A stretch of 64,000 nt of DNA, from positions 124,001 to 188,000 of the forward strand of contig JAJDAN010000003.1 of the NCBI GenBank assembly GCA_029261855.1. Reading direction: 5' to 3'. Positions 1 to 64,000 of the stretch are shown here, piece by piece. Made by a program: the position numbers and the translations under genes. The notes beneath the pieces were generated by a model, which saw only the letters and a list, made by a program, of their open reading frames with translations, was not told the DNA's origin and made no database searches. Position 1 is the stretch's first letter. The number at the start of each line of letters is the position of its first letter. This stretch comes from Deltaproteobacteria bacterium (GTDB lineage Bacteria; Myxococcota_A; UBA9160; UBA4427).

Positions 1-41
1 CAAGACTGCCAACCCCAGAGAAGACCCGAGAGAGAGCTGAG

Positions 42-623
42 ATGACCGGCCTTCGAACTCGACCGACCGCGCTGCTGCCCGTCCTGTTGGCGGGAATTGC
101 CATGGCGACGAGCCTGGGCTGCAGCACCAACCTCTCGGCGACCGCCAAGGGGTCGCGCACGCCAGACACGGCGGCGTGTACGCCCGGCGAACGGGTCGAG
201 GTAACCAACGGGGACTTCACCATCGTCCAGACCTGCCTCAACAGCGACAACCTGCTCGTCGGCGACGGCATCCTCGAAACCACGCTGTGGCGCTTCGATT
301 TCCAGGGCCAGGACGTGGGCAGCTGCTTTCCGGAGTCCGCGATCCTCGAGATACATCTGCGGCCAACCGGGAACCTGATCGGCGAACGGCTCCGCGTACA
401 GGACCAGTGGGCGATGGGGCTGGAAGAGATCCAAAGCCTCGACGTCGGCAAGGAGCAGACCCTGATCGTCGACATGATGCTGCGAAACGGCCGCCCCTCG
501 CCCTACACGCCCAGCGAGATTCGACGCCTCATCCTGGAAGCCCAGGAACACCGGCTCCCGATGGTCTACGAGCTCAATGCCCTCGTCTCCTACGCCGAGT
601 TGACGATCCACTGCCGGCGCTAG
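42..623 (+). CDS. putative secreted lipoprotein, unknown function
   Basis: Hypothetical protein of 193 residues that I do not recognise. Residues 1-26 form a signal peptide (two Arg near the start, then a hydrophobic core) ending in SLGC with Cys27 as a plausible lipidation site. Leu at -2 is not the textbook lipobox, so plain secretion is also possible. The mature part has four more Cys (residues 46, 65, 98 and 191), which could form disulfides in the periplasm, and looks like a small beta-rich domain. A GAGAGAG run lies 9-14 bases upstream of the ATG as a loose Shine-Dalgarno. The TetR regulator gene starts 24 bases downstream on the same strand, so the two may share a transcript. Confidence 0.65.
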   Translation: MTGLRTRPTALLPVLLAGIAMATSLGCSTNLSATAKGSRTPDTAACTPGERVEVTNGDFTIVQTCLNSDNLLVGDGILETTLWRFDFQGQDVGSCFPESAILEIHLRPTGNLIGERLRVQDQWAMGLEEIQSLDVGKEQTLIVDMMLRNGRPSPYTPSEIRRLILEAQEHRLPMVYELNALVSYAELTIHCRR

Positions 624-646
624 CCGGCCGAAACCGGGGGTGCCAG

Positions 647-1267
647 GTGGAAAAGCCCGAGAGCGCCAAGCGTCGTCGCGGTCGGCCGGCTCTGCCCCCG
701 GAGCAGCAGCGCCAGCGCCTCCTCGACGCCGCTGAACGCGCCTTCGAGCGGAGCCACTACGAGCGCACCAGCGTGCAGGACGTCGTCCGGGAAGCCGGCA
801 TGTCGTCGCGCTCGTTCTACGAGTTCTTCGAGTCGAAGGCCGAGCTCGCCGCCGCACTCGCCCGCGACCGCGCGGAGACCTTCGTATCGAAAATCGCGGG
901 TGTCCTGATTTCGTCCGGGGGAACCGTCGAGGGAATCGACCAGGTGCTCCGCATGTACCTCGAGACGCTCCCCGTCGTCGTGATCGACCTCGAGCACCTC
1001 GGCGGTGAGGCGGGGGAACGGGTTCGCGCCATTCGTGACGAGTACCGGAACCGGATCCAGGGCGTGTTGCTGGAGGCCTTCCGGCAGATCCGACGCGAAG
1101 GCCTGATCGACGAGGAGCCCGATCCGCTGGCAGTCGAGCTGGTGATCGCCGGAATCGAGAGCTTTTCGATCCGGTTCCACCACGCGGGTGCGCGGGAAGA
1201 ACTGCTGGCCCTGCACCCGGCCCTGCTCACCGCCATTCAGGGGCTGTTTCCCAAGTATCTGTCCTGA
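647..1267 (+). CDS. TetR/AcrR family transcriptional regulator
   Basis: A 206-residue one-component DNA-binding repressor. After a basic N-terminus (KRRRGRP) comes a typical TetR helix-turn-helix at about residues 20-65, with the recognition segment VVREAGMSSRSFYEFFESK. The C-terminal half is an all-helical ligand and dimer domain. The start is taken as GTG at 647 because the HTH follows at the usual distance; the open frame continues upstream only as a shadow of the preceding gene. The ligand is unknown. The target may be its own transcript or the lipoprotein gene at 1477, which has an AT-rich promoter-like region only about 110-160 bases downstream of this gene; that link is inference. Confidence 0.88.
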   Translation: MEKPESAKRRRGRPALPPEQQRQRLLDAAERAFERSHYERTSVQDVVREAGMSSRSFYEFFESKAELAAALARDRAETFVSKIAGVLISSGGTVEGIDQVLRMYLETLPVVVIDLEHLGGEAGERVRAIRDEYRNRIQGVLLEAFRQIRREGLIDEEPDPLAVELVIAGIESFSIRFHHAGAREELLALHPALLTAIQGLFPKYLS

Positions 1268-1395
1268 GCCCTCGCCGCAGGCCTTGCCTCGGCTGCCGGG
1301 CGCCCGCCTCGGGCGCTTCCCACGGATTTCGACAACATCCGGGCGGGATCCTCCAAACACCCGCCATCACAGGGGAAAATTTAATAAATTCGTAG

Positions 1396-1424
1396 TTGTA
1401 CAAAATAAGACCGATGTAGATAAT
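1396..1424 (+). promoter_or_regulatory. candidate promoter in an AT-rich island
   Basis: About 50 bases (1375-1424) are strikingly AT-rich in an otherwise very GC-rich window. They hold TTGTAC (1396-1401), a 17-base spacer and GATAAT (1419-1424; 5/6 to the -10 consensus), about 50 bases before the lipoprotein ATG at 1477. The -35 overlaps the 8-base palindrome TTGTACAA, a possible operator for the TetR protein encoded just upstream. No binding data; the -35 match is only 3/6. Confidence 0.4.
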
Positions 1425-1476
1425 GCGCCCCACGCAACCCGGGCGCCGCCCACGGCGCCCGCCACCGGAGGAAGCG

Positions 1477-2664
1477 ATGGCACGGATCGCGATGGGACGG
1501 ATCGAGAGGGGTCTGGCGCTGGCGCTGACCCTGCTGCTCTGCGGCACGGGACTCGGCTGCGGCGAGATGACCATCCGGACCTGGGTCCGGGTGCTCGAGG
1601 ACGAGAGCGGTGGCTGGGTGGACGTCAATGGAGAGGTGTTCGACGTCGAACGGCTCCAGGGTGGCTTCCTGACCGAAACGAAGCTCAACACGCTGCAGGT
1701 TCTCGGGACCATGGAGGGCACGATCGAGCTGCTCGACGTCCGCATGGCCGGTGAGGTCGAGGGCATCATCGGCAAGCTCTGCACCTGGGGGAACCATCCG
1801 GGCGAATCGACCGGGACCCTGCGCATGAATCTGCTCCAGCGAACGCTCGAGACGGACCTCTATCTCGACGCTCTGGCGACGACCGAGCTCAGCGAGGCCT
1901 TCGGGCTCCCTCCGATCTCCTTCGCCCAACCCATCGACTTCGATCTCGGCGCGAACTTCGAACTCGACACCTTCGTCAACGCCTTCCTCGAAGGCAGCAC
2001 CGAAGGCCTGTTCGAGACCACCAGCCAGATCGCCAGCGAGATGGAGATCATCGGGATCCCCGCCGTCTTCAACCTGGAGACGGCCGTCACCAGCGGACCG
2101 CACCCGCCGGTCTTCGACGAGGACCTGCTCGACTACTGCGGCGAGCTGTTCGCGCAGCAGCGCTTCGGGGACGCCGCCTACTACGCCATCAACCCGAAGT
2201 CGAGCTACATGCGTCACCTGAACAACGACCGGCCAAAGGACCCGCTCTTCATCTCCCTGGACGAAGTCGGCGCGGCGCCCGGCGACATGCTGCGACTGCG
2301 GACCCACGGCGTCTACTCGATCCTGCTGCTGGCCAAGGACGGGATCGACACCCGCCTCGGCGGCGTCTTCAGTCGCAACGAAGACCTGCTCGACTCTTCC
2401 CACCTGGGACGACTCCCCGGCGTCGTGGGATCGACGGCTCCGCCCATGAACACCTGGCTATCGATCTTCTGCGCGTTTTCGACCTGCAACGACTTCGGCG
2501 GAGACGACATTCCCCAGGACTTCCAGATCAACCCGGAGCGAACGGTTCGCGTGCCGCCGGGCGCGCGTTACCTGGTGGTCGCACCCGTCGACGGCTGGCG
2601 CAGCTACCACGAGAACACCGGTCTGGGCTTCGGCTTGACCGTCGAGGTGAATCCCAGCGACTGA
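1477..2664 (+). CDS. putative lipoprotein, unknown function
   Basis: A 395-residue exported protein I cannot assign. Residues 1-27 are a signal peptide and Cys28 follows GLG, a lipobox-like site, so outer- or inner-membrane anchoring is likely. The start at 1477 is preferred over an upstream in-frame ATG because GGAGGAA sits 4-11 bases before it and the signal peptide begins there. The mature protein has a mixed alpha/beta look with no recognisable catalytic motif. A region at about residues 250-290 (GDMLRLRTHGVY and following) resembles a small beta-sandwich. It is preceded by the AT-rich promoter-like island and followed by a strong GC hairpin, so it may be a single-gene unit. Confidence 0.7.
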   Translation: MARIAMGRIERGLALALTLLLCGTGLGCGEMTIRTWVRVLEDESGGWVDVNGEVFDVERLQGGFLTETKLNTLQVLGTMEGTIELLDVRMAGEVEGIIGKLCTWGNHPGESTGTLRMNLLQRTLETDLYLDALATTELSEAFGLPPISFAQPIDFDLGANFELDTFVNAFLEGSTEGLFETTSQIASEMEIIGIPAVFNLETAVTSGPHPPVFDEDLLDYCGELFAQQRFGDAAYYAINPKSSYMRHLNNDRPKDPLFISLDEVGAAPGDMLRLRTHGVYSILLLAKDGIDTRLGGVFSRNEDLLDSSHLGRLPGVVGSTAPPMNTWLSIFCAFSTCNDFGGDDIPQDFQINPERTVRVPPGARYLVVAPVDGWRSYHENTGLGFGLTVEVNPSD

Positions 2665-2712
2665 GCCGGTCCCGGCCTGTACCGCAGGTGGCCGCGATCG
2701 CCCGCGAGGGGC

Positions 2713-2737
2713 GCCGCGCCCCGCTTCGGGGCGCGGC
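2713..2737 (+). terminator. perfect GC-rich hairpin between two genes
   Basis: A perfect 10-base-pair stem (GCCGCGCCCC paired with GGGGCGCGGC) closes a 5-base loop, GCTTC. It lies 48 bases after the lipoprotein stop and 17 bases before the next ATG. There is no T-run after it, so intrinsic termination is uncertain. It could instead fold in the 5' leader of the MESH1-like gene and limit its translation. Confidence 0.4.
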
Positions 2738-2754
2738 ATGCCATACTCCGGCCC

Positions 2755-3312
2755 ATGGATCCGAAGCAGACGACCACCCTGCTGCGCACGCTCCACTACG
2801 CCGCGAACATGCACCGCGACCAGCGGCGGAAGAACGCAGACGCATCGCCCTACATCAATCACCCGATCGCCGTGGCCGAGCTTCTCACGCGCCAGGGCGG
2901 TGTGAGCGATCTGGCGACCGTCCAGGCGGCCCTGCTTCACGACACCATCGAGGACACAGAAACCACACGCGAAGACCTCGAGATCCACTTCGGCGCCGAA
3001 GTCGCGGCGATCGTCGCGGAGGTCACCGACGACAAGAGCCTCGACAAGTCCGAGCGCAAGCGTCTGCAGATCGTCCACGCGCCAGAGATCTCCGAAAGCG
3101 CCAAGCTCGTGAAGCTCTGCGACAAGATCTGCAACGTCGAGGACATCGCCCACAACCCGCCCGAGAGCTGGAACCTCGAGCGGCGTCTGGCCTACCTCGA
3201 CTGGACCGAGGAAGTCGTCAGCGGCTTGCGCGGTACGAACGAGGCGCTCGAGCATCTCTACGACAAGACCCTCGCCCACGGGCGTCAGGTGCTGAGCAAG
3301 GCCGACGCCTAG
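2755..3312 (+). CDS. MESH1-like (p)ppGpp 3'-pyrophosphohydrolase, HD domain
   Basis: A 185-residue stand-alone HD-domain hydrolase, about the size of animal MESH1 and bacterial small alarmone hydrolases and far shorter than RelA/SpoT. Visible motifs are the N-terminal HRDQRRK, YINHP (His36), the HD pair [12 protein letters not shown] (His62-Asp63, then Glu66-Asp67) and [12 protein letters not shown] (about residues 120-131), all as expected for Mn-dependent removal of the 3'-pyrophosphate from (p)ppGpp. No synthetase, TGS or ACT domain is present. The family also includes enzymes acting on NADPH, so ppGpp is the likely but not the only possible substrate. Its stop codon overlaps that of the convergent SDR gene within a shared CTAG. 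Confidence 0.85.
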
Positions 3313-4331
3313 AGCCGTCGGTCCTTCCGCCGGGAGAGCGGGCGCAGCAGCAGCTTCTTCTCCTGCATCCACCGGATCGTGTCGCGCAGGGTCTCGCGGG
3401 GGTCGCGATAGGCGAGCCCGAGCTCGTCTCGAACGCCGCGATCGTCCGAGCGGGCCCACTCGGTCATGTAGGTCGTGCTCTCGACGCTGACGGGTAGCGG
3501 GAGCGGAACGAAGCGGGTCACGAGGTCCCCGATGCCTCCGAGCCACTTCATCAGCGGCGCCGGCGCCGGGACGCGCAGGAAGAACTCTCCCGTCACCTCC
3601 TCGAGCAGGTCGGCCAGTTCGGGCCAGCTGAAGAAGCTGCCGCCCATGACCCAGCGCGACGGCGGCCCGCCGCGTTCGATCAGCAGACAGTGCGCGCGGG
3701 CGAGGTCTCGCACGTCGACGAACTGGAAGCCGCTCGTGGTCTGGCAGACCAGTCTTCCATCGAGCATGGCCTTCAGGCCGGCGATCGCTTCACTCAGCCC
3801 CGGATCGTCGGGCCCGAGGATGCTGCCCGGATAGGTGGTGTAGATCGGCGCGCCGTCGGACTGCAGTCGTCTGACGTAGCGATCGCACTCGATCTTCGAC
3901 CGGCCATACCCGGAAGCCGCCTCGCCGAGAGGCGAAGCGTCGTCGATGTGCGTCAGCCCGGGCCTGAATAGCGCCGTCGTGCTGGACACCTGAAGCATCC
4001 GCGCGACCCCCTGCTCCCGGGCGCCCCCCAGAACCAGCTCCGTACCGCGCAGGTTGTTTCGGAGGACGCGCTCCGAATCGTTGGCGTGCACACTCACCAT
4101 CGCTGCCGCGTGGACCACGGCGTCGCAGCCCGCGAGTGCCTTCTCGACGGATCGCGGGTCGGTGATGTCTCCGCGCACGCAGTCGACGTCCTCGAGCCCG
4201 TGCGGCTCGAACACGTTCATCATCTTGTCGAGGCTTCGGACGAGAAGACAGAGCTCGTGCCCAGCGGCATGTAACGCGAGCGCCGTATGGAATCCGACGA
4301 ATCCCGTGGCGCCGGTGATCATCACGCGCAT
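3309..4331 (-). CDS. NAD-dependent epimerase/dehydratase (extended SDR)
   Basis: A 340-residue extended short-chain dehydrogenase/reductase. It starts directly with the Rossmann motif TGATGFVG (residues 6-13), has the acidic/charged pattern after beta-2, and carries the active-site YGRSKIECD segment at about residue 148. C-terminal substrate-binding segments are typical of epimerase, dihydroflavonol-reductase and 3-beta-HSD-like enzymes. The ATG at 4331 is chosen because the cofactor motif follows within five residues; the long upstream extension is not protein-like. The substrate cannot be told from sequence. It is divergent from the small lipoprotein gene at 4403 across about 70 bases. Confidence 0.85.
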
Positions 4332-4402
4332 CGGGCAGCCTCCATGCCTTCCGCAAGCGTAACGTGCTATTTCCACGTCCGAGTCGAAAGGGGGATCGGG
4401 CG

Positions 4403-4879
4403 TTGGCGGAACGAACGAACGCGATGGCAAGGCTGGCGATGGCTGTGGGAGCCGTCGCGCTGATCTCTGTGGCATCCTGGGCCTGTTCTGAACCCGACAG
4501 CGACGTGGGCGATTCTGCCGCGGCCACGTCATCGGTCGAAGTCACGCCCCGGGGTTCCGGCGTCGCGGGCTGGGTGATCGAGCCAACCGCCACCCTCGCC
4601 ATCGCGCGGTCGGCCCTGCCCGAGCGCGGGATCGTGCCGCTGGACCTCCGGCTTCCGGGCCGCGTCGAGATGGGCGAGCCGGTGAAGGGCCGGATCCTGT
4701 CGGCGCTCGAAGACGCCAGCCGGGAGCGCCCGCTCACCGGCCGAGTCGTCGGTGACGGCGGGACGGCTCGCGTAGGGGTGCCTGCGGACTTCCTGACTCC
4801 CGGTCCCTATCGGATCGAGATCGACGGCGGCGAAACCGGACAGTCTGCCGCCCTCGGCTACCAGCTCGAAGTGCGCTGA
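4403..4879 (+). CDS. small putative lipoprotein
   Basis: About 158 residues; function not recognised. A TTG at 4403 lies seven bases after GGGGA and is taken as start; ATG at 4424 is the alternative. A hydrophobic signal segment ends at SWAC, giving a possible lipidated Cys. The mature part starts with an acidic/Ser-Thr stretch and then a single beta-rich domain (LRLPGRVEMGEPVKGRI region), possibly an immunoglobulin-like or carboxypeptidase-regulatory-like fold. The fhs start codon is 22 bases downstream on the same strand, so co-transcription with fhs is likely, though no functional link is obvious. Confidence 0.6.
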   Translation: MAERTNAMARLAMAVGAVALISVASWACSEPDSDVGDSAAATSSVEVTPRGSGVAGWVIEPTATLAIARSALPERGIVPLDLRLPGRVEMGEPVKGRILSALEDASRERPLTGRVVGDGGTARVGVPADFLTPGPYRIEIDGGETGQSAALGYQLEVR

Positions 4880-4900
4880 TCGATCGCCGGGGACTGGCCC

Positions 4901-6571
4901 TTGCCCACCGACGTCGAGATCGCACAGGCCGCGCAACCGCGTCCGATCGAGGAGATCGCCGCAGCTCTGGGGGTGAATCGCGACGCGATCCGCCCGTTCG
5001 GGTCGGACGTCGCCAAGCTTCCCCTTTCGCTGCTGAAGGCACCCCGTCAACGACAGGGTCCGAGCCGACTCGTGCTCGTCTCCGCGATCACGCCGACGCC
5101 GGCGGGCGAAGGCAAGACGACCACCAGCATCGGGCTGGCCCAGGGCATGGCGCGTATCGGACAGTCGGCCTGTCTCGCCCTGCGCGAGCCGTCGATGGGG
5201 CCCGTGTTCGGCACGAAGGGCGGCGCCACCGGTGGCGGCCGCTCTCAGCTGCTGCCGATGGAGCGGCTGAATCTACATTTCACGGGCGACTTCCACGCCA
5301 TCACATCGGCACACAACCTGCTCGCCGCATTGCTGGACAACCATCTGCACCAGGGAAACGCGCTCGACCTCGACCCACGTCGCGTCCTCTGGCGACGTGT
5401 CCTCGACATGAACGACCGCGCCCTGCGACGCGTCATCGTCGGGCTCGGCGGCCCCAAGCAAGGCGTCCCGCGAGAGACGGGCTTCGACATCACCGCGGCG
5501 AGCGAAGTCATGGCCATGCTCTGCCTGGCCGAGGGCCTCGACGATCTGCGCGAACGCCTCGGACGGACCCTCGTCGGGTTCACGCGTGCCGGCGATCCGG
5601 TCCGCGCGGAGCAGCTCGGCGCGACCGGGGCGATGCTTGCGCTCTTGCAGGACGCCATCGAGCCCAATCTCGTTCAGACCCTCGAAGGCACACCCGCGCT
5701 GGTTCACGGCGGTCCTTTCGCCAACATCGCCCATGGCTGCAACAGCGTCGTCGCCACGCGCATGGCGATGCATCTCGCCGACTGGGCCATCACGGAGGCT
5801 GGATTCGGCTTCGACCTCGGCGCGGAGAAGTTCTTCGACATCAAGTGCACGACAGCCGGACTCGAACCCGCAGCCGTCGTACTGGTCGCCACCGTGCGGG
5901 CGCTCAAGCTTCACGGCGGCATCGCCGTGCGCGACCTGAACACAGCCGACGCGGCAGCCGTAGAGCGCGGACTCCCGAATCTCGAGAAGCACATCGAGAA
6001 CATCCAACACTTCGGCGAGCGACCCGTGGTCGCCATCAACCGCTTTGGGGACGACACCCCGGATGAGATCGACGTCGTGCTACGCGCTTGCGAGGCGATG
6101 GGGACGCCCTGCGCAGTCAGCGACCACCACGCGCAGGGTGGTGCCGGGTCCGAAGACCTGGCGCGGACCCTCGTCGCCCACGCGCAATCGCGGAAGCGAC
6201 CTTTCGAGCCGCTCTACGAGCGCCAGGATTCCGTGACCTCCAAGGTCGAGGCCGTGGCCACCAAGATGTACGGCGCCCGGCAGGTGGTGTTCACGAAATC
6301 CGCCAAACGCGACCTCCGCGAAGCCGAACGCCTGGGCTATGCGGATCTTCCCGTCTGTCTGGCCAAGGTGCCCGGCTCACTCACGGACGATCCGAGTCGG
6401 CGCGGTCGGCCGCGCGACTTCGACATCACCGTGCGGGAGATCCAGATCAACGCGGGTGCCGGTTTCCTCGTCGTCCTCACGGGAGACATCGTCCGGATGC
6501 CCGGCCTGCCCCGCTCGCCGCTCGCCGAGCGAATCGACGTGCGCGACGGGCGGATCACGGGTCTCGAGTAG
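4901..6571 (+). CDS. fhs: formate-tetrahydrofolate ligase
   Basis: A 556-residue cytoplasmic enzyme that makes 10-formyl-THF from formate, THF and ATP, feeding C1 units to purine and serine synthesis. The length matches the family. The ATP-binding TPAGEGKTT is at residues 66-74, followed by REPSMGPVFGTKGGATGGG and the family's FTGDFHAI, LTGDIVRMPGLP and LHGG segments. The start is a TTG with GGGGAC about 7 bases upstream. There is no folD or methylene-THF gene beside it. Its last 17 bases overlap the end of the convergent UspA gene. Possible formate source: oxidation of formaldehyde released by the methanethiol oxidase at 44.9 kb (inference only). Confidence 0.95.
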   Translation: MPTDVEIAQAAQPRPIEEIAAALGVNRDAIRPFGSDVAKLPLSLLKAPRQRQGPSRLVLVSAITPTPAGEGKTTTSIGLAQGMARIGQSACLALREPSMGPVFGTKGGATGGGRSQLLPMERLNLHFTGDFHAITSAHNLLAALLDNHLHQGNALDLDPRRVLWRRVLDMNDRALRRVIVGLGGPKQGVPRETGFDITAASEVMAMLCLAEGLDDLRERLGRTLVGFTRAGDPVRAEQLGATGAMLALLQDAIEPNLVQTLEGTPALVHGGPFANIAHGCNSVVATRMAMHLADWAITEAGFGFDLGAEKFFDIKCTTAGLEPAAVVLVATVRALKLHGGIAVRDLNTADAAAVERGLPNLEKHIENIQHFGERPVVAINRFGDDTPDEIDVVLRACEAMGTPCAVSDHHAQGGAGSEDLARTLVAHAQSRKRPFEPLYERQDSVTSKVEAVATKMYGARQVVFTKSAKRDLREAERLGYADLPVCLAKVPGSLTDDPSRRGRPRDFDITVREIQINAGAGFLVVLTGDIVRMPGLPRSPLAERIDVRDGRITGLE

Positions 6572-7025
6572 TACCGGCCGAGCTCGGCGTTGGCACGACG
6601 ACCACCGGACACTTCGCGCCGCGCAGCACGCCCCGGCTGACGCTCCCGATGAACGCGCTCGCGAGCCCCGATCGCCCGTGGCTGCCCACGACGATCCAGT
6701 CGGCGCCGCGCTCCCCGGCCTCTTCCAGGATCTTGTCCGCCGTCGCGCCGGAAAACAGGAATGCACGGGCGGCGACGCCCGCCGCCCGCAGCTCCTCCGC
6801 GATGCGGTGCAGCTCACGCCTCTCGAGCTCGAGCGTGTGCGCCCGGTCGTCGCGAACGCTCTGGGGGCCCACCTCGTAGCCCACGAATTCCGGCTCGGGC
6901 GAAGCAACGTGAAGCACGGTGAGTTCCGCGTCGAGAGCGCGCGCCAGGGTCGCCGCCGTTTCGATGACGACGTCCGCATGGCGAGAGAAGTCGATGGCCG
7001 CGAGCACCTGCTTCACGGGACACAT
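6555..7025 (-). CDS. universal stress protein, UspA family, single domain
   Basis: A 156-residue protein with the UspA fold: an N-terminal strand with the acidic residue (QVLAAIDFS), central LTVLHV, and the ATP-type signature GSHGRSGLASAFIGS followed by SVSRGVLRGAKCPVVVV. This signature (G-2x-G-9x-G-S/T) predicts an ATP-binding Usp. The start ATG at 7025 is chosen because the first beta strand begins four residues later; the frame stays open further upstream without protein character. It is convergent with fhs (17-base overlap) and divergent from the tandem Usp at 7195 across 169 bases, which must hold both promoters. Confidence 0.85.
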   Translation of the reverse strand: MCPVKQVLAAIDFSRHADVVIETAATLARALDAELTVLHVASPEPEFVGYEVGPQSVRDDRAHTLELERRELHRIAEELRAAGVAARAFLFSGATADKILEEAGERGADWIVVGSHGRSGLASAFIGSVSRGVLRGAKCPVVVVPTPSSAGTTRDP

Positions 7026-7194
7026 GCTCGTCCCGTCGGAGGGCGGCGGCAAGGCCGCGAGGGGATCGAAGACTTCTGGGGCGATTGGCCCCACGACATC
7101 AATCGCCTCGATGCCTGGACGCAGCGCTCTCGGTGCCGACTCAACCATGCTCGGCCGGAAGAAGTCCAGAGCCAGGTCGGAGGAGGAGAGCGGC

Positions 7195-8061
7195 ATGACG
7201 ACACCCCAACGGTTCCTGGTTGCGACGGATTTCTCGGCAGGCGCGGACGGCGCCGCGGAAGCGGCGATTGCCCTCGCGCGGAGGTGGAAGGCCCGGATCG
7301 ATTGGATCCATGTCTGCCCGGAAGTCTCTCCGGTGCTCAGCCCCAGCGGCGACGCACTACTCACCGAATGGGTCGATCGCCAGCACAAGGAAGCGCGCGT
7401 GGGTCTCGACGCGCTGAAGAAGCGGGCAGAGGAAAGCGGCGTAGAGAGCGAGTTGCAGATCCACGCAGGACGCCCGGACGTCGCAGTCGCACGCGTCGCA
7501 GAAGAAACCCGGGCCGATTGGGTGATCGTCGGGACGCACGGACACAGCGGAATCCGTTCGCTGCTGATCGGCAGCGTTGCCGAGAAGATCGTACGCAACA
7601 GCCCCGTCAGCGTGCTGTGCGTCCGCCCGGGTGCGTCCCTCGAGGCTCCTGGCGTCATCGTCTTTGGAGAAGATTTCACCTCACGGGAGCACCGGCAAAC
7701 CGTCGCCGAGCTTGCGGGCGCGCTCGACAGCCGGGTCGTGGCCGTGCACGGCGTCGAGCTCGCTCCCGCGCTCATGGCGGATGCGAGCTTCTCGCCGCCG
7801 CCGGCACTCCTCGACGCCTCGCTGTCCGAGGCGCGTGAACGCCTCGCGGGGCTCGCCGACCAGTACGGAAAGCACGCGGAGACCCGGGTCTCGATCGGGG
7901 CCGCGGCCGACGCGCTGTGTGATCATGCTCGCCGGCTCAACGCCAGTCTGCTCGTCACCGGCGCGTCATCCCGCAAGGGAATCGAGCGCTGGATGCTGGG
8001 CAGTGTCGCCGAGAGAGTTCTGCGCCACGCGCCCTGCTCCGTGCTCGTTCTCCGCCCCTAG
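7195..8061 (+). CDS. tandem universal stress protein (two UspA domains)
   Basis: A 288-residue cytoplasmic protein with two UspA domains (about residues 3-145 and 150-288). Both repeat the strand LVATDFS / VIVFGEDFTS and the nucleotide-loop pattern: GTHGHSGIRSLLIGS in the first, GASSRKGIERWMLGS in the second. Tandem Usps are often linked to energy stress and hypoxia. AGGAGGA sits 8-15 bases before the ATG at 7195, a strong ribosome binding site that fixes the start. It lies 38 bases upstream of the MBL/beta-CASP gene, so the two may be an operon. Confidence 0.9.
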   Translation: MTTPQRFLVATDFSAGADGAAEAAIALARRWKARIDWIHVCPEVSPVLSPSGDALLTEWVDRQHKEARVGLDALKKRAEESGVESELQIHAGRPDVAVARVAEETRADWVIVGTHGHSGIRSLLIGSVAEKIVRNSPVSVLCVRPGASLEAPGVIVFGEDFTSREHRQTVAELAGALDSRVVAVHGVELAPALMADASFSPPPALLDASLSEARERLAGLADQYGKHAETRVSIGAAADALCDHARRLNASLLVTGASSRKGIERWMLGSVAERVLRHAPCSVLVLRP

Positions 8062-8099
8062 TCTCAACGCGAGACACAGCCCGAGGCATCCGACACACC

Positions 8100-9473
8100 A
8101 TGCAGCTCAGCTTTCTAGGCGCCGCGAGCACCGTCACCGGGTCGAAGTATCTGCTCGAAGCCGACGGCTCGAAGCTCCTCGTCGATTGTGGGCTCTACCA
8201 GGGCGTCAAACAGCTGCGTCTGCGAAACCGGAAGCCACTGCCGATCGAGCCGACTTCGATCGACGCCGTGCTGCTCAGCCACGCTCACATCGACCACAGC
8301 GGATTCCTGCCCGTGATCGCGCGCGACGGCTTCGTGGGCCCCGTCTACTGCACGGAACCCACGCGCGATCTCTGCCGGATCCTGCTACCGGATGCCGCCC
8401 ATCTGCAGGAGGAAGACGCGGGCTACGCCAATCGCAAGGGCTTCTCCAAGCACCATCCGGCCCTCCCACTCTACAATCGGAACGACGCCGACCTCGCGAT
8501 CGACCGGCTTGCAGTGGTGCCGTTCGGCGAGTGGAAGAACGCCGGCGCCTTCCGCTTCCGGTTGCAACCCGCGGGCCACATTCTCGGCGCGGCGACAGTC
8601 GAGGTGGAGCACGCCGGTTGCAGCGTCCTGTTTTCCGGCGACCTGGGCAGACAAGACGACCTCCTCCTCTTCCCGCCCGTTCCACCGGACACCCCCGACT
8701 GGATCGTCATCGAGTCGACCTATGGCGATCGATTCCATCCACAGACCGATCCCTTCGCATCCCTGGCAGAGATCCTGACCCGCACGCAGGAACGGGGCGG
8801 GATCCTACTGATCCCCTCATTCGCCGTCGGCCGAGCCCAGACACTGCTCTACTGCTTTCACGAGATCTTCCGGCGAAAGCTGGCCGAGCCGATTCCGGTC
8901 TTCGTGAACAGCCCGATGGCGACGGACGTTACGGCGTTGTTCCGGCGATCTTGCGACTACCATCGACTCCCTGAATCTGAGTGCAGCGCGGTCTGCGACA
9001 CCGCCCAGTACACGCGCACGCCGGACGAATCACGCCACCTCTGCGCACGGCGCAGCCCGGCCGTCATCATCTCTGCGAGCGGCATGGCGTCGGGTGGACG
9101 CGTGCTGCATCACCTGCGCGGACTCGCACCGGACCGCCGCAACACGATCCTGTTTCCGGGCTTCCAGGCACCCGGCACGCGAGGTGACGCCCTCGTTCGC
9201 GGGGCACGCTCGGTCAAGATCCACGGCCAGAGCATCCCCGTCGAGGCAGAGGTCATCCAGCTCGACATTCTATCGGCCCATGCGGACCAGCCGGGGCTCC
9301 TCAGCTGGCTCGCGGCCGCGGCGAAGAAACCACGGCGAGTGTTCGTGACTCATGGCGAGCCGGTCCCTGCAGACACCCTGCGACGCGAGATCCAGGACCA
9401 GGTCGGGGTCCCCGCCGAGGTCCCCGAGTACCTCGAGACAGTCGACCTCGACCGGCATTCGAACCGGGCTTGA
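8100..9473 (+). CDS. MBL-fold beta-CASP RNA-processing-type hydrolase
   Basis: A 457-residue metallo-beta-lactamase/beta-CASP protein of the CPSF73/RNase J-like group that includes bacterial RNA exonuclease-like enzymes. Zinc motif HAHIDH is at residues 61-66; other metal-ligand segments are PAGHILGA, LFSGDLGR, the beta-CASP region ESTYGDR through ISASGMASGGRVLHHL, and the C-terminal RMMBL segments LSAHADQPGLLSWL and VFVTHGE. All catalytic positions appear intact, so an active metal-dependent nuclease is expected; the RNA target is unknown. In other bacteria such genes are often found next to Usp and CBS genes, as here. Confidence 0.9.
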   Translation: MQLSFLGAASTVTGSKYLLEADGSKLLVDCGLYQGVKQLRLRNRKPLPIEPTSIDAVLLSHAHIDHSGFLPVIARDGFVGPVYCTEPTRDLCRILLPDAAHLQEEDAGYANRKGFSKHHPALPLYNRNDADLAIDRLAVVPFGEWKNAGAFRFRLQPAGHILGAATVEVEHAGCSVLFSGDLGRQDDLLLFPPVPPDTPDWIVIESTYGDRFHPQTDPFASLAEILTRTQERGGILLIPSFAVGRAQTLLYCFHEIFRRKLAEPIPVFVNSPMATDVTALFRRSCDYHRLPESECSAVCDTAQYTRTPDESRHLCARRSPAVIISASGMASGGRVLHHLRGLAPDRRNTILFPGFQAPGTRGDALVRGARSVKIHGQSIPVEAEVIQLDILSAHADQPGLLSWLAAAAKKPRRVFVTHGEPVPADTLRREIQDQVGVPAEVPEYLETVDLDRHSNRA

Positions 9474-9490
9474 TCGTCCCCGCGCACGCA

Positions 9491-9976
9491 CTAACCCAGC
9501 TGACCTTCGGCGATCAGGCGAACCAGATCCGTGCTCGTCAGGATGCCCACCAACGCGCCGCCTTCCACGACCGGCAGCCGGTGGATGTTGCGGCCGATCA
9601 GTGTGTTCGCGATGGCCCGGATCGCGGTGTCGCCCGTGACGGTAATGGGCGCGTGCGACATGACGTCCTCCACGCACATGCCCTCGAGCCGACGTCCGAC
9701 CTGAATCCCGATTTCCTCGAGCGACGGGTCCGGAATGTCCGGGGCGCTCACGTCCCAGTAGTAGTGGGACTCGTACTCGGCGTAGCTCTGCTCGACGACG
9801 AGCTTGCGAACAATGTCCGTCCGCGACACGACACCGACCAATCGCTCACCCTCCGCCACGACCGGGAAGCCGCTCTGCCCGGCTTCGCAGAAGGTCCGCT
9901 CGAGGTCCACCAGGGACATCGTCGGGGGAACGGTGTGGATGTCGCGCTGCATCACGTCTCGGGCGACGAGGCTCAT
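9491..9976 (-). CDS. CBS-domain pair protein
   Basis: A 161-residue protein made of two CBS motifs (about residues 8-62 and 100-158), which usually dimerise and bind adenine nucleotides to sense energy state. Typical segments are DVMQRDIHTVPP, GFPVVAEGERLVGVVSRTDIVR, DVMSHAPITV and HRLPVVEGGALVGILTSTDLVRLI. A short charged insert (about residues 62-95, rich in Tyr and Asp) separates them. The start at 9976 is supported by a long GGAGGAGGAGGG run just upstream. The gene converges with the MBL gene (17-base gap) and completes a Usp/MBL/CBS stress group. Confidence 0.88.
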   Translation of the reverse strand: MSLVARDVMQRDIHTVPPTMSLVDLERTFCEAGQSGFPVVAEGERLVGVVSRTDIVRKLVVEQSYAEYESHYYWDVSAPDIPDPSLEEIGIQVGRRLEGMCVEDVMSHAPITVTGDTAIRAIANTLIGRNIHRLPVVEGGALVGILTSTDLVRLIAEGQLG

Positions 9977-10175
9977 TCCGATCCCTCCTCCTCCCCCCTC
10001 CGACCAGCCGGTGATCGGATTGGAGTTCAAGAATCGTGCCCTTGGGCGCCCGGCGTCGGCGCGTGCACGCTGCCCCTGAGAGACGACTGAGCGGCACGCG
10101 AGACGCGAATGCCCGGCCAGGGGCCGCCCGGGGGTGTCCCACTCACGAGGGAGCTTGCACCATGCCGCCCCAGAT

Positions 10176-10196
10176 CCGGAGCCGCAGGCGCTCCGG
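10176..10196 (-). terminator. hairpin downstream of the sortase gene
   Basis: A 7-base-pair stem (CCGGAGC with GCTCCGG) closes a 7-base loop about 10 bases past the sortase stop codon. There is no T-tract, so this is only a candidate terminator. The remaining 200 bases up to the CBS gene show no gene or other clear structure. Confidence 0.3.
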
Positions 10197-10206
10197 TCGG
10201 GGTCCG

Positions 10207-10899
10207 CTAGTCCGCGACGTCCAGACGCGCGTGGGTCTGCGCGTGCGTCTCGTAGTCGACCTTCTTCGCGTGGACGATGTAGCGCTGGGGTGCGTCGCCG
10301 ACGTAGTAGAACGGGTAACAGGTCACGAGGGTGAGTGCGTCGTAGTCGGTTGGTTCCAGCACCTCGACGGCACTGGGGGCGACGATCTCGATCTTCGTCA
10401 CCTCGTATTGCGAGACGCCCTCGAGTGTCGTGAGTGAGAGCGCATCGCCCTGCTCGACTTCTCGCAGCCCTCGGAAGAAGCCGTCCCGGTGGCCTGCAAT
10501 GCCCACGTTTCCCGAGCTCCCCGGTTCCGGGGTGCCCTCGATGTGTCCGACGGCCCGGTTGAGCGTCAGCTCGTCGGTACCGGCGAGAACCATGACCGAG
10601 ATCGACCCGTCCGGAACGTCGAGGCGCGCGAGCGCCTCGACGGGAACGGTCGACGCTTCTTGATAGTGGTCGATGCGAGCTGCCGACCAGCTGCTGGTGT
10701 CGTGATCCTCGGCGTGGAGCGCGGCAACCAGGGCGTCGTCGAACGCCGCCTTCTCGCTCGACTGGAACATCGCGCCGTGGGTACACGCCGCGGCGTATAC
10801 GCCCAGACAGACGAGCCCCAGCACGCAGAGCCCCCGTTCGCACCAACGTGCGAAGGAGGCCCAGCGCGGAGCTGAACGGGTCTGTGCCAGAGGGCTCAC
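10207..10899 (-). CDS. sortase, class D-like
   Basis: A 230-residue membrane-anchored cysteine transpeptidase that cuts an LPxT-type motif and links the protein to another molecule. An N-terminal transmembrane segment (about residues 22-40) precedes the beta-barrel. The catalytic triad is visible: His137 in IAGHRDGFF, Cys194 in TLVTCYPF and Arg206 in QRYIV. The sequence around the Cys resembles class D enzymes, whose substrates carry LPNTA-like motifs. The gene directly upstream in the same operon (21-base gap) encodes a small protein with LPKTA, the obvious substrate. Sortases are rare in Gram-negative bacteria, and what acts as acceptor nucleophile here is unknown. Confidence 0.9.
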   Translation of the reverse strand: MSPLAQTRSAPRWASFARWCERGLCVLGLVCLGVYAAACTHGAMFQSSEKAAFDDALVAALHAEDHDTSSWSAARIDHYQEASTVPVEALARLDVPDGSISVMVLAGTDELTLNRAVGHIEGTPEPGSSGNVGIAGHRDGFFRGLREVEQGDALSLTTLEGVSQYEVTKIEIVAPSAVEVLEPTDYDALTLVTCYPFYYVGDAPQRYIVHAKKVDYETHAQTHARLDVAD

Positions 10900-10920
10900 G
10901 GACTCCCTATCGGCCGCGAA

Positions 10921-11214
10921 CTAGTCGCGCCTGAGAAGCCGTCTGCGCGAGACGCGGACGACTCCGGCCAGTCCAAGCGCCGAGGCGCCCAGGACACCGA
11001 CGAGCGGCATCGGGCTCGCCGTCTTCGGCAGTGCGACCCGCACCGGCGGCGGCGGAGGCGCGACCTCGACGACGACGACTTCCTCGACGGGTTCGGGCTC
11101 CGGCTCGACGACGACGACTACTTCTTCGACGGGCTCGGGTACGGGTTCGGGCTCGCTCGCACAGGCAAGTGCGGCGAGTGCTGTCGTCAGAACGACTGCA
11201 AGAAGTCGGATCAT
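10921..11214 (-). CDS. small LPKTA-tailed sortase substrate with Pro/Glu/Val stalk
   Basis: A 97-residue surface protein candidate. Residues 1-18 are a signal sequence ending ALA-C, readable as a signal peptidase I site or as an imperfect lipobox with Cys18. Residues 20-60 are a low-complexity stalk of Glu-Pro and Val blocks (EPEPVEEVVVV repeated), then PPPPP. LPKTA (62-66) is followed by a hydrophobic segment (70-87) and an Arg-rich tail (88-96): the complete tripartite cell-wall sorting signal. Sortase is encoded 21 bases downstream in the same direction. There is no globular domain, so it may be a spacer, a polymer subunit or a protein that tethers two layers. Function unknown. Confidence 0.8.
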   Translation of the reverse strand: MIRLLAVVLTTALAALACASEPEPVPEPVEEVVVVVEPEPEPVEEVVVVEVAPPPPPVRVALPKTASPMPLVGVLGASALGLAGVVRVSRRRLLRRD

Positions 11215-11324
11215 GGGAAATTGCTCCTTCGGGGATTGCCGGATTCGAACGGGCCAGATCCTCGCACACCCACGGGGACATTGCTCGCACGGCTGGACCC
11301 CTCCACCCGTCGCGTTCAGACATT

Positions 11325-11354
11325 GTCCATATTTTTATAGACATAAATATGGAC
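11325..11354. promoter_or_regulatory. perfect AT-rich palindrome between sortase operon and sigma factor gene
   Basis: GTCCATATTT (11325-11334) and AAATATGGAC (11345-11354) form a perfect 10+10 inverted repeat with a 10-base spacer. It sits in an AT-rich patch within the 227-base divergent region, 110 bases from the substrate gene start and 87 bases from the sigma gene start. It fits a dimeric regulator's operator controlling both directions; a cruciform or RNA hairpin is the alternative. I see no T-run that would make it a terminator. Confidence 0.55.
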
Positions 11355-11441
11355 GCACTAGATCAAGGGCGATAGCGTGCGGGGGTCGAGGCAAGGGCCA
11401 ACCCCGCCGACGCGCCCGCCCGTAGCAACGCAGGAGCACCC

Positions 11442-12746
11442 ATGACGACCCCCGCCAGCTGGGATTCAGATGTCCAATCGTACCTCCGCGCCGTCATCGA
11501 GTGGCCCCTGCTGAGCCCCGAGGAGACCACTCGGCTGGCAGAGACCATCGCCCGCGCCTCGCTCGACTTCCGGACGGCCTTGTCGGAGATCCCGGCGACC
11601 GCGCGGCTCCTGGTCGAGCAGTGGCAGGAGAGACACGACCAGGGGCTCGTGACCGGGATGATGTGTCACGCCGCCCGGGACGACCGCAAGACCGACTGGA
11701 CCGCCCACGTCGACACCCTCGCGCGAGAGATCCGCGCCTGCCTCGACGCCGACGAAGCCCCTGACAAGGCCGAGATCTCGGCCCTGGTGACCAAGGCCGA
11801 CATCCTGTTCGAGCTGCTCGAGGAGATCCACACGGATCTTCGGGCGCTCATGGCAAGCCGATCGCAGTCAGCACGTCGACGCAGACGGGAGCTCGGCCTC
11901 GGGTTTCCCCCTGCTCGCCGCTCGCTGCGGACGGCGACCGCGGCACGGGCGCGACGCGACGACGCGAAGCAACAGTTCGCGCGTAGCAATCTGCGTCTGG
12001 TCGTCGCTCGCGCAAAACGCTTTCGAAGCATGGGCGTGCGCTTCGAGGACCTGATCCAGGAGGGCAACCTGGGCCTCCTGCGCGCCATCGACAAGTTCGA
12101 GCCCGATCGCGGCTATCGCTTCTCGACCTATGCCGTCTGGTGGATCGACCAGGCCTTGATCCGCGCGATCCAGAATCAGTCGCGCACGATTCGGGTTCCC
12201 TCACACCTGTACGACCGAATCCGCGAGCTGCGCCGGACCGAGGATCGGATCCAGCTGGCCACCGGAAGTGATCCGTCTCTCGCACGCGTCGCGCACGCAC
12301 TGGGAATCGACGAGGACGAGCTCGAAGCTCTTCGGGCCAACAGTCGCGCGATCCGCTCCATCGACGAGAGGATCGGAGAGCGCCAGGGAGACCCCGACGG
12401 TCCGAACGGGCGCGCTCTCGTCGACGTGCTCGCGGACCCGAGACGGGAGGCGCCCGAAGACACCCTCCACCAGAAGCGGGTCCAGCGTGAGATCGCGCGG
12501 GGCTTGCAGGGGCTGCCGGCGCGAGAACGCCAGGTCTTGTCGCTGCGCTACGGCATTGGCGATCGACGCCCGATGAGCCTGCGCGAGATCGGACGAGATC
12601 TCGGGGTCACGGGGGAGCGGGTGCGGCAGATCGAGCTCGGCGCGCTGTCGGTACTGGCCTCACGCGGGGAGCTGGCTTCGCTGGCGGAACGGGACGAGCC
12701 TGCGGACGCCGGAGCCCGCGCGCTGGTGCTCGGCGAGACGGGCTGA
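11442..12746 (+). CDS. sigma-70 family RNA polymerase sigma factor (RpoD/RpoS-like)
   Basis: A 434-residue sigma factor. Region 1.2 is recognisable near residues 8-40; a non-conserved insert of about 130 residues follows. Region 2 is clear (RSNLRLVVARAKRF, FEDLIQEGNLGLLRAIDKF, YRFSTYAVWWIDQALIRAI), with region 3 after it. Region 4 ends with the helix-turn-helix MSLREIGRDLGVTGERVRQIE. The conserved -10 binding residues are present, so it should read a housekeeping-like -10. Length, lack of region 1.1 and location suggest an alternative (group 2) factor rather than the main RpoD. It is divergent from the sortase pair over the palindrome, which suggests shared control. Confidence 0.9.
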   Translation: MTTPASWDSDVQSYLRAVIEWPLLSPEETTRLAETIARASLDFRTALSEIPATARLLVEQWQERHDQGLVTGMMCHAARDDRKTDWTAHVDTLAREIRACLDADEAPDKAEISALVTKADILFELLEEIHTDLRALMASRSQSARRRRRELGLGFPPARRSLRTATAARARRDDAKQQFARSNLRLVVARAKRFRSMGVRFEDLIQEGNLGLLRAIDKFEPDRGYRFSTYAVWWIDQALIRAIQNQSRTIRVPSHLYDRIRELRRTEDRIQLATGSDPSLARVAHALGIDEDELEALRANSRAIRSIDERIGERQGDPDGPNGRALVDVLADPRREAPEDTLHQKRVQREIARGLQGLPARERQVLSLRYGIGDRRPMSLREIGRDLGVTGERVRQIELGALSVLASRGELASLAERDEPADAGARALVLGETG

Positions 12747-12768
12747 TGAGCTCGGTAGAGTCCCCCCA

Positions 12769-13671
12769 ATGAACAAGGCCGAACGACAGAGCCTGGCGGC
12801 GATCCCGCTGATCCTTGCGGTCGCAGGCGGGATCGCCTGGGCGGGAAGCCAGGGGAGCACGCAGGCGTTCGGCGTCCCGCTCTTCGCGTTGTGCGGCGCT
12901 CTCGCGTTCGTAGTCAACTGGGTCGCCTTCATCCCGGCGTACCGGTTCCAGAGCGAGCGCTACTACGACCTCACCGGGTCGATCACCTATGGATGTATCG
13001 TGGTCACCGCCGTGGTCGCCGGACCGGGTCATCCGCGCAGTTGGCTCCTGGCGACCCTGGTCGCGGTCTGGGCGATCCGGCTCGGAAGCTTCCTGTTCGC
13101 GCGCATCAGCCGGGACGGCTCGGATGGGCGCTTCGACGTATTGAAGCCGAGTCTCCCGCGCTTCTTCATGACCTGGACCCTCCAGGGCCTGTGGGTCTTC
13201 GTCACGCTGTCTTGCGCTCTCGCCGCAATGACCAGCGCGTCGCAATCGCCGCTCGGCCCCCTGGCCTGGGTCGGGTTGCTCGTCTGGCTGCTCGGCTTCT
13301 GCGTCGAGGTCGTGGCGGACCGACAGAAGCAGCGCTTCCGTGCCGACCCGGCCAACCGCGGCCGCTTCATCCAGTCGGGGGTCTGGGCGTGGTCCCGCCA
13401 CCCGAACTACTTCGGCGAGATCACGCTGTGGTTCGGTGTCGCGCTCGTGGCCCTGCCCGCGTTGTCGAGCTGGCAGCTGGTCACCCTGGTCTCTCCCGTG
13501 TTCGTCTACGTGCTCCTCACCCGCATCAGCGGCATCCCGATGCTCGAGTCGCGGGGCAAGCGGAAATGGGGAGAGGACCCGGAATACAAGGCATACAAGC
13601 AGCGGACCCCGGTACTCTGGCCACGGCCCCCTCGCGCACAACCGCGGCAACCGTTGGACCGGAGCGCCTGA
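12769..13671 (+). CDS. DUF1295 / steroid 5-alpha-reductase-like membrane protein
   Basis: A 300-residue integral membrane protein with about six or seven hydrophobic segments. The C-terminal half carries the DUF1295 hallmarks: FCVEVVADRQKQRFR, the GRFIQSGVWAWSRHPNYFGEI segment (NADPH-site-like in 5-alpha-reductase and isoprenyl methyltransferase relatives) and YKAYKQRTPVLWP near the end. The family is thought to reduce lipid or sterol double bonds, but the substrate is unproven. It starts 22 bases after the sigma factor gene; the MFS gene follows with about 17 bases or overlap. Confidence 0.85.
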   Translation: MNKAERQSLAAIPLILAVAGGIAWAGSQGSTQAFGVPLFALCGALAFVVNWVAFIPAYRFQSERYYDLTGSITYGCIVVTAVVAGPGHPRSWLLATLVAVWAIRLGSFLFARISRDGSDGRFDVLKPSLPRFFMTWTLQGLWVFVTLSCALAAMTSASQSPLGPLAWVGLLVWLLGFCVEVVADRQKQRFRADPANRGRFIQSGVWAWSRHPNYFGEITLWFGVALVALPALSSWQLVTLVSPVFVYVLLTRISGIPMLESRGKRKWGEDPEYKAYKQRTPVLWPRPPRAQPRQPLDRSA

Positions 13672-13688
13672 TCGCCGGCCCGAATCCC

Positions 13689-15074
13689 GTGCCCGCTCCT
13701 GCACCGGTGGCCGTGCCCGTGAGCCATCTGCGCATGTTCGCGTACTCCCTGCCGTCACTCGCGACGTCGGTGACGGCGTTGCCGATGGCGCTGTTCATCC
13801 CGGCGTTCTACGCGGATGACCTGGGAGTCCCCCTGGCGGCCGTCGGCGTGGCCATCGCTGGGTCGAGGTTGCTCGACGTCGTGACGGATCCGCTCATCGG
13901 CAGCCTCAGCGACCGGCTGCGGCTGCCCCTGGGCCGGCGCAAGCCCTGGATGCTGATGGGCGTGCCGCTGTTTCTCGTGTCGCTCTGGAAGATCTTCGTC
14001 CCGGGCGAGGACGCGAGTACGGGCTACCTGCTCGTGTGGTCGGCGTTGCTCTACCTCGGCTTCACCCTGATCGACCTACCCCACAAGGCCTGGGGTGCCG
14101 AGCTCTCGAGCGACTACGACGAACGGTCGCGGATCACCAGCTGGCGCGAAGCGCTGTCGGCTGCAGGCCAGCTCGCACTGCTCGTCGGGCTGGTGTGGCT
14201 GGCGAGCCTCGGCGTCGAGGATGCGGCATCGCAACTGCACGCGGTCGCGCTGGCCATCGTGGTGCTGCTGCCGCTTCTGGTGATCGCGTGCATCGTCGCC
14301 GTCCCGGAGGGCCGGCCCGAAGGCTTCGTGCATCCCCCCCGGACGCCCCTCGCGAGCCTGGCTCTCGTCGTCCGGAACCCGGCCTTCCTTCGCATGGTCG
14401 GGTGCGTCGTCTTGTTCGTCTCCGGCGTCGCCATCCAGGGAACCCTTCATCGCCTGGTGCTGGCAGACGTCATGGGAGACGAGTCCAGCTTCCCGCTCAT
14501 GATCGGAATCGAGAACGCGGCGACCCTGGCAGCCGTCCCCGTATGGCTCGCCCTGTCCGTCCGCATGGGCAAACACCGCGCGCTGCTCGCGGCCGCGCTC
14601 TGGCTCGCCGTCTGGAGCCTACCCCTCGCCATGCTGCGCGACGGCGACACCAGTCTGCTCATCGCGATCGTCGCGATCCGCGGCTCGAGCTTCGCGTCGA
14701 TCCTGTTCCTCGCCAACTCGATTGCCGCCGATGTGATCGACGTCGATACCCTGGCGTCCGGCGAGCAACGATCCGGTCTCTACTTCGCGGCCTGGGGGAT
14801 GACCACCAAGCTCTCCCTCGCGATCGGAGTCCTGTTGGGGACCGGCCTGCCCGCCGCGCTCGGCTACGACCCGTCTGCCGAGCAGATCCTTCCGGAGACC
14901 CAGGCTCGCCTGATGGGAATCTACGGCCTGGTTCCCGCGGCGCTGATGGCGGCGGGCACCCTCTTCCTGTGGAACTTCCCGATCACCCGTGAACGCCATG
15001 CCGAGGTACGAGCGGCGCTCGCCGCCCACCGTCCCGCAGACGGATCGAGCGCCTTGGCCGCCACGGAGGGCTGA
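13689..15074 (+). CDS. MFS transporter of the GPH (glycoside-pentoside-hexuronide) type
   Basis: About 461 residues with 12 predicted membrane helices. GPH-type features are visible in the first half: SRLLDVVTDPLIGSLSDR and the following basic LGRRKPW loop, the cation:sugar symporter equivalent of the MFS A-motif. In the second half ANSIAADVIDVDTLASGEQRSGLYFA matches the same family. The substrate is probably a sugar, glycoside or other small organic solute taken up with Na+ or H+. The start is uncertain: several in-frame GTG codons lie at 13689, 13707, 13713 and 13719, with an ATG at 13734, none with a strong ribosome binding site. Confidence 0.82.
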   Translation: MPAPAPVAVPVSHLRMFAYSLPSLATSVTALPMALFIPAFYADDLGVPLAAVGVAIAGSRLLDVVTDPLIGSLSDRLRLPLGRRKPWMLMGVPLFLVSLWKIFVPGEDASTGYLLVWSALLYLGFTLIDLPHKAWGAELSSDYDERSRITSWREALSAAGQLALLVGLVWLASLGVEDAASQLHAVALAIVVLLPLLVIACIVAVPEGRPEGFVHPPRTPLASLALVVRNPAFLRMVGCVVLFVSGVAIQGTLHRLVLADVMGDESSFPLMIGIENAATLAAVPVWLALSVRMGKHRALLAAALWLAVWSLPLAMLRDGDTSLLIAIVAIRGSSFASILFLANSIAADVIDVDTLASGEQRSGLYFAAWGMTTKLSLAIGVLLGTGLPAALGYDPSAEQILPETQARLMGIYGLVPAALMAAGTLFLWNFPITRERHAEVRAALAAHRPADGSSALAATEG

Positions 15075-15107
15075 CGTAGCGTCTCGGGACACCTACCGGA
15101 GGCCCTG

Positions 15108-16307
15108 ATGCCCGAGTCCGCTCCCGTCCATGGCTACTGCGACGTGCGTTTCCAGAAGGTGCGCGACGTCTTCGAGAAGAACCTGAGCGACGGTCTCGAT
15201 CTCGGCGCCTCGGTGTCGTTCTGCCTCGACGGGGAAATCGTCGTGGATCTGTGGGGTGGCTGGCTCGACTTCGGCCACAAGCAGGAATGGGCCAGCGATA
15301 CGCTCGTCAACCTCTACTCCACCACCAAGGGCATGACCGCGATCTGCGCCCATCGCCTGATCGAGCAGGGAAAGCTCGATCTCGATTCGCCCGTCGCCGA
15401 ATACTGGCCGGAGTTCGCGCAGGCCGGCAAGGCGACGCTTCCGGTCCGCTACCTGTTGTCCCACCAGGCCGGGCTCCCCGCCGTCCGCAAGCCGCTGCCG
15501 GCCGGCGCCCTCTACGACTGGGACGCGATGACCTCCGCCCTGGCCGAACAGGAACCGTGGTGGGAGCCGGGGTCGAAGCACGGCTATCACGCCATGACCT
15601 ACGGCTTCCTCGTCGGCGAGCTCGTGCGACGCGTGTCCGGTCAGAGCCTCGGCACCTACTTCCGCGAGCACGTGGCCGAACCTCTGGACGCGGACTTCCA
15701 CATCGGCTTTCCCGAAGAGCTGGATGCCCGAACCTCGAAGCTGCACGGCAACCTGATCGCCCCGAAGAAGTCCGGCGACAGCACGGCCCAGGCCAAGCTG
15801 CCCCCGGCGCTGCGCCAGCTCATGCAGGACATGGGCGACGCCACCACCATGACGGGTGCCGCCTTCATCAACCCGCCCCAGGAGCGCGGGGCGGTGAACT
15901 CGCGCGCCTGGCGCGCGGCAGAGATCCCCGCGGCGAACGGGCACGGCACGGCACGCAGCCTGGCGCGCATCTACGGCGCCCTGGCGCGCGGCGGCGAAGT
16001 CGACGGGGTCCGCATCCTGGCGTCCGACACCATCGACAACGCCATCGAAGAACAGGCGTTCGGGCCGGACGCCGTACTCGGGGGCCTCCCCATGCGCTTC
16101 GGGCTCGGCTTCATGCTGCGCCAGGACTTCATGCCGCTGAGCCCCAACCCGCGGGCCTTCGGACACCCGGGTGCCGGCGGCTCCATCGGCATGGCCGACC
16201 CCGACGCGAAGGTCGGCTTCGGCTACACGCTCAACAAGATGCAGCAGGGGCTGGTCGGCGGAGCCGGCGGCTTCGCGATGCTGTCGGCGTTCTTCGACGC
16301 GCTCTAG
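15108..16307 (+). CDS. serine hydrolase, class C beta-lactamase/esterase family
   Basis: A 399-residue cytoplasmic-looking (no signal peptide) beta-lactamase-related serine hydrolase of the EstB/esterase type. The nucleophile motif is STTK (Ser71-Lys74). The second motif is YHA (Tyr160), where penicillin-binding proteins have YxN. HPGAGGS near the C-terminus replaces the KTG box. These enzymes usually cleave carboxylic esters rather than beta-lactams. It follows the MFS gene by 33 bases, so substrate import and ester cleavage could be linked, though this is only suggested by position. Confidence 0.88.
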   Translation: MPESAPVHGYCDVRFQKVRDVFEKNLSDGLDLGASVSFCLDGEIVVDLWGGWLDFGHKQEWASDTLVNLYSTTKGMTAICAHRLIEQGKLDLDSPVAEYWPEFAQAGKATLPVRYLLSHQAGLPAVRKPLPAGALYDWDAMTSALAEQEPWWEPGSKHGYHAMTYGFLVGELVRRVSGQSLGTYFREHVAEPLDADFHIGFPEELDARTSKLHGNLIAPKKSGDSTAQAKLPPALRQLMQDMGDATTMTGAAFINPPQERGAVNSRAWRAAEIPAANGHGTARSLARIYGALARGGEVDGVRILASDTIDNAIEEQAFGPDAVLGGLPMRFGLGFMLRQDFMPLSPNPRAFGHPGAGGSIGMADPDAKVGFGYTLNKMQQGLVGGAGGFAMLSAFFDAL

Positions 16308-16346
16308 TCGACGCGCCCTGGTCCACGCGCTCGGCTGGACGACGGA

Positions 16347-19217
16347 TCAGTCGCCCGGCGGCAGGAAGTACTCCGTGTTGCTGCTGCGATCGCGTCGTTC
16401 CATGCCCACTTCGTGGGTGTCCGCCGTCAGCCACACGGGCAGCTGCGTCGCGTAGTCGGGACTCCCCGGGACACCCGACGGACCCCCCGGCATCGAGTTC
16501 TCGCCCGCGATGGCGGGGCCGGGCAGCGCCGAGGGATTCGCCTCGCCGACATAGCGACGCACGGGCCCCCCGCCGAACATGAACGAATTCAGACCCGTGC
16601 CACGAGCACCGAAGCCCGAGGCGTTGACGACGTTGTAGCCACCGTCGCGGGAGATACCGCGCAGCTGCGCGCCGACGTTGTCGAAGCCGGCCTCCGGCGG
16701 AATCGACCAGGCCGGATTGAAGGCGTGATCGAACACGATGCGATGCAGCTTGCCCCAGCGGTAATCGTCCTGATCGGTCGAGTTCGCGAAGGCCGGTGCG
16801 AACTCGTTCGAGGCGAGTGCGACCAGCGCCGACTGCAGGGCCTCGAGCAGCGCGAGGTCCCGGCGCTCTTCGGCGGACAGCGAGCCGGGGTTCGGGATCC
16901 AATCGATCCCCGCGGCCGCCACGCCCGTGTACGGCGACTGCGACAGCATGTGATGCAACGCCTTGAGGGCCTCGGTCGAGCCGGCGCCGAGACCGAAGTC
17001 GGCCAGGCGCGCGTCGATCACGGCGCGGATCGCCTTGCCCCGCCAGAGGTTGTAGATCGTGGCGGAAACGCTGGCTGCCGCCTCCTCGTTCGAGACGAGG
17101 GGACCGTTCTTGCCCGGCTTGTCGGCGGCATCCCAGCCTTCCGGGATGCCCGTCGGTGTCGAATAGTCCCAGTCGGCGAGACGCGCGATGGCCTCCGCGA
17201 CGCCGGGGTCACCCGCCAGCGCCGCGAGCTCCGCCGGCGCGCCCGGGGCACTCGCGTTGTCGAAGGCCGTCAGCAGGAACGGCGTCATCAGTTCCGCGTC
17301 GAGCTGCTGGGTGTTCGCCTGGATGCGCTTCATCGTGTTGCGCGTGACGGGCTTGCCCAGGTCGATGGTCTCCTGGATCAAGCGCGTGATGCGCCCGGCC
17401 CGCATGCCGATCGCGTAGCCCGGGTTCAGGTAGTAGATGGCCGTGGGCTTCGACGGTCGGTACTGGTTGATCGGATCGTTGTCGAGGGAGGTGCCCGCCG
17501 GATCGTTGTTGGCGTTCACGAAGAAGCCGTTCGCCGGATTCAAGGTCTGGGGCATCTCGTCTGCGGGAAGCACCGCGTAGGGGATGGCCTGCCCCTGGCT
17601 GCGCGCCGGGTCCGGCACCCAGTTCGCCGGTCCCGAGCCGTCGCGAATGAACATCGGACCGAGGCCGTCGTAGGGCGCGCCGTCCTCGAGGTCGCGACGC
17701 AGGGGATTCTCGGCGCTCGCGAAATAGCCGAGGTTGCCGTCGACGTCGGCATAGGCCCAGTTCTGGGACCCCACGTCGAAGTGCGAGAGACCCTCGAGGA
17801 AGTCGCTCAGATTCTCCGCGCGATTCCAGAGCCGGAAGGTCTCGAGTTCGCCGGTTGCGTGGAAGCCCGTGTACTGGAGGACCAGCGCGGTGGTCACGCC
17901 CCCACCGCCAATCACGCTGGGATCGGTGATGTCGATGACCGGGCCGAAGCTGCGAAACGGCACCGTGACGATGAGCGTCTGCTCGAGGGGCAGGCCCGCG
18001 TCCACCAGGTTGTCGTCGACGCCGTCGCCGATCGCATTGAAGAAGTAGGTGGTGATTTCGACTTCCGCCGGATGCAACACGCCTTCGCTCTCGAGACACG
18101 CGATCGAACCCAGGGCCAGGCAGTTCGGGGTCAGCACGTGGAAGGTGTCGAGAAAGGTGTCGGTCACGTCCATGGGGTTCGTGGTGGCGCCCCAGGTGAC
18201 GCGCTCGGTCTGACCGAGGATGACTCCCGGCGTACCCGGGAAGCCCACACCCGACACGTTCATGGGGCCGGCGACCGGATCGTCGCTGACCTGCAGGTGC
18301 AGCTCGTAGAAGGTCGACGGCGCATTCAAGGACAGGTGCGGATCGTTCGCGATCATCGGCTGTCCACTGTCGGTGCGTGACCCGGCGACGCCCCATTCAT
18401 TGCTGCCGACGAAGCTCTCGCGCGGGTTCAGCGCGCGGTCGAAATTCGACGCCAGCGACATGCGGTCCTGAACCCGACGGGCGGCGGCCGCCGCGAGGCC
18501 GAGCCTTTCGCGATCCACCGGAGCCGCGGCCTGGGCCAGGTAGGGGACGCTGCCCGTGGCATCGGGAACCGTCGAGGCCGGGTCCATGGGCGCGGCGCGA
18601 TAGACGTCCTGGCTGAACAGTGCCTGGCCGTCGAAGCCGTTCGAGACACCCGCCTCCACGAAGTCCTGCAACGCGATGGTCAGACCGACGTCGATATCCA
18701 ACGACAGACTCGCCGCGATCGCCTTGCCGATGGCCAGCGAATCGACGACGTCCCAAGGACGCGCCTGGGTCAGCTCGAGCGCGGCGTACTCCGGCGGCAG
18801 CGTGCCCTCGGCGAGCCAGGTGTTGACGCCGTCCGCGTAGGCCTGGAGGAGCGCCACCCCTTCCGGCGCCAGCGCGCCCAGCGAGCGCTGGGCCGCGCGA
18901 CGAAGCCCGACGGTGCGGTTCTGGATGTCACCCCCGAGGCGGCCGGGCCCGAGCAGCTCTGCGAGATCACCGCTCACCTCACGACGGGTCGCGTCCATCT
19001 GGAAGAAGCGATCCCGCGCATGCACGTAGCCCTGGGCGCGTGCCAGGTCGAGATCGTTCTCGGCCAGGAAGTGCGGAACGCCATCGTCGTCGAAGGTGAC
19101 CTTGACCTCGTCCTCGAGGCCGGGCAGGACGACGAACTTGTCGCACTGGACGGCGAGGCTGGCGGGCAGCACGACACACAGCAGAGCCAGCAGCGTGCGG
19201 AACGGGAGCGGACGCAT
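16347..19217 (-). CDS. penicillin acylase family protein (Ntn hydrolase), secreted
   Basis: A 956-residue periplasmic precursor. A signal peptide covers about residues 1-22. The alpha-subunit part contains VHARDRFFQMDATRREVSG, typical of the family. The autoprocessing site is GSNEW at residues 271-275, making Ser272 the N-terminal nucleophile of the beta subunit. The start is ATG 19217, with GGAGG ideally placed upstream. The family hydrolyses amides such as acyl-homoserine lactones, cyclic imides and beta-lactam side chains; the substrate cannot be chosen from sequence. At over 950 residues it is longer than penicillin G acylase (about 850). It is encoded 110 bases after the P450 on the same strand. 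Confidence 0.9.
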   Translation of the reverse strand: MRPLPFRTLLALLCVVLPASLAVQCDKFVVLPGLEDEVKVTFDDDGVPHFLAENDLDLARAQGYVHARDRFFQMDATRREVSGDLAELLGPGRLGGDIQNRTVGLRRAAQRSLGALAPEGVALLQAYADGVNTWLAEGTLPPEYAALELTQARPWDVVDSLAIGKAIAASLSLDIDVGLTIALQDFVEAGVSNGFDGQALFSQDVYRAAPMDPASTVPDATGSVPYLAQAAAPVDRERLGLAAAAARRVQDRMSLASNFDRALNPRESFVGSNEWGVAGSRTDSGQPMIANDPHLSLNAPSTFYELHLQVSDDPVAGPMNVSGVGFPGTPGVILGQTERVTWGATTNPMDVTDTFLDTFHVLTPNCLALGSIACLESEGVLHPAEVEITTYFFNAIGDGVDDNLVDAGLPLEQTLIVTVPFRSFGPVIDITDPSVIGGGGVTTALVLQYTGFHATGELETFRLWNRAENLSDFLEGLSHFDVGSQNWAYADVDGNLGYFASAENPLRRDLEDGAPYDGLGPMFIRDGSGPANWVPDPARSQGQAIPYAVLPADEMPQTLNPANGFFVNANNDPAGTSLDNDPINQYRPSKPTAIYYLNPGYAIGMRAGRITRLIQETIDLGKPVTRNTMKRIQANTQQLDAELMTPFLLTAFDNASAPGAPAELAALAGDPGVAEAIARLADWDYSTPTGIPEGWDAADKPGKNGPLVSNEEAAASVSATIYNLWRGKAIRAVIDARLADFGLGAGSTEALKALHHMLSQSPYTGVAAAGIDWIPNPGSLSAEERRDLALLEALQSALVALASNEFAPAFANSTDQDDYRWGKLHRIVFDHAFNPAWSIPPEAGFDNVGAQLRGISRDGGYNVVNASGFGARGTGLNSFMFGGGPVRRYVGEANPSALPGPAIAGENSMPGGPSGVPGSPDYATQLPVWLTADTHEVGMERRDRSSNTEYFLPPGD

Positions 19218-19327
19218 GGGAGAACCTCCATCGGGGCGCGAACCGGGGCCGTCCATTCTGCGCCCACGAACCCCCGGAGATCAAGCAGTTCTCGCGGCGT
19301 TGGACCCGCGGGGCCTACTCCACTCTG

Positions 19328-20497
19328 TCAGCCCGGCCGGGCGCGAATCTGGAGGCGCTCGGGGCAGCGGATGAAGAACACGGGCACGTACGGAGGCGCG
19401 TCTTCGACGACGTCCAGACTCGCGATGCGCTCGACCGCGCATTCCAGAGCGACGTTCGCCTCCAGGCGTCCGAGGGACGCGCCCAGGCAGTGATGGATGC
19501 CCGCACCGAACGCGAGGTGGCGGTTGGGATGACGCGCGACGTCGAAGTCGCCGGGCCGCTCGAAGCGGTCCGGATCACGCCCCGTCGCCCCGAACAGCAG
19601 CAGCACCTTCCGACCAGCCGGGATCTGTACGCCGTGCAGCTCGACGTCCCGCGTGGTGTGACGGAACAGCCCCTGATTCGGGGCGTCGTAGCGCAGGGAT
19701 TCCTCGACCGCGGTCGGCACCAGGGCACGGTCGTCTCGCAACCGTTGCCAGGCCTCGGGACGGCGCGCGAGCTCGAAGAAGAGATTCGCGATCAGGCCCG
19801 TCGTGGTCTCGTTGCCCGCCACCAGCAGGGAAAGACAGAACGACAGCACTTCCGGCACCGTCAGCCGTTCGCCCTTGTCGTTCGGCCGCAGGAGCTTGCT
19901 GATCACGTCTTCGCGCGGTTCGCGCGAGCGCGCGGCGATCACGTCCGAGAAATAGGCGTCGAATTCGGCCTGGGACGCGCGCGGGTCGACGCGACCGCCG
20001 ATGGCACCGACGATGTCGTCGGACCACTTGCGAAAGCGATCGCGGTCCTCGCTCGGCACGCCGAGCATCTCTGCGATGACGACGACGGGAATCGGGATCG
20101 CGTAGGCGTCCACCCAGTCCGCCTCGCCCTGCTCGAGAATCCGGTCGAGACACGCGTTCGCACAGTCGCGCACCAACGGCTCGCAGGCGCGGACCGCGCG
20201 CGGCGTGAACGCCTTCGCGATGATCGATCGCAATCGTGTGTGCTCGGGCGGGTCCGACTGGAGGATCGAGGCAACCGGCGACTCGAAGCGCTTCGGCCCC
20301 GGCCCCCAGGTCGTCGAGAAGTCCTGCCAGTTCTGCGCGGCCGCCTCGACGTCGGCATAGCGACTGATCACGAAGATCCCGTGCTTCTCGACCTCGAACA
20401 CCGGGGCATCCTGTTGCAGCCGCCGGTAGTACGGAAAGGGATCGGCGATCACGGCCGGATCGAAGGGGTCGTAGTCTCCGAGGGATGCAGCGGACAC
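19328..20497 (-). CDS. cytochrome P450, bacterial class I type
   Basis: A 389-residue soluble P450 mono-oxygenase. Visible are the I-helix oxygen-binding AGNETT, the ExxR of the K-helix (EESLR), and the haem loop FGAGIHHCLG with axial Cys337. SDPPEHTRLR matches CYP107/CYP125-like bacterial enzymes acting on lipids, terpenes or steroids. The GTG at 20497 lies two bases past the stop of the upstream MDR gene, giving a tight operon SDR -> MDR -> P450. No ferredoxin or reductase gene is adjacent, so electrons must come from partners encoded elsewhere. Confidence 0.92.
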   Translation of the reverse strand: MSAASLGDYDPFDPAVIADPFPYYRRLQQDAPVFEVEKHGIFVISRYADVEAAAQNWQDFSTTWGPGPKRFESPVASILQSDPPEHTRLRSIIAKAFTPRAVRACEPLVRDCANACLDRILEQGEADWVDAYAIPIPVVVIAEMLGVPSEDRDRFRKWSDDIVGAIGGRVDPRASQAEFDAYFSDVIAARSREPREDVISKLLRPNDKGERLTVPEVLSFCLSLLVAGNETTTGLIANLFFELARRPEAWQRLRDDRALVPTAVEESLRYDAPNQGLFRHTTRDVELHGVQIPAGRKVLLLFGATGRDPDRFERPGDFDVARHPNRHLAFGAGIHHCLGASLGRLEANVALECAVERIASLDVVEDAPPYVPVFFIRCPERLQIRARPG

Positions 20498-20499
20498 CG

Positions 20500-21510
20500 T
20501 TATACCGCCAGCAACAGCTTGCCGGTGTGGCCGCCGGTGAAGAGCAGGCCGAGCGCGTCCCCGAAACGTTCGAGGCCCTCCTCTACGTGCTCGTCGAGAC
20601 GGATCTCGCCCCGGGCGAGCCAACCTCCCAGTGCTTCTTCCGCCTCGCCGTAGCGGTCCGGGAAGTGGTTCACCGCGAAGCCTTCCATCCGCGCGTGACG
20701 CTCGGCCAACCGCAGGTAGAGCGATGGGCCGCGAACACCCTGGGACATGTCCCCTTGGTACTGCGAGATCGCACCGCAGATCACCACGCGCGCCCGCTCC
20801 CGGATCTGATCGAGCAGCACGTCGAGCAGCTCGCCGCCGACATTGTCGAAGAAGACGTCGACACCGTCCGGCGCCAGCTCGCGCAGGCGGGCCGCGACGT
20901 CCTCGCCCTTGTAGTCGATGGCCGCGTCGAAGCCCAGGGCTTCCACCAGGTGCTTCGTCTTTGCCGGACCGCCCGCGATACCGATCACCCGGGCTCCGTC
21001 GAGCTTCGCGATCTGCCCGGCGAGGGAACCCACCGCCCCTGCGGCGCCGGAAACGACGAAGGTCTCACCGGCCTTGACGAAGCCGACGTGGCGCACGCCC
21101 ATGTACGCCGTGAAGCCCGACGTCAGCCCGAGCACACCGAGCCGCGCCGAGAGCGGCGCCCGCGTCTCGTCTGCCTTGACGAGCATGCCCGCCGGGACGG
21201 TCGCAACCGACCGCGCGCCAACGGGGCCACACACGGCGTCTCCCGGGGCGAATCCGGCGGACCGGCTCTCGCGCACATGGCCGACCCCGAAGGCCATGAT
21301 CGTGCCGCCGATGGGAACGGGCGTGTGGTAGCTCTCTTCCTCGAGCGTGGTCCGGATGAAGGCGTCGATGGAGAGATGTGTGACGTCGACACGCACCTGA
21401 CCGTCGGCGAGGGCTTCGAGGCCCTCCTCTTCGATCCGGAAATTCGACGACCCCGGGATGCCCGTGGGCCGGCTCGCCAACACGACCTTGCGCGAGGTGT
21501 CCGTCGCCAT
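20500..21510 (-). CDS. NADP-dependent MDR oxidoreductase (leukotriene B4 dehydrogenase/PTGR-like)
   Basis: A 336-residue zinc-free medium-chain reductase. The N-terminal GroES-like domain lacks zinc ligands; the Rossmann domain holds VSGAAGAVGSLAGQIAKLDG and IGIAGG, followed by FDNVGGELLD, the signature of the PTGR1/curA-type NADP enzymes that reduce alpha,beta-unsaturated ketones or aldehydes. It begins one base after the SDR stop and ends two bases before the P450 start, so the three are surely co-transcribed. Together they could oxidise and reduce an alicyclic or unsaturated lipid; the actual substrate is unknown. Confidence 0.9.
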   Translation of the reverse strand: MATDTSRKVVLASRPTGIPGSSNFRIEEEGLEALADGQVRVDVTHLSIDAFIRTTLEEESYHTPVPIGGTIMAFGVGHVRESRSAGFAPGDAVCGPVGARSVATVPAGMLVKADETRAPLSARLGVLGLTSGFTAYMGVRHVGFVKAGETFVVSGAAGAVGSLAGQIAKLDGARVIGIAGGPAKTKHLVEALGFDAAIDYKGEDVAARLRELAPDGVDVFFDNVGGELLDVLLDQIRERARVVICGAISQYQGDMSQGVRGPSLYLRLAERHARMEGFAVNHFPDRYGEAEEALGGWLARGEIRLDEHVEEGLERFGDALGLLFTGGHTGKLLLAV

Positions 21511-21511
21511 C

Positions 21512-22273
21512 CTACATCCCTCCCGACACGCTGATGACCTCTCCGGTGATCCAGGACGATCCCTTCGAGCACAGGAACAGCGCGGCCGCGCCCAGGTCTT
21601 CGGGGGTGCCGAGGCGACCGGCGGGCAGACGCAGGTTCTTCTCGAGCGCGGGCAGGTCGTCTTCGCCGAGCCGCAGCGCCTTCATCATGATCTCCGTCGG
21701 CACCGCACCGGGCATGATGCAGTTCACGCGCACGCGGGGCCCCAGCTCCATGGCGAAGGTGCGCGTCAGGGAATTCACGCCGGCCTTTGCCGCCGAATAG
21801 TGACCACTCCCCTTGACCGGATTCTCGCCCGCCTTCGACGAGATATTGAGGATCCGGCCCCCCTCCTGCATGTGCCGCGCGGCGACCACGCTGCAGACCC
21901 AGACCGAGGTCAGGTTGAGCTTCAGATTGGCGTCCCACTCGTCGCGCGGCAGCTTCGCGAGCTTGGCCTGGATCGGCGAGCCGCCCGCGTTGTTCACCCA
22001 GATGTCGAGTCGTCCGAACGCGTCCTGCGCGGCCTGGGCCAGGGCTTCGACGCTCTCGTCGTCGGTCACGTCCGTCGTCACGGCGATGGCCCGACCTCCC
22101 TCCGCCTCGATGGACTTCGCGACGGCGTCGATCTCCGCCGTTCGCCGTGCCGCGAGTACGACCGACGCGCCGGCGGCGGCGAGGGTCCGCGCGATCCCCT
22201 CGCCGATACCCCGCCCGGCACCCGTCACCACGGCGACCTCACCCGAAAGATTGTAGAGTTCTCCGACGTCCAT
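21512..22273 (-). CDS. SDR family oxidoreductase
   Basis: A 253-residue classical short-chain dehydrogenase. The cofactor motif TGAGRGIG is at residues 17-24, NNAG at 94-97, the catalytic Ser in ISSKAGE, and YxxxK is Tyr159-Lys163. The tail GEVISVSGGM is typical of FabG-like and 7-alpha-hydroxysteroid-dehydrogenase-like enzymes. The basic residue in AARR suggests NADP(H). First gene of the SDR-MDR-P450 operon; a divergent second SDR gene begins 157 bases away, so one regulated region may serve a single pathway. Confidence 0.92.
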   Translation of the reverse strand: MDVGELYNLSGEVAVVTGAGRGIGEGIARTLAAAGASVVLAARRTAEIDAVAKSIEAEGGRAIAVTTDVTDDESVEALAQAAQDAFGRLDIWVNNAGGSPIQAKLAKLPRDEWDANLKLNLTSVWVCSVVAARHMQEGGRILNISSKAGENPVKGSGHYSAAKAGVNSLTRTFAMELGPRVRVNCIMPGAVPTEIMMKALRLGEDDLPALEKNLRLPAGRLGTPEDLGAAALFLCSKGSSWITGEVISVSGGM

Positions 22274-22430
22274 CGATCGCTTCTCCCTGACTCCGTTCTC
22301 CGTTCCCGCAGTCTCTCCGGTTCCGACGCGCAACTCCCGAGAGCCTCCAGACCTTCGGTCGATAGCGATCGCGGGGCAATGAACGAAAAGGGAATTCTCG
22401 TACCGGTTCGGCCCCAGAGGAGACCCGCAC

Positions 22431-23201
22431 GTGCCCGACTTCAGCATGTTCGACCTGAGCGGCAAGGTGGCGGTCGTCACCGGCGGAAACGGGGGAATCG
22501 GACTGGGGCTCGCCCGCGGCCTGGCCAAGGCGGGCGCCAACGTCGCGATCTGGGCGCGCAACGAAGCCAAGTGCGAGAGCGCCCAGAAGGAGCTCGAGGC
22601 CCTGGGCGTCCAGGCGATCGCCGTGGGCTGTGACGTGGCCCAGGAAGACGATGTGTCGCGCGCGGTCGCGACGACCCTCGAGAGCCTCGGCCGCATCGAC
22701 ATCTGTTTCGCCAATGCGGGCTTCGGGCACGCCGCCGACCCCTTGAAGCTCCGCATGGACGATTGGCGGAGATTGATGGCGACCAATCTGGACGGCGTGT
22801 TCCTGACTCTGCGCGAGACCGCGAAGCACATGGTCGAACGCGGCGGAGGCGGCAAGCTCGTGGCCATCTCCTCCATCACCGAGATCTTCGGCGCGCCGGT
22901 CCAGCCCCACTACGCGGCGAGCAAGGCCGGACTCGGCGGTCTCGTCCGCTCGTTGGCCGTCCGCTTCGCGCGCGACGACATCCAGGTCAATCTGATCCAA
23001 CCCGGCTGGATCGTCACCGACGCCACCAGCCCCGCGCTCGGTCATGCCAAGCTGAGCGAGACGATCGTCAAGCGAACTCCTGCCCGCCGTTGGGGCGAGA
23101 CGGCGGACCTCGAAGGTCTCGCCGTCTACCTCGCATCCGATGCCTCACGCTTCCACACGGGAGACAGCATCCGCGTGGACGGCGGATACTCGATCTTCTG
23201 A
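22431..23201 (+). CDS. SDR family oxidoreductase
   Basis: A 256-residue classical SDR: TGGNGGIG (17-24), NAG at 95-97, catalytic Ser in AISSITE and Tyr161-Lys165 (YAASK). The C-terminal GDSIRVDGGYSIF fits 3-oxoacyl-reductase or glucose-dehydrogenase-like members. The start is a GTG preceded by GAGGAG. It is divergent from the SDR-MDR-P450 operon. The TPR lipoprotein gene follows 29 bases later on the same strand. Confidence 0.92.
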   Translation: MPDFSMFDLSGKVAVVTGGNGGIGLGLARGLAKAGANVAIWARNEAKCESAQKELEALGVQAIAVGCDVAQEDDVSRAVATTLESLGRIDICFANAGFGHAADPLKLRMDDWRRLMATNLDGVFLTLRETAKHMVERGGGGKLVAISSITEIFGAPVQPHYAASKAGLGGLVRSLAVRFARDDIQVNLIQPGWIVTDATSPALGHAKLSETIVKRTPARRWGETADLEGLAVYLASDASRFHTGDSIRVDGGYSIF

Positions 23202-23230
23202 GCCGAAACGATTTCAAAGAAGGGAAGACC

Positions 23231-24958
23231 ATGGACTCCACTCAGCGAAGTGCCACGCCCTGGATGCTGGTGCCCCTCATCTGCCTCGCACTCCTGGCCT
23301 GTCAGGACGAGGCCGCCCCGCCCGAAGCCACCGAAGCGGAAGCGGTGGCGCAGGGGGAAGGAGACGCGGCGCCGCGACTGCTCGACGAGCTCGGCGACTG
23401 GACGCACCCGATCCAGACCGCCTCGCCGGAAGCCCAACGCTACTTCGACCAGGGCCTGATCCTCACCTTCGGCTTCAACCACGAGGCAGCCATCCGGTCC
23501 TTCGAGGAGGCGGCGCGGCTGGACCCCACCTGCGCCATGTGCCGTTGGGGGATCGGATTCGCTCTCGGGCCGAACATCAACGCCGCCATGGGTCCCGAAG
23601 CCGCAGCGCGAGCCTATCGCGAGACCCAGCAGGCCGTGGCATTGCGCGAGCACGCGAGTCCCCGCGAACGCGCCTACATCGACGCGCTCTCGACGCGCTA
23701 CGCGGCTCCGGCGGAGCCGGCCGCGGACGACGCAGAGGCCGACGCCGGTCCCGCAGATCGCAGCGCCCTGGACCTCGCCTTTGCGAACGCCATGCGGTCG
23801 CTGCACGAGAGCGACCCCAACGACATCGATGCCGCCGTCCTCTTTTCGGAAGCACTGATGGATCTCTCGCCCTGGGCCTATTGGACTGCGGACCGCGAAC
23901 CACGCGAGCACACGGTGGAAGCGCTGGCCGTTCTCGAGGGGGTCTTCGAGACGACGCCCGATCACGTGGGCGCGAACCACCTGTACATCCACGCGGTCGA
24001 GGAGCACTTCCCCGAGCGGGGCGTGGCCGCCGCCGAGCGCCTGGTCGGCCTGGCACCCGACGCCGGGCACCTCGTGCACATGCCGTCCCACATCTTCTGG
24101 CGCGTGGGCCGCTACGGGGAGGCCGCCGGCCTCAACCAGCAGGCGATCGCGGCGGACGAACAGTACTTCGGGTGGTGCCGCCCCGGCGCGTTCTACTCCG
24201 CCGCCTACTACCCGCACAACGTTCACTTCCTGTGGGCGTCGGCTGCCTTCGAGGGCCAATCGGAACTGGCGCTGACGACGTCGCGCAAGCTCGATTCGGT
24301 CACCCGCGAGGCCGTCGAAGCGGCGCCCTTCGTTCAGGAATTCATGGCCATCCCGATCCTCACCCTGGTCCGCTTCGGCCGCTGGGACCAGGCTCTCGCC
24401 GAGCCGAAGCCCGACCCGGTGCACATCTATCTCACGGGCATCTGGAACTACGCCCGCGGACTCGCCTTCGTGCGCACCGGCAAGCTCGACGACGCCTGGA
24501 AGTCTCTCGAGCAGGTGCGAGCGATCGCCGCCACGGAGGAAGCCGCGGCCCTGGGTCTCGCGAGCAATACGTCGACGGCGCGAGACCTGCTCAACATCGG
24601 TAGCTATCACCTCGAGGGGGAGATCGCGCGCGCCGAGGGGCGCGGCGACGATGCCATCGAGGCGCTCGAGAACGCGGTCTCCTGGCACCAACAGCTGGTC
24701 TACATGGAGCCGCCCCCCTGGTACGCGCCGCCGCGCCTGGCTCTGGGTGCGGCCCTGCTCGAACAGGGAAAGGCCGCTGACGCCGAAGCCGTCTTCCTCG
24801 CCGATCTCGAGCAGTACCCGAAGAACGGCTGGTCCTACTACGGCCTGGCGGCGAGCCTGGCCGCCCAGGGCAAGGAAGGCGAGACGACCTGGGCGCGCGA
24901 CGCGTTCGCCAGTGCCTGGAAGAACGCCGACATCGAGCTGCCGGGCTCACAATTCTGA
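23231..24958 (+). CDS. TPR-repeat lipoprotein
   Basis: A 575-residue exported helical-repeat protein. The signal peptide ends LALLAC, with Cys18 or so as a lipidation site, followed by a Glu/Ala-rich linker. TPR-like helical pairs start at about residue 60 (RYFDQGLILTFGFNHEAAIRSFEEAARLDP, then CAMCRWG) and recur to the C-terminus. A conserved HAVEEH / HMPSHIFWRVGRY stretch at about 258-295 has several His and could bind metal. The CAMC pair near residue 99 is unusual for a TPR protein. Function unknown; protein-protein scaffolding at the envelope is likely. The start at ATG 23231 has GGGAAG upstream. Confidence 0.8.
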   Translation: MDSTQRSATPWMLVPLICLALLACQDEAAPPEATEAEAVAQGEGDAAPRLLDELGDWTHPIQTASPEAQRYFDQGLILTFGFNHEAAIRSFEEAARLDPTCAMCRWGIGFALGPNINAAMGPEAAARAYRETQQAVALREHASPRERAYIDALSTRYAAPAEPAADDAEADAGPADRSALDLAFANAMRSLHESDPNDIDAAVLFSEALMDLSPWAYWTADREPREHTVEALAVLEGVFETTPDHVGANHLYIHAVEEHFPERGVAAAERLVGLAPDAGHLVHMPSHIFWRVGRYGEAAGLNQQAIAADEQYFGWCRPGAFYSAAYYPHNVHFLWASAAFEGQSELALTTSRKLDSVTREAVEAAPFVQEFMAIPILTLVRFGRWDQALAEPKPDPVHIYLTGIWNYARGLAFVRTGKLDDAWKSLEQVRAIAATEEAAALGLASNTSTARDLLNIGSYHLEGEIARAEGRGDDAIEALENAVSWHQQLVYMEPPPWYAPPRLALGAALLEQGKAADAEAVFLADLEQYPKNGWSYYGLAASLAAQGKEGETTWARDAFASAWKNADIELPGSQF

Positions 24959-24972
24959 ATTCTGGAGCAAGC

Positions 24973-25818
24973 ATGCATTTCGGTCTGACGATCTTTCCCA
25001 CCGACTACTCGATCTCGCTACCGGAGCTGGCCGTCGAGGTCGAGCAGCGCGGCTTCGAATCCTTGTGGGTGGCCGAGCACTCCCACATCCCGACCTCGCG
25101 TCGGTCGCCCTGGCCCGGCGGCGCCGAGCTTCCGAAGATGTACTACGACACCCTCGACCCCTTCATCGCGCTCGCGGGTGCCGCCGCCGTCACGACCACT
25201 CTAAAACTCGCGACGGGCATCTGCCTGGTCGTCCAGCGCGACCCGATCCACACCGCCAAGGAAGTGGCGTCCCTGGACCAGCTATCGAAGGGCCGTTTCC
25301 TGTTCGGCGTCGGTGGCGGTTGGAACGCGGAAGAGATGGAAGACCACGGCACCGCGTTCGACGGGCGCTTCAAGCTGCTGCGCGAGCGGATCGAGGCCAT
25401 GAAGGTGATGTGGACGGCGAAGGAGGCCGAGTACCACGGCGAGCACGTGGACTTCGACCCGCTCTACATGTGGCCCAAGCCCGTCCAGAAGCCGCATCCC
25501 CCGATCCACGTCGGCGGCGTCTTCCCCGGCGGCGCCCGCCGCGCGGTCCGCTACGGCGACGGCTGGATCCCCATCGGGGGACGCGAAGACGACCTCGAGA
25601 AGTCGATCCCGGAATTCCGCAGCATGGCCGCCGACGCAGGCCGCGACCCCAAGAGCATGGAGGTCAGCATCTACGGCGTGGCTCCGGTGGAGAAGGTCAT
25701 CGCGCGCTACCGCGACGCCGGCGCCGACCGGGTCGTCTTCGGCCTACCGCCCGTCGCACGCGACGAGATCCTGCCGATCCTCGACAAGTGCGCTCAGGCG
25801 CGAGACGCGACCGCCTGA
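24973..25818 (+). CDS. LLM-class (luciferase-like) oxidoreductase, probable F420-dependent
   Basis: A 281-residue TIM-barrel flavin/F420 oxidoreductase. It starts FGLTIFPTDYSI and has ESLWVAEHSHIP, LKLATGICLVVQRDP, the conserved FGVGGGWNAEEMEDHG and PPIHVGG. The pattern matches the Rv2161c-type subfamily assigned to coenzyme F420. It uses reduced F420 (or FMNH2 if the cofactor guess is wrong) to reduce or oxidise an organic substrate that cannot be named. It follows the TPR gene by 14 bases with GGAGC upstream. Its stop codon lies inside a 13-bp tandem repeat. Confidence 0.87.
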   Translation: MHFGLTIFPTDYSISLPELAVEVEQRGFESLWVAEHSHIPTSRRSPWPGGAELPKMYYDTLDPFIALAGAAAVTTTLKLATGICLVVQRDPIHTAKEVASLDQLSKGRFLFGVGGGWNAEEMEDHGTAFDGRFKLLRERIEAMKVMWTAKEAEYHGEHVDFDPLYMWPKPVQKPHPPIHVGGVFPGGARRAVRYGDGWIPIGGREDDLEKSIPEFRSMAADAGRDPKSMEVSIYGVAPVEKVIARYRDAGADRVVFGLPPVARDEILPILDKCAQARDATA

Positions 25819-25895
25819 CGCAACCGCCTGACGCAACCGCCTGAAGCAACCGCCTGACGCAACCGCCTGACGCAACCGCCTAGGACGACCGCCTG
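25805..25895. repeat. 13-bp tandem repeat, about seven copies, spanning two gene ends
   Basis: The unit ACGCAACCGCCTG runs from 25805, with copies 2, 3 and 5 identical, copies 1, 4 and 6 differing by one base, and a degenerate copy 7. It contains the stop of the LLM gene and the last codons of the convergent hydrolase. Because 13 is not a multiple of 3, copy-number change would shift the frame past either stop. It is contiguous, not spaced, so it is not CRISPR. Confidence 0.9.
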
Positions 25896-27457
25896 GCACG
25901 ACCCCCGCGCCTCCTGCGCGCCGCCCACAAGAGCGGCGGCAGTACGGCCACCAACTCGAAGCCCAGACCGCACTTCGGGTCGGGGTTGAGGGCGCGCGCG
26001 GTCGCGAGTTCCTTCTGGAAGTCCGGACCGAGCAGGAAGCCGTCCTGCATCAACTGCACGCCGGCCTGCTTGACGGCGCCCACGTAGAGGTAGTGCTGGG
26101 GGTAGAGCTCGGCGAGCGTCTCTTCGTCGAACTCGGCCACCGTCCCGGACAGGAAGCAGAAGAGATTGCCGAGCAGGATGAGGGGACCCGGAAGGTTCGC
26201 GACGTCCGGCTCGTTCTGCGGCCCGTAGGTGGCGCGGGGCACCCGGAGCATCGTCGGGCTGATGCCGCCGGTCGCGTTGCCGAACTCGTCGCGGACGATC
26301 TCGCCGGCGCCGTCGCGGTCGATGAGCGGGGCGTGCGGCGCGGGCGTGCCGTCACGAATCGTCTGGAGCATGTTGTGCCACATGGCGTTGTAGTTGTGCG
26401 AGCCGAGCACGGGGCCGTCTGCAGCGGTATTCGGCGGGAACAGGCAGGCGTCCTCGAGGAACAGCGGGTCCGGTCCGAGCACGCCTCCCGGAATCAGCTC
26501 GACGTCTTCGTGCACGTGCACGTGGGAGACCCCGGCGACCTCGTAGTAGCGGAACAGGCCATCGTCTTCCTGCGCGCTGTTGGTGTTCCGGTCCACGTCG
26601 TTCTCGGTCAGCATGCGATAGACCGGAACGGGCAAGTCGCGGCGCAGGGACCGATCGGTCGCCTGGGGATTGCAGCCCGGGGGCAGGACGTTGCCCGTGC
26701 CGCAGACCGACCTTCCTCCCGAAGCGGACTGCACGAAGTAGCCGTCGTTGACGTCCGTATGGAAGTTGTTCGCGTAGGCGATCATCGACCCGCCCTGCTG
26801 GGACTGACCGGCCTGCATCACCTGTGTGACCTTGTAGTCGGGATACAGGGGATTGTCGTCGGACTGGGTCTTCACCAGGTTCGCGAGCTGGCTGGCGATG
26901 TCGTAGGCGAGCCCATCATCGGGCATGGAGAGGGACGAATAGCGGGTGCCGCAGGTGGGGGGCAGGATCCCGAACAGCCGGCAGCCGCTCGTCAGGTGAG
27001 TGAGGCCCTGGTTGGCGTTCGTGAAGCCGATGTAGATGTAGCCGTTGCGGGCGAAGTACTCGGCGGACGGGTCCCAGACCGGCGCGGTGTCGAAGGTCGC
27101 GGTCGTGTTCCACCACTCGATGACCACGGTCCCGTTGAAGTAGCCGGTGGGTCGACGCACGATCATGCGCGTCTTGTACGGCACGTCTTCCTGGATCACG
27201 ACGACCTCGCCACGCACCGCGGGATCCTCGTAGCTGTAGATGTCGGCCAGGCCCTCGATGAACAGCTCTTCTTCCACGTAGCTCTCGGGCAGGTCGGCAA
27301 CGAGCCGGACACCCGGAATGAAGGGCTCGCCCTCCCCGATCGGCGGAGTCGTGACCACGGCGAGCGAATCCGGCGCGGCGAAGGTCGGCGACGCGAGAGC
27401 GACGAGAGCAAAGAGCGAAGCCAACGAGCAGAGCAGCAATACGAGAAGACGGCGCAT
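25880..27457 (-). CDS. secreted alpha/beta-hydrolase-domain protein with C-terminal sorting-like tail
   Basis: A 525-residue exported hydrolase-like protein resembling the Abhydrolase_10 family. The signal peptide is residues 1-27 (ASPTFA-A). The presumed nucleophile is in AGQSQQGG; VSHVHVHEDV supplies a likely His. The C-terminus is unusual: CGLGFEL, a hydrophobic stretch (VAVLPPLLWAA) and an Arg cluster. That architecture (motif, membrane helix, basic tail) resembles PEP-CTERM and MYXO-CTERM-type sorting signals, although the motif is not one I can name. Start ATG 27457 has GGAGG six to ten bases upstream. Substrate unknown; relatives are annotated as esterases or tannase-like. Confidence 0.78.
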   Translation of the reverse strand: MRRLLVLLLCSLASLFALVALASPTFAAPDSLAVVTTPPIGEGEPFIPGVRLVADLPESYVEEELFIEGLADIYSYEDPAVRGEVVVIQEDVPYKTRMIVRRPTGYFNGTVVIEWWNTTATFDTAPVWDPSAEYFARNGYIYIGFTNANQGLTHLTSGCRLFGILPPTCGTRYSSLSMPDDGLAYDIASQLANLVKTQSDDNPLYPDYKVTQVMQAGQSQQGGSMIAYANNFHTDVNDGYFVQSASGGRSVCGTGNVLPPGCNPQATDRSLRRDLPVPVYRMLTENDVDRNTNSAQEDDGLFRYYEVAGVSHVHVHEDVELIPGGVLGPDPLFLEDACLFPPNTAADGPVLGSHNYNAMWHNMLQTIRDGTPAPHAPLIDRDGAGEIVRDEFGNATGGISPTMLRVPRATYGPQNEPDVANLPGPLILLGNLFCFLSGTVAEFDEETLAELYPQHYLYVGAVKQAGVQLMQDGFLLGPDFQKELATARALNPDPKCGLGFELVAVLPPLLWAARRRRGGRARRSS

Positions 27458-27571
27458 GACGAACCTCCGGCCGCGGAGACGCGGTTCGACCATCTTGCCA
27501 GAACGTGCGCCCAAAGCTCAAGCTCGTTCTCGCCCCGGCGAGCAGCCCCACGCGGCGTTAAGCTCGCCGCC

Positions 27572-28288
27572 ATGCGTGTACACGTCGAACGCCGCGGCCA
27601 GGGCCCGGCCCTGGTCTTCGTCCATGGGATGGGCGTCTCCTCCGCGAGCTGGAAGGCCCAGATGGACGCCCTCGAGGCGCACTTCACGGTGGTGGCCTGG
27701 GACCTGCTCGGCCACGGGCGGTCTCCGGTCCCGAGCGACGAGGGGCTCTATTCCCGCGACGGAGCCCTCGAAGATCTGGACGATGTCATCGCCAGTCTGG
27801 GCGACTCTCTCGGAGAAAACGCCCTCGGAGAAAACGCCCTCGGAGAGAACGCCGAGAAGCCGGTGCTGGTCGGACATTCCCTGGGCGGGTACCTGTCCCT
27901 CGCCTATGCGGCGACTCGGCCCGACCGGATCCGGGGACTGGTGGTGCTTGCGACGGGCCCTGGCTTCCGCGATCCCGAGAAGCGCGAAGGCTGGAACGCG
28001 CGCTCCCGGCGCAACGCACATCGCTTCGGCGTAGAGCCGCAGGTCGCGGGCCTGAATCTCCAACATGACAGCCTCGTGATGGACCGCCTGGCGCAGATCG
28101 ACCTCCCCACCCTGGCGCTATCGGGCACGGCCGACGACGCGTCGTACAGCCGGTCCGCCCAGTATCTCGCCCGCAAGATGCCGAACGCCCGCAGCCTGGA
28201 GATCGAAGGGGGCGAACACCTGATGCACGAGGGCAGCCATGCAAGCGAGATCGCGAAGGTGATCGGGGACTTCGTCCTCGCCTTGTAG
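27572..28288 (+). CDS. alpha/beta hydrolase
   Basis: A 238-residue cytoplasmic alpha/beta-fold hydrolase: oxyanion region FVHGMG (17-22), DLLGHGRS, nucleophile elbow GHSLGG (Ser103), LSGTADD for the acid and GGEHLMHE for the catalytic His. The size and order fit BioH/haloperoxidase-like esterases. Just before the nucleophile strand it carries three copies of LGENA (residues about 80-94), encoded by a perfect to near-perfect 15-bp tandem repeat; a loop expansion there should be tolerated. The start follows the frame of the first strand; no strong ribosome binding site is seen. Confidence 0.88.
   Translation: MRVHVERRGQGPALVFVHGMGVSSASWKAQMDALEAHFTVVAWDLLGHGRSPVPSDEGLYSRDGALEDLDDVIASLGDSLGENALGENALGENAEKPVLVGHSLGGYLSLAYAATRPDRIRGLVVLATGPGFRDPEKREGWNARSRRNAHRFGVEPQVAGLNLQHDSLVMDRLAQIDLPTLALSGTADDASYSRSAQYLARKMPNARSLEIEGGEHLMHEGSHASEIAKVIGDFVLAL
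27809..27853 (+). repeat. 15-bp tandem repeat, three copies, in-frame
   Basis: The unit CTCGGAGAAAACGCC occurs at 27809, 27824 and 27839 (third copy one mismatch) inside the alpha/beta hydrolase gene. It adds Leu-Gly-Glu-Asn-Ala blocks to a surface loop. Slippage would change loop length without frameshift. Confidence 0.92.
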
Positions 28289-28312
28289 GCCCCAGTCCAC
28301 GCCCCAGTCCAC
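28289..28312 (+). repeat. 12-bp tandem repeat, two copies, after a stop codon
   Basis: GCCCCAGTCCAC occurs twice in direct succession immediately after the hydrolase stop codon, with a partial third copy. It lies in the short intergenic region before the DUF3313-like gene. Confidence 0.8.
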
Positions 28313-28354
28313 GCCCTGGCCGCCCCTGCCGTTCGCGAGCGGGATCCATTCGGT

Positions 28355-29122
28355 ATGCTCGGCCGCATGTCTCGACACCCGCTGGCGACACCCCCTGCAC
28401 CCACGGTCGCGCGCGTGCTGACCGTCTCACTCGTCTCGTTCGTCGCACTCGGTTTGGCCATGGTCACCGGGTGCTCGGGCTTCGGACCCGGGACGGTCTA
28501 CGTCCCCGAGGACGTCCCGCGCGTCAAGGACGGACTGGATCTCGTCACCGAGGGTGCGTACTTCGACCGCGAATATCTGAAGTCCGGCCTCGACCTCGCC
28601 GCCTACGATGCCGTGCTCATCCACCCTCTCACTCTCGTCTATACCGCGGGCTACAAGCGCAATCATCGCTTCGACCGCAACGAGGGCGTCAAGCATCTGA
28701 TTCCCGACGCCCGCCTCGAGCAGTACCGGAAGGCGAACGGAGCCCAGCTGCAGCAGATGTTCCACAAGGCGCTCGCCCGCCAGCTGGAGCACAAGGGCGG
28801 CTACCGCGTGGTCGACGCCCCGGGACCCAAGGTGCTCACGCTGTCTGCGGAAGTCATCAACCTCGACCTCGAGCCCGCGATCGCCGAGCAAGCCACCGCC
28901 AACGTCGGCTACTACTCGCCGCCGCCCGTCGTGATGGTGGCCGCGACCCTGCGCGACGGCGGGACGGGCGCGGTCGTCGGAGAGATCCTGAACGCCGACA
29001 GCAACCCCGACGCTCCCGCGGACGCCGATTCGTTCTGGGGCCAGATCGACGACGCCTTCGACGACTGGGGAGGCCGCCTGCGCGCGGTCCTCGACCAGGC
29101 GCGCGCACAAGCCAAGCAGTAG
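28355..29122 (+). CDS. DUF3313-like lipoprotein
   Basis: A 255-residue predicted lipoprotein. A hydrophobic signal region ends in VTGC, a canonical lipobox, at about residue 40. The mature sequence contains features of DUF3313 proteins: LVYTAGYKRN-like segment, DARLEQYRKA and a conserved LTLSAEVINLDLEPA beta strand, then a C-terminal DAFDDWGGRLRAVLDQARAQ helix. The family's function is unknown; members are outer-membrane-associated lipoproteins. The start is ambiguous (ATG 28355 or 28367); neither has a clear ribosome binding site. The selenoprotein gene starts 9 bases downstream, so the two are likely co-transcribed. Confidence 0.78.
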   Translation: MLGRMSRHPLATPPAPTVARVLTVSLVSFVALGLAMVTGCSGFGPGTVYVPEDVPRVKDGLDLVTEGAYFDREYLKSGLDLAAYDAVLIHPLTLVYTAGYKRNHRFDRNEGVKHLIPDARLEQYRKANGAQLQQMFHKALARQLEHKGGYRVVDAPGPKVLTLSAEVINLDLEPAIAEQATANVGYYSPPPVVMVAATLRDGGTGAVVGEILNADSNPDAPADADSFWGQIDDAFDDWGGRLRAVLDQARAQAKQ

Positions 29123-29131
29123 CCGCGAAAC

Positions 29132-29707
29132 GTGCGCAGGGCGTTCCGACACCTGACCCCCTCCCTCGTCGCCTGCCTGCTACTCGCGGCAGCCGCGTCC
29201 TCCGGGGCTGCCGGCTCGCTCGGAATCGCGGTGGGCGATCCCGCGCCGAAGTTCCTTCTCGAAGACGCGACCGGGACGCCGCGCAGTCTCGACAGCCTGC
29301 TCGAACGCGGGAAGCTGGCGATCGTCTTCTACCGCTCTGCCGACTGGTGACCCTACTGCAAGCGGCAGCTGGTCGAGCTGCAGGAGAACCTCGGAAGACT
29401 CCACGAAGCCGGCATCGAGCTGGTGGCCATCAGCTACGACCCGCAGCCCGTGCTCGCGGCGTTCGCCTCGAAACGCGGCATCACCTATCTGCTGCTGTCG
29501 GATGCGGGCAGCCTCACCATCGACGCGTACGGCATCCGCAATACCGAAGTGCGGGGTGCGCGCATCGACGGTATCCCCTACCCGGGCACCTTCCTGCTGG
29601 ATGCCCAGGGCATCGTGCGCGCAAAGCTGTTCGAGGACGGCTACAAGAAGCGGCACACCGCGCAGGACATCGTCGACGCCGCGGCGGGGATCCCCAGAAC
29701 CGAATGA
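29132..29707 (+). CDS. selenocysteine-containing redoxin (AhpC/TSA thioredoxin-fold), UGA73 = Sec
   Basis: A 191-residue thioredoxin-fold protein read through an in-frame TGA at 29348-29350. Residues 1-27 are a signal peptide; the mature part starts IAVGDPAPKFLLEDATG, typical of AhpC/TSA redoxins. The redox site reads SADW-U-PYC, with U at residue 73 and Cys76: relatives have Cys at exactly the TGA position. Reading continues in the same frame with no other stop through the fold (VAISYDPQPVLAAFA, YPGTFLLDAQGIVRAKLFEDGYKKRHT). A bacterial SECIS-like hairpin lies just after the TGA. It starts at GTG 29132. It probably reduces thiols or peroxides in the periplasm. Conventional gene calling would split it into a 72-residue fragment and a 94-residue fragment. 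Confidence 0.9.
29365..29381 (+). promoter_or_regulatory. bacterial SECIS-like hairpin
   Basis: GCAGCT (29365-29370) pairs perfectly with AGCTGC (29376-29381) around the loop GGTCG. The loop begins 20 bases after the TGA, within the 16-37 base window for bacterial SECIS elements, and starts with the required G; GGUC is also found in the E. coli fdhF loop. It lies inside the coding sequence, as bacterial SECIS elements do, and should recruit SelB. Confidence 0.8.
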
Positions 29708-29731
29708 GAACCGGATGAGAGAAGAGTGAGA
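29699..29731 (+). repeat. 11-bp degenerate tandem repeat at a gene junction
   Basis: ACCGAATGAGA, ACCGGATGAGA and GAAGAGTGAGA follow one another, then GACGAATG, whose ATG is the deformylase start. The first unit contains the redoxin stop codon. The repeat thus bridges the stop of one gene and the start of the next. Confidence 0.75.
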
Positions 29732-29736
29732 GACGA

Positions 29737-30321
29737 ATGTCGATCCTGAAGGTCGCTCGCCTCGGGCACCCGGTCCTGCGCCAGCCCGCGCGAGACCTGA
29801 CGCCAGACGAGATCCGTTCGGACGCAGTTCGCCAGCTCGTGCGCGACATGCATGCCACCATGATCGAGTACGGCGGCGTCGGCCTCGCCGCGCCCCAGGT
29901 CCACGAGCCCCTGCGCCTCGCGGTGATCGAATTCAGCGGCGAGAACGAGCGCTACCGCGTCGACGAGGCGCAGCCCTTGTGGGTCGTCTTCAACCCCAGG
30001 GTCACGGTGCTCGACGAGAAGACCGAGGGTTTCTGGGAGGGTTGCCTGTCGCTACCCGGCCTCCGCGGCTACGTGGAGCGCCCGCGCCGCATTCAGGTCG
30101 ACTACCTCGACGCGTCCGGTGAGCCCCAGCAATGCGTCGCCGATGGCTTCCTGGCGACCGTCTGCCAGCACGAGTTCGACCACCTCGACGGCGTTCTCTA
30201 TGTGGATCGCATCACGGACCCGACCAAGCTGTCGTTCGTCGAGGAATACGCCCGCTATCACGCGACGGGGCAGGACGAGGCCCAGGAACCGGATCTGGAC
30301 TCGGACGGCCCCCGGGTCTGA
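29737..30321 (+). CDS. def: peptide deformylase
   Basis: A 194-residue metalloenzyme that removes the formyl group from nascent proteins. All three family motifs are intact: GVGLAAPQ (47-54), EGCLSLPG (metal-binding Cys103) and QHEFDHLDG (His145, catalytic Glu146, His149). The C-terminus is extended by about 20 acidic residues beyond the usual end, a feature of some Gram-negative type 1 enzymes. It has no fmt partner here, which suggests a second, non-essential or specialised copy. It starts 29 bases after the redoxin stop, inside the tail of an 11-bp repeat. Confidence 0.95.
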   Translation: MSILKVARLGHPVLRQPARDLTPDEIRSDAVRQLVRDMHATMIEYGGVGLAAPQVHEPLRLAVIEFSGENERYRVDEAQPLWVVFNPRVTVLDEKTEGFWEGCLSLPGLRGYVERPRRIQVDYLDASGEPQQCVADGFLATVCQHEFDHLDGVLYVDRITDPTKLSFVEEYARYHATGQDEAQEPDLDSDGPRV

Positions 30322-30375
30322 CGGTTCTCGAACCCCGCGATTGCCCCGCCCGCCCTGGACGGCGACTCTCGTGGC

Positions 30376-31233
30376 ATGCAGACACGGGATCGCGTCGCGC
30401 TCGTCACCGGCGCTTCTTCCGGGATCGGCGAAGCCGCCGCTCGCAGCCTGGCCAAGCGCGGCTTCCGGGTCGTCGTCGCGGCGCGACGCGGCGAGCTGCT
30501 CGAGAGCGTCGCGAAGGACCTCACCCAGCAGGGGTGCGACGCCTTGCCGGTGGTCTGCGACCTCGCCGATGAAGACGCGACCTCGGCCCTCGTCCGCAGC
30601 GCGATGGACGCCTTCGGTCGCATCGACGTCCTCGTCAACAACGCGGGCTACAGCCCGGGCGGTGCCATCGAGCACTTCAGCCGCAGCGCGCTGCGGCACA
30701 TCTTCGACGTCAATCTGCTGGGCGCCCTGCAGCTGTCGGGTGAAGTGGCGCCCATCATGCGCGAGCAGAGAAGCGGTCGGATCATCAATGTCGGCTCTCT
30801 CGGCGGCAGCGTCGCCGCGCCGCTGGCCGTGCCCTACAACGCGACCAAGGCGGGGCTCGACATCGCGACGCGCGGCCTGCGCTTCGAGCTGGCGCCCTGG
30901 GGCATTTCGGTATCACTCGTGGTTCCGGGCTTCATCGATACCGCGGTCTTCGAGAATGCGCGGGACGGCGCGGTGGATCTCCGCAACGACCCGGACAACC
31001 CCTATCGACAGCTCTTCTTCGACCTCGACGACTACGCGATGAAGAGTCTCGAGAACGCGCTCCCGCCCGCGGCGATCGGCGAGTTGATCGCGCGTGTGGC
31101 GACGTCGCGCCGCCCGCGCCTGCGCTACTACGCGCCCCTCTCGGCCCATCTACAGAGCCGCTTCATGGGGCTCATCCCGGAAGCCTGGGCCAACGCCATT
31201 CTCATGCGGGTGTACAAGATCCCCCGCCGCTGA
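30376..31233 (+). CDS. SDR family oxidoreductase
   Basis: A 285-residue classical SDR: TGASSGIG (11-18), VNNAG (87-91), catalytic Ser in NVGSLGG and Tyr154-Lys158 (YNATK). AARRGE after beta-2 favours NADP(H). The longer C-terminus, after NDPDNPYRQLFF, with a hydrophobic/basic end, resembles SDRs acting on bulky lipids such as retinol/hydroxysteroid dehydrogenases. The substrate is unknown. It is convergent with the sulfotransferase gene, only five bases apart. Confidence 0.9.
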   Translation: MQTRDRVALVTGASSGIGEAAARSLAKRGFRVVVAARRGELLESVAKDLTQQGCDALPVVCDLADEDATSALVRSAMDAFGRIDVLVNNAGYSPGGAIEHFSRSALRHIFDVNLLGALQLSGEVAPIMREQRSGRIINVGSLGGSVAAPLAVPYNATKAGLDIATRGLRFELAPWGISVSLVVPGFIDTAVFENARDGAVDLRNDPDNPYRQLFFDLDDYAMKSLENALPPAAIGELIARVATSRRPRLRYYAPLSAHLQSRFMGLIPEAWANAILMRVYKIPRR

Positions 31234-31238
31234 CCGGA

Positions 31239-32516
31239 TCACGCGTCGACGAAGGGCTCCGGGGCCACGCCGAAGTGCTCGCAATAGCCCTTGAAGGCCT
31301 GACGGATCTCGGCTTCGTCCAGGCCGAAGGCGCTGAGGCTGTAGCGGTGCACGCCGTGCTCGTCGCGCGGATGCGAAGCCACGTAGCGGCGCATCCGATC
31401 CGCGAGATCGGGCGTGAAAGCCACGTCCAGTCGCTCGTAGATGCGTCCCACGCAGCCCACCGGATCCGCGACGATCTCGCTCATGTGGAGATCGACGATC
31501 TGCCCTTCCCGCTCGGGATGCAGCCGCCGGCTCTCCATCCCCTGCTCGAGCATCGCGGACCACAGCCACAGCATCTGGCGGCCCAGGGCGAAGGGCTGGA
31601 GGTCGTCGCTGGAGACCTGCCGCATGGCGTATTCCAGACTGGCCACCGAAGGCACGATGCGGACGGGATCGCGGTGGGTCTGCACGACGAGCGCGTCGGG
31701 GTACTCCGCGAACAAGGCGTCGAGGGGTCCGAGGTGTCCGGGGGACTTCAGCACCCAGCGGCCCGCGGCGCCGCCGGACTGCAGATGCTCGAGAAAGAGA
31801 CGGTGGAAGCGGTAGGCGGGCGCCATGTCCTGGGCGAAGAGCCAGCGCTGGTAGCCGGCCACGTCGAAGCACATCTCGAAGCGCAGGCTCATGAACGCCG
31901 AGGCCGTCAGCACGATGCATTCCTGGGGCATGTGCTCGCCGATGGGGTGGATCGCCTGGAAGTCCGGCGCCAGCTGACGCAGCTGGTCGAAGCGCTTGGC
32001 GGTCCGCGCGATGCGCGGGTCGCTCTCGAAATGATCCGGGCGCGCGGGCGGACATGGGTCGTCGATCTCCCACGAGAGCGGCGCGCGATGGGCGGGGTCC
32101 TCGGAGAGCAGGCCGTGGAGCAGGGTCGTGCCGGTGCGAGGCAGTCCCGTGATGAAGATCGGCCGCTCGATCCGCTGCGCGGCCACCTCCGGGTGTCGCT
32201 TCCGGTAGTCCAGGATCCGCAGTCGGTGGCCGAGCAGCTCGAGCAGCTGCCGCTTCGCGAAGTAGCGACCGAAGAGGTTGAGCCGACCGTCCTGCTCGAG
32301 TGATTCGACGAGACACGCGAGCGCCGGTCGGAAGGCCTCGTCGCCGAAATCGTCGAGACCGGTCTCTCGGGACGAGCGCGCGAGCAGGGTCTCGACGTCG
32401 AACGCGAAGGGAGAAGACCCCAGGCGACCCAGCCCGCGACCCACGGCGTTGAAGGCACGGATGGGCAGCGGCCGGAAGGGTGCGGGCAGCTCAGCGGGCT
32501 GGGAATTCGGCGCCAT
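31239..32516 (-). CDS. sulfotransferase family protein
   Basis: A 425-residue PAPS-dependent sulfotransferase-like protein (Sulfotransfer_3 type). The 5'-phosphosulfate loop FITGLPRTGTTLLHGLL covers about residues 121-137, and WVLKSPGHLGPLDALF with QTHRDPVRIVPS forms the 3'-phosphate site. An N-terminal helical region of about 115 residues precedes the catalytic core, common in the bacterial members. The acceptor is unknown; lipid, sterol or polysaccharide are possible. Start ATG 32516 opens into a 186-base divergent region with the DUF1214-like gene. Confidence 0.9.
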   Translation of the reverse strand: MAPNSQPAELPAPFRPLPIRAFNAVGRGLGRLGSSPFAFDVETLLARSSRETGLDDFGDEAFRPALACLVESLEQDGRLNLFGRYFAKRQLLELLGHRLRILDYRKRHPEVAAQRIERPIFITGLPRTGTTLLHGLLSEDPAHRAPLSWEIDDPCPPARPDHFESDPRIARTAKRFDQLRQLAPDFQAIHPIGEHMPQECIVLTASAFMSLRFEMCFDVAGYQRWLFAQDMAPAYRFHRLFLEHLQSGGAAGRWVLKSPGHLGPLDALFAEYPDALVVQTHRDPVRIVPSVASLEYAMRQVSSDDLQPFALGRQMLWLWSAMLEQGMESRRLHPEREGQIVDLHMSEIVADPVGCVGRIYERLDVAFTPDLADRMRRYVASHPRDEHGVHRYSLSAFGLDEAEIRQAFKGYCEHFGVAPEPFVDA

Positions 32517-32612
32517 GCGCCCCGAGACTAGACGGCCGAGCCCGCGGCGTCCGGCCGCCCGCCCGCGAATCGGACCCGAACGCCGCCGGAGTCGGATGGA
32601 TTCCGGCGTGTG

Positions 32613-32640
32613 TCCGGGCCCCGGCCGGGGCGCGCCCGGA
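32613..32640. other. GC-rich nested palindrome in a divergent intergenic region
   Basis: TCCGGGC (32613-32619) pairs with GCCCGGA (32634-32640) and the inside, CCCCGGCCGGGG, is itself a palindrome. It sits between the sulfotransferase and the DUF1214-like gene, 62 bases from the latter's start. It may be a hairpin or cruciform in the leader; no further function can be read. Confidence 0.35.
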
Positions 32641-32702
32641 CTGCCGCTACCTTCGATGCCTCCCGATGCCACCCCGTGTCCCCCGCGTCCCCGAGGAGTC
32701 CC

Positions 32703-33938
32703 ATGCCGAAAACGCCTCCCGCGTCCAGCCCGACTCACCCCAGCCAGAGGGCCTGGAACGACTTCGCCGACCGCCTCAAGCAGATCGGCGAGAAGATCAC
32801 CGGCCCCACCGGCGCGCGAACGCCGCGCGAGCGTGCCGAGGGCTACCGCTACCTGGTGCGGCTGCTCGCCGCAGCCCAGGAGCTGGAAATGGAGTACGAC
32901 CGCCGACATCCCCGGCTGGTGCGGATGATGACGCCGATCCGCAAGTTCAAGGGGGACGGCACGGACACGCTCTACCACGAGGCGAAGCTCGACGAGAAGC
33001 TGTCCTACGAGCTCACCGTCCGCCGCGGCGAAGACCTGTTCTTTTCCGTCACGGTCTACGCCTACAACGAGAACGACGCCTACTACATCGTCGACGACCT
33101 GATCGACGACAAGCTCGTCTGGAAGGACGAGCGGGGGGAATCCGTCGCGCGCATTCATCTGTCGGCGGAACGCCCGGACGGGGTCGACAACTGGGTCCAG
33201 CTCGCGGGTGCGCGGCCGATCCTGTTCACGCGGCAGTACTTCCCGGAATTCGTGCACGCCACGGACAGCGGGCGCTACCGCCCCGCCGTGCTCCACGTCG
33301 AGTGCCTCTCCGATGTCGACATCCCCGCCCACTACAGCGAGGACGATCTCGAGGCGGGACTCGGCCGCGTGATCGATTTCGTCGAGGACGCGACGGACGT
33401 CTCGATTGGCCTATCGATCTTCGCGGGCCTCAATCTCGTTTCGTTCGAGAAGACCGAGGGCGGGCAGCGCGTCGACGCGACCCACATCACCGACGGCAAC
33501 CTCGTACTCGACGGCGCGCGCGACGACGAGCACACCCCCGGCGAGCTGGCCCAGATGATCGACCCGAAGCTCGTGGCCAACAACCTGCCCGGCCCCGGCA
33601 TCCAGTACCTGGGAGCCTGGTACCGACTGCGAGACGACGAGGCCATCCGGATCACGGGCAAGGACGTGCCGTGCCGTTACTGGTCGTGCCAGATCCTCAC
33701 GCGCTACCTCGAGTCCGGCGACTACCGCTTCCACCGGGTGGGCATCAACAACCGTCAGGTCAAGCTCGGCGACGACGGATCGTTCGAGATCTTCGCCTGC
33801 CACGAGAATCCGGGCGTCGACAACTGGATCTGCACCCAGGGCTACCCGAACGGGCACATCCTGATCCGGACCCTGCTGGCCGACCCGCTGATGGAGGCGG
33901 AGTTCTCCGTGGTGAAGATCTCTTCGCTTCCGTCGTGA
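32703..33938 (+). CDS. DUF1214-like protein
   Basis: A 411-residue protein with no signal peptide. The C-terminal third (about 300-405) matches the DUF1214 pattern: W/Q-rich strand, VGINNRQVKLGDDGSFEIF, a conserved NPGVDNW and a terminal glycine-rich strand. The central part is beta-rich (LSYELTVRRGEDLFFSVTVYA). Such proteins are common in environmental Actinobacteria, Proteobacteria and Myxococcota, often beside lipid catabolism genes; the reaction is unknown. The start is ATG 32703 with GAGGAG just upstream. Confidence 0.75.
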   Translation: MPKTPPASSPTHPSQRAWNDFADRLKQIGEKITGPTGARTPRERAEGYRYLVRLLAAAQELEMEYDRRHPRLVRMMTPIRKFKGDGTDTLYHEAKLDEKLSYELTVRRGEDLFFSVTVYAYNENDAYYIVDDLIDDKLVWKDERGESVARIHLSAERPDGVDNWVQLAGARPILFTRQYFPEFVHATDSGRYRPAVLHVECLSDVDIPAHYSEDDLEAGLGRVIDFVEDATDVSIGLSIFAGLNLVSFEKTEGGQRVDATHITDGNLVLDGARDDEHTPGELAQMIDPKLVANNLPGPGIQYLGAWYRLRDDEAIRITGKDVPCRYWSCQILTRYLESGDYRFHRVGINNRQVKLGDDGSFEIFACHENPGVDNWICTQGYPNGHILIRTLLADPLMEAEFSVVKISSLPS

Positions 33939-33951
33939 AGATCGGGAACCG

Positions 33952-36372
33952 TCAGCGACGCCTGCGACGCGCCATGGCCGCGAGCACGCCGAGCGCACAC
34001 GCCCCCAACACCCCCGACGACGGCTCCGGCACGGGTACCGGCACCCAGTAGGCCAGGGTCGCGTCGAGGATGCCGGCGACGGTTCCTCCCGGCATCGTCG
34101 AGGCGTCCGTCAGGGTCATCGTGAGATCGACGGTCTGCCCGACGGGGAACGGCAGCGCCGCTTCCAGCGGATCGAAGATGAATGCGATCTGACTGACGAT
34201 GGTGTCGTCGACCGCGGTGGGCCCTCCCACGACGTACTGCTCGGGGTCGATCTCGAGATTGAATGCGAAGACCTCGAGGGGGCTGAAGCGCACCGTGATG
34301 AAACGCAGGGTCGGGTAGTCGGTTCCCGACACGTCCGACGGGCCGGAGACGAAGCCCACGACGTTGTGCACGAAGGGCGGGTCCTCCCCGGTCACAGAGA
34401 ACACGCTGACGTCTCCCTCCCCCGTCGGGTTGCCCGAGGACAACGTGTCCCAGCTGCCCGAGAACTCCACGTGCAGCGAACCGTTCGGCTCGAGACAGGC
34501 GCGACCCCCGAGCGGCGTGCCGAGGTTGGCCGGGGGCGAGCCCCCGAAGTCGTCGGCCACGTGGCTCGCGCGGTCGTTGATCCATGCCCGGGTCTCGTCG
34601 ATCTCGGCGGACAGGTCTCCGGCGACGGGCTCGATGAGGGCCTGCATGCGGTCGATTTCCGCCAGCAGCGCGGTTTCGTCCCAGACGTCGTCGAGCAGCT
34701 CGCCGATGCGGAACTCGTAGCCGGCGCGAACCGACGGCAGCGCCCACAGGCGGTGCACGAGCTGGCTGCGGTCGAAGGCCGAGGGCGCGATCGCGCGGTC
34801 CGGCCCCTGGTCGTTGAAGGGACTTCCCCGACCGAAGATGTCGTCGAGGCTCCAGGGGATGAACTGCCAGCCCGTGGCGGGATCGTCGTAGATCCAGAAG
34901 TTGTTGCTGTTGCCCGAGTAGCCGTCCCAGTGTCCGACCAGCCCTTCCATCGCCCAGAAGGTCAGGAAGGTGTCGAGATCGATGAGCGGCGCCAGCGCCT
35001 CCAGCAGGTCTTCATCGGACGACCCGAGCGCCTCGGCGAGGGTGTCGACGTCGCTGCCGTCCCCGCCGTTCTTCGCCTCGAAGGTGCCGATGTAGTTCTC
35101 GCGGAAGTCGGACACCGCTCCCTCGTAGAGATTGCCGGCGGCGTTGCCGAAGTTTCTCGCGAGGAAGGGGTCCTTGATGCTCTCGACGTTGACGTAGATG
35201 CCGAGGTCGTTTCCGTTGACGGTGACGTGCGCGAAGTTGCAACGCGATGCCGGCAGACCCGCATCGCGGAAGAGTTTGTAGCCGAGGCACTGGTCCACCA
35301 GGGACCGGTCCTGCCGGCTGTTGTTCAGGGTCAGGCGCTCGAGGCTCGACCAACGCTGGTCGGGGACGAATTCCCCGAAGTCGATCTTGAGACTCGGCTT
35401 CAGACGGTCGAGCGACCCAAAGAAGCCCTTCTTCCGGATGCCGACATTCTCGAGGGTCACTCCGTCGATGGTGATGTCGCCCGGCAGGAAGAAGAAGGGG
35501 CTCGGGGGCGGTCGATCCGCGCAGTCGCCGCCGAAGATGTCGAGCAGCTTGCGCGTCTGGGTGCGCACCGCCTCCCAGTCCTCCGGCGCCATCGTGATCT
35601 CGACCTCGAGCAGACGATCCGGGTCGAAGGCCTCATCGGACAGGTCGGTCTCGTCGCACTGGGACGTGGGCGGCAGGCCCAGTCGCAGGGCTTCGAAGCG
35701 TTGGGTCCTGGCCGGGTCGCCCCAGCTGTTCGGCAGACCGAAGCTGCTGGCCCGACTGCCGTCGTCGTAGCAGAGCGAGGTGGCGTCGATGAAGCTCGAC
35801 GGATCCTCTTCCAGGCGGAACACCTCGCTGCTGCCGATACCACCGGCCGGGCTCACGCCCTCCCCGCCCGGACCGAACACCAGCACGCCGACGGCGTCCC
35901 GAACACGCAGCTGCCAGTCGTTGTTGCTGACGTCGAAGGCCGCCTGGCTGATGTAGGTGGCGTCCCCACCGGATGTCGCCTGCAGCTGGATCCACCAGTC
36001 GCCGGCGTCCGGGTCGTAGCTGGCATCGGTCGCCTGGTCTTCGGCGATGGTGAGGATCGTGCCCGCACGAAGGCTCGCGAAGAGTGCTTCCTGGCTGACG
36101 ACGAGGGTGGCGTCCGGGACGGCGGCGCCGTCGTCGTAGATCTCGAACTGGTAGCCGCGCAGGTCGAGTCCGTCCTCGAGGATCACGACCTCGAACCAGT
36201 CCCCCCCGTTGCCCTGGACGCGGCCCAGAGTTGCATCGGACGCGCTTCCGCCGTCCGCGTCCATCCCAGCGTCGCCACCGTTGAGGAAGTTCCCGGCCGA
36301 CACTGCGTTGTACTCGTTCAGGATCAGCGGCGCGGCCAGCGAGCTGCTCGGAAGCAGCACGGCGGCGAGCAA
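33952..36372 (-). CDS. CotH-kinase-domain protein with PEP-CTERM anchor
   Basis: A secreted 806-residue (or slightly longer) protein. Order: signal peptide, a lamin-tail/beta-sandwich-like domain (about 15-200), CotH kinase domain (about 255-600) with IRKKGFFGSL, LKPSLKIDF, RLTLNNS, NLYEGAVSDF and FIPWSLDDIFG, then a beta domain and the tail VPEPSSGVLG-hydrophobic-RRRRR (781-806), a canonical PEP-CTERM signal. CotH is an atypical kinase that phosphorylates proteins in spore coats. TTG 36372 is the nearest standard start; a CTG at 36402, placed after GAGGGGG, would give a better signal peptide (RLRLDTSF). A paralogue without PEP-CTERM is at 37273. Confidence 0.88.
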   Translation of the reverse strand: MLAAVLLPSSSLAAPLILNEYNAVSAGNFLNGGDAGMDADGGSASDATLGRVQGNGGDWFEVVILEDGLDLRGYQFEIYDDGAAVPDATLVVSQEALFASLRAGTILTIAEDQATDASYDPDAGDWWIQLQATSGGDATYISQAAFDVSNNDWQLRVRDAVGVLVFGPGGEGVSPAGGIGSSEVFRLEEDPSSFIDATSLCYDDGSRASSFGLPNSWGDPARTQRFEALRLGLPPTSQCDETDLSDEAFDPDRLLEVEITMAPEDWEAVRTQTRKLLDIFGGDCADRPPPSPFFFLPGDITIDGVTLENVGIRKKGFFGSLDRLKPSLKIDFGEFVPDQRWSSLERLTLNNSRQDRSLVDQCLGYKLFRDAGLPASRCNFAHVTVNGNDLGIYVNVESIKDPFLARNFGNAAGNLYEGAVSDFRENYIGTFEAKNGGDGSDVDTLAEALGSSDEDLLEALAPLIDLDTFLTFWAMEGLVGHWDGYSGNSNNFWIYDDPATGWQFIPWSLDDIFGRGSPFNDQGPDRAIAPSAFDRSQLVHRLWALPSVRAGYEFRIGELLDDVWDETALLAEIDRMQALIEPVAGDLSAEIDETRAWINDRASHVADDFGGSPPANLGTPLGGRACLEPNGSLHVEFSGSWDTLSSGNPTGEGDVSVFSVTGEDPPFVHNVVGFVSGPSDVSGTDYPTLRFITVRFSPLEVFAFNLEIDPEQYVVGGPTAVDDTIVSQIAFIFDPLEAALPFPVGQTVDLTMTLTDASTMPGGTVAGILDATLAYWVPVPVPEPSSGVLGACALGVLAAMARRRRR

Positions 36373-36417
36373 CAGGAACGAAGTGTCGAGACGGAGTCGC
36401 AGCGGAGCCCCCTCGAG

Positions 36418-36465
36418 GCGCGTCGAATTGAGAGAAACGCGTTGAATGGAAGCAAACGCGTTGAA
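36418..36465. promoter_or_regulatory. three direct repeats phased at 19 bp upstream of cotH-like gene
   Basis: GCGCGTCGAA (36418), ACGCGTTGAA (36437) and ACGCGTTGAA (36456) recur at exactly 19-base steps, about two helix turns. Copies 2 and 3 are identical for 12 bases including flanking AA. They lie 16-63 bases upstream of the minus-strand CotH gene's possible CTG start. An operator array is the likely reading; a decayed 19-bp tandem repeat is the alternative. Confidence 0.5.
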
Positions 36466-36667
36466 CGCGGGATTCTACGCCGAACCCCCCAGCACGGTCC
36501 ATCGCCGTCCGAGCGGCGGATAGGACGCGCGGGTGCAGAAGCCGGGACAACTGCACGCGCGGTCAGTCCTTCCACGGCACTCGGCTGCCCTGGGGTGGCC
36601 GTTCGATCGATCCGCATTCCGATTTTCCCTTGCCCCGACACCGGGCGATCGGGCACTCTTGGCGACC

Positions 36668-37276
36668 GTGTCGTCCCTTCTGGCCCTGCCGCCGCTGAGA
36701 GTCCTGTCGTTCCGCGCTGCGGCCACCGTGGCAGGGCTCTGCGTCGCGTTACTGCCGGTAGCAGCCCTGGGCGCCCAGCTCTTCCACAGCCCGAACGACG
36801 ACGGCGTGCCCGGAAGCGGCAGCGTCCCGACGGGCGGCGTGCAGTCCGTCTTCCTCTATCTCGATGGCGGCCCGAGCGCCTCGGACCCCGGAAGCGCATG
36901 CCACGACGGGCTGGGCGACGAGATCTGCGGCTTCACCTTCGAGCTGACCGCAGAGTCCGGGCTCAGCTTCGCTTCCTTCGTGCCGGAGCCGGGCGCCGAT
37001 CTCCTGGCGAACTTCAGCGGCGGCAGCGTGCGCATCAACGGTCTCGACCCCGTGAGTCCGAGCCCCGGCCCCCAACGTGTCGGAGAGCTGCAGGTGAATG
37101 CCGTCCTGGGGGGCGAGGTCGCGCTCCAGGGGGGCGAGACCGTCGGGGCCGACCTGCAAGCCGATACTCTCGCTCCCACGACCCTCATCAGTGTGCCCGA
37201 GCCCGGATCCATCGCGATGCTGCTCGCAGGCAGCGGGCTGCTGGCGGGGTTGGCGACTCGGCGGCGCACGCGATGA
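36668..37276 (+). CDS. PEP-CTERM protein, small, secreted
   Basis: About 202 residues from GTG 36668 (in-frame ORF extends upstream; this start gives a proper signal peptide, AALGA near residue 35). The mature domain is beta-rich with two Cys. The tail VPEPGSIAMLLAGSGLLAG-RRRTR is a classical PEP-CTERM, recognised by an exosortase not found in this window. The last bases overlap the start of the next CotH gene as ATGA, showing translational coupling. Function unknown; probably a surface or matrix component handled together with the CotH proteins. Confidence 0.75.
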   Translation: MSSLLALPPLRVLSFRAAATVAGLCVALLPVAALGAQLFHSPNDDGVPGSGSVPTGGVQSVFLYLDGGPSASDPGSACHDGLGDEICGFTFELTAESGLSFASFVPEPGADLLANFSGGSVRINGLDPVSPSPGPQRVGELQVNAVLGGEVALQGGETVGADLQADTLAPTTLISVPEPGSIAMLLAGSGLLAGLATRRRTR

Positions 37277-39729
37277 GTTCGTCGATTCTCACACGAACAC
37301 GCGCGGCCCTTCTCACACGAACACGCGCGGTCCTTCTCACACGAACACGCGCGGTCCTCTGTCTGCTCGCAGGGCTGACCCTGGGCGCCCCTCCCGCAGC
37401 CGCGGCCCCGCTCGTCGTGAACGAGTTCAACGCGGTCAACAGCAGCGGCTTCTTGAACGGCGGCGACGCCACCACCGACGGCGACGGCAACAGCATCGAC
37501 CCGCCCAGCGACACCTACTTCGGACGCATCGCCGGCAACGGGGGCGACTGGATCGAGCTGGTGGTCGTTGCCGACCACCTCGACATCCGCGGCTGGAAGC
37601 TCGACATCTGCGAGGGGCTGAGCTGCAGCGACCAGCTCGTCTTCTCGAATCATGCCGTCTGGAGCGACCTGCGCGCCGGCACGGTGCTCACCATCGCCGA
37701 GGACGAACCGACGGATCTCGGCTTCAACCCGGGCGGCGGCGACTGGTGGATCAACGTCCGCGCGCACAACGGCGGCGACGGCACCTACATCACGGCCAGC
37801 AACTTCCCGGTCTCGCACAACGACTGGAACGTCACCATCCGGAACGCCAGCGACGCCCACGTGTTCGGGCCCCTCGGCGAGCACGTCCCGATCACGCCCG
37901 GCTGCTCGCCGCCCCAGGACGACCTGAACGCGGGCGAGATCTTCCGCCTCGAGCAGGACCCCCACGCACTCATCAACCCCTGCTTCCCCACCCTGAACGA
38001 CTGGGAAGACGGCGTGATCTCGACCTTTGGCGAAGAGAACCAGTGGAACTCGGGCTTCTCGTCCCAGAGCTTCGCGGACCTGCGGGCCCTGTCCCCCTAC
38101 CCGGACCGCGACGGAGACCAGATCCCCGACGACGGCGACCTGTCCGGCATCTCGGGCGATGGCGCTTGTATCGGTGGGAACACCGCCGGCTGCGACGACA
38201 ACTGCCCCGGGCGCCAGAATCCCTCACAGGCCGATACCGGAGGGCCCGGCGGACCCGACGGCCAGGGCGACGGCTGCCAGTGCGGCGACCCGACCGGGGA
38301 CGACGACACCACCGCCGCCGATGTGACCGAGATGCGCGAGCTCCAGGTCGGTCTCCGCAGCGCGCTCACGACTCCCGAGCGCTGCAGCGTCCGGTCGAAC
38401 GGGCAGTGCGACCTGACGGATCTCGTCGTCCTGGCGCGCACGCTCGCGAACCCGGCCCTCGAGCCCGGCCTCGCCCGGAGCTGCCAGATCGCGCAGGTCT
38501 CGACGGATCAGTCCAGCTTCATGTTCGACCCCGAGCGACTGCTCGAGGTCAACGTGCGCATCGACGAGACCGACTGGGATCAGCTGCGCGTCGAGGCCCT
38601 CGACATCTTCGCCGAGCTCGGCAGTCTCGACTGCGGCAACCAGCCCTGGCGGGACCTGTTCGACTACACGTTCTTCCCGGCCGAGGTGACCGTCGACGGC
38701 AAGACCTTCCAGAACGTCGCCGTTCGCAAGAAGGGCTTCGTCGGTTCCCTTTCCGAGACCATGCCGTCCCTCAAGATCAAGTTCGACGAGTTCGTCGGCG
38801 GCCAGCAGCTGAACAGCATGGATCGCCTGACCCTCAACAACAACAACCAGGACCCGGCCCACGTCAAGCAGTGCCTGGCGTACGCACTGATGGCGGACGC
38901 CGGAGTGCCCGCGCCCCGCTGCAACTTCGCGCACCTGACGGTCACTGTCGTCGACGGCATGAACGAGACCACCGCCGTCGACCGCATCTTCACCCACGTC
39001 GAGAGCATCACGGATCCCTTCCTGCGCCGGAACTTCGGCAGTGACCAGGACCAGGGTCGGCTCTACGAGGGCACCCTGTCCGACTTCTGGCCCGGCTCGT
39101 TCCGCAACACGATCGAACCGAAGGACGCGGCGGCCGCCGCCGACACCTCGGAGATCGACGCGCTCACGAACGCGCTGCAACTGCCGGGCCTGTCCGACGC
39201 GGCCCGCCTGGCCGCCATCCAGGGGCTCGTCGACGTCGACGCGTTCCTCACGTTCTGGGCGGCCGAGGGCCTCGCCGGGCACTGGGACGGCTACGTGGAC
39301 GACCAGAACAACTTCTGGTTCTACGTCGACCCGGCAGACGGCCTGATCCGCTTCATTCCCTGGGGCACCGACGACACCTTCGGCCGCGGCAATACGCTAC
39401 CGGGTCGAACCGGCGACCCGAACCACGCCGAGGCCATCGTCCCGCGCGCCGCGCTGGCGCGGCGCCTGTACGAGATCTCCTCGACGAATACCCTCTACCT
39501 GGCCAAGCTCCAGGACCTGCTCGACAACGTCTTCAGCGAAGCCGAGATCCATGCCGAGATCGACCGCATGGAGACGCTGATCACGCCTGTCGCCGGCAAC
39601 CTCACGAGCCAGCTGGCGCCGATCCGCACCTGGGTGGACGACCATCGCGCCCTGGTGGATGCAGAGATCGCGAGCCCGCCCGCCGGCTTCGGCGGGCAGC
39701 CCAGCCACTTCTGCTTCTTCAATCCCTAG
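37273..39729 (+). CDS. CotH-kinase-domain protein with Ca-binding dockerin-like region
   Basis: An 818-residue secreted paralogue of the CotH protein at 33952. Signal peptide residues 1-45 contain three copies of LTRTRAVL, from a 24-bp DNA repeat. An N-terminal domain like that of its paralogue (about 46-260) is followed by an Asp-rich type-3-repeat-like segment (DRDGDQIPDDGD, about 277), a dockerin-like part (about 340-400: DDTTAADVTEM, CDLTDLVVLARTL) and the CotH domain (about 415-790; VRKKGFVGSL, LKIKFDEF, RLTLNNNNQD, FIPWGTDDTFG). It lacks PEP-CTERM, ending FCFFNP. The ATG overlaps the previous stop (ATGA). The end overlaps the convergent TolC gene by 11 bases. Confidence 0.88.
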   Translation: MSSSILTRTRAALLTRTRAVLLTRTRAVLCLLAGLTLGAPPAAAAPLVVNEFNAVNSSGFLNGGDATTDGDGNSIDPPSDTYFGRIAGNGGDWIELVVVADHLDIRGWKLDICEGLSCSDQLVFSNHAVWSDLRAGTVLTIAEDEPTDLGFNPGGGDWWINVRAHNGGDGTYITASNFPVSHNDWNVTIRNASDAHVFGPLGEHVPITPGCSPPQDDLNAGEIFRLEQDPHALINPCFPTLNDWEDGVISTFGEENQWNSGFSSQSFADLRALSPYPDRDGDQIPDDGDLSGISGDGACIGGNTAGCDDNCPGRQNPSQADTGGPGGPDGQGDGCQCGDPTGDDDTTAADVTEMRELQVGLRSALTTPERCSVRSNGQCDLTDLVVLARTLANPALEPGLARSCQIAQVSTDQSSFMFDPERLLEVNVRIDETDWDQLRVEALDIFAELGSLDCGNQPWRDLFDYTFFPAEVTVDGKTFQNVAVRKKGFVGSLSETMPSLKIKFDEFVGGQQLNSMDRLTLNNNNQDPAHVKQCLAYALMADAGVPAPRCNFAHLTVTVVDGMNETTAVDRIFTHVESITDPFLRRNFGSDQDQGRLYEGTLSDFWPGSFRNTIEPKDAAAAADTSEIDALTNALQLPGLSDAARLAAIQGLVDVDAFLTFWAAEGLAGHWDGYVDDQNNFWFYVDPADGLIRFIPWGTDDTFGRGNTLPGRTGDPNHAEAIVPRAALARRLYEISSTNTLYLAKLQDLLDNVFSEAEIHAEIDRMETLITPVAGNLTSQLAPIRTWVDDHRALVDAEIASPPAGFGGQPSHFCFFNP
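37288..37359 (+). repeat. 24-bp tandem repeat, three copies, in a signal peptide
   Basis: Three 24-base units, starting at 37288, 37312 and 37336 and each containing CTCACACGAACACGCGCGG, are nearly identical (one or two differences). Each adds Leu-Thr-Arg-Thr-Arg-Ala-x-Leu to the n-region of the signal peptide, giving a long Arg-rich start. The unit is in frame, so copy number could tune export. Confidence 0.95.
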
Positions 39730-41050
39730 CCGGAACGAGAGCCCCAGCGGGTGCCGCAGCCCGCGGCCAGGCCTCGAGCTCGACCCCCGACATCGCGAGC
39801 ACCGTGCAGTAGGCGCTGCCCGCGCGCTCGCGCGCCTCGACCACGGCGTTGCGCGCCGAGAAGGCCTCGTCGAGCAATGCGGCGACGTCCGCGGGCTTGG
39901 CGAGGCGATCCGACCACCAACGGAGCGCGATGTCCTCGGCCTCGTCTGCGAGGCGCAACAACTCGCGCCAGCGATCACTGTTGGACTCGAACAGGTGCAG
40001 GTCCTCGAGCGCCCGCAGGGTGCCTGCCATCTGCTCGGCGACGATGCCCCGGGCCTCCCCGCCCTCCATCCGTACCAGGGCTTCGTAGCGGCTGACATTC
40101 GTCTTCTCGCCGCCCAGCGGGATCTCGAATGCGATCTGGCCGCTGACCCCGTTGTCGGACCGCTCGGTGCGATGCTCGTAGCCGATGTCCACGAACTTCA
40201 CCCACGGCTGATTGCGAGCCCGCGCGCGTTCGGCGAGGGCGCGGTAGCGCTCGGCCGTCGCCTGTCGCATCGCGACCGAGGGGTTGTGTCGCTGCACCGT
40301 CGCGCGAACCAGGTCCGGGCTGCGCACGAGCACGCCGGGACCGGGCCCGATCTCGGGCAGGACCGCGACCACCGTCTCGGGCACGGGCACCGGGTCGGGC
40401 AGCCAGGATGCCAGCTTGATGCGGCTCTCGAGCTCGAAGCGCGCTCCCCGCAGCTCGTCGATGGTGCCGGCGCTGCGCCAGTCGTCGTTCCAGTCGAGCA
40501 GTGCCCGCCGCTGGTCGACGAAGTCCGCGTACAGGGCCCGGCGTAGCTCGGCCGCGAGCGCCTCCACCGAGGGAAAGCAGAGCTCTGCCCGGCGCTGGAG
40601 CGAGACTTCTTCCAGTCGCGAGATCGCGAGCTTCGTCTCGGCGGCGAGGACTTCCCGCTGAGCGCTGAGCTCGGCCGGTCGATTCACCGGCACCCGAGCA
40701 ACCAGGCTGAGTCGGTGGTCGTCGTCGATGTAGTCGTCTTCGACCCGCAGCTCCACCTCGTCGACGATTCGCGGGGCCGCTTCTCGGGCGCGCGCCGCCT
40801 CGATGGCCGCGAGCTGTGCTTCGACCAGCGGATCCTGGGACACGCTCTCCGTCGCCCGCGCCACGCGTTCCCGTTCCGACTGCGCCCGCCGCTCGCCGTC
40901 GTCTCGGCTCGCACACCCCAGCGCCGCTAGCGAAAAGAGAGCCGCTAGCGACAAGAGCGCCGCTGCCGACGACAGGGCCGCCCCCAGCGAGATCCGGGCT
41001 GCGACTCGCGCGGAGAGAAAGACCCCGGTGAACAGGCGCCGCTTCGACAT
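39719..41050 (-). CDS. TolC-like outer-membrane efflux lipoprotein
   Basis: A 443-residue TolC/OEP-family protein. The signal peptide contains ALLSLA/ALFSLA repeats and ends LAALGC, with Cys46 as lipidation site. Long amphipathic helices with Ala/Arg/Glu heptads follow, with the family's duplicated arrangement (LVRATVQRHNPSVAMRQATAERYRALAERARAR is the classic start of an OEP repeat). YEHRTERSDNGVSGQIAFEIPLGG matches the beta-barrel strand of TolC channels. Twelve bases after the HlyD gene; last gene of the operon. It should form an outer-membrane tunnel with that adaptor. Confidence 0.85.
   Translation of the reverse strand: MSKRRLFTGVFLSARVAARISLGAALSSAAALLSLAALFSLAALGCASRDDGERRAQSERERVARATESVSQDPLVEAQLAAIEAARAREAAPRIVDEVELRVEDDYIDDDHRLSLVARVPVNRPAELSAQREVLAAETKLAISRLEEVSLQRRAELCFPSVEALAAELRRALYADFVDQRRALLDWNDDWRSAGTIDELRGARFELESRIKLASWLPDPVPVPETVVAVLPEIGPGPGVLVRSPDLVRATVQRHNPSVAMRQATAERYRALAERARARNQPWVKFVDIGYEHRTERSDNGVSGQIAFEIPLGGEKTNVSRYEALVRMEGGEARGIVAEQMAGTLRALEDLHLFESNSDRWRELLRLADEAEDIALRWWSDRLAKPADVAALLDEAFSARNAVVEARERAGSAYCTVLAMSGVELEAWPRAAAPAGALVPARD
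40929..40982 (-). repeat. 18-bp degenerate tandem repeat in a signal peptide
   Basis: Three 18-base units (40929, 40947, 40965; the first two differ at three positions) encode six-residue blocks such as ALFSLA and ALLSLA in the hydrophobic core of the TolC-like lipoprotein signal peptide. In frame. Confidence 0.8.
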
Positions 41051-41062
41051 CGCGGGGCGCCG

Positions 41063-41950
41063 CTACATCACCGAGCGGGCGAACTCGACGGTGAGCGTCT
41101 GCCCGACACCGAGATCGCAGCCAACCGGCACCGAGATGTAGACGGGCATGCCATGGACCGGAAGTCGCAGCATGCCGCGCAACTGACCGGGAGCCTCCTC
41201 GACCGCGGCACCCCGTCGAATCACCTGGGCGCTCCCCGTGCAGGCCCGAACCGGGCGAGAGATCCGCACCGGCGCGCCGACGGCGATGCTGCCAGGCTGA
41301 GTGCTCGCGGGCACGTACGCGACGATTTCCTGGGCGAACTCGGGTGCAAGCGCCGCAACCGAAGCCCCCGCGGCGACGGCGGTGCCCGGCGCAGCGACAT
41401 GCAGCACACGCCCGGCGGCGGTGCTCTTGACCGTCAGACCATCGCGGTCCTCGAGCAGCTGCCGACGTCGCGTCTGCAGCACCGCAAGCTCCTTGGCGTA
41501 GAGAGCCTCGGTGGGGCGCTCGAGAGAGGGTCGGTCGGGTCGCAGCCTCACCTTCGGGTCGAGCCAGCGCTGCTCTTCGACGACGAGCCGCGCCTGCGCG
41601 AGCTGCGACTCGCGCATCAGCTTCTGGACCTCGGCGTCGAGCTGCGCGAGCTCGCGGTCGATGAAGTGAGAGGACAGATCGACCAGCGGCGTCCCGGCTT
41701 CCACCAGATCGCCCGCCCGCACGTACACGTCGGTCACGAACGAGGCGACGCGCGCGGGCTGGTCGACCTGCTGACCGTACGCGACGGCTTCCGCTCGGAT
41801 GGCGCCGTCGCTCTCGACCTGGAGGTAGAGCAGCAGGGCAGCACTCGCCGCGAAGACGAGGATGCCGAAGGGACGCGCACGGAAGGCGTCGAAGACCCGC
41901 TCGACACCGTGGGCGACCGAGCGCCACATCGTTCTGCCGCGATCTGCCAC
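41063..41950 (-). CDS. HlyD-type periplasmic adaptor (membrane-fusion protein)
   Basis: A 295-residue adaptor: N-terminal cytoplasmic stretch and one transmembrane helix (about residues 29-43), lipoyl half-motif VYVRAGDLVEAGTPLVDLSS, a coiled-coil hairpin (about 92-150), second half GLTVKSTAAGRVLHVAAPGTAVAAGASVAALAP and a beta-barrel domain to the C-terminus. It is the standard partner of TolC-like channels. No ABC, RND or MFS pump is encoded with it; the inner-membrane partner in this operon would be the DUF4956 protein, whose gene ends four bases upstream. Substrate unknown. Confidence 0.88.
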   Translation of the reverse strand: MADRGRTMWRSVAHGVERVFDAFRARPFGILVFAASAALLLYLQVESDGAIRAEAVAYGQQVDQPARVASFVTDVYVRAGDLVEAGTPLVDLSSHFIDRELAQLDAEVQKLMRESQLAQARLVVEEQRWLDPKVRLRPDRPSLERPTEALYAKELAVLQTRRRQLLEDRDGLTVKSTAAGRVLHVAAPGTAVAAGASVAALAPEFAQEIVAYVPASTQPGSIAVGAPVRISRPVRACTGSAQVIRRGAAVEEAPGQLRGMLRLPVHGMPVYISVPVGCDLGVGQTLTVEFARSVM

Positions 41951-41954
41951 CGGC

Positions 41955-42671
41955 CTAGTACTCCGACGTCGCGTCCTGCAGCATCAGGCGCGTCTCGTGC
42001 GCCTGCAGCTCGGACCGGAGGGATTGCAGCAGCTCTTCGCGATCGCGGTCGCCGAAGAACTTCACCTGATAGACGTGCTCGCGCTGGGTTCCTTCGTCGA
42101 GCTCGGCCGTGCTGAGCAGGTGCCGCTGACGGCAATGACGCCGCAGCAGCTGGGTGAGCGAGGGCTCGGCCTCGACGTCGATCGGCAACCGGAAGCGCAG
42201 GACGCCGTCGAAGCGCACCCGCGACCCGAAGGGTCCCGTGTAGAGGTACAGCGCGACGGTGGAGAAGGCGGCGGCGCCCATGCTGGCCTCGAGCATGGCA
42301 CCCACCCCGCACGCCACTCCCACTGTCGCCGCCCCCATCACGAAGACGAGATCGCGCGGGGTCTTCAGGTCCGTCCGGAAGCGGATCATCGACAGGATCC
42401 CGAACAGACCCAGGCCAGCAAGCAACGAGTAGTGCATGGCCAGGACGAGAATCGACGCGCTGATGCACACCAGTACCAGGGTGTGGCTGAAGCCGCGGGA
42501 ATAGCTGAGCCCGCGATAGGTGCGTTCGTAGGTCCAGGCCAACACCTGGCCGAAGACGAAGGCGCCGAGCAACGCAATGAAGGGATGGATCCAGGCCCGC
42601 CCCGCCACGAGTGAGTCGGTCGAGGCCGCGAGGGCGGTCGAGAAGTCTCCGAGGAGCGGGTCGGGGTTCAT
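41955..42671 (-). CDS. DUF4956 membrane protein
   Basis: About 238 residues with four or five hydrophobic segments in the first 140 residues (IHPFIALLGAFVFGQVLAW; SHTLVLVCISASILVLAM; LLAGLGLFGILSMIRFR; FVMGAATVGVACGVGAML), including the DUF4956 signature IRFRTDLKTPRDLVFV. A cytoplasmic alpha/beta domain follows (LRFRLPIDVEAEP to the C-terminus). ATG 42671 overlaps the VTC stop as ATGA; ATG 42680 is possible. In other bacteria DUF4956 genes are commonly neighbours of VTC-domain and CotH genes. Role unknown; a membrane partner of the VTC protein is the usual suggestion. Confidence 0.88.
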   Translation of the reverse strand: MNPDPLLGDFSTALAASTDSLVAGRAWIHPFIALLGAFVFGQVLAWTYERTYRGLSYSRGFSHTLVLVCISASILVLAMHYSLLAGLGLFGILSMIRFRTDLKTPRDLVFVMGAATVGVACGVGAMLEASMGAAAFSTVALYLYTGPFGSRVRFDGVLRFRLPIDVEAEPSLTQLLRRHCRQRHLLSTAELDEGTQREHVYQVKFFGDRDREELLQSLRSELQAHETRLMLQDATSEY

Positions 42672-43477
42672 TGCATCCATCTCGCGGAGCGGCGGGTGAT
42701 GCGGTCCTCGCCCTGCTCGATGCCCGTCAGGTGCACACCGATCGAGTACTTCGAGAACGACTGCCGGCGCAGGGCGTGCTTGCGGATGAGGTCCGTCATC
42801 CACCACGGGATACAGGAATGACACTTCAGCTCGAGCACGACGGATCGATGGTCGTCGTCGCGCCGCCAGTGGTCGTCGAAGCGGCAAGGCGCTTCGCCCT
42901 GCCTTCGGAGCGTCCATTCCGAGGTCCGATGCGCTTCGATGTGGCGGTCGAAGGTGACCCGTGCGTAGTGGTCCACCTCACTCACGTAGGCTTCGCGCTC
43001 GTAGTAGAGCAGCAGGGTCGGTTCCGCCCCCGCGCTGGCGACCAGACGCGCGAAGTCCGCCAGGAAGCGCTGCGCCTCGGGATGATCCGAGCCCGGGTCG
43101 ACGAACCCCTGGGACGCGCGCTCGATGTCCTTGCGGTCGACGGTCACCCGGGTCTTGTCGATGACGTCCGCCACCCGACGCTTGCACTCGAGGATGGCGT
43201 ACGGCGCGTCGCCGTAGCCGCGCACGCGCAGCTTGATCCGCTCGGAGTCGCCCCGTTCCTTCGCCTGGTAGAAGGCGAGATTCGGACTGTCTAGGTACAG
43301 GGACGAGATCGGGTAGCCGCGCGCTGCGCCCGGACGGGCGGCGAGACTGTGGGCGCGGGGATTGTGGGCGTCGGCATGGCAGAACGGCTCGATGTCCTGC
43401 CGCACGCGTTCGGCGGTGGCCTCGTCGATCAGATACTTGAGCTCCAGGCGCTCGAAACGGGACTCGAAGCTGCTCAT
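42668..43477 (-). CDS. VTC-domain (polyphosphate-polymerase-like) protein
   Basis: A 269-residue tunnel-fold (CYTH-like) domain related to the catalytic domain of yeast Vtc4. Key charged motifs are intact: ELKYLID (residues 12-18), SSLYLDS (58-64), KLRVRGYG (82-89), ECKRR (97-101), RVTFDRHI and LELKC near the C-terminus, then KYSIGVHL. These acidic and basic residues line the nucleotide/polyphosphate tunnel. It should transfer phosphate from a nucleotide to a polymer in the cytoplasm or on the membrane. First gene of the VTC-DUF4956-HlyD-TolC operon; ATGA-coupled to DUF4956. Confidence 0.9.
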   Translation of the reverse strand: MSSFESRFERLELKYLIDEATAERVRQDIEPFCHADAHNPRAHSLAARPGAARGYPISSLYLDSPNLAFYQAKERGDSERIKLRVRGYGDAPYAILECKRRVADVIDKTRVTVDRKDIERASQGFVDPGSDHPEAQRFLADFARLVASAGAEPTLLLYYEREAYVSEVDHYARVTFDRHIEAHRTSEWTLRRQGEAPCRFDDHWRRDDDHRSVVLELKCHSCIPWWMTDLIRKHALRRQSFSKYSIGVHLTGIEQGEDRITRRSARWMQ

Positions 43478-43641
43478 GACCTCTGCTCGGACGTGTTGTG
43501 CCGAGGCCGTCGCGGCCTTGCCACGATCTCGTCACAGACCCGTCACCTTACGCGTATCTACCCGGAACAGCAAGCGATTCTTCTGTACCGGGGGTATGGC
43601 CGATGCCGCGCGGGAGCCCGCCCGGTTATGCTGGCCGCCCC

Positions 43642-44784
43642 ATGGTCTTCGCTCTCGCCCGAGCTTCGGTCCTCGCCATCGCAAGGGTCTCTGTCTTCGT
43701 CACTGTCCTCGTCTGCGCCCTCGTCTCTGTCCTCGTCTCTGTCCTCGCAGCGGGCCCGACCGCCGCGGCGGACTCGCTGTCCAGCCTGGGCGGCGCGCCG
43801 GTCTGCGAGGCATCGACGATCTTGCGGGTGCCGTGTCACACGGGCGCAGCGGACTGCTGGCTCGTCGGGGACAACGAGGTCCGCACGCAGCTGTTTCTCT
43901 ATGGCATGGCCGACGACGGCCGGCCGGATACGGCGAGCCGCGAGGCGGTCGTGATCTCGCCAGTGCTCGCCCCCGAGGACGAGATCTCCGACATCGAGGC
44001 CCTCGCGCGCTTCGCCGACGGGGAGGTGCTCGTCTACGGGTCCCACAGCCGCAACAAGGACTGCAAGGTCAGGCCGAACCGTCGACGTTATGTCGGTCTT
44101 CGGCTCGAGCGAGAGAACGGCGCGATCGTGGCCCGACCCGGCCGCATCGGATTCGTCTCGAGCGGCAAGACGATCGACTGGGCCCGAGTCTTCGGCGGCT
44201 CTCCCCAGGGCGACTCTCCTCAGGGCGAGCTGGCCCGGGTGCTGCGGGCGGTCAGCGAAGGCGACGCTCGCGCGGACACCGGGGACTGCAGCGCGTCGTT
44301 CGACATCGAGGGCGCCGTGGTATCCCACCCGGAAGGGGTCGAACACGTCTGGCTCGGTTTGCGCGCTCCCCTCGTCGACGGCTACGCGGTACTCGTCCGG
44401 CACGATGTGGATGCGGGCGGCTTGCGGTTCAGCGAAGCCCGTTTGCTCGACCTCGGCGGCGCGGGGGTTCGGGGCCTCGCCCGCGGCCGCTCTCGCGGCA
44501 AGAACTGGATCTACGGATTGTCGGCAGCCCCGGGAGGACGCGAGAGCGACCGCTTTGCCCTGTGGCGTTTTCCCGAGGCCGTGCTCAGCGACCCGGCGCC
44601 AGCGGGTCCCGTCGCCGTGGAGATCCTGGCCCCGGTGGCCGCCCGCTCCGAGGGCGTTGCCGCACACCAGCTTCGCCGCCCGCCCCCCGGCGACCCGGGC
44701 ACGGCAATCGTCGTACAGGACGGCGACGAGGGCGCGCCTTGCAGGCGCGACGCCACCTACCAGATCGTTCCCATCGGGCGCTAG
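43642..44784 (+). CDS. secreted protein, possibly DUF3616-like beta-propeller
   Basis: A 380-residue exported protein. The signal peptide (about 1-42) has a hydrophobic core built of VSVL-type repeats. The mature part contains several strands ending in DIEALARFADGEVLVYGSHSRN and DIEGAVVSHPEGVEHVWLGLRAPL, reminiscent of DUF3616 or phytase-like propellers; the match is weak. Cys pairs at the N-terminus (VCEAS, VPCHTGAADCW) suggest disulfides. Start ATG 43642 is chosen because the signal peptide begins there. It is divergent from the VTC operon across 164 bases. Confidence 0.6.
   Translation: MVFALARASVLAIARVSVFVTVLVCALVSVLVSVLAAGPTAAADSLSSLGGAPVCEASTILRVPCHTGAADCWLVGDNEVRTQLFLYGMADDGRPDTASREAVVISPVLAPEDEISDIEALARFADGEVLVYGSHSRNKDCKVRPNRRRYVGLRLERENGAIVARPGRIGFVSSGKTIDWARVFGGSPQGDSPQGELARVLRAVSEGDARADTGDCSASFDIEGAVVSHPEGVEHVWLGLRAPLVDGYAVLVRHDVDAGGLRFSEARLLDLGGAGVRGLARGRSRGKNWIYGLSAAPGGRESDRFALWRFPEAVLSDPAPAGPVAVEILAPVAARSEGVAAHQLRRPPPGDPGTAIVVQDGDEGAPCRRDATYQIVPIGR
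43687..43746 (+). repeat. 12-bp tandem repeat, five copies, in a signal peptide
   Basis: Five consecutive 12-base units from 43687, of which the last two (GTCTCTGTCCTC at 43723 and 43735) are identical, first and second differ by two bases and the third is degenerate. They encode VSVF-VTVL-VCAL-VSVL-VSVL, the hydrophobic core of the signal peptide. In frame; slippage would alter core length. Confidence 0.9.
44200..44229 (+). repeat. 15-bp tandem repeat, two copies, in-frame
   Basis: TCTCCCCAGGGCGAC and TCTCCTCAGGGCGAG are adjacent and encode Ser-Pro-Gln-Gly-Asp/Glu twice inside the secreted propeller-like protein. Confidence 0.75.
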
Positions 44785-44822
44785 CGGCCGCGTTTGCCGC
44801 GGGACCGCACTACACTCGCGTC

Positions 44823-44874
44823 ACTCACCGCCACTAGTCACCGCCATCAGTCACCGCCATTTCTCACCCCCAGC
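44823..44874 (+). repeat. 13-bp tandem repeat in the leader of the methanethiol oxidase gene
   Basis: ACTCACCGCCACT, AGTCACCGCCATC, AGTCACCGCCATT and a degenerate fourth unit follow in register, ending about 25 bases before the GTG start at 44900. It separates the gene from the upstream ORF. Copy-number changes would alter leader length or promoter spacing. Confidence 0.8.
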
Positions 44875-44899
44875 CATCATCCCAAGCGGAGGGACGAAC

Positions 44900-46297
44900 G
44901 TGCGACGACCCCGACTCGTAACGAACCCCGGCATCCTCGGCCTCTGCGGCATCCTCCTCGCCGCCTTCGCCGGCGCGGACGCAGCCCTCGCCGACGAGAC
45001 CTGCATGTCCCCCTACATGGCCAAGATCACCGGGCAGGAGGACTACATCTACGTCTGGACCCTGGGCACTGAGGGCGTCGGGGACGGCCAGGACAAGCTC
45101 GTCACCGTGGACGCGAACCCGGCCTCGAAGCAATACGGCAAGGTCGTGAACAGCCTATCCGTCGGCGGTCGCAACGAGGCGCACCATTCGGGTCTCACCG
45201 ACGACCGCATGTACCTGTGGGCCGGCGGCCTCGACACCAACAAGATCTTCGTGTTCGACATCCACAGCGACCCCGAAAAGCCCAAGCTCACGAAAACCAT
45301 CACCGACTTCACGGCCCGCAGCGGCGGAGTCGTCGGGCCGCACACCCACTACGCCCTGCCCGGCCGCATGCTGATCACCGGTCTGTCGAACAACAAGGAC
45401 CACGGTGGTCGCACGGCCATGGTCGAATACACCAACGACGGCGACTACGTCGCGACGCATTGGATGCCCACCGACGACGCTCTGGGTGGCGCCGTGAAGA
45501 GCGGGCAGTTCGCCGACGGCTACGGCTACGACGTGCGTGCCCTACCGCGACTCAACGTGCTCGTGACGTCGTCCTTCACGGGCTGGACCAACTACATGAT
45601 GGACCTCGGCAAGATGCTCGCCGACTCCGAGGCCATGAAGCGCTTCGGGAATACGGTCACCATCTGGGACCTGCACACCCGCAAGCCGAAGAAGATCCTC
45701 GACGTACCCGGCGTGCCCCTCGAGATCCGTTGTGCGTGGGGGGAGGAGAACGACTGGTGCTTCACCAGCACCGCGCTGACCTCGCAGCTCTGGCTCATCT
45801 ACCGGGACGACGCCGGCGAGTGGCAGTCGAAGGCCGTCGCCGACATCGCCGACCCGTCCAAGGTGCCCTTCCCCGTGGACATCTCCATCGCCGCCAACGA
45901 CACGCTGCTGTGGGTGGACACCTTCATGGACGGCACCGCGCGACTCTTCGACATCCGCGACCCGCACGCTCCCAAGCAGATCTACGAAAAGACGATCGGC
46001 AAGCAGCTCAACATGGTCTCCCAGAGCTGGGACGGCGAACGCCTCTACTTCACGTCGTCGCTGCTCGGGAACTGGGACAAGAAGGGGGACGACAACGAGC
46101 AGTACCTGAAGGCCTACCGATGGAACGGCAAGCAGCTCGAGCCGACCTTCTCGATCGACTTCACGGCCGAGAAGCTCGGGCGGCCGCACCAGATGCGCTT
46201 CGGCGCGCGCGCACTCTATGGGCTTGCACCCAAGGCGCCGAGCCCCCAGGTGCAGGAACCCGCCGACGCGGAACAGGCGGTCGCGAAATCGCACTGA
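44900..46297 (+). CDS. mtoX: methanethiol oxidase (selenium-binding protein 56 family), periplasmic
   Basis: A 465-residue SBP56-family protein. Established for the family: methanethiol + O2 + H2O -> formaldehyde + H2S + H2O2, in the periplasm with copper. A signal peptide (about residues 1-31, ALA-DET) fits that location. Family segments include VGGRNEAHHSG, YLWAGGLDTNKIFVFD, VGPHTHYALPGRMLITGLSN, YGYDVRALPRLNVLVTSSFTGW and FTSSLLGNWDKKGDD; the His pairs are candidate copper ligands. GTG 44900 has GGAGGGA six bases upstream. Directly followed by SCO and MauG functions, the known partners of mtoX. SBP56 proteins without this context have other roles, so context strengthens the call. Confidence 0.9.
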   Translation: MRRPRLVTNPGILGLCGILLAAFAGADAALADETCMSPYMAKITGQEDYIYVWTLGTEGVGDGQDKLVTVDANPASKQYGKVVNSLSVGGRNEAHHSGLTDDRMYLWAGGLDTNKIFVFDIHSDPEKPKLTKTITDFTARSGGVVGPHTHYALPGRMLITGLSNNKDHGGRTAMVEYTNDGDYVATHWMPTDDALGGAVKSGQFADGYGYDVRALPRLNVLVTSSFTGWTNYMMDLGKMLADSEAMKRFGNTVTIWDLHTRKPKKILDVPGVPLEIRCAWGEENDWCFTSTALTSQLWLIYRDDAGEWQSKAVADIADPSKVPFPVDISIAANDTLLWVDTFMDGTARLFDIRDPHAPKQIYEKTIGKQLNMVSQSWDGERLYFTSSLLGNWDKKGDDNEQYLKAYRWNGKQLEPTFSIDFTAEKLGRPHQMRFGARALYGLAPKAPSPQVQEPADAEQAVAKSH

Positions 46298-46314
46298 AGG
46301 GGTTCGAGCCGAGC

Positions 46315-48264
46315 GTGTCGATCCGCGCCCTGTGTCTTGCGACGGCGCTGACCCTGAGTCTCCCGATGGGCGTCCTCGCACACGGCGGCGAGCACGCGGA
46401 CGAGGACGAATCCGGCGCGGACGTGGCGCTCGCGCCGGGCTGGGGAGAGCTCGCTTTCTCGGCGCCGGTCCCCGGCAGCTATGCGCTGCCGCCGTTGTTC
46501 CCCGCTGCGGACGGCGCCGTCCTGACGAGCTCGGGAGAGGCGAGCAGCCTGCACCAGGAACTCGGCTCTGGCGTCGCCCTGTTGTCGTTCATCTACGCGA
46601 GCTGTAGCGACGTCAACGGTTGCCCCCTGGCGACCGCGGTCTTCCAGAAGCTGAGGGCGCGCCTCGCCCAGCGCCCCACGACGGCTGCACGCGTGCGCCT
46701 GGTGAGCCTGTCCTTCGACCCGGAACGCGACACCCCGGACGTGATGCGGCGCTACGGCGAATCCTTCGAACGCGGAGGCCTCGCGTGGCGCTTCCTGACG
46801 ACGACCGGGAGCGAGCAGCTCGCGCCTCTCCTCGACGCCTACGGCCAGAGCCTGGTACGCGAGGTCGACGCCGAAGGGAACGAACGCGACCCGATCGCCC
46901 ACATCCTGCGCGTCTTCCTGGTGGACGGTGAGAAGCGCGTTCGCAACGTCTATACGGTCTCCTACCTGCACCCCGACACCCTGATCGCTGACCTCGAGAC
47001 GATCCTGTTGGAAGCCGACGCGGGCGCCCCGGACGCGACGCCCAGTCCCGCACCGGCGATCGCAGCCTCGACCCGCGGCTCCGGCGACGACCGGACCGGC
47101 TATGCCAGCCCGGACTACCGCAGCCGCTCGGTGTCACTCGCCGCGCGACGCGGCGTCCCCGCGGACCTGGCAGGGCGACTCGAATCACCGCCGCTCGGCC
47201 TGCCGCCGCCCGAGTTTCCCAGCGACAACCCGCCGACCCCCGCGAAGATCGCCCTGGGCCGCATGCTCTTCTTCGACCGCCGGCTGTCCCACAACGAGAC
47301 CTTCTCCTGCGCGATGTGCCACATCCCGGAGCAGGGATTCGCAAACAACGAGCTGGCCACGGCCGTCGGCATCGAGGGGCGCAGCGTTCGCCGCAACGCG
47401 CCGACGATCCTCAACGTGGCCTATGTCGAGAAGCTCTTTCACGACGGACGCGAAGGCCGCCTCGAAAATCAGGTCTGGGGTCCCCTGCTCGCGCGCAACG
47501 AGATGGGGAATCCGTCCATCGGCGCCGTGCTCGACCGCGTCGCAAGCGACCCTGGCTACACGGAACGCTTCGACGAAGCGTTCCCCGGTCGCGGCCTCAG
47601 CGTCGAGACCCTCGGCATGGCGCTCGCCAGCTACGAACGCAGCCTGCTCTCCGGCGACTCCCCGTTCGACCGCTGGCAGAGCGGCAGCGACGCCGGGAGT
47701 CCCGCCGCGCGCCGGGGGTTCGCACTCTTCACCGGTCGCGCGGGCTGCAACGCCTGTCACCCCGTCACTTCGCCCCTCTTCAGCGACGGAGCCTTCCACA
47801 ATACCGGGATCGGCTTCGCGAGGTCGATGGAACTGTCCACGCGAGGTTCGAGTGAACCGAGCGACTCGGGGACGCAACGAATCCAGGTCGCGCCCGGCAG
47901 CTTCCTCGAAGTCGAGCGTTCGATCACCGCGAAGGTCGCGGAGCCGCCGGCCAGCGATCTCGGACGCTACGAGATCACCGGCGACCCAGCGGACCGCTGG
48001 CGCTATCGCACGCCGACCCTTCGCAACGTGGGGCGCACCGCCCCGTACATGCACGACGGCTCGCTGGCGACCCTCGAGGACGTCGTCTCCTTCTACGATC
48101 GCGGTGGCGTTCCGAACGAGGGGCTCGATCCGCGCATCCGCCCCCTCGGGCTGTCCGCGACTGAAGCAGCCGACCTGGCCGCGTTCCTCGAGAGCCTGAC
48201 CGGCTCGGACCTGGAGACGCTGGTTTCGGACGCGTTCGCGGCCCCGGTGGGCGAGCGAGAATGA
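46315..48264 (+). CDS. SCO-MauG fusion: copper chaperone plus di-haem cytochrome c peroxidase-like protein
   Basis: One uninterrupted 649-residue exported protein. Signal peptide about 1-23, then a His/Asp-rich piece (HGGEHADEDE). The SCO/SenC thioredoxin-fold domain (about 60-230) has Cys97 and Cys103 (CSDVNGC: five residues between, where classical SCO has three) and His196 in PIAHILRVFLVDG. A Pro/Ala/Ser linker (about 232-275) leads to a MauG/CCP domain (about 290-635) with haem motifs CAMCH (332-336) and CNACH (478-482) and RYRTPTLRNVGRTAPYMHDGS. In known mtoX operons, SCO and MauG are separate genes. GTG 46315 has AAGGGG upstream. Likely matures or re-oxidises MtoX. Confidence 0.9.
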   Translation: MSIRALCLATALTLSLPMGVLAHGGEHADEDESGADVALAPGWGELAFSAPVPGSYALPPLFPAADGAVLTSSGEASSLHQELGSGVALLSFIYASCSDVNGCPLATAVFQKLRARLAQRPTTAARVRLVSLSFDPERDTPDVMRRYGESFERGGLAWRFLTTTGSEQLAPLLDAYGQSLVREVDAEGNERDPIAHILRVFLVDGEKRVRNVYTVSYLHPDTLIADLETILLEADAGAPDATPSPAPAIAASTRGSGDDRTGYASPDYRSRSVSLAARRGVPADLAGRLESPPLGLPPPEFPSDNPPTPAKIALGRMLFFDRRLSHNETFSCAMCHIPEQGFANNELATAVGIEGRSVRRNAPTILNVAYVEKLFHDGREGRLENQVWGPLLARNEMGNPSIGAVLDRVASDPGYTERFDEAFPGRGLSVETLGMALASYERSLLSGDSPFDRWQSGSDAGSPAARRGFALFTGRAGCNACHPVTSPLFSDGAFHNTGIGFARSMELSTRGSSEPSDSGTQRIQVAPGSFLEVERSITAKVAEPPASDLGRYEITGDPADRWRYRTPTLRNVGRTAPYMHDGSLATLEDVVSFYDRGGVPNEGLDPRIRPLGLSATEAADLAAFLESLTGSDLETLVSDAFAAPVGERE

Positions 48265-48294
48265 TCGGGGGTCCAGAGCCGCCCCAATCGGTTC

Positions 48295-48324
48295 TTGCCA
48301 TGGAGAGCCGGAAGAGCGTAGGAT
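48295..48324 (+). promoter_or_regulatory. candidate sigma-70-type promoter
   Basis: TTGCCA (5/6 match), an 18-base spacer and TAGGAT (4/6) lie in the 132-base gap before the DUF6351 gene, after the fusion gene's stop. It would start transcription about 65 bases before that ATG. Confidence 0.3.
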
Positions 48325-48396
48325 CGACACCCCACTGTCGACACCGAATCTCGGCCCGGCACATCCATCCGAATGCACCCGCGGAGAGCCTCGATC

Positions 48397-50724
48397 ATGT
48401 CCCAGAAGCAACACTCTCGTCCTTCCCATTCCGCTCGTCCCACTCGTCTCGCGACCCTCGCGCTCTTCGTGAGCGCTCTCTTCCTGATGGGCATCGGGCC
48501 AATGCAGTGCCGGATCTCGGACCTCTTCAAGATCGAGGTCCTGTCGAGCCCCGCGGAGTACGTAAGCGGCGGCGACGCGCGCGTGGCCATCGAGGTTCCC
48601 GCGTTCATTCCGCTCTCATGGGTCACGGTTGCCCTCAACGGCGCCGACATCACCGACGCATTCGACTACGACCCGGCGACCGGGAAGCTGGAGGGTGTGG
48701 TGACGGGTCTCGCCGTCGGCGAGAACGTGCTGGCCGTCCAGGCCATCAAGGGAGGCAGCGGAAACAAGCGCAAGCTTTCCGTCCAGATCCTCACGAATCA
48801 CCCGGCCAGCGGCCCGATCTTCTCCGGTCCGCAGCAGGAGCCCTTCCTGTGCGCCGACGACGGCGACCGCGCCAACGCAGAGCTGGGGCCCGTAGTCGAC
48901 GAGGACTGCACGATCGAGACCGTCGTGTCCTTCAAGTACCGCACCACGAGTGGCGGCTGGGCCGACTACGACCCCGACGCTCCGACTCCCGCCGACCTGG
49001 CACAGACGACCACGATGGACGGCGACACCGTCGACTACATCGTGCGCTGGGAGCGCGGCACCATCAACCGCTTCATCTACTCGATCGCCGTGCTGTCGCC
49101 GAACGCGCAGGAAGTCGACGCAGCCGACCTGTCGGCCTGGAATCAGCGCCTCATCTACTACTTCCAGGGCGGCGTGGCCATCGGCCACTACCAGGGCGAC
49201 CCGAGCCGTTCGCGCATGCTCTACGACTACGGTCTCGGCAAGGGCTACGCGGTGGCCTACTCCACCGGCACCAAGACGGGCACCCACTACAACCTCGAGC
49301 TGGGCGGCGAGACCGCCATCATGGTGAAGGACCGCTTCGTGTCCGGCTACGCCAACCCGGACTACACCGTGGGCGTCGGCGGATCCGGCGGCGGCATCCA
49401 GCAGTACGTGTACGGGCAGAACCACAAGGGCCTGATCGACGCGGGCGTGCCCCAGTATTCCTATCCGGACATGCTCACCCAGACGATCCACATCGGGGAC
49501 TGCGAGCTGCTCGAACGCTGGATGGACTTCCAGACGGTGCTCGGCAACCCGAAGTGGGCGAACTGGGAAAACCGAACCGAAATCGAGGGACTCAACGCCA
49601 TCAACGGGTTCCCGAATCCGTATCTGGCGCTTCTGCCCTTCCTGCCCCCGGGCTCGAGCGAATGCGTCAGTGCCTGGCGCGGACTCTCGCCCCTCGTCCT
49701 CAATCCCCACTTCGGCACCGTGCCGGGCATCTCACCCGCCGACCAGGCCAGCACCGAGTGGACCCACTACGGTGACGCCATCAACATCTACGGCGTCGCC
49801 GCGGACGGCTTCGCGGCCAGCACCTGGGACAACGTGGGCGTGCAGTACGGACTCGGGGCCCTCAAGTCGGGCTTCATCGGTGCGGCCGAGTTCATCGACC
49901 TGAACTCCAACGCGGGGTCGTGGAAGAACGAGCCCGAGATGGTCCAGGAGGGTTGCCCGTTCCTGTCCTTCCTGTGCCCGAACCCGGCGGACCTCGCGGG
50001 TCTGCCGATCTTCCCGGACATCTACCCGAACCTGCTGGACCCGTGGAGCTGGCGGAACATGAACACGTCGCCGGACTTCGGCGCTACGCCGGGCCCCCGC
50101 AAGGAAGCCGACCCCGGTGCCATCGAGGCCGCCTACGAACACGGGCACGTGAACATCGGCGACATCCAGATCCCGCTGATCGACTGGCGGAACTACCTGG
50201 AAGACGAGCTGGACATGCACAACTCCCACCAGTCCTTCGCCGCGCGCCAGCGACTGCTCAACTACGACGGCGACGCCTCGAACCAGGTCATCTGGTTCAC
50301 CGACCTCCGCAACTTCGACCAGACGCCGATGGCCTTCGAGGTCATCGACGAGTGGATGCGGAACATCCAGGCCAACCCCTGGAAGGGTGTCGCGAACAAC
50401 AAGCCCGCAGCGGCGGTGGACAGCTGCTTCGACCCCGACGGCAACCTGATCTACGCCGGGGAAGACGCCTGGGCCGGCATCCTCGACAACGAGCCGGACG
50501 GACCCTGCACCCAGGAGATGCCGGTCTACTCGACGTCGCGGATCGTGGCGGGTGCGCCGATCACCGGCGACATCTTCAAGTGCCACCTGATGTCCATCGA
50601 CGACGCCATCGCGGCGGGCGTCTACGGCGGCGTGGTCTTCGATGCCGGGCAACGCGCCCAGCTCGACGCGATCTTCCCGACTGGCGTCTGCGACCACTCG
50701 AAGGGAGACGCGCGCAGGCCCTGA
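48397..50724 (+). CDS. DUF6351-family secreted hydrolase-like protein
   Basis: A 775-residue exported protein similar to DUF6351 proteins found in polymer- and steroid-degrading bacteria. The signal region ends near FLMGIGPMQC, a possible lipobox or cleavage site. A beta-sandwich (about 45-135) precedes an alpha/beta-hydrolase-like core with VGGSGGGIQQY as likely nucleophile elbow. About ten Cys suggest disulfides. ATG 48397 is preferred over 48373 because GGAGAG lies in front of it. The substrate is unknown; distant relation to oligomer hydrolases is only a guess. Confidence 0.8.
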   Translation: MSQKQHSRPSHSARPTRLATLALFVSALFLMGIGPMQCRISDLFKIEVLSSPAEYVSGGDARVAIEVPAFIPLSWVTVALNGADITDAFDYDPATGKLEGVVTGLAVGENVLAVQAIKGGSGNKRKLSVQILTNHPASGPIFSGPQQEPFLCADDGDRANAELGPVVDEDCTIETVVSFKYRTTSGGWADYDPDAPTPADLAQTTTMDGDTVDYIVRWERGTINRFIYSIAVLSPNAQEVDAADLSAWNQRLIYYFQGGVAIGHYQGDPSRSRMLYDYGLGKGYAVAYSTGTKTGTHYNLELGGETAIMVKDRFVSGYANPDYTVGVGGSGGGIQQYVYGQNHKGLIDAGVPQYSYPDMLTQTIHIGDCELLERWMDFQTVLGNPKWANWENRTEIEGLNAINGFPNPYLALLPFLPPGSSECVSAWRGLSPLVLNPHFGTVPGISPADQASTEWTHYGDAINIYGVAADGFAASTWDNVGVQYGLGALKSGFIGAAEFIDLNSNAGSWKNEPEMVQEGCPFLSFLCPNPADLAGLPIFPDIYPNLLDPWSWRNMNTSPDFGATPGPRKEADPGAIEAAYEHGHVNIGDIQIPLIDWRNYLEDELDMHNSHQSFAARQRLLNYDGDASNQVIWFTDLRNFDQTPMAFEVIDEWMRNIQANPWKGVANNKPAAAVDSCFDPDGNLIYAGEDAWAGILDNEPDGPCTQEMPVYSTSRIVAGAPITGDIFKCHLMSIDDAIAAGVYGGVVFDAGQRAQLDAIFPTGVCDHSKGDARRP

Positions 50725-50733
50725 CGCTTCCGG

Positions 50734-51141
50734 CTACCAGGCCCGCTCTTCGAGCAGCACGAACAGGCTCTCGCCGCCCTGGGCGGCGCGGACCGCCTCG
50801 CGCAGATCTGTCAGGCAAGTCGTCAGCTCGAAGAGATCCGCGTCGAGGCTCGTCTCGGCGTGCTTCAGCCAGCGCTCGGCGACGTCTTCGATCTCGGCGT
50901 CGCCGAGGGCGGCGACGCGGCGCGTAAGGTCCCGGCCCAGCTCCCACACCGGGAAGGACCGACAAGTGGCGTCGCGCAACGGGCGTGCGCGACGCTCGAT
51001 GTCGAGCACCTGCGCGAGCCCCGCCAGGGGCGACGGGTCTTCGAGACGGAGCGGGGCGGCGGCCGGATCCACGGGCAGATCGTGACTCGACGTGACGCCA
51101 AGGGCGTCCCCCCCGCGGGCGAGGAAGAAGAGTGCATCCAT
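50734..51141 (-). CDS. hypothetical protein, possible small cytoplasmic protein
   Basis: 135 residues, not recognised. It reads as a soluble mixed protein: a beta/Pro-rich first half (LPVDPAAAPLRLEDPSP) and a helical second half (DAEIEDVAERWLKHAET, LTTCLTDLREAVRAAQGG). No signal peptide or membrane helix. It converges with the DUF6351 gene (nine-base gap) and lies downstream of nothing obvious on its strand. Codon composition is normal for the window, so coding is plausible. Confidence 0.5.
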   Translation of the reverse strand: MDALFFLARGGDALGVTSSHDLPVDPAAAPLRLEDPSPLAGLAQVLDIERRARPLRDATCRSFPVWELGRDLTRRVAALGDAEIEDVAERWLKHAETSLDADLFELTTCLTDLREAVRAAQGGESLFVLLEERAW

Positions 51142-51195
51142 GCAGGGTCTATCGGCACGACCCGCGGGATCTTCAGAGCCGCGACGGGGCGCGCC

Positions 51196-51912
51196 CTACT
51201 TCTTGCGCAGCTTGAGCGCAAAGCGGTCGGTGTTGCCGCGCAGTCCCGGCGCAAACACGTTCTGGCTGTGATCGTCGGCGGGATTGGCGAGCACCTCGCT
51301 CTCGGCCACCAGCGTGAATCCGCTCTTGGCAATCACATCGAGGGCCTGCTGCTTCTGCATCCGGTGCAGCTTCGCGTTGTCCTGGTCCGGCACGCCGTCG
51401 TGATCAATGATCCCGAAGATCGCGCCCGGCTTGAGCTTGCGATGCACCGCGGCCAGGAATGCGAGCGTCGCCTCTTCGCCACCGCTGTTGTAGATGTCGT
51501 GGAAGTTGAGCGCGGTGATCGCGACGTCGACGGTGCCGTCGGGGACGGGAAGATCCGCAAGCTCGCTATCCAGTCGCTTGACGTTGGGTAAGCGGTCGTC
51601 CGCGAGCCGCGCGCTCAGCGCCTTGTCGTTCGCGCCGTCGCGGATCTTCAGGACGAACTCGTTGTTCTGGGCGTAGACCTGCCCCTCGGGCCCGACCGCT
51701 TCCGACAGCACCTCGGTGTACCAACCGCCGGCGGCGATCACGTCGAGCACCGTCATGCCCGGCGCGACGCCCAGGAAAGCCAGGATCTCCGCAGGCTTGC
51801 GGCCGGCGTCGCGGGCCGTGTCGTCGGCACTGCGGCCGGCCAACTGGACGCCGGCGGTCAGCGCGATGGCAGACACGAGCAGAACGGCAGTGGATCGGGC
51901 ATTTCGGGTCAT
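51196..51912 (-). CDS. exported class I SAM-dependent methyltransferase-like protein
   Basis: A 238-residue protein with an N-terminal signal peptide or anchor (residues 1-24, Val/Leu-rich) followed by a class I methyltransferase fold: motif I VLDVIAAGGWYTEVLSEAVG, later DVAITALNFHDIYN and the post-motif PGAIFGIIDHDG. Exported relatives (COG4798-like) are common in Proteobacteria, although SAM is not expected in the periplasm, so the fold may have another use or the anchor may leave the enzyme cytoplasmic. Start ATG 51912 has GGAG upstream. Divergent from the DUF188 gene across 103 bases. Confidence 0.8.
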   Translation of the reverse strand: MTRNARSTAVLLVSAIALTAGVQLAGRSADDTARDAGRKPAEILAFLGVAPGMTVLDVIAAGGWYTEVLSEAVGPEGQVYAQNNEFVLKIRDGANDKALSARLADDRLPNVKRLDSELADLPVPDGTVDVAITALNFHDIYNSGGEEATLAFLAAVHRKLKPGAIFGIIDHDGVPDQDNAKLHRMQKQQALDVIAKSGFTLVAESEVLANPADDHSQNVFAPGLRGNTDRFALKLRKK

Positions 51913-52015
51913 GTTCCGGGGCTCCTGGGTAGGACGGGATCTTCGCGCTTGGATGCCGGCGAACGGGACCCGGTTCGCGCATTCTTCTCGTTTCGAGAGC
52001 GATAGGATGAGAGTT

Positions 52016-52465
52016 ATGACCGAGATCTTCATCGACGCCGACGCCTGCCCGGTGAAAGACGAGATCTACGACGTGGCCGCTCGACTGGGTTTGCCTGTCG
52101 TCGTGGTCGCAAACCAACGCATGCGGGTACCCAGCGGGGCGGAGATGGTCGTCGTAGAAGAAGGTCCCGACGCCGCGGACGACTGGATCGCAGAGGAGAT
52201 TCGTCGCGGCGACATCGTCGTGACTGCGGACATCCCGCTGGCAGCTCGCTGTCTCGAGGTCGGCGCCTTCGCTCTGGGTACCCACGGTCGCGAGTTCACC
52301 GAAGATTCGATCGGCGGCGCGCTCGCCACCCGCGACATCAAGGCATCCATTCGCGAAGCGGGTGGCACCGCGGGCGGACCTCCTCCCCTCTCGGCGCGCG
52401 CGCGCTCGCGCTTCGCCGGCGAGCTCGACCGGCTGGCCCAGCGTGCGCTGCGAGAGAGTGCCTAG
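52016..52465 (+). CDS. YaiI/YqxD family (DUF188) protein
   Basis: A 149-residue PIN-like protein with the DUF188 hallmarks IDADACPVKDEIYDVA at the N-terminus, GPDAADDWIAEEIRRGDIVVTADIPLAA in the middle and TRDIKASIREAGG near the end. These Asp residues could form a metal-dependent nuclease site as in PIN domains, but activity is unproven. Start ATG 52016 has AGGATGAG upstream. Convergent with the PPOX gene (12 bases). Confidence 0.92.
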   Translation: MTEIFIDADACPVKDEIYDVAARLGLPVVVVANQRMRVPSGAEMVVVEEGPDAADDWIAEEIRRGDIVVTADIPLAARCLEVGAFALGTHGREFTEDSIGGALATRDIKASIREAGGTAGGPPPLSARARSRFAGELDRLAQRALRESA

Positions 52466-52477
52466 CGCGACCGCTGT

Positions 52478-53101
52478 CTAGAGGTTGTCCCGGTAGTCCG
52501 CATCAATGGCGTCGTCGAAGGAACGCGCCGCCTTGGCGTCCGCCCCGACCTTCTTGGCGAACATCTCGCCGAACGAGACGCGATGCTTCTCGGGCCAGGC
52601 CGTCGGCTGCCAGAGCTTCGACCGGATCAGGGCCTTGCCACAATGAAAGAAGCACTCGTCCACGTGGACGCGGATGGCGAGGACGGCGGGTCGCCCACGC
52701 GCCTCGAGACGCGCGAGCAGCTCGGGGTCCTTCGTCAGCTCAGCACGGCCATTCACGCGCAGCGTCTCGGTCGTCCCGGGGATCATGAAGATCAGGCCGA
52801 CTCGCGGGTTCGCGAGGATGTTGAGGTGCCCGTAGACGAGCTTGTTGCCCGGCCGGTCGGGAATCACCAGGGTCTGTTCGTCTTCGACGAGCACGAAGCC
52901 CGGACCGTCGCCCTTGGGCGACGCATCGAGGTTTCCCTCGAGATCGGAAGTCGCCAGCACCAGGAACGGCACCTTCGAGAGAAAGTCGACGGCGAACTCG
53001 TCGAGCCGCTTCTCGTTCTTCATCTCGATCCCGGGAAGCTGGTCGCCCACCACCGCGCGGAGCGCTTCGACGTCTCGGATGGCGTGGTCCTCAGTGCTCA
53101 T
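52478..53101 (-). CDS. pyridoxamine 5'-phosphate oxidase-like flavin/F420 protein
   Basis: A 207-residue split-barrel PPOX-type protein. VPFLVLATSDLEGNLDASPKGDGPGFV, LVIPDRPGNKLVYGHLNILANPRVGLIFMIPG and LRVNGRAELTKDPEL follow the family order and match the FMN-dependent group close to MSMEG_1061. It probably oxidises or reduces a small molecule with bound flavin or F420. The ATG at 53101 is the last of three ATGs produced by a 19-bp tandem duplication, each preceded by its own GGAG. It is downstream of the arylsulfotransferase in a likely operon. Confidence 0.88.
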   Translation of the reverse strand: MSTEDHAIRDVEALRAVVGDQLPGIEMKNEKRLDEFAVDFLSKVPFLVLATSDLEGNLDASPKGDGPGFVLVEDEQTLVIPDRPGNKLVYGHLNILANPRVGLIFMIPGTTETLRVNGRAELTKDPELLARLEARGRPAVLAIRVHVDECFFHCGKALIRSKLWQPTAWPEKHRVSFGEMFAKKVGADAKAARSFDDAIDADYRDNL

Positions 53102-53139
53102 GGCTGTTTTCTCCGCTCATGGCTGTTTTCTCCGCTCAT
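53098..53139 (-). CDS. possible 13-residue leader ORF made by a start-site duplication
   Basis: From the first of three ATGs (53139, with AGGAGC upstream) a 13-residue reading frame MSGENSHERRKQP ends in a TGA that overlaps the PPOX ATG (ATGA). Translation of this mini-ORF could couple to the PPOX gene. It may equally be an accidental by-product of the 19-bp repeat. Nothing suggests a functional peptide. Confidence 0.3.
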   Translation of the reverse strand: MSGENSHERRKQP

Positions 53140-53144
53140 GGCTG
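53099..53144 (-). repeat. 19-bp tandem repeat that copies a ribosome binding site and ATG
   Basis: CATGGCTGTTTTCTCCGCT occurs at 53099 and 53118, then CATGGCTG at 53137. On the minus strand each unit holds GGAGA and an ATG eight bases later. The ASST stop overlaps the middle ATG. Because 19 is not a multiple of 3, the three ATGs lie in three different frames. Confidence 0.95.
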
Positions 53145-54520
53145 CTCCTGTCCGCTGGGTTCTCGGGTTCCGGAACGTAGCCGCCGTCTGCCTCGGGGAG
53201 CCAGTCGAGTGGGATCTCTGGTGACAGACGCGCCATCCGCGACATCGAGGCGATGAACTCGTCGCTCTCACCGGCGGTGGCGGGGGTATGGAATTCCCAC
53301 ACGATCTCGCCCGCCGGAGTGACCTCGAGCGCACGGCCGGAGTTCGAATCGGTGATCAGGGTGGTGCCACCGGGAAGGCGCTGCACGGCTCCCAGCCATT
53401 CGGAATAGAACACGGCCTGCTCGTCGCCGCGGTAGGTCCAGCGGGGCTCGAAGCGGATGGGGTCGAGCTCGAGGATGCGCGACTCACCCGGCAGTCCGTT
53501 GTTGTCGAAGAGCAGCAGGTTGCCGCTGGCCAGTAGCTGCGCGTCGTGTTGGGTGCGGAAGTCGCCCTTGCGCGCCCACACCGCCCGCCCCTGCCGTGGA
53601 TCGACGACGAAGACGGCGCTGGCGTTGCGACTCGAGATCAGGACGTTGCCTGCGGCGAAGGCCGGATCGATGGACGCCAGGCTTCCGTCGAGAACCTGCA
53701 GGCTGTTGCAGTGCAACACGTCGGCCGGATTCCCCGTGCGGTCTTCGAGAACGTCGCGAAACGGTGAATCCCACAGGGCCACCACCAGCGACTGTTGCGA
53801 GAGGATCCGGCCGTCCGCGTCCATGTGCGTGAGGAAGTCTTCGAGCACTGGCTCCTCGGCGTCGAACCAGGGCAAATCATTCGCCTCGTGGGTCAGCACC
53901 AGCAGGCTGCCGTCGTCCAGAACGCGGAGCTGATGATGCGCGCGCACGGGGTTTGCCCACAGCAGCCGCGAATCGCGGTCGAGCTTGATGAGACCCTGCC
54001 CACCGAAGATCGCCAGCAGCTCGCCGCCGGGGAGCAGCTCGACGTGCCGCCACCACTGGGTGCCGGGCAACGAGAGATCCCGATCGGTCTCGGGGAAGGA
54101 CTCCGCGAAGGACTTCGACCAGCGATGCAGGACCCGGCCCTCGGTATCGATCAACACCGCCTCGGGCGCGTGACCATCGCTGTAGAGGTTGGTGCCGCGA
54201 CTGGCGCGGACCCGGTCATGGACCCCCACACCCGAGCGCCCTGCGCCGGGCTGGGACCCGCCCACGTATCCGATGGCCTCCAGTCGCGCGAAGGCCTCCC
54301 GCTCTTCCCCCGAAGTCGCCAGCTCGGTCGATACGGCGCGCCTGCGCCAACGACCGGGCCCGAGTTGCTCCCGCTCGTCGCGCGAGGGGCGGTCGCCCAC
54401 CTGGGGCGAACCGTCACCGCCGCAGCCGCCTCCGAGCACCGTCCCGAGCAGCAGCGCGAGCCCCGTCCCTAGCACGAGCGCGAGCAACCCCGGCCGCGCC
54501 ATCCACCGGGACGAGCGCAT
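53117..54520 (-). CDS. arylsulfotransferase (ASST)-family lipoprotein
   Basis: A 467-residue exported six-bladed-propeller protein of the arylsulfate sulfotransferase family. The signal peptide is hydrophobic and Gly-rich, ending near GGGCGG (lipobox-like). Propeller segments include WWRHVELLPGGELLAIFGG, DVLHCNSLQVLDGS, FRTQHDAQLLASGNLLLFDNNG and WLGAVQRLPGGTTLITDSNSGRALEV, with the family's conserved His residues. True ASST transfers sulfate between phenols without PAPS in the periplasm; many homologues are uncharacterised. It starts on the last base of the upstream stop (TGATG), so it is translationally coupled to the FGE-like/ThuA gene. Confidence 0.85.
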   Translation of the reverse strand: MRSSRWMARPGLLALVLGTGLALLLGTVLGGGCGGDGSPQVGDRPSRDEREQLGPGRWRRRAVSTELATSGEEREAFARLEAIGYVGGSQPGAGRSGVGVHDRVRASRGTNLYSDGHAPEAVLIDTEGRVLHRWSKSFAESFPETDRDLSLPGTQWWRHVELLPGGELLAIFGGQGLIKLDRDSRLLWANPVRAHHQLRVLDDGSLLVLTHEANDLPWFDAEEPVLEDFLTHMDADGRILSQQSLVVALWDSPFRDVLEDRTGNPADVLHCNSLQVLDGSLASIDPAFAAGNVLISSRNASAVFVVDPRQGRAVWARKGDFRTQHDAQLLASGNLLLFDNNGLPGESRILELDPIRFEPRWTYRGDEQAVFYSEWLGAVQRLPGGTTLITDSNSGRALEVTPAGEIVWEFHTPATAGESDEFIASMSRMARLSPEIPLDWLPEADGGYVPEPENPADRSSHERRKQP

Positions 54521-56214
54521 CAAGGCTGTCGTTCCTGATGCAACTCCCGCCGGCGCGCCTGGTCGCGATCCGGCAGGTCCGTCGGTAGCGATTGCGTCAC
54601 CGCGCCCGTCGCCGCCCACTCGGCACTCCGCTGGAACATCACCTGGAAGCCGACGCCCTCGTACGCCGGGAAACCGTGACCGAGAGTGAGCTGAACCACA
54701 CGTCCATTCCCGTAGCCGACGACGAACAGCACCGGCTCGTGGCGCCCACTGCCCTTCTCGTCCGGGTCGGACCACCCGGTGGCGAGCACGGTCACCCGCT
54801 CGGCAGGCCCGCGCAGGCGGTCGTAGATCTCGTCGGGCGTATGTCGCCAGACGGCGGGCATGCCTGCGGTGATCGGATGCGGCTCCCGCAGCACGACCGG
54901 AAACGAATGCTCGGTGCTGTGGTGCCCGGCTCGGCCCTCGCTCGGGTCCCGCACCCGTTCGCCCGCGTCGTCGTAGTAGAGATAGACGCCCTCCGTGCGA
55001 CTGCGCCCGTCCCAGCCCGCTAGTCCGGCCATCTGGTTGAAGGCGGCCCAGGTGCCGAAGCGCGTGGTGGCTCCGTGCACCAGCACGAGCCCCCCTCCGG
55101 CCTGCATGTAGGCGACGAAGGCCCTCCGCGTCGGCTCGGGCCAATCCGCGCCCTTGTAGTTCGAGACCACCACGTCGTAGTGCGAGAAGTCCGGCGCGAA
55201 GGCGGGGTCCGTCCCGACCGGTACCGTCGTCACGACGTCCACCTCGAAGCGACCCGTCTCGAGCAGGAAGCGACGCATGAGCTCGGTGCGCGCCGCCCAA
55301 TCGGGCTTCGGGGGCTGCCCGCCGACGACCAGCGCCCGCAGTCGCGGCGACACGACGTCGGGGTCGCCGGGCTCACCCGAGCGTGCGCAGCGAAAACCGA
55401 AGTCGACGTTGCGACTACCGGGCGCGACGAAGTGGCGGTTCGAGGTACGGCTGTAGGCCGGGTTGCGGCGCCAGGACCCGCCGCGGGCCATTTGTCGCAC
55501 CTCGGGTTCACCGGATGCCGCTCGCGCGCTGTGGGTCGTCCATTCGTAGACGTTGCCGGCCATGTCCAGTGCGCCGTACGGCGAGGCGCCTTCGGGAAAG
55601 GCGGCGACCGGGGAAGTCGTCGCGTAGCCGTCGTCGTAGGCTTCGAGGATGAAGGGCCATTCGTAGACGCGTCCAGCCGTGCGGTCGGGCACGTTCGCGA
55701 GCCGACGACCGCCGGTGTTCGCGGCTGCGCCCGCCTGGGAATACGACGTGTCTCCCCACGGATACACGGCCCCCTCTACACCGCGCGCGGCCTTCTCCCA
55801 TTCCCATTCGCCGGGCAGGCGCTTGCCCGCCCACGCGCAGAAGACGCGTGCCTGATCGAAATCGACGCAGTTGATCGGGTGGAAGTCCCGGCCGGGCTTG
55901 CCCCAGTTGCAGGCGTCGCCCCACCCGGGCCGCCGCTTCCCCCGCCAGAGCGGAACGGTCAGACCCTCGGCGCTGCAGGCCCCCGCGGCCACACAGGTCG
56001 CATAGTCGGACACGCTGACTTCCGTGCGATCGATCGAGAACGCCGCGAGTGTCCGGTCGGGGACGCCGGCCTCGTTCGGCTCGCAGCTGGTGTCCACTTC
56101 CGCGTTGCATCCCGAACGGAACGAGCCGGCGGGCACGGAGACCATGCCCGCTCCGAGCGAGGGCAGCAGCAAGGCCGTCAGGCCGGCCAGTCGCAACAGC
56201 TGGGTCGCTTGCAT
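54520..56214 (-). CDS. FGE-sulfatase-like / ThuA-like fusion protein, secreted
   Basis: A 564-residue exported protein with two domains. Signal peptide about 1-22. Domain 1 (about 23-280) is a formylglycine-generating-enzyme-like fold: LPGEWEWEKAARG, YPWGD, GALDMAGNVYEWT, ARGGSW (243-248), GFRCA. The two active-site cysteines of true FGE are absent in the segment after RGGSW, so sulfatase activation is unlikely. Domain 2 (about 290-535) is ThuA-like, a class I glutamine amidotransferase-type fold (LRALVVGGQ, FSHYDVVVSNY, GGGLVLVHGATT, HSTEHSFPVV). Coupled to the ASST gene. A sugar- or sulfate-ester-related role is a guess. Confidence 0.85.
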   Translation of the reverse strand: MQATQLLRLAGLTALLLPSLGAGMVSVPAGSFRSGCNAEVDTSCEPNEAGVPDRTLAAFSIDRTEVSVSDYATCVAAGACSAEGLTVPLWRGKRRPGWGDACNWGKPGRDFHPINCVDFDQARVFCAWAGKRLPGEWEWEKAARGVEGAVYPWGDTSYSQAGAAANTGGRRLANVPDRTAGRVYEWPFILEAYDDGYATTSPVAAFPEGASPYGALDMAGNVYEWTTHSARAASGEPEVRQMARGGSWRRNPAYSRTSNRHFVAPGSRNVDFGFRCARSGEPGDPDVVSPRLRALVVGGQPPKPDWAARTELMRRFLLETGRFEVDVVTTVPVGTDPAFAPDFSHYDVVVSNYKGADWPEPTRRAFVAYMQAGGGLVLVHGATTRFGTWAAFNQMAGLAGWDGRSRTEGVYLYYDDAGERVRDPSEGRAGHHSTEHSFPVVLREPHPITAGMPAVWRHTPDEIYDRLRGPAERVTVLATGWSDPDEKGSGRHEPVLFVVGYGNGRVVQLTLGHGFPAYEGVGFQVMFQRSAEWAATGAVTQSLPTDLPDRDQARRRELHQERQP

Positions 56215-56300
56215 TGCGCGCCAGGGTAGTGGACCCGTCCCGCATCGGGCCGGCCAGGGTGATACCCTCTGGCGCTTCCGAGCGAAGGAGATCTCCCCCC

Positions 56301-57554
56301 TTGTCCGCCCCCGTGCCCGCCCCCTTGCCCGCCGTCGAAGTCGTGCGCCCCGAGGAAGTGGGCCTCAGCGCCGATCGGCTCCGCCGCATCGACGAGCACC
56401 TCGAGCGTCGCTACCTGGCTTCCGGGAAGATCGCCGGCGCGCTCACCCTGGTCTCCCGCAAGGACCGGGTCGCGTATCTCTCGCCCGTGGGTCGCATGGA
56501 CATCGAACGCGACAAGCCCATGCGCGAGGACACGATCTTCCGCATCTACTCGATGACGAAGCCGATCACGTCCGTGGCGCTCATGATGTTGTACGAAGAG
56601 GGTCACTTCCAGCTGGACGACCCGGTCCACAAGAGCATCCCGGAATGGCGCGACCTGCGCGTCTATCGCCAGGGCAATCATCCCGCCTGGCTGACCGATC
56701 CGTGCGAGCGCCCCATGTCCATCCGCGACCTCTTCACCCACATGTCCGGGTTGACCTACGGGTTCATGCATCGCACGAACGTCGACCGGGCCTACCGCCG
56801 GCTCGGCGTCGGGCGCGAGGGCTCGAAGGACCTGCGCGCGATGATCGAGACCCTGGCGGAGCTTCCCCTCGAATTTTCGCCGGGGACGCGCTGGAACTAC
56901 TCGGTGTCCACCGACGTGTTGGGCCACCTCGTCGAGGTCTTCTCGGGCATGCCCTACGACGAGTACCTCCGCACCCGGATCTTCGAGCCCCTCGGCATGG
57001 TCGATACGGGCTTCACGGTCCCTCCCGACAAGATCGACCGCTTCGCCGCCAACTACTCGCGCCGCCGGGACAAGTCCCTGCGCCTCGAAGACGACCCCGA
57101 GACCAGTCCCTACACGCGACCGACCACCTTCTTCTCCGGCGGTGGCGGCCTCGTGTCGACGGCGGCCGACTACCTGCGATTCTGTCGCATGTTGCTCGGC
57201 GGCGGCGAGCTCGACGGCGCCCGCATCCTCGGCCGCAAGACCATCGAGCTGATGACCCTCAACCACCTGCCCGGCGGCGGGGACCTGACCGAGATCGCCT
57301 TCGGCAACTTTGCCGAGACGACCTACGAGGGCGTCGGCTTCGGCCTCGGCTTCTCCGTCCAGGTCGACCTCGCCAAGGCCCAGACCGTCGGCTCTCCGGG
57401 CGAGTACGCCTGGGGCGGCGCCGCCAGCACGGCCTTCTGGATCGACCCGCGCGAAGAGCTGATCGTCGTCTTCCTGACCCAGTTCATGCCGTCAGGGACG
57501 TTCAACTTCCGTGGGCAGCTGAAATCGATCATCTATCCCGCGATCACCGATTGA
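56301..57554 (+). CDS. serine hydrolase, beta-lactamase family
   Basis: A 417-residue class C-like serine hydrolase without signal peptide. The nucleophile motif is SMTK (Ser84-Lys87); the second is YSV (Tyr200); the third box is replaced by WGGAAST. Such proteins act as esterases or transesterases, as in LovD. The TTG start at 56301 is selected from AAGGAGA about nine bases upstream and the absence of a protein-like extension before it. Divergent from the FGE-like/ThuA gene; the MDR gene follows 43 bases later on the same strand. Confidence 0.88.
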   Translation: MSAPVPAPLPAVEVVRPEEVGLSADRLRRIDEHLERRYLASGKIAGALTLVSRKDRVAYLSPVGRMDIERDKPMREDTIFRIYSMTKPITSVALMMLYEEGHFQLDDPVHKSIPEWRDLRVYRQGNHPAWLTDPCERPMSIRDLFTHMSGLTYGFMHRTNVDRAYRRLGVGREGSKDLRAMIETLAELPLEFSPGTRWNYSVSTDVLGHLVEVFSGMPYDEYLRTRIFEPLGMVDTGFTVPPDKIDRFAANYSRRRDKSLRLEDDPETSPYTRPTTFFSGGGGLVSTAADYLRFCRMLLGGGELDGARILGRKTIELMTLNHLPGGGDLTEIAFGNFAETTYEGVGFGLGFSVQVDLAKAQTVGSPGEYAWGGAASTAFWIDPREELIVVFLTQFMPSGTFNFRGQLKSIIYPAITD

Positions 57555-57597
57555 GCCCGTCCTGACGCAAGAGACGGGCACCGAGAAAGGAAGCTCC

Positions 57598-58737
57598 ATG
57601 TCTCCCGAGATCCCCGCTACCGCGCTGCAGCTCCAATCCAACATCCGCAAGGACGGCACCCTCGTCTTGTCGATCGAGACCGTCGAGGTGCCCCGACCGG
57701 GTGATGGCGAAGTACTCGTGCGCATCGAGGCGTCGCCCATCAACCCGTCGGACATGGGCCTGCTCTTCGGCCCCGCAGACATGACGACGGCACGTGCCGC
57801 CGGAAGCGCCGACCGACCCGCCGTCGAGGCCGACGTGCCCGAGAAGCTGTTGGCGTCCGCTGCGGCGCGCCTCGATCAGCCCATGCCTGCCGGAAACGAG
57901 GGGGCGGGCATCGTGGTCGCGGCAGGATCGTCGGACGAAGCCCAGGCCCTACTCGGGAGGACGGTCGCCTGCATCGGCGGCGCCATGTACGCCCAGTACC
58001 GTTGCATGCCCACGGCCTTCTGTCTGCCACTGCCCGAGGGCACGACGCCCACCCAGGGCGCTTCGTGCTTCGTGAACCCGCTGACGGCTCTGGGCATGGT
58101 CGAAACCATGAAGCTCGAGGGCCACACGGCGCTGGTCCACACCGCCGCCGCCTCGAACCTGGGGCAGATGCTCAACAAGCTGTGCCAGGCCGACGGCGTC
58201 CCCCTGGTGAACATCGTTCGCCGGCAGGAACACGTGGACCTGCTCAAGGGCATCGGCGCCAAGTTCGTGTGCAACTCCAGCGAAGACCGCTTCCGCGAAG
58301 ATCTCGTCGACGCCCTGGTGCAGACCGGCGCCACCCTCGCCTTCGACGCAACCGGTGGCGGCAAACTGGCGAGCGACATCCTCGCCTGCATGGAGATCGC
58401 ACTCAGCAAGTCCGCGACGGAATTCAGCCGCTACGGCTCAGACACCCACAAGCAGGTCTACATCTACGGCGGCCTCGAGCGCTCGCCCACGACCCTGACC
58501 CGCACCTACGGCATGGCCTGGAGCGTCGGCGGCTGGCTGCTCACTCCGTTCCTGCGCCGGGTCGGTGCCGAAGCCGGACAGAAGCTGCGGGAGCGTGTCG
58601 CGAGCGAGATCACCACCACCTTCACGAGTCACTACAGCGACGAGATCAGCCTGGCGGAGGCCGTCTCGCTCGAGACGATCGCGCGCTACGGACGTCAGGC
58701 GACGGGAGAGAAGTTCCTCATCACGCCTCACAAGTAG
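57598..58737 (+). CDS. zinc-free MDR (quinone oxidoreductase-like) dehydrogenase
   Basis: A 379-residue medium-chain reductase. The GroES domain includes VLVRIEASPINPSDMGLL; NEGAGIVVAAG and the Rossmann segment ALVHTAAASNLGQMLNKLC lead to VNIVRRQE. An insertion (residues about 60-100, ADMTTARAAG...) and the extended C-terminus, with SVGGWLLTPFLRR, are as in the larger quinone-reductase/trans-2-enoyl reductase subgroup. NADPH is likely. The substrate is unknown. Its last 17 bases overlap the convergent hydrolase. Confidence 0.88.
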   Translation: MSPEIPATALQLQSNIRKDGTLVLSIETVEVPRPGDGEVLVRIEASPINPSDMGLLFGPADMTTARAAGSADRPAVEADVPEKLLASAAARLDQPMPAGNEGAGIVVAAGSSDEAQALLGRTVACIGGAMYAQYRCMPTAFCLPLPEGTTPTQGASCFVNPLTALGMVETMKLEGHTALVHTAAASNLGQMLNKLCQADGVPLVNIVRRQEHVDLLKGIGAKFVCNSSEDRFREDLVDALVQTGATLAFDATGGGKLASDILACMEIALSKSATEFSRYGSDTHKQVYIYGGLERSPTTLTRTYGMAWSVGGWLLTPFLRRVGAEAGQKLRERVASEITTTFTSHYSDEISLAEAVSLETIARYGRQATGEKFLITPHK

Positions 58738-59473
58738 CGAGGAACTCGCGCACGCGTGCCACCGTCCGGGGTACGACCGCCTCTTCTTTCCAGTGCTCGA
58801 CCAGCTCGGCGTTGGGCGCCAGCGCGGCCACCTCACGAGACGTCACCTGGGGGTGATAGAGGTCGTCGCCCATCAGCACGAGCATGGGCGTCTGGCAACC
58901 GCGCACGAAGTCGCGGTCGACGCTGAACACGAAATCGCCGTCGTACATGCGGCTTCGGAAGGAACGCCAGGTCTCGTCGCCAGCCTCGGGATGATCCGGG
59001 GCAATCTCCTGGGCCCAGCTGTCGAACATCTCGTAGAAGGCGTGCCGATTCTCGTGGGCGCCGATCGTCTGTTGCAACACCGCGGAAGCCACGCGGTCCG
59101 GCGCGGCCTGCATCACGCCGAAACAGTAGGGACCGCCGATGCAACCCCCGATCAGGTGGCAGCGGTCGATCCCCAGATGATCGAGCAGCGCGACGTGATC
59201 GTCGGCATAGGTGTGCCAGCCGTCATCCTCGCAGACCGGCGCGCGCGACTTTCCCGCGTTGCGCTGGTCCATGGCGATCACCCGGTGGCGATCGGACAGG
59301 GCGTCCACCGGGTTCCAGGGCGAGTTCTTCCAGAAGCCCGCCGCCGAACGCATTCCGCCGGGCGCGAAGAGCAGGACCGGGAGGCCGCTTTCTCCGTTCT
59401 GTGTCCCGCCCTGCTCCGTCCCGCCCCGCTCGAAATAGTGGATCCGGACCTCACCGCGCTCGAAATCAGGCAT
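58721..59473 (-). CDS. alpha/beta hydrolase with cysteine at the nucleophile position
   Basis: A 250-residue alpha/beta-hydrolase fold: LLFAPGGM oxyanion strand, DQRNAGKS, elbow GGCIGG with Cys111 where most relatives have Ser, LMGDDLYHP and EHWKEE near the end. Cys nucleophiles occur in dienelactone hydrolase and a few esterases. A GGTEQGGTQ loop near residue 18-25 comes from a 15-bp DNA duplication. Start ATG 59473. It converges with and overlaps the MDR gene by 17 bases. Confidence 0.83.
   Translation of the reverse strand: MPDFERGEVRIHYFERGGTEQGGTQNGESGLPVLLFAPGGMRSAAGFWKNSPWNPVDALSDRHRVIAMDQRNAGKSRAPVCEDDGWHTYADDHVALLDHLGIDRCHLIGGCIGGPYCFGVMQAAPDRVASAVLQQTIGAHENRHAFYEMFDSWAQEIAPDHPEAGDETWRSFRSRMYDGDFVFSVDRDFVRGCQTPMLVLMGDDLYHPQVTSREVAALAPNAELVEHWKEEAVVPRTVARVREFLATCEA
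59401..59430 (-). repeat. 15-bp tandem repeat, two copies, in-frame
   Basis: TGTCCCGCCCTGCTC (59401) and CGTCCCGCCCCGCTC (59416) are adjacent near the N-terminus of the alpha/beta hydrolase and encode its Gly-Gly-Thr-Glu/Gln duplication. Two mismatches. Confidence 0.65.
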
Positions 59474-59513
59474 TCGCCGATGGTGACACGGCAGCAGGCA
59501 GATCGGCCAGACA

Positions 59514-59543
59514 TTGACAGCGGCAGGCGCTGCCGAGCGTATC
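59514..59543 (+). promoter_or_regulatory. candidate promoter with palindrome in the spacer
   Basis: A perfect -35 TTGACA (59514-59519) is followed by CGGCAG-GCG-CTGCCG (59521-59535), a 6-base inverted repeat lying in the spacer, and then a weak -10 CGTATC (59538-59543; 18-base spacing). It precedes the DUF2092 operon by about 60 bases. An operator in the spacer would allow repression. The -10 is poor. Confidence 0.35.
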
Positions 59544-59601
59544 ACGCGCACGCGAAGCGCGATCGATTCGATAGAGTGTCCCCATCGACCCGCTCTCCTG
59601 C

Positions 59602-60447
59602 ATGCGAAGAAGCGTCTCCCCGAGCGGTCTGGCCACCGCGGTCGGCCTCGCGCTCGCGCTCGCCTTCTCCGCGGGATGCATGGGGTCGCCGCCCCGGTCG
59701 ACACCCCAGCGAATGTCCGCCCCAGACGCCAGCGAGTCGGACGCCACCGCGCGCGCCATTGCGGCCCTGACGCGGATGACCGACTTCCTCGGTTCGCAGG
59801 ACGTGATCCGCTTCGAGGCGGAGACCCGTTACGACGCCGTCCAGCCGTCCGGGCAGAAGATCGAGTTCGGCAGTCACCGAAAGATCGAGCTGCGGCCGCG
59901 GAAACACGTGCGGGTCGACGTCGCACACTGGGACGGCGAGCGCGAGCTCATCACCTTCGACGGAAGTCGCCTGTCTGCGGCTCTCCTCGGCCAGCGGGTC
60001 TACGCGACCCTGCCCTTCGACGGCACCACTTCCGAAGCGTTCGACTACCTGGTCGCGGAGTATCGCCTGCAGTCGCCCCTGTTCGACCTGCTCCACCCCG
60101 ACCTGCCGGCCGACATCGCGGACCGCACGACCTCCGCCCGGTCGCTGGGCCCGATCACCCTCGACGGGGTCGCTTGCGACCACCTGGCCTTCCGCGGCGA
60201 GCGGGTCGACTTCCAGCTCTACCTGCGTCTCGGTGACGAGCCCGTCCCCATCCGCCTGGTGGTCGACTATCACGCGGCGCCGGGAAGTCCGCAGTTCCGA
60301 GCGGACCTGCGGGGTTGGGATCTGCGCAGCGATCTGCCGGACTCCCGCTTCCGCCTGACGCCGCCGCCCGGTGCCCAACGCGTCTCGTTCCCCGAGCTAT
60401 TGGACCTGTTGCTCGGCCCCCCTGAAGACGAGGACGCCACACCGTGA
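59602..60447 (+). CDS. DUF2092-like lipoprotein
   Basis: A 281-residue predicted periplasmic lipoprotein. The signal peptide ends FSAGC. The rest looks like DUF2092: a beta-barrel half resembling LolA/LolB folds, with RFEAETRYDAVQPSGQKIEFG, RKHVRVDV, ELITFDGSRLSAALL and CDHLAFRGERVDFQLYL, typical of a lipid- or ligand-binding carrier. The ATG is at 59602. The end overlaps the next gene by four bases (GTGA), so the pair is translationally coupled; such pairs of DUF2092 and Gly/Tyr-rich proteins seem to work together. Confidence 0.85.
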   Translation: MRRSVSPSGLATAVGLALALAFSAGCMGSPPRSTPQRMSAPDASESDATARAIAALTRMTDFLGSQDVIRFEAETRYDAVQPSGQKIEFGSHRKIELRPRKHVRVDVAHWDGERELITFDGSRLSAALLGQRVYATLPFDGTTSEAFDYLVAEYRLQSPLFDLLHPDLPADIADRTTSARSLGPITLDGVACDHLAFRGERVDFQLYLRLGDEPVPIRLVVDYHAAPGSPQFRADLRGWDLRSDLPDSRFRLTPPPGAQRVSFPELLDLLLGPPEDEDATP

Positions 60448-61973
60448 GCACGCCTCTCTCCACCCGACCCAACCTTTCCACCCGACCCAACCTTTCCACC
60501 CGGCCCACCCGGCACATTCGGCTCGTCCGCGTTTTCGCGACTTGTCTGGCGGCCGCGTTCGTCGTCGCCATCGCGATCGAGAGCGACGCACGCGGACGCG
60601 GCGGAGGTGGACGCGGTGGCATGTCGCGAGGCGGTGGCATGCGCGGTGGCAGCGGCACGTACCGGGGCGGCCCGGCCGGCGGCGGGTCCATCCGGGGTGG
60701 ATCGGGCGGTCGCTATCGCAGCTACGACCCCAGTCGCACGGGCAGCCGGGGCTCCGGAGGCCAGCGGGACGGCAGCTTCGAGACGCGTCGAGGGGAGACC
60801 GTCGATTGGTCGTCGAGCCGGACGCGCACCGAGGACGGTGTGAAGCGGGAAGGATCCTGGGAGTCGAGCTCCGGCGCGTCCGGCGGCGGCAGCAGCGAGA
60901 TCGGCATCCAGGACGGCCAGGTCCAGAGCCGGGACCGCAGCGGCCACGCCGAGAACGCGAAGGGTGAGACGATGGACCGCGACGTCCACTCCGAGCGCCA
61001 CGACGGACACGTCGATCGCTCGGCGCACACCAAGACGAGCACCGGCGTCGACGCGCGTTCGGAGGGCCAGATCAAGAAGACCGACGACGGTGTCGTGGCG
61101 CGCGGCTCGATCGTCGGCAAGGACGGCGCCGCCGCCGGGACGATCGCCCGCAAGGGGGACCAGACCTGGGTGCGCGGCGCCGCGACCGACGGCAACAACG
61201 TGACCTGGGGCGGTGCACAGTGCAACGGCAACCACTGCTACGGCGGGCGCGCGACCGTCAAGGTCAAGGACTACTACGACTACCCGTACTACTACTACCC
61301 GTACTACTACGGCTACTACTCGTGTCCCTATGGCAGCGTGCAGACCTGGAGCAATCGCTACGGGACCCCCATCTACGGCTGCTCGAACGTCTACGTCGTC
61401 CACACGACGATCTCCCTCGGCGCCTCCGAGACGCACAAGACGAGCGCGGCGTCCGGTGACGCCTGGCCCGCCGAGGCCGAGGTGTCGTCGGCGCCGGTCC
61501 TGATGTACGAGGTGAGCCCGGAAGTCGTCGCGTACGCGACCACCTATCCGCCCCAGGGAGTCTTCGCCGAGAAGCAGGGCCAGCGCTACTTCTGGGTGCC
61601 CGGCCCAGCCGAGGCGACTGCGGAAGCGAAGCAGTCGATCGTCACCGCCGGCGCCATGCCGCAACCCACCGCCAACGCGACGGTGATCACCTACGACATC
61701 GGCGGGCGCGTCGTGTACCTCACCAACGAGCGTCCGATCCCGGGTTTCTACGCGGAGAACGCCGATCAGCTCTTCGTCTGGATCCCCGGCGTGCGAGAGC
61801 CGACGGACGACGAACGCAACGTCATCCGCACTGCGATCACCGCCCACGAGGCGGGGGGTCGCGACGCCCTGGACCGGGAGGTCCGCAAGCTGGAAGCCAA
61901 CCGCGAGGCGCCGCCGGATGCCGGTGCAGCTTCCGGCGCGAAGGCCGGGGCTGCGACCGACCCGAAGAGCTAG
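60444..61973 (+). CDS. Gly- and Tyr-rich exported protein
   Basis: A 509-residue protein from GTG 60444. The N-terminus has STRPNL repeated (18-bp DNA repeat), then a hydrophobic signal (FATCLAAAFVVAIAIESDA). A Gly/Arg/Ser low-complexity part (about 50-95), a Ser-rich polar part with DGxxR repeats, and a Tyr-rich run at 274-293 (YYDYPYYYYPYYYGYY) follow. Two copies of a FxWVPG/YxTNxRP-type repeat make up the C-terminal half (about 352-470). Likely a secreted or wall-associated adhesive/amyloid-like protein acting with the DUF2092 partner. Function unproven. Confidence 0.75.
   Translation: MSTPLSTRPNLSTRPNLSTRPTRHIRLVRVFATCLAAAFVVAIAIESDARGRGGGGRGGMSRGGGMRGGSGTYRGGPAGGGSIRGGSGGRYRSYDPSRTGSRGSGGQRDGSFETRRGETVDWSSSRTRTEDGVKREGSWESSSGASGGGSSEIGIQDGQVQSRDRSGHAENAKGETMDRDVHSERHDGHVDRSAHTKTSTGVDARSEGQIKKTDDGVVARGSIVGKDGAAAGTIARKGDQTWVRGAATDGNNVTWGGAQCNGNHCYGGRATVKVKDYYDYPYYYYPYYYGYYSCPYGSVQTWSNRYGTPIYGCSNVYVVHTTISLGASETHKTSAASGDAWPAEAEVSSAPVLMYEVSPEVVAYATTYPPQGVFAEKQGQRYFWVPGPAEATAEAKQSIVTAGAMPQPTANATVITYDIGGRVVYLTNERPIPGFYAENADQLFVWIPGVREPTDDERNVIRTAITAHEAGGRDALDREVRKLEANREAPPDAGAASGAKAGAATDPKS
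60459..60512 (+). repeat. 18-bp tandem repeat, three copies, at a protein N-terminus
   Basis: TCCACCCGACCCAACCTT occurs at 60459 and 60477, with a degenerate third copy at 60495. It encodes Ser-Thr-Arg-Pro-Asn-Leu before the signal segment of the Gly/Tyr-rich protein. In frame. Confidence 0.92.
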
Positions 61974-61995
61974 ACGGGACCTGGAGGATCCGAGC

Positions 61996-63672
61996 ATGGA
62001 CCGACGAGCGGCGCTCCGGGTACTGACGAGCGCGGGCCAGCCCTACGAGCTGGAGACCGTCGAGCTCTACGGCCGACCCTGCCGGGCCTTCCGCAATGCG
62101 CCGCCGACCCTGCGCGATCTGTTCGAGCAGAGCCGCAGCGACCTGCCCTTCCTCGTCTACGAGGACGAGCGGCTCAGCTTCGAGGACGCCTGGGCAAAGG
62201 CCTGCCGGGTCGGACGGCTGCTCGTCGAGCATTACGGCATCGAGAAGGGAGATCGCGTGGCGATTTCCATGCGCAACTATCCGGAATGGGTATTGGCCTT
62301 CATGGCGACCACATCGGTGGGTGGCATCGCCGTGGCCATGAACGCCCTGTGGCAGCCCGACGAGCTCGCGTACGGTCTCGAGAACAGCGGCGCGAAGGTG
62401 TTTTTCGCCGACGAGGAGCGACTCGCGCGGCTGGCGGCGCGCAAGGACGCGTTCCACGATCTGGCCGTCCTGGCGGTGCGAGCCGACGACACTCACGGCG
62501 TGGCTGCCGAGTCCCTGGAGGCGGCGCTGGGCCGAGTCGGCCCGTGCGACATGCCTGCGGTGGACCTGCATCCCAACGACGACGCCACCATCCTCTATAC
62601 CTCGGGCTCCACCGGGCATCCCAAGGGCGCGGTTTCGTGCCATCGCAACATCCTCTCGGCGCTCCTGTCCTGGGAGCTCGACGCCCACGCCGCCGCCCAC
62701 ATGCGGGGACGCAAGCTACCCGTCCCGAAGGAGCAACCGGCGACGTTGCTCGCCGTCCCGCTGTTCCACGCCACGGGCTCGCATGCCGTCTTCCTGGCGT
62801 CGTACCGCACCCAGCGCCGGATGATCTGCATGTACAAGTGGGACGCACTGCAAGCCGCCGAGCTGATTGCACGCGAGCAGATCACGTCCGTCGTCGCCCC
62901 GGCCGCGATGACCGGCGACCTGATCGCCACCGCCGCCCGCGAGAAGCTCGACCTGAGCTCCCTCGAGCTGGTCGGTGGGGGCGGCGCGCCGCGTGCACCG
63001 GCCCAGGTCCGGGCCATCGAGCGCACCTTCCGCAAGGCAGCCCCGAACACCGGCTGGGGTATGACCGAGACCAATGCCATCGGCACGGGCATCGCCGGTC
63101 GCGACTATCTCGATCACCCGGAAAGCTCGGGCCGCTGCTCGGCGGTGCTCGACCTGCGCATCGTCGACGACCAGGGCAACGAGCAGCCCGCCGGCGCGCG
63201 CGGCGAGCTGCAGGTGCGGGGCACCTCGGTGATCCGGGGCTACTGGGAAAGGCCCGACGCCAACGCAGAGACCTTCGTCGACGGTTGGCTTCGCACGGGA
63301 GACATCGCCACCCAGGACGAGGAGGGCTTCGTCTACATCGTCGACCGCATCAAGGATCTCGTGATCCGGGGCGGGGAGAACATCGGGTGCGGTGCTGTCG
63401 AATCTGCCCTGCTCGAGCACCCGGACGTCGTCGAAGCCAGCGTCTACGGGGTACCGGACGAGCGGCTGGGCGAGGAGGTCGGGGTGACCGTCTATGCGGG
63501 TTCGCCTCCCGCCGTCGATGCCGAGGCCCTGCGCGCGTTCCTCGCGCCCCGCCTCGCTCGCTTCGAGATCCCGCGCTACGTACACTTCGCGGACGCGCCG
63601 TTGCCGCGAACGGCCTCGGGAAAGATCCTGAAGCGACAGCTGCGCGAGGAGGCCGTCCGTCAGCTCACCTGA
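61996..63672 (+). CDS. AMP-dependent acyl-CoA synthetase/ligase
   Basis: A 558-residue ANL-superfamily enzyme that adenylates a carboxylic acid and transfers it to CoA. Motifs: YTSGSTGHPKGA (201-212), GWGMTETNAIG, YWERPDANAETFVDGWLRTGDI, IVDRIKDLVIRGGENI and the C-terminal lysine in TASGKILKRQLRE. The spacing is that of medium/long-chain or aromatic acyl-CoA ligases. ATG 61996 has GGAGGA upstream. It starts 22 bases after the Gly/Tyr-rich gene. Substrate acid not predictable. Confidence 0.92.
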   Translation: MDRRAALRVLTSAGQPYELETVELYGRPCRAFRNAPPTLRDLFEQSRSDLPFLVYEDERLSFEDAWAKACRVGRLLVEHYGIEKGDRVAISMRNYPEWVLAFMATTSVGGIAVAMNALWQPDELAYGLENSGAKVFFADEERLARLAARKDAFHDLAVLAVRADDTHGVAAESLEAALGRVGPCDMPAVDLHPNDDATILYTSGSTGHPKGAVSCHRNILSALLSWELDAHAAAHMRGRKLPVPKEQPATLLAVPLFHATGSHAVFLASYRTQRRMICMYKWDALQAAELIAREQITSVVAPAAMTGDLIATAAREKLDLSSLELVGGGGAPRAPAQVRAIERTFRKAAPNTGWGMTETNAIGTGIAGRDYLDHPESSGRCSAVLDLRIVDDQGNEQPAGARGELQVRGTSVIRGYWERPDANAETFVDGWLRTGDIATQDEEGFVYIVDRIKDLVIRGGENIGCGAVESALLEHPDVVEASVYGVPDERLGEEVGVTVYAGSPPAVDAEALRAFLAPRLARFEIPRYVHFADAPLPRTASGKILKRQLREEAVRQLT

Positions 63673-63708
63673 CCGGGAACTCCTGGGCAGACAAGGGACG
63701 ACTTCACG

Positions 63709-64000
63709 ATGCAGCTCGGGTCCCGCCTCCTCTTCGCCCTGCTGCTAGCCGTCGCCTTCGCGTCGGTCTCGGCAGCCGACGAGGACGAAGGCCCCCGGAT
63801 CTGCAAGCTCAGCATCGAAGGCGACGACGCCGTCCCCGAGGCGACGCTGCTCGAAGGCATCCTGACGTCGAAGCCCGACTGGCGTCCCTGGCGCGAGCTG
63901 CCTTCCTTCGACCCGGAGGACCTCCAGGAAGACCTCGAACGCATCGAGGCGATCTACCGCGACCACGGCTACTACGAGGCCCAGGCGGTGTCTTCCCTCG
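63709..64000 (+). CDS. BamA/TamA-like outer-membrane protein, partial (N-terminus)
   Basis: The first 97 residues of a longer protein cut by the window edge. Signal peptide about 1-22 (SVSA-ADE). The mature part begins with ICKLSIEGDDAVPEATLLEGILTS and continues DPEDLQEDLERIEAIYRDHGYYEA, the POTRA signature (an IxGN-type strand, then a helix ending YxxxGYY). This is the periplasmic repeat of BamA, TamA or a related Omp85 transporter. The size and barrel cannot be judged. It starts 36 bases after the acyl-CoA ligase. Confidence 0.8.
   Translation, partial: MQLGSRLLFALLLAVAFASVSAADEDEGPRICKLSIEGDDAVPEATLLEGILTSKPDWRPWRELPSFDPEDLQEDLERIEAIYRDHGYYEAQAVSSL

Follow-up and report, generated by a model that had tools for sequence, protein, structure and literature searches.

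The window analyzed here, a stretch of 64,000 nucleotides from a genome of 6.96 Mb in 91 contigs (G000), carries on its minus strand two genes separated by 21 bp, of which the upstream one codes for a predicted mini-lipoprotein of 97 amino acids and the downstream one for the only sortase of this genome. The small gene (10921-11214), whose product is the candidate sortase substrate, is preceded by an AAGGAG ribosome-binding site at 11224-11229. The protein begins with a predicted signal peptide, MIRLLAVVLTTALAALA (residues 1-17; 11164-11214), followed by the lipobox cysteine, Cys18 (11161-11163), and Ala19 in the +2 position. These are succeeded by a domain-free stalk of Pro, Glu and Val (residues 19-61; 11032-11160), the sorting motif LPKTA (residues 62-66; 11017-11031), in which the cut is expected between Thr65 and Ala66, a hydrophobic segment (residues 70-86; 10957-11007) and the basic tail RVSRRRLLRRD (10924-10956), all encoded on the same strand. 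The initial annotation had described a miniature LPKTA protein with a signal, a stalk, a hydrophobic segment and an Arg tail but without a functional domain, and our analysis confirms the ORF, its coordinates and its parts; searches against Pfam and NCBIfam detected no domain besides the LPXTG-type tail.

The sortase gene (10207-10899, minus strand) has a GTG start after an AGGGAG sequence and codes for a protein of 230 amino acids with one N-terminal membrane segment. This protein is recognized by PF04203 (105.2 bits against a cut-off of 26.6), and its catalytic residues His137 (10489-10491), Cys194 (10318-10320) and Arg206 (10282-10284) are invariant in 44 sortases. The two best-scoring models, with class C models lower, are the curated class D models NF058671, the best subfamily match (130.6 bits, cut-off 140), and NF033746 (118 bits, cut-off 165); as both scores lie under the cut-offs, we label the enzyme class D-like only. 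The nearest solved structures are those of B. anthracis SrtC (2LN7, 97 bits) and C. perfringens SrtD (4D70, 91 bits), both of class D, followed by a class C enzyme at 75 bits. The region TCYPFxYxGDAPxRYI is shared with 2LN7, whereas the scores below the curated cut-offs, the Gram-negative host and the predicted lipoprotein substrate distinguish the present enzyme from these class D sortases. The best models, the nearest structures and the intact triad uphold the earlier identification of a class D-like sortase with Cys194. Another cysteine, Cys46 (10762-10764), directly follows the membrane segment, in surroundings that resemble a lipobox; a cysteine after this segment is common to the six related sortases described below (LSAC, VTAC, VAAC) and absent from the sister sortases inspected. 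The sortase may itself be lipid-modified at Cys46, though its N-region is long.

Sortases of this type are present in eight of the 79 genomes of the order, and none was found in further genomes among 377 drawn from the phylum. The gene pair recurs in related genomes, with the cassette being present in six (G000, G001, G002, G004, G052 and G013) that represent four genera (g1, g2, g4 and g31) and two families (f1 and f7) of one Myxococcota order. In five of them the small gene lies directly upstream of the sortase gene, and in G013 the two genes are found at two contig ends. The sortase of G051 has a different partner, which faces the sortase gene and is cut by the contig end, and in G068 the contig is cut at the sortase gene. 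Three unrelated contexts surround the cassette: a divergent sigma factor gene (G000 and G001), a downstream gene that was named serS from inspection of its translation (G002, G004 and G013) and a recN-like gene named in the same way (G052). The maintenance of the pair amid such changing surroundings argues for a functional unit.

In the window, the sigma factor gene (11442-12746; 434 amino acids, RpoD/SigA family), which is conserved in the sister species G001, shares with the cassette a gap containing an AT-rich palindrome, GTCCATATTTTTATAGACATAAATATGGAC (11325-11354). A palindrome is also seen in the same divergent gap of G001, AT-rich but different in sequence. Hence, the palindromic divergent region shared with a sigma factor, to which the initial annotation had drawn attention, holds for genus g1 but not elsewhere: comparable AT-rich palindromes were not found in the upstream regions of G002, G004 and G052, and the element is genus-specific and outside the conserved cassette. 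Being absent from the other gene contexts, the sigma factor and the palindrome were rejected as parts of the system. A short element, ACCCACGGGG (11260-11290 in the window; also at L003 and L028), precedes the small gene in G000, G001 and G052, and is perhaps a promoter or operator.

The small protein exceeds the cut-off of the sorting-signal model TIGR01167 (17.7 versus 15.9 bits), but this model is unspecific, also matching in 14 of 14 control genomes, and it is therefore conservation that bears the case. A lipobox, LPxT[AG], a membrane segment and a basic tail are combined in one six-frame ORF of the window and in none from 30 codon-shuffled windows. The small gene evolves as protein-coding sequence, with dN below dS in all four pairs compared, for instance G000/G001 (dS 1.11, dN 0.40) and G002/G013 (dS 1.24, dN 0.17). 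All six small proteins match the PS51257-type PROSITE pattern, with K/R within the first seven residues, and have the lipobox Cys at position 17 or 18 with Ala invariably at +2. These observations support the earlier proposal that a signal ending in ALA-C could make the protein a lipoprotein and hence a double-anchored tether. The LPKTA motif likewise proved to be conserved, as LP[KE]TA is kept in six of six orthologs. The stalk varies in sequence but is nearly constant in length, and the predicted mature chains, from the lipid-bearing Cys to the cleaved Thr, span 41-49 residues in all six, with no domain and no aromatic residue.

Other substrates were sought by three profiles. One of these was built from 22 LPxT tails, including the G000 sequence itself, and in each of the six genomes the cassette protein is its only convincing match; in G000 this match has an E-value of 6.8e-14, and the next, at 0.3, lies outside the motif. 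A profile of the small protein agrees, with one match per cassette genome. Thus, a search for other LPxTA-tailed proteins, as suggested at the outset, gave no second convincing one, and the small protein is the sole detectable LPxT substrate in the genome, dedicated to the sortase.

In a maximum-likelihood tree the six cassette sortases form one clade (support 100/99), separate from the enzymes of Acidobacteriota, Gammaproteobacteria and Myxococcaceae and from a class GN-like outgroup, with the split from the class GN sortases supported at 100/100. The class GN sortase of TIGR03784, with its VIT/VWA LPXTG partner, is similarly a dedicated Gram-negative sortase adjoining a single substrate (PMC3237569), but the cassette enzyme belongs to a separate clade and scores below the cut-off of that model (97.9 versus 158.25 bits), and the GN partner is larger. 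Sortases, which are familiar chiefly from Gram-positive bacteria, had initially been described as rare in Gram-negative bacteria, a view that does not hold: one scan yielded at least 550 confirmed sortase candidates, and many genomes from this order carry class GN-like sortases. Of these candidates, 80 class D-like loci, mostly from Acidobacteriota, were kept, and in 62 of them a same-strand gene no more than 4.5 kb away encodes an LPxT partner. Most of the sister enzymes from Acidobacteriota and Gammaproteobacteria have an LPxT[AGS] partner nearby, but these partners are larger than the cassette protein (mostly about 160-280 amino acids, with type I signals) and nearly always non-lipoproteins; within the 80 loci, mini-lipoprotein partners occur only at the three loci of the cassette clade and at L078. 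As the six sortases constitute one clade and the partners of their outside relatives differ, the change in substrate type tracks one sortase lineage. At the exceptional acidobacterial locus (L078:5328-5858), one sortase has two LPxT partners upstream, a 235-residue protein with a type I signal and a 101-residue mini-lipoprotein with MPKTA, the latter possibly a design of this kind that arose independently. Lipobox-like matches in L061, L067 and L110 were rejected, as the pattern lay within a type I signal or followed an improbable start. At the acidobacterial loci L067, L079 and L102, the sortase partners have long low-complexity stalks rich in Thr, Gly and Ser before LPKTA and are possibly fibrous wall proteins.

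We propose that the two genes form a dedicated anchoring cassette, in which the sortase joins the C-terminus of the lipoprotein to peptidoglycan, and consider it reasonably likely that the cassette is a functional analog of Braun's lipoprotein in this sense. Judging from its sequence features, the small protein would leave the cytoplasm through Sec and receive its lipid at Cys18 of the lipobox, with the C-terminal hydrophobic segment keeping its other end in the inner membrane next to the sortase. Cys194 of the sortase would then cut between the Thr and Ala of LPKTA, and the Thr carboxyl would be joined to an amine of peptidoglycan or of a peptidoglycan precursor, the best candidate being the side-chain amine of meso-diaminopimelate. 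In sortase chemistry, the protein is passed to an amine. Because lysine is missing from the mature G004 chain, the acceptor amine there must come from another molecule; the N-terminus would offer no free amine if Lnt acts. Class C sortases build pili, and the initial annotation had offered a fiber subunit beside a tether; of these two we favor the tether. Polymerization of the small protein by the sortase into a fiber or pilus draws on a certain similarity of the enzyme to class C, but the best subfamily is class D with class C scoring lower, no pilin domain is present, and the acceptor Lys is missing from the G004 chain, while the sole Lys of the mature chain in G000, G001 and G052 is that of LPKT itself. 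The lack of lysine in G004 in particular makes a fiber highly improbable. As regards attachment to the wall, sortases cut between Thr and Gly (Ala in the present motif) and pass Gram-positive proteins to the wall (PMC11980579), wall attachment being an established outcome of this chemistry (PMC11980579, PMC8263019), and diaminopimelate is accepted by a clostridial sortase according to van Leeuwen 2014 as cited in PMC5118464.

With the membrane tail removed, the Lol pathway would carry the lipid end to the outer membrane, resulting in a Pro/Glu-rich tether of 41-49 residues with its lipid in that membrane and its C-terminus in the wall. LolA is found in all six cassette genomes, and outer-membrane lipoprotein transport therefore probably exists in these organisms. 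If the lipid end instead stayed in the inner membrane, the same ligation would hold the wall to that membrane. The anatomy of the protein would be identical, and Dickeya OutB is a known case of an inner-membrane protein with a covalent bond to the wall (PMC12274547). However, the presence of LolA and the residue at +2, which is Ala in six of six and never Asp, make retention in the inner membrane unlikely, although the +2 rules were derived in E. coli and Myxococcota may not follow them. Alternatively, the sortase could act as a protease that clips off the C-terminal membrane segment by hydrolysis and thereby frees the lipoprotein to leave, with nothing being joined to the wall. Such release would account for a removable C-terminal anchor on a lipoprotein, but what remained would be just a stalk for which no other function is apparent, and a tag added just to be removed would be useless; we find this scenario quite doubtful. 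The substrates of other enzymes that sort proteins by their C-termini are believed to end up on the surface bearing a new moiety (PMC11980579), and by analogy the sortase could attach a lipid or polysaccharide to the small protein for display on the cell surface. Given that the substrate already has a lipid-anchor signal and no domain to show, we regard display as very unlikely. The probable role of the cassette is to fasten the outer membrane to the cell wall.

A close functional parallel is the E. coli system of Lpp and L,D-transpeptidases, which also relies on a small non-enzymatic lipoprotein, of 58 residues as against the 41-49 predicted here, with an N-terminal lipid and a C-terminus destined for the wall. 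The two proteins are nevertheless not homologous: PF04728, the Braun lipoprotein family, has no match at all in G000 and none over the cut-off in the 16 genomes examined, and the stalk is Pro/Glu-rich here but a coiled coil in Lpp. The enzyme is a sortase rather than a YkuD protein, and the C-terminal Lys attachment point of Lpp is not seen, the precursors ending in RRD, RFLA, RFLG, RRLQ or RRKK, with Lys last in G013 only. As the carboxyl would come from the protein and the amine from the wall, the bond would run opposite to that of Lpp. Within the same order, small Lpp/OprI-like lipoproteins (C-A-[ST] start, heptads and a C-terminal F[KRN]K.V.K) scoring below the PF04728 cut-off were observed in 12 of 79 genomes (L204-L215, from G034, G046, G051, G040, G058, G048, G068, G036, G042, G030, G019 and G060), with those of G034 and G046 adjoining two YkuD L,D-transpeptidase genes. 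They occur in none of the six cassette genomes and in 12 of the 73 others, a difference that is not significant, and G068, which has a close sortase on a truncated contig, also has such a protein. Mutual exclusion is accordingly not supported, although one tether replacing the other is possible. As YkuD transpeptidases are found in five of the six cassette genomes and OmpA-type proteins in all six, other links between outer membrane and wall exist or are possible; in G002, where no YkuD transpeptidase was found, a tether would need another enzyme.

According to PMC12274547 and PMC8263019, L,D-transpeptidases make the covalent outer-membrane-to-wall tethers that these papers list for diderms. 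LimB and the beta-barrel tethers of Coxiella and Brucella are, like the product proposed here, covalent links in bacteria without Lpp, but they are products of these enzymes and use either the N-terminus or a Lys within the chain (PMC12274547, PMC8263019). A sortase-made tether would therefore be a new route, and literature searches within an open-access library found none. Whether a sortase-built covalent tether between outer membrane and peptidoglycan, in which the protein would donate the acyl group and the wall supply the accepting amine, arose in Myxococcota independently of Lpp and the L,D-transpeptidase route is in our judgment evenly balanced. If true, it would constitute a second enzymatic answer to the question of how diderms hold their outer membrane and would give a role to a lineage of Gram-negative sortases. 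As the cassette comprises two genes that could be moved into a laboratory strain, this reading is a testable one.

Follow-up and report, generated by a model that had tools for sequence, protein, structure and literature searches.

A predicted Prx-like selenoprotein redoxin in a Myxococcota genome and the codon-level covariation of its SECIS hairpin

Peroxiredoxin-like (Prx-like) proteins carrying selenocysteine (Sec) in a UxxC motif entered the literature between 2005 and 2008, with a description from the Sargasso Sea (PMC1088965). The later GOS survey counted 225 sequences of Prx-like 1 and 68 of Prx-like 3, the 225 Sec forms of Prx-like 1 standing against 2,740 Cys homologues (PMC2398784), and a 2016 survey places the Prx-like family in 28 organisms (PMC5029168). 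A 2026 review lists both a 'Prx-like thiol:disulfide oxidoreductase, PF00578, UxxC/UxxU' and a 'Redoxin family protein, PF08534, UxxC' (PMC13188914). Here, we describe a gene of this kind from a window of 64,000 nucleotides, the whole stretch of DNA analysed, which covers positions 124,001 to 188,000 of contig JAJDAN010000003.1 of a Deltaproteobacteria bacterium (GCA_029261855.1). The features of the locus, in window coordinates, are as follows.

28355–29122, same strand as the redoxin gene: flanking gene for a DUF3313 protein
29132–29707, + strand: predicted Prx-like (AhpC/TSA-type) redoxin selenoprotein gene; GTG start, TGA stop; 191 aa including Sec73
29132–29215, + strand: putative signal peptide MRRAFRHLTPSLVACLLLAAAASSGAAG, judged by eye from a positive start, a hydrophobic stretch and an AxA-like end
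29348–29350, + strand: UGA codon, predicted Sec73, in the motif SADW-U-P-Y-C; TGA in 107 of 111 relatives
29357–29359, + strand: Cys76, putatively paired with Sec73; at the peroxidatic Cys position when aligned to PDB peroxiredoxins, and invariant in the A2 alignment
29365–29381, + strand: in-gene bacterial SECIS hairpin, supported by geometry, −8.9 kcal/mol and covariation
29582–29584, + strand: Pro151, family-invariant, at the catalytic Arg116 position of AhpE
29737–30321, same strand as the redoxin gene: flanking gene for peptide deformylase
30376–31233, same strand as the redoxin gene: flanking gene for an SDR oxidoreductase

The sole interruption of the frame from 29132 to 29707 is the internal TGA. 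PF00578 (AhpC-TSA) matches the translation straight across it, over residues 34–164 (E = 1.7e-30; 106 bits against a gathering score of 26), and PF08534 (Redoxin) also matches across it (E = 3.1e-18, 66 bits). An earlier sequence-only reading had proposed a selenoprotein from this TGA, the open frame around it and the downstream hairpin. All three were recovered, and the proposal is supported by the Sec machinery of the genome, the recurrence of the TGA in relatives and the covariation of the hairpin. On these computational tests, it is highly probable that the TGA is read as Sec and that the gene is a genuine selenoprotein.

The same reading had drawn attention to the adjacent peptide deformylase gene. 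This adjacency looks incidental: when the neighbouring translations of related loci were inspected by eye, no repeat of either def or the DUF3313 gene beside the redoxin gene was visible, and the nearest coding-like neighbours vary from locus to locus. The search for spread of the redoxin on plasmids gave distant matches only, the best listed at 35% identity. Leaders resembling the putative signal peptide are present in several relatives and the redoxin is probably exported to the periplasm, as judged by eye from its own leader.

The AlphaFold2 model of the protein has a pLDDT of 88 and a pTM of 0.81, with the first 30 residues at low confidence (pLDDT 55–58). Compared with the PDB, this predicted model is closest to the solved folds of BcpB, Bcp4 and AhpE, followed by PrxQ and ResA. 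Profile alignments place U73 at the Thr/Ser position of peroxiredoxins and C76 at their peroxidatic Cys; Pro151, invariant among the 35 relatives of the A2 alignment, was placed at Arg116 of AhpE by hmmsearch alignments that run through the R116A mutant chain 4xih. The PxxxT/SxxC motif of canonical peroxiredoxins is absent, the sequence being FYRSADWUPYC, with Arg68/Ser69 at the position of the peroxiredoxin Pro; UxxC (UPYC) stands in place of TxxC or TxxU, and the catalytic Arg of a canonical peroxiredoxin is replaced by Pro151. Proline at this position presumably resembles the cis-proline of thioredoxin-like reductases, and the active site would then be thioredoxin-like on a peroxiredoxin fold. 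The sequence-only reading had taken U as the first Cys of a thioredoxin CPYC site; this is too simple, the protein having a peroxiredoxin fold in which U replaces Thr and C76 holds the peroxidatic position.

The alignment of U73 with the Thr of peroxiredoxins, of C76 with their peroxidatic Cys and of the invariant Pro151 with Arg116 leads us to favour a thioredoxin-like thiol:disulfide oxidoreductase, rather than a classical peroxidase, as the likelier function of the protein. A peroxidase with a genuine Sec73 is possible but the less probable of the two. Either Sec73 or Cys76 would reduce hydroperoxides and the other would resolve, as in a compact atypical 2-Cys peroxiredoxin. Such an enzyme would suit the nearest folds and sequence profiles, which are those of the peroxiredoxins BcpB, AhpE and PrxQ, and the peroxidatic position of Cys76, where U and C could form a peroxide-reducing pair; it is harder to reconcile with Sec in place of Thr, Arg68/Ser69 in place of Pro and an invariant proline in place of the catalytic Arg, and the literature names the family 'Prx-like thiol:disulfide oxidoreductase'.

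The hairpin consists of GCAGCU (29365–29370), the loop GGUCG (29371–29375) and AGCUGC (29376–29381). It begins 15 bases past the TGA. Bacterial SECIS elements are limited to a loop of 3–9 nt with G in its first two positions, a stem of 4–16 bp, a distance of 16–37 nt from the UGA and an MFE of −7.5 or below (PMC13188914). The hairpin lies within these limits, with its 5-nt loop, its stem of 6 bp, a loop that begins 20 nt past the TGA and an energy of −8.9 kcal/mol when the segment is folded alone. In single-sequence folding it is not outstanding (z = −0.33), longer windows mostly favouring other folds, and neither the whole window nor the SECIS region gave a match to a SECIS family when searched against Rfam.

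The hairpin covers the codons for a QLVEL or QLGEL peptide, and its stem can be followed through the synonymous choices made in relatives. A stem of five Watson–Crick pairs forms in 75 of the 78 distinct Sec genes; synonymous codons drawn from these genes would be expected to give one in 22% of cases. Treating related sequences as independent, the third base of Q79 and the first base of L83 are G-C in 68 genes, A-T in 8, G-T in 2 and A-C in none (Fisher p = 1.9e-9; next-best p = 0.012 for the same base against other Leu positions), and the first base of L80 and the third base of E82 are C-G in 73 and T-A in 5 with no mismatches (p = 4.7e-8; next-best control pairing p = 0.06). The outer pair, between the third base of codon 78 and the first base of codon 84, is mostly G-C (65) or C-G (10). 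On a protein tree built without the Sec column, the Q79–L83 pair changed at least 8 times, with 8 and 9 changes at its two ends, and in a typical pairing all 6 of the starred independent pairs share one direction of change (median p = 0.03); the other two base pairs changed too rarely for this test. Paired synonymous changes thus preserve the stem across the 78 distinct Sec genes, and this covariation supports a SECIS under selection, maintained by compensatory change.

It is very unlikely that the hairpin is a by-product of a conserved peptide in a GC-rich genome, with Sec inserted by way of another element. QLVEL and QLGEL do readily yield CAGCT...AGCTG, in 22% of cases by synonymous choice alone, and the hairpin is intact in two (L134 and L150) of the four relatives that have Cys in place of Sec; by inspection, the stem is broken in a third (L075) and the loop altered in the fourth (L087). 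What argues against this origin is the coupling itself: CAG or CAA goes with CTG or TTG, and CTN or TTR with GAG or GAA, while the other Leu and Glu positions of the same genes are uncoupled.

The codon at the U column was compared among relatives found in named genomes with two peptide patterns that flank this column, a procedure with no bias to TGA over TGC. The scan confirmed 438 loci, of which the best 80 were kept for comparison; 76 of these have TGA and 4 have TGC or TGT. With order-mates and one paralogue included, the count is TGA in 107 of 111 and a Cys codon in 4 of 111, so that the SADWUPYC alignment, suggested in the sequence-only reading, gives Cys in four homologues and Sec in the rest. 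Within the order, an AhpC/TSA match is present in every one of the 80 genomes, nearly all of the best matches contain exactly one TGA, and in all of the order-mates compared the TGA falls at the Sec site. The relatives are mostly Acidobacteriota, together with Verrucomicrobiota, Planctomycetota, Gemmatimonadota, Chloroflexota, Pseudomonadota and Myxococcota, as named by record titles, several of which, for metagenome-assembled genomes, are possibly misassigned.

It is scarcely credible that a point mutation to TGA, or an assembly error, has disrupted an ordinary gene whose true codon is TGC or TGG. A single base change would give Cys, which four relatives do have, but TGA occupies the same codon in the other 107 across several phyla, the downstream hairpin covaries and the genome has the complete Sec machinery. 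Assembly error in particular is ruled out by the recurrence in more than 100 loci together with the covarying hairpin. The four Cys forms all come from Acidobacteriota; the tree requires a separate change for each of them, and they are candidates for a recent change from Sec to Cys.

Profile searches of the assembly that holds the window (6.96 Mb, 98.6% complete) found the whole set of selA, selB, selD and tRNA-Sec for which the sequence-only reading had proposed to look, all over curated cut-offs: SelA at 517 bits, SelB at 273 bits in a match to the N-terminal part of an ORF of 651 aa, SelD at 338 bits in a gene that has a single in-frame TGA, and, on the same contig as the window, a tRNA-Sec at 66 bits whose anticodon is tca (UCA). 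A genome-wide reassignment of UGA, for example to Trp or Gly, would also keep the gene open but has practically nothing to recommend it: homologues have Cys at this residue and not Trp or Gly, the genome encodes tRNA-Sec and SelB, and a general code change is refuted by terminator usage, TGA being the commonest terminator (it ends 447 of the 690 long coding-like ORFs sampled over 1.62 Mb).

The in-frame TGA of SelD (L018:1501-2427; G000:C24:63971-64897) lies, as read from the sequence, at a U-A-R-K site, and this selenophosphate synthetase is itself predicted to be a selenoprotein; UxxK is a form of SelD listed in the 2026 review (PMC13188914). Sec use appears common in the phylum, with tRNA-Sec over the Rfam cut-off in 251 of 379 sampled genomes; the phylum is absent from the groups called selenoprotein-rich in the accessible portions of published surveys.

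We propose that SelB, loaded with Sec-tRNA(UCA) and directed by the hairpin at 29365–29381, would read the UGA at 29348–29350 as Sec. Together, Sec73 and Cys76 would make up the U-P-Y-C redox pair, located in the folded protein where the active-site helix begins. Sec73 may attack an oxidised substrate, the substrate and the direction of the reaction being part of the proposal, and Cys76 would resolve Sec73 as a selenenylsulfide. The latter would be reduced by a periplasmic thiol donor, the donor and the export of the protein being likewise presumed.

Further predicted Sec genes are found elsewhere in the genome. Nine of its 20 AhpC/TSA (PF00578) matches contain an in-frame TGA (L054, L055, L058, L059, L060, L064, L068, L069 and L071); in eight the TGA lies in a redox-like motif (UPYC, UPPC, TPGU, UPFC, UGC or ULFC), while L071 is a contig-edge fragment. 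Two candidate Sec genes lie ~900 bp apart on one strand (L059:705, G000:C21:16517, and L059:1612, G000:C21:17424). The product of the first has 300 aa and a PLUPVCHQ motif, is matched by no Pfam family and, from its appearance, may be PrdB-like; the second encodes a redoxin with RGHW-UPYC, apparently membrane-anchored. When 1.62 Mb was scanned by codon usage, on contigs partly chosen for holding matches, ~8 convincing Sec genes emerged. The literature calls a genome selenoprotein-rich from six Sec genes upwards, and this one qualifies; nothing suggests a selenoproteome of record size, the largest in the accessible literature being 57–63.

On a quick tree with long branches, the window gene groups with L072 and L073 (Verrucomicrobiota), L083 (Planctomycetota) and L078 (titled Deltaproteobacteria) with an SH-aLRT of 95, in a set separate from the SAVW-UPPC clade of its own order. 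A second Sec redoxin of the genome (L055, G000:C89:432160-432648), with SAVW-U-P-P-C and the SECIS codons CAG CTC GGT GAG CTG, falls inside the clade of the order. In the other genomes of the order for which loci were read, the best matches included no SADW-type copy, and the single congener examined has a distant match only. Transfer into the lineage or repeated loss would explain this distribution.

The gene adds a well-supported and probably exported selenoprotein in a seemingly uncultured member of the Myxococcota, from a family common in Acidobacteriota; both phyla are absent from the selenoprotein-rich groups named in the accessible parts of reviews. Covariation at the level of codons provides a direct and inexpensive test for a SECIS that single-sequence folding misses, and standard gene callers would enter such genes as two fragments. 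More tentatively, the SADW-UPYC proteins may be widespread and almost obligately Sec-using exported redoxins, with the SECIS within QLVEL, spread by transfer among Acidobacteriota, Verrucomicrobiota, Planctomycetota and Myxococcota. They might form a dedicated redox branch outside the cytoplasm that depends on selenium and has been undercounted owing to the splitting of its genes by gene callers.

With respect to known systems, the redoxin shares its overall fold with AhpE, BcpB and PrxQ (1xxu, 5epf and 2cx3; TM-score 0.84–0.89 by target length for AhpE and BcpB), but is without PxxxT/SxxC and has Pro at the AhpE Arg116 position and Sec at the Thr position. With the redoxin as query, every NCBIfam model stayed under its own cut-off. 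It resembles ResA, TlpA and DsbE in its CxxC-type pair and probable periplasmic location, and ResA is among both the profile and the fold matches, but the scores lie under the cut-offs for ResA and DsbE (44.8/170 and 25.2/123). The SelL-related NF040769 is likewise a Sec/Cys Prx-like redox protein, matched weakly (E = 8e-10) at 38.6 bits against a cut-off of 120, and the redoxin is not a member. Prx-like 3 (PF08534) has UxxC in common with it; PF00578 scores higher here than PF08534 (106 against 66 bits), which makes the PF00578 family the nearer label. Compared by description, Prx-like 1 (PF00578) is alike in its AhpC/TSA domain, in Sec within UxxC at the peroxiredoxin site and in an in-gene SECIS. 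The redoxin differs in SADW-U-P-Y-C and in its probable signal peptide, and its relatives are mostly Acidobacteriota with few Cys forms (4 of 80 in our sample), where the GOS family had many more. A Sec redoxin here was at first read as unusual; the Sec gene is real by our tests, but Prx-like UxxC selenoproteins are a described family, to which the redoxin would belong by domain and motif. What is new is this member, its placement outside the clade of its own order and the codon-level covariation of its SECIS.
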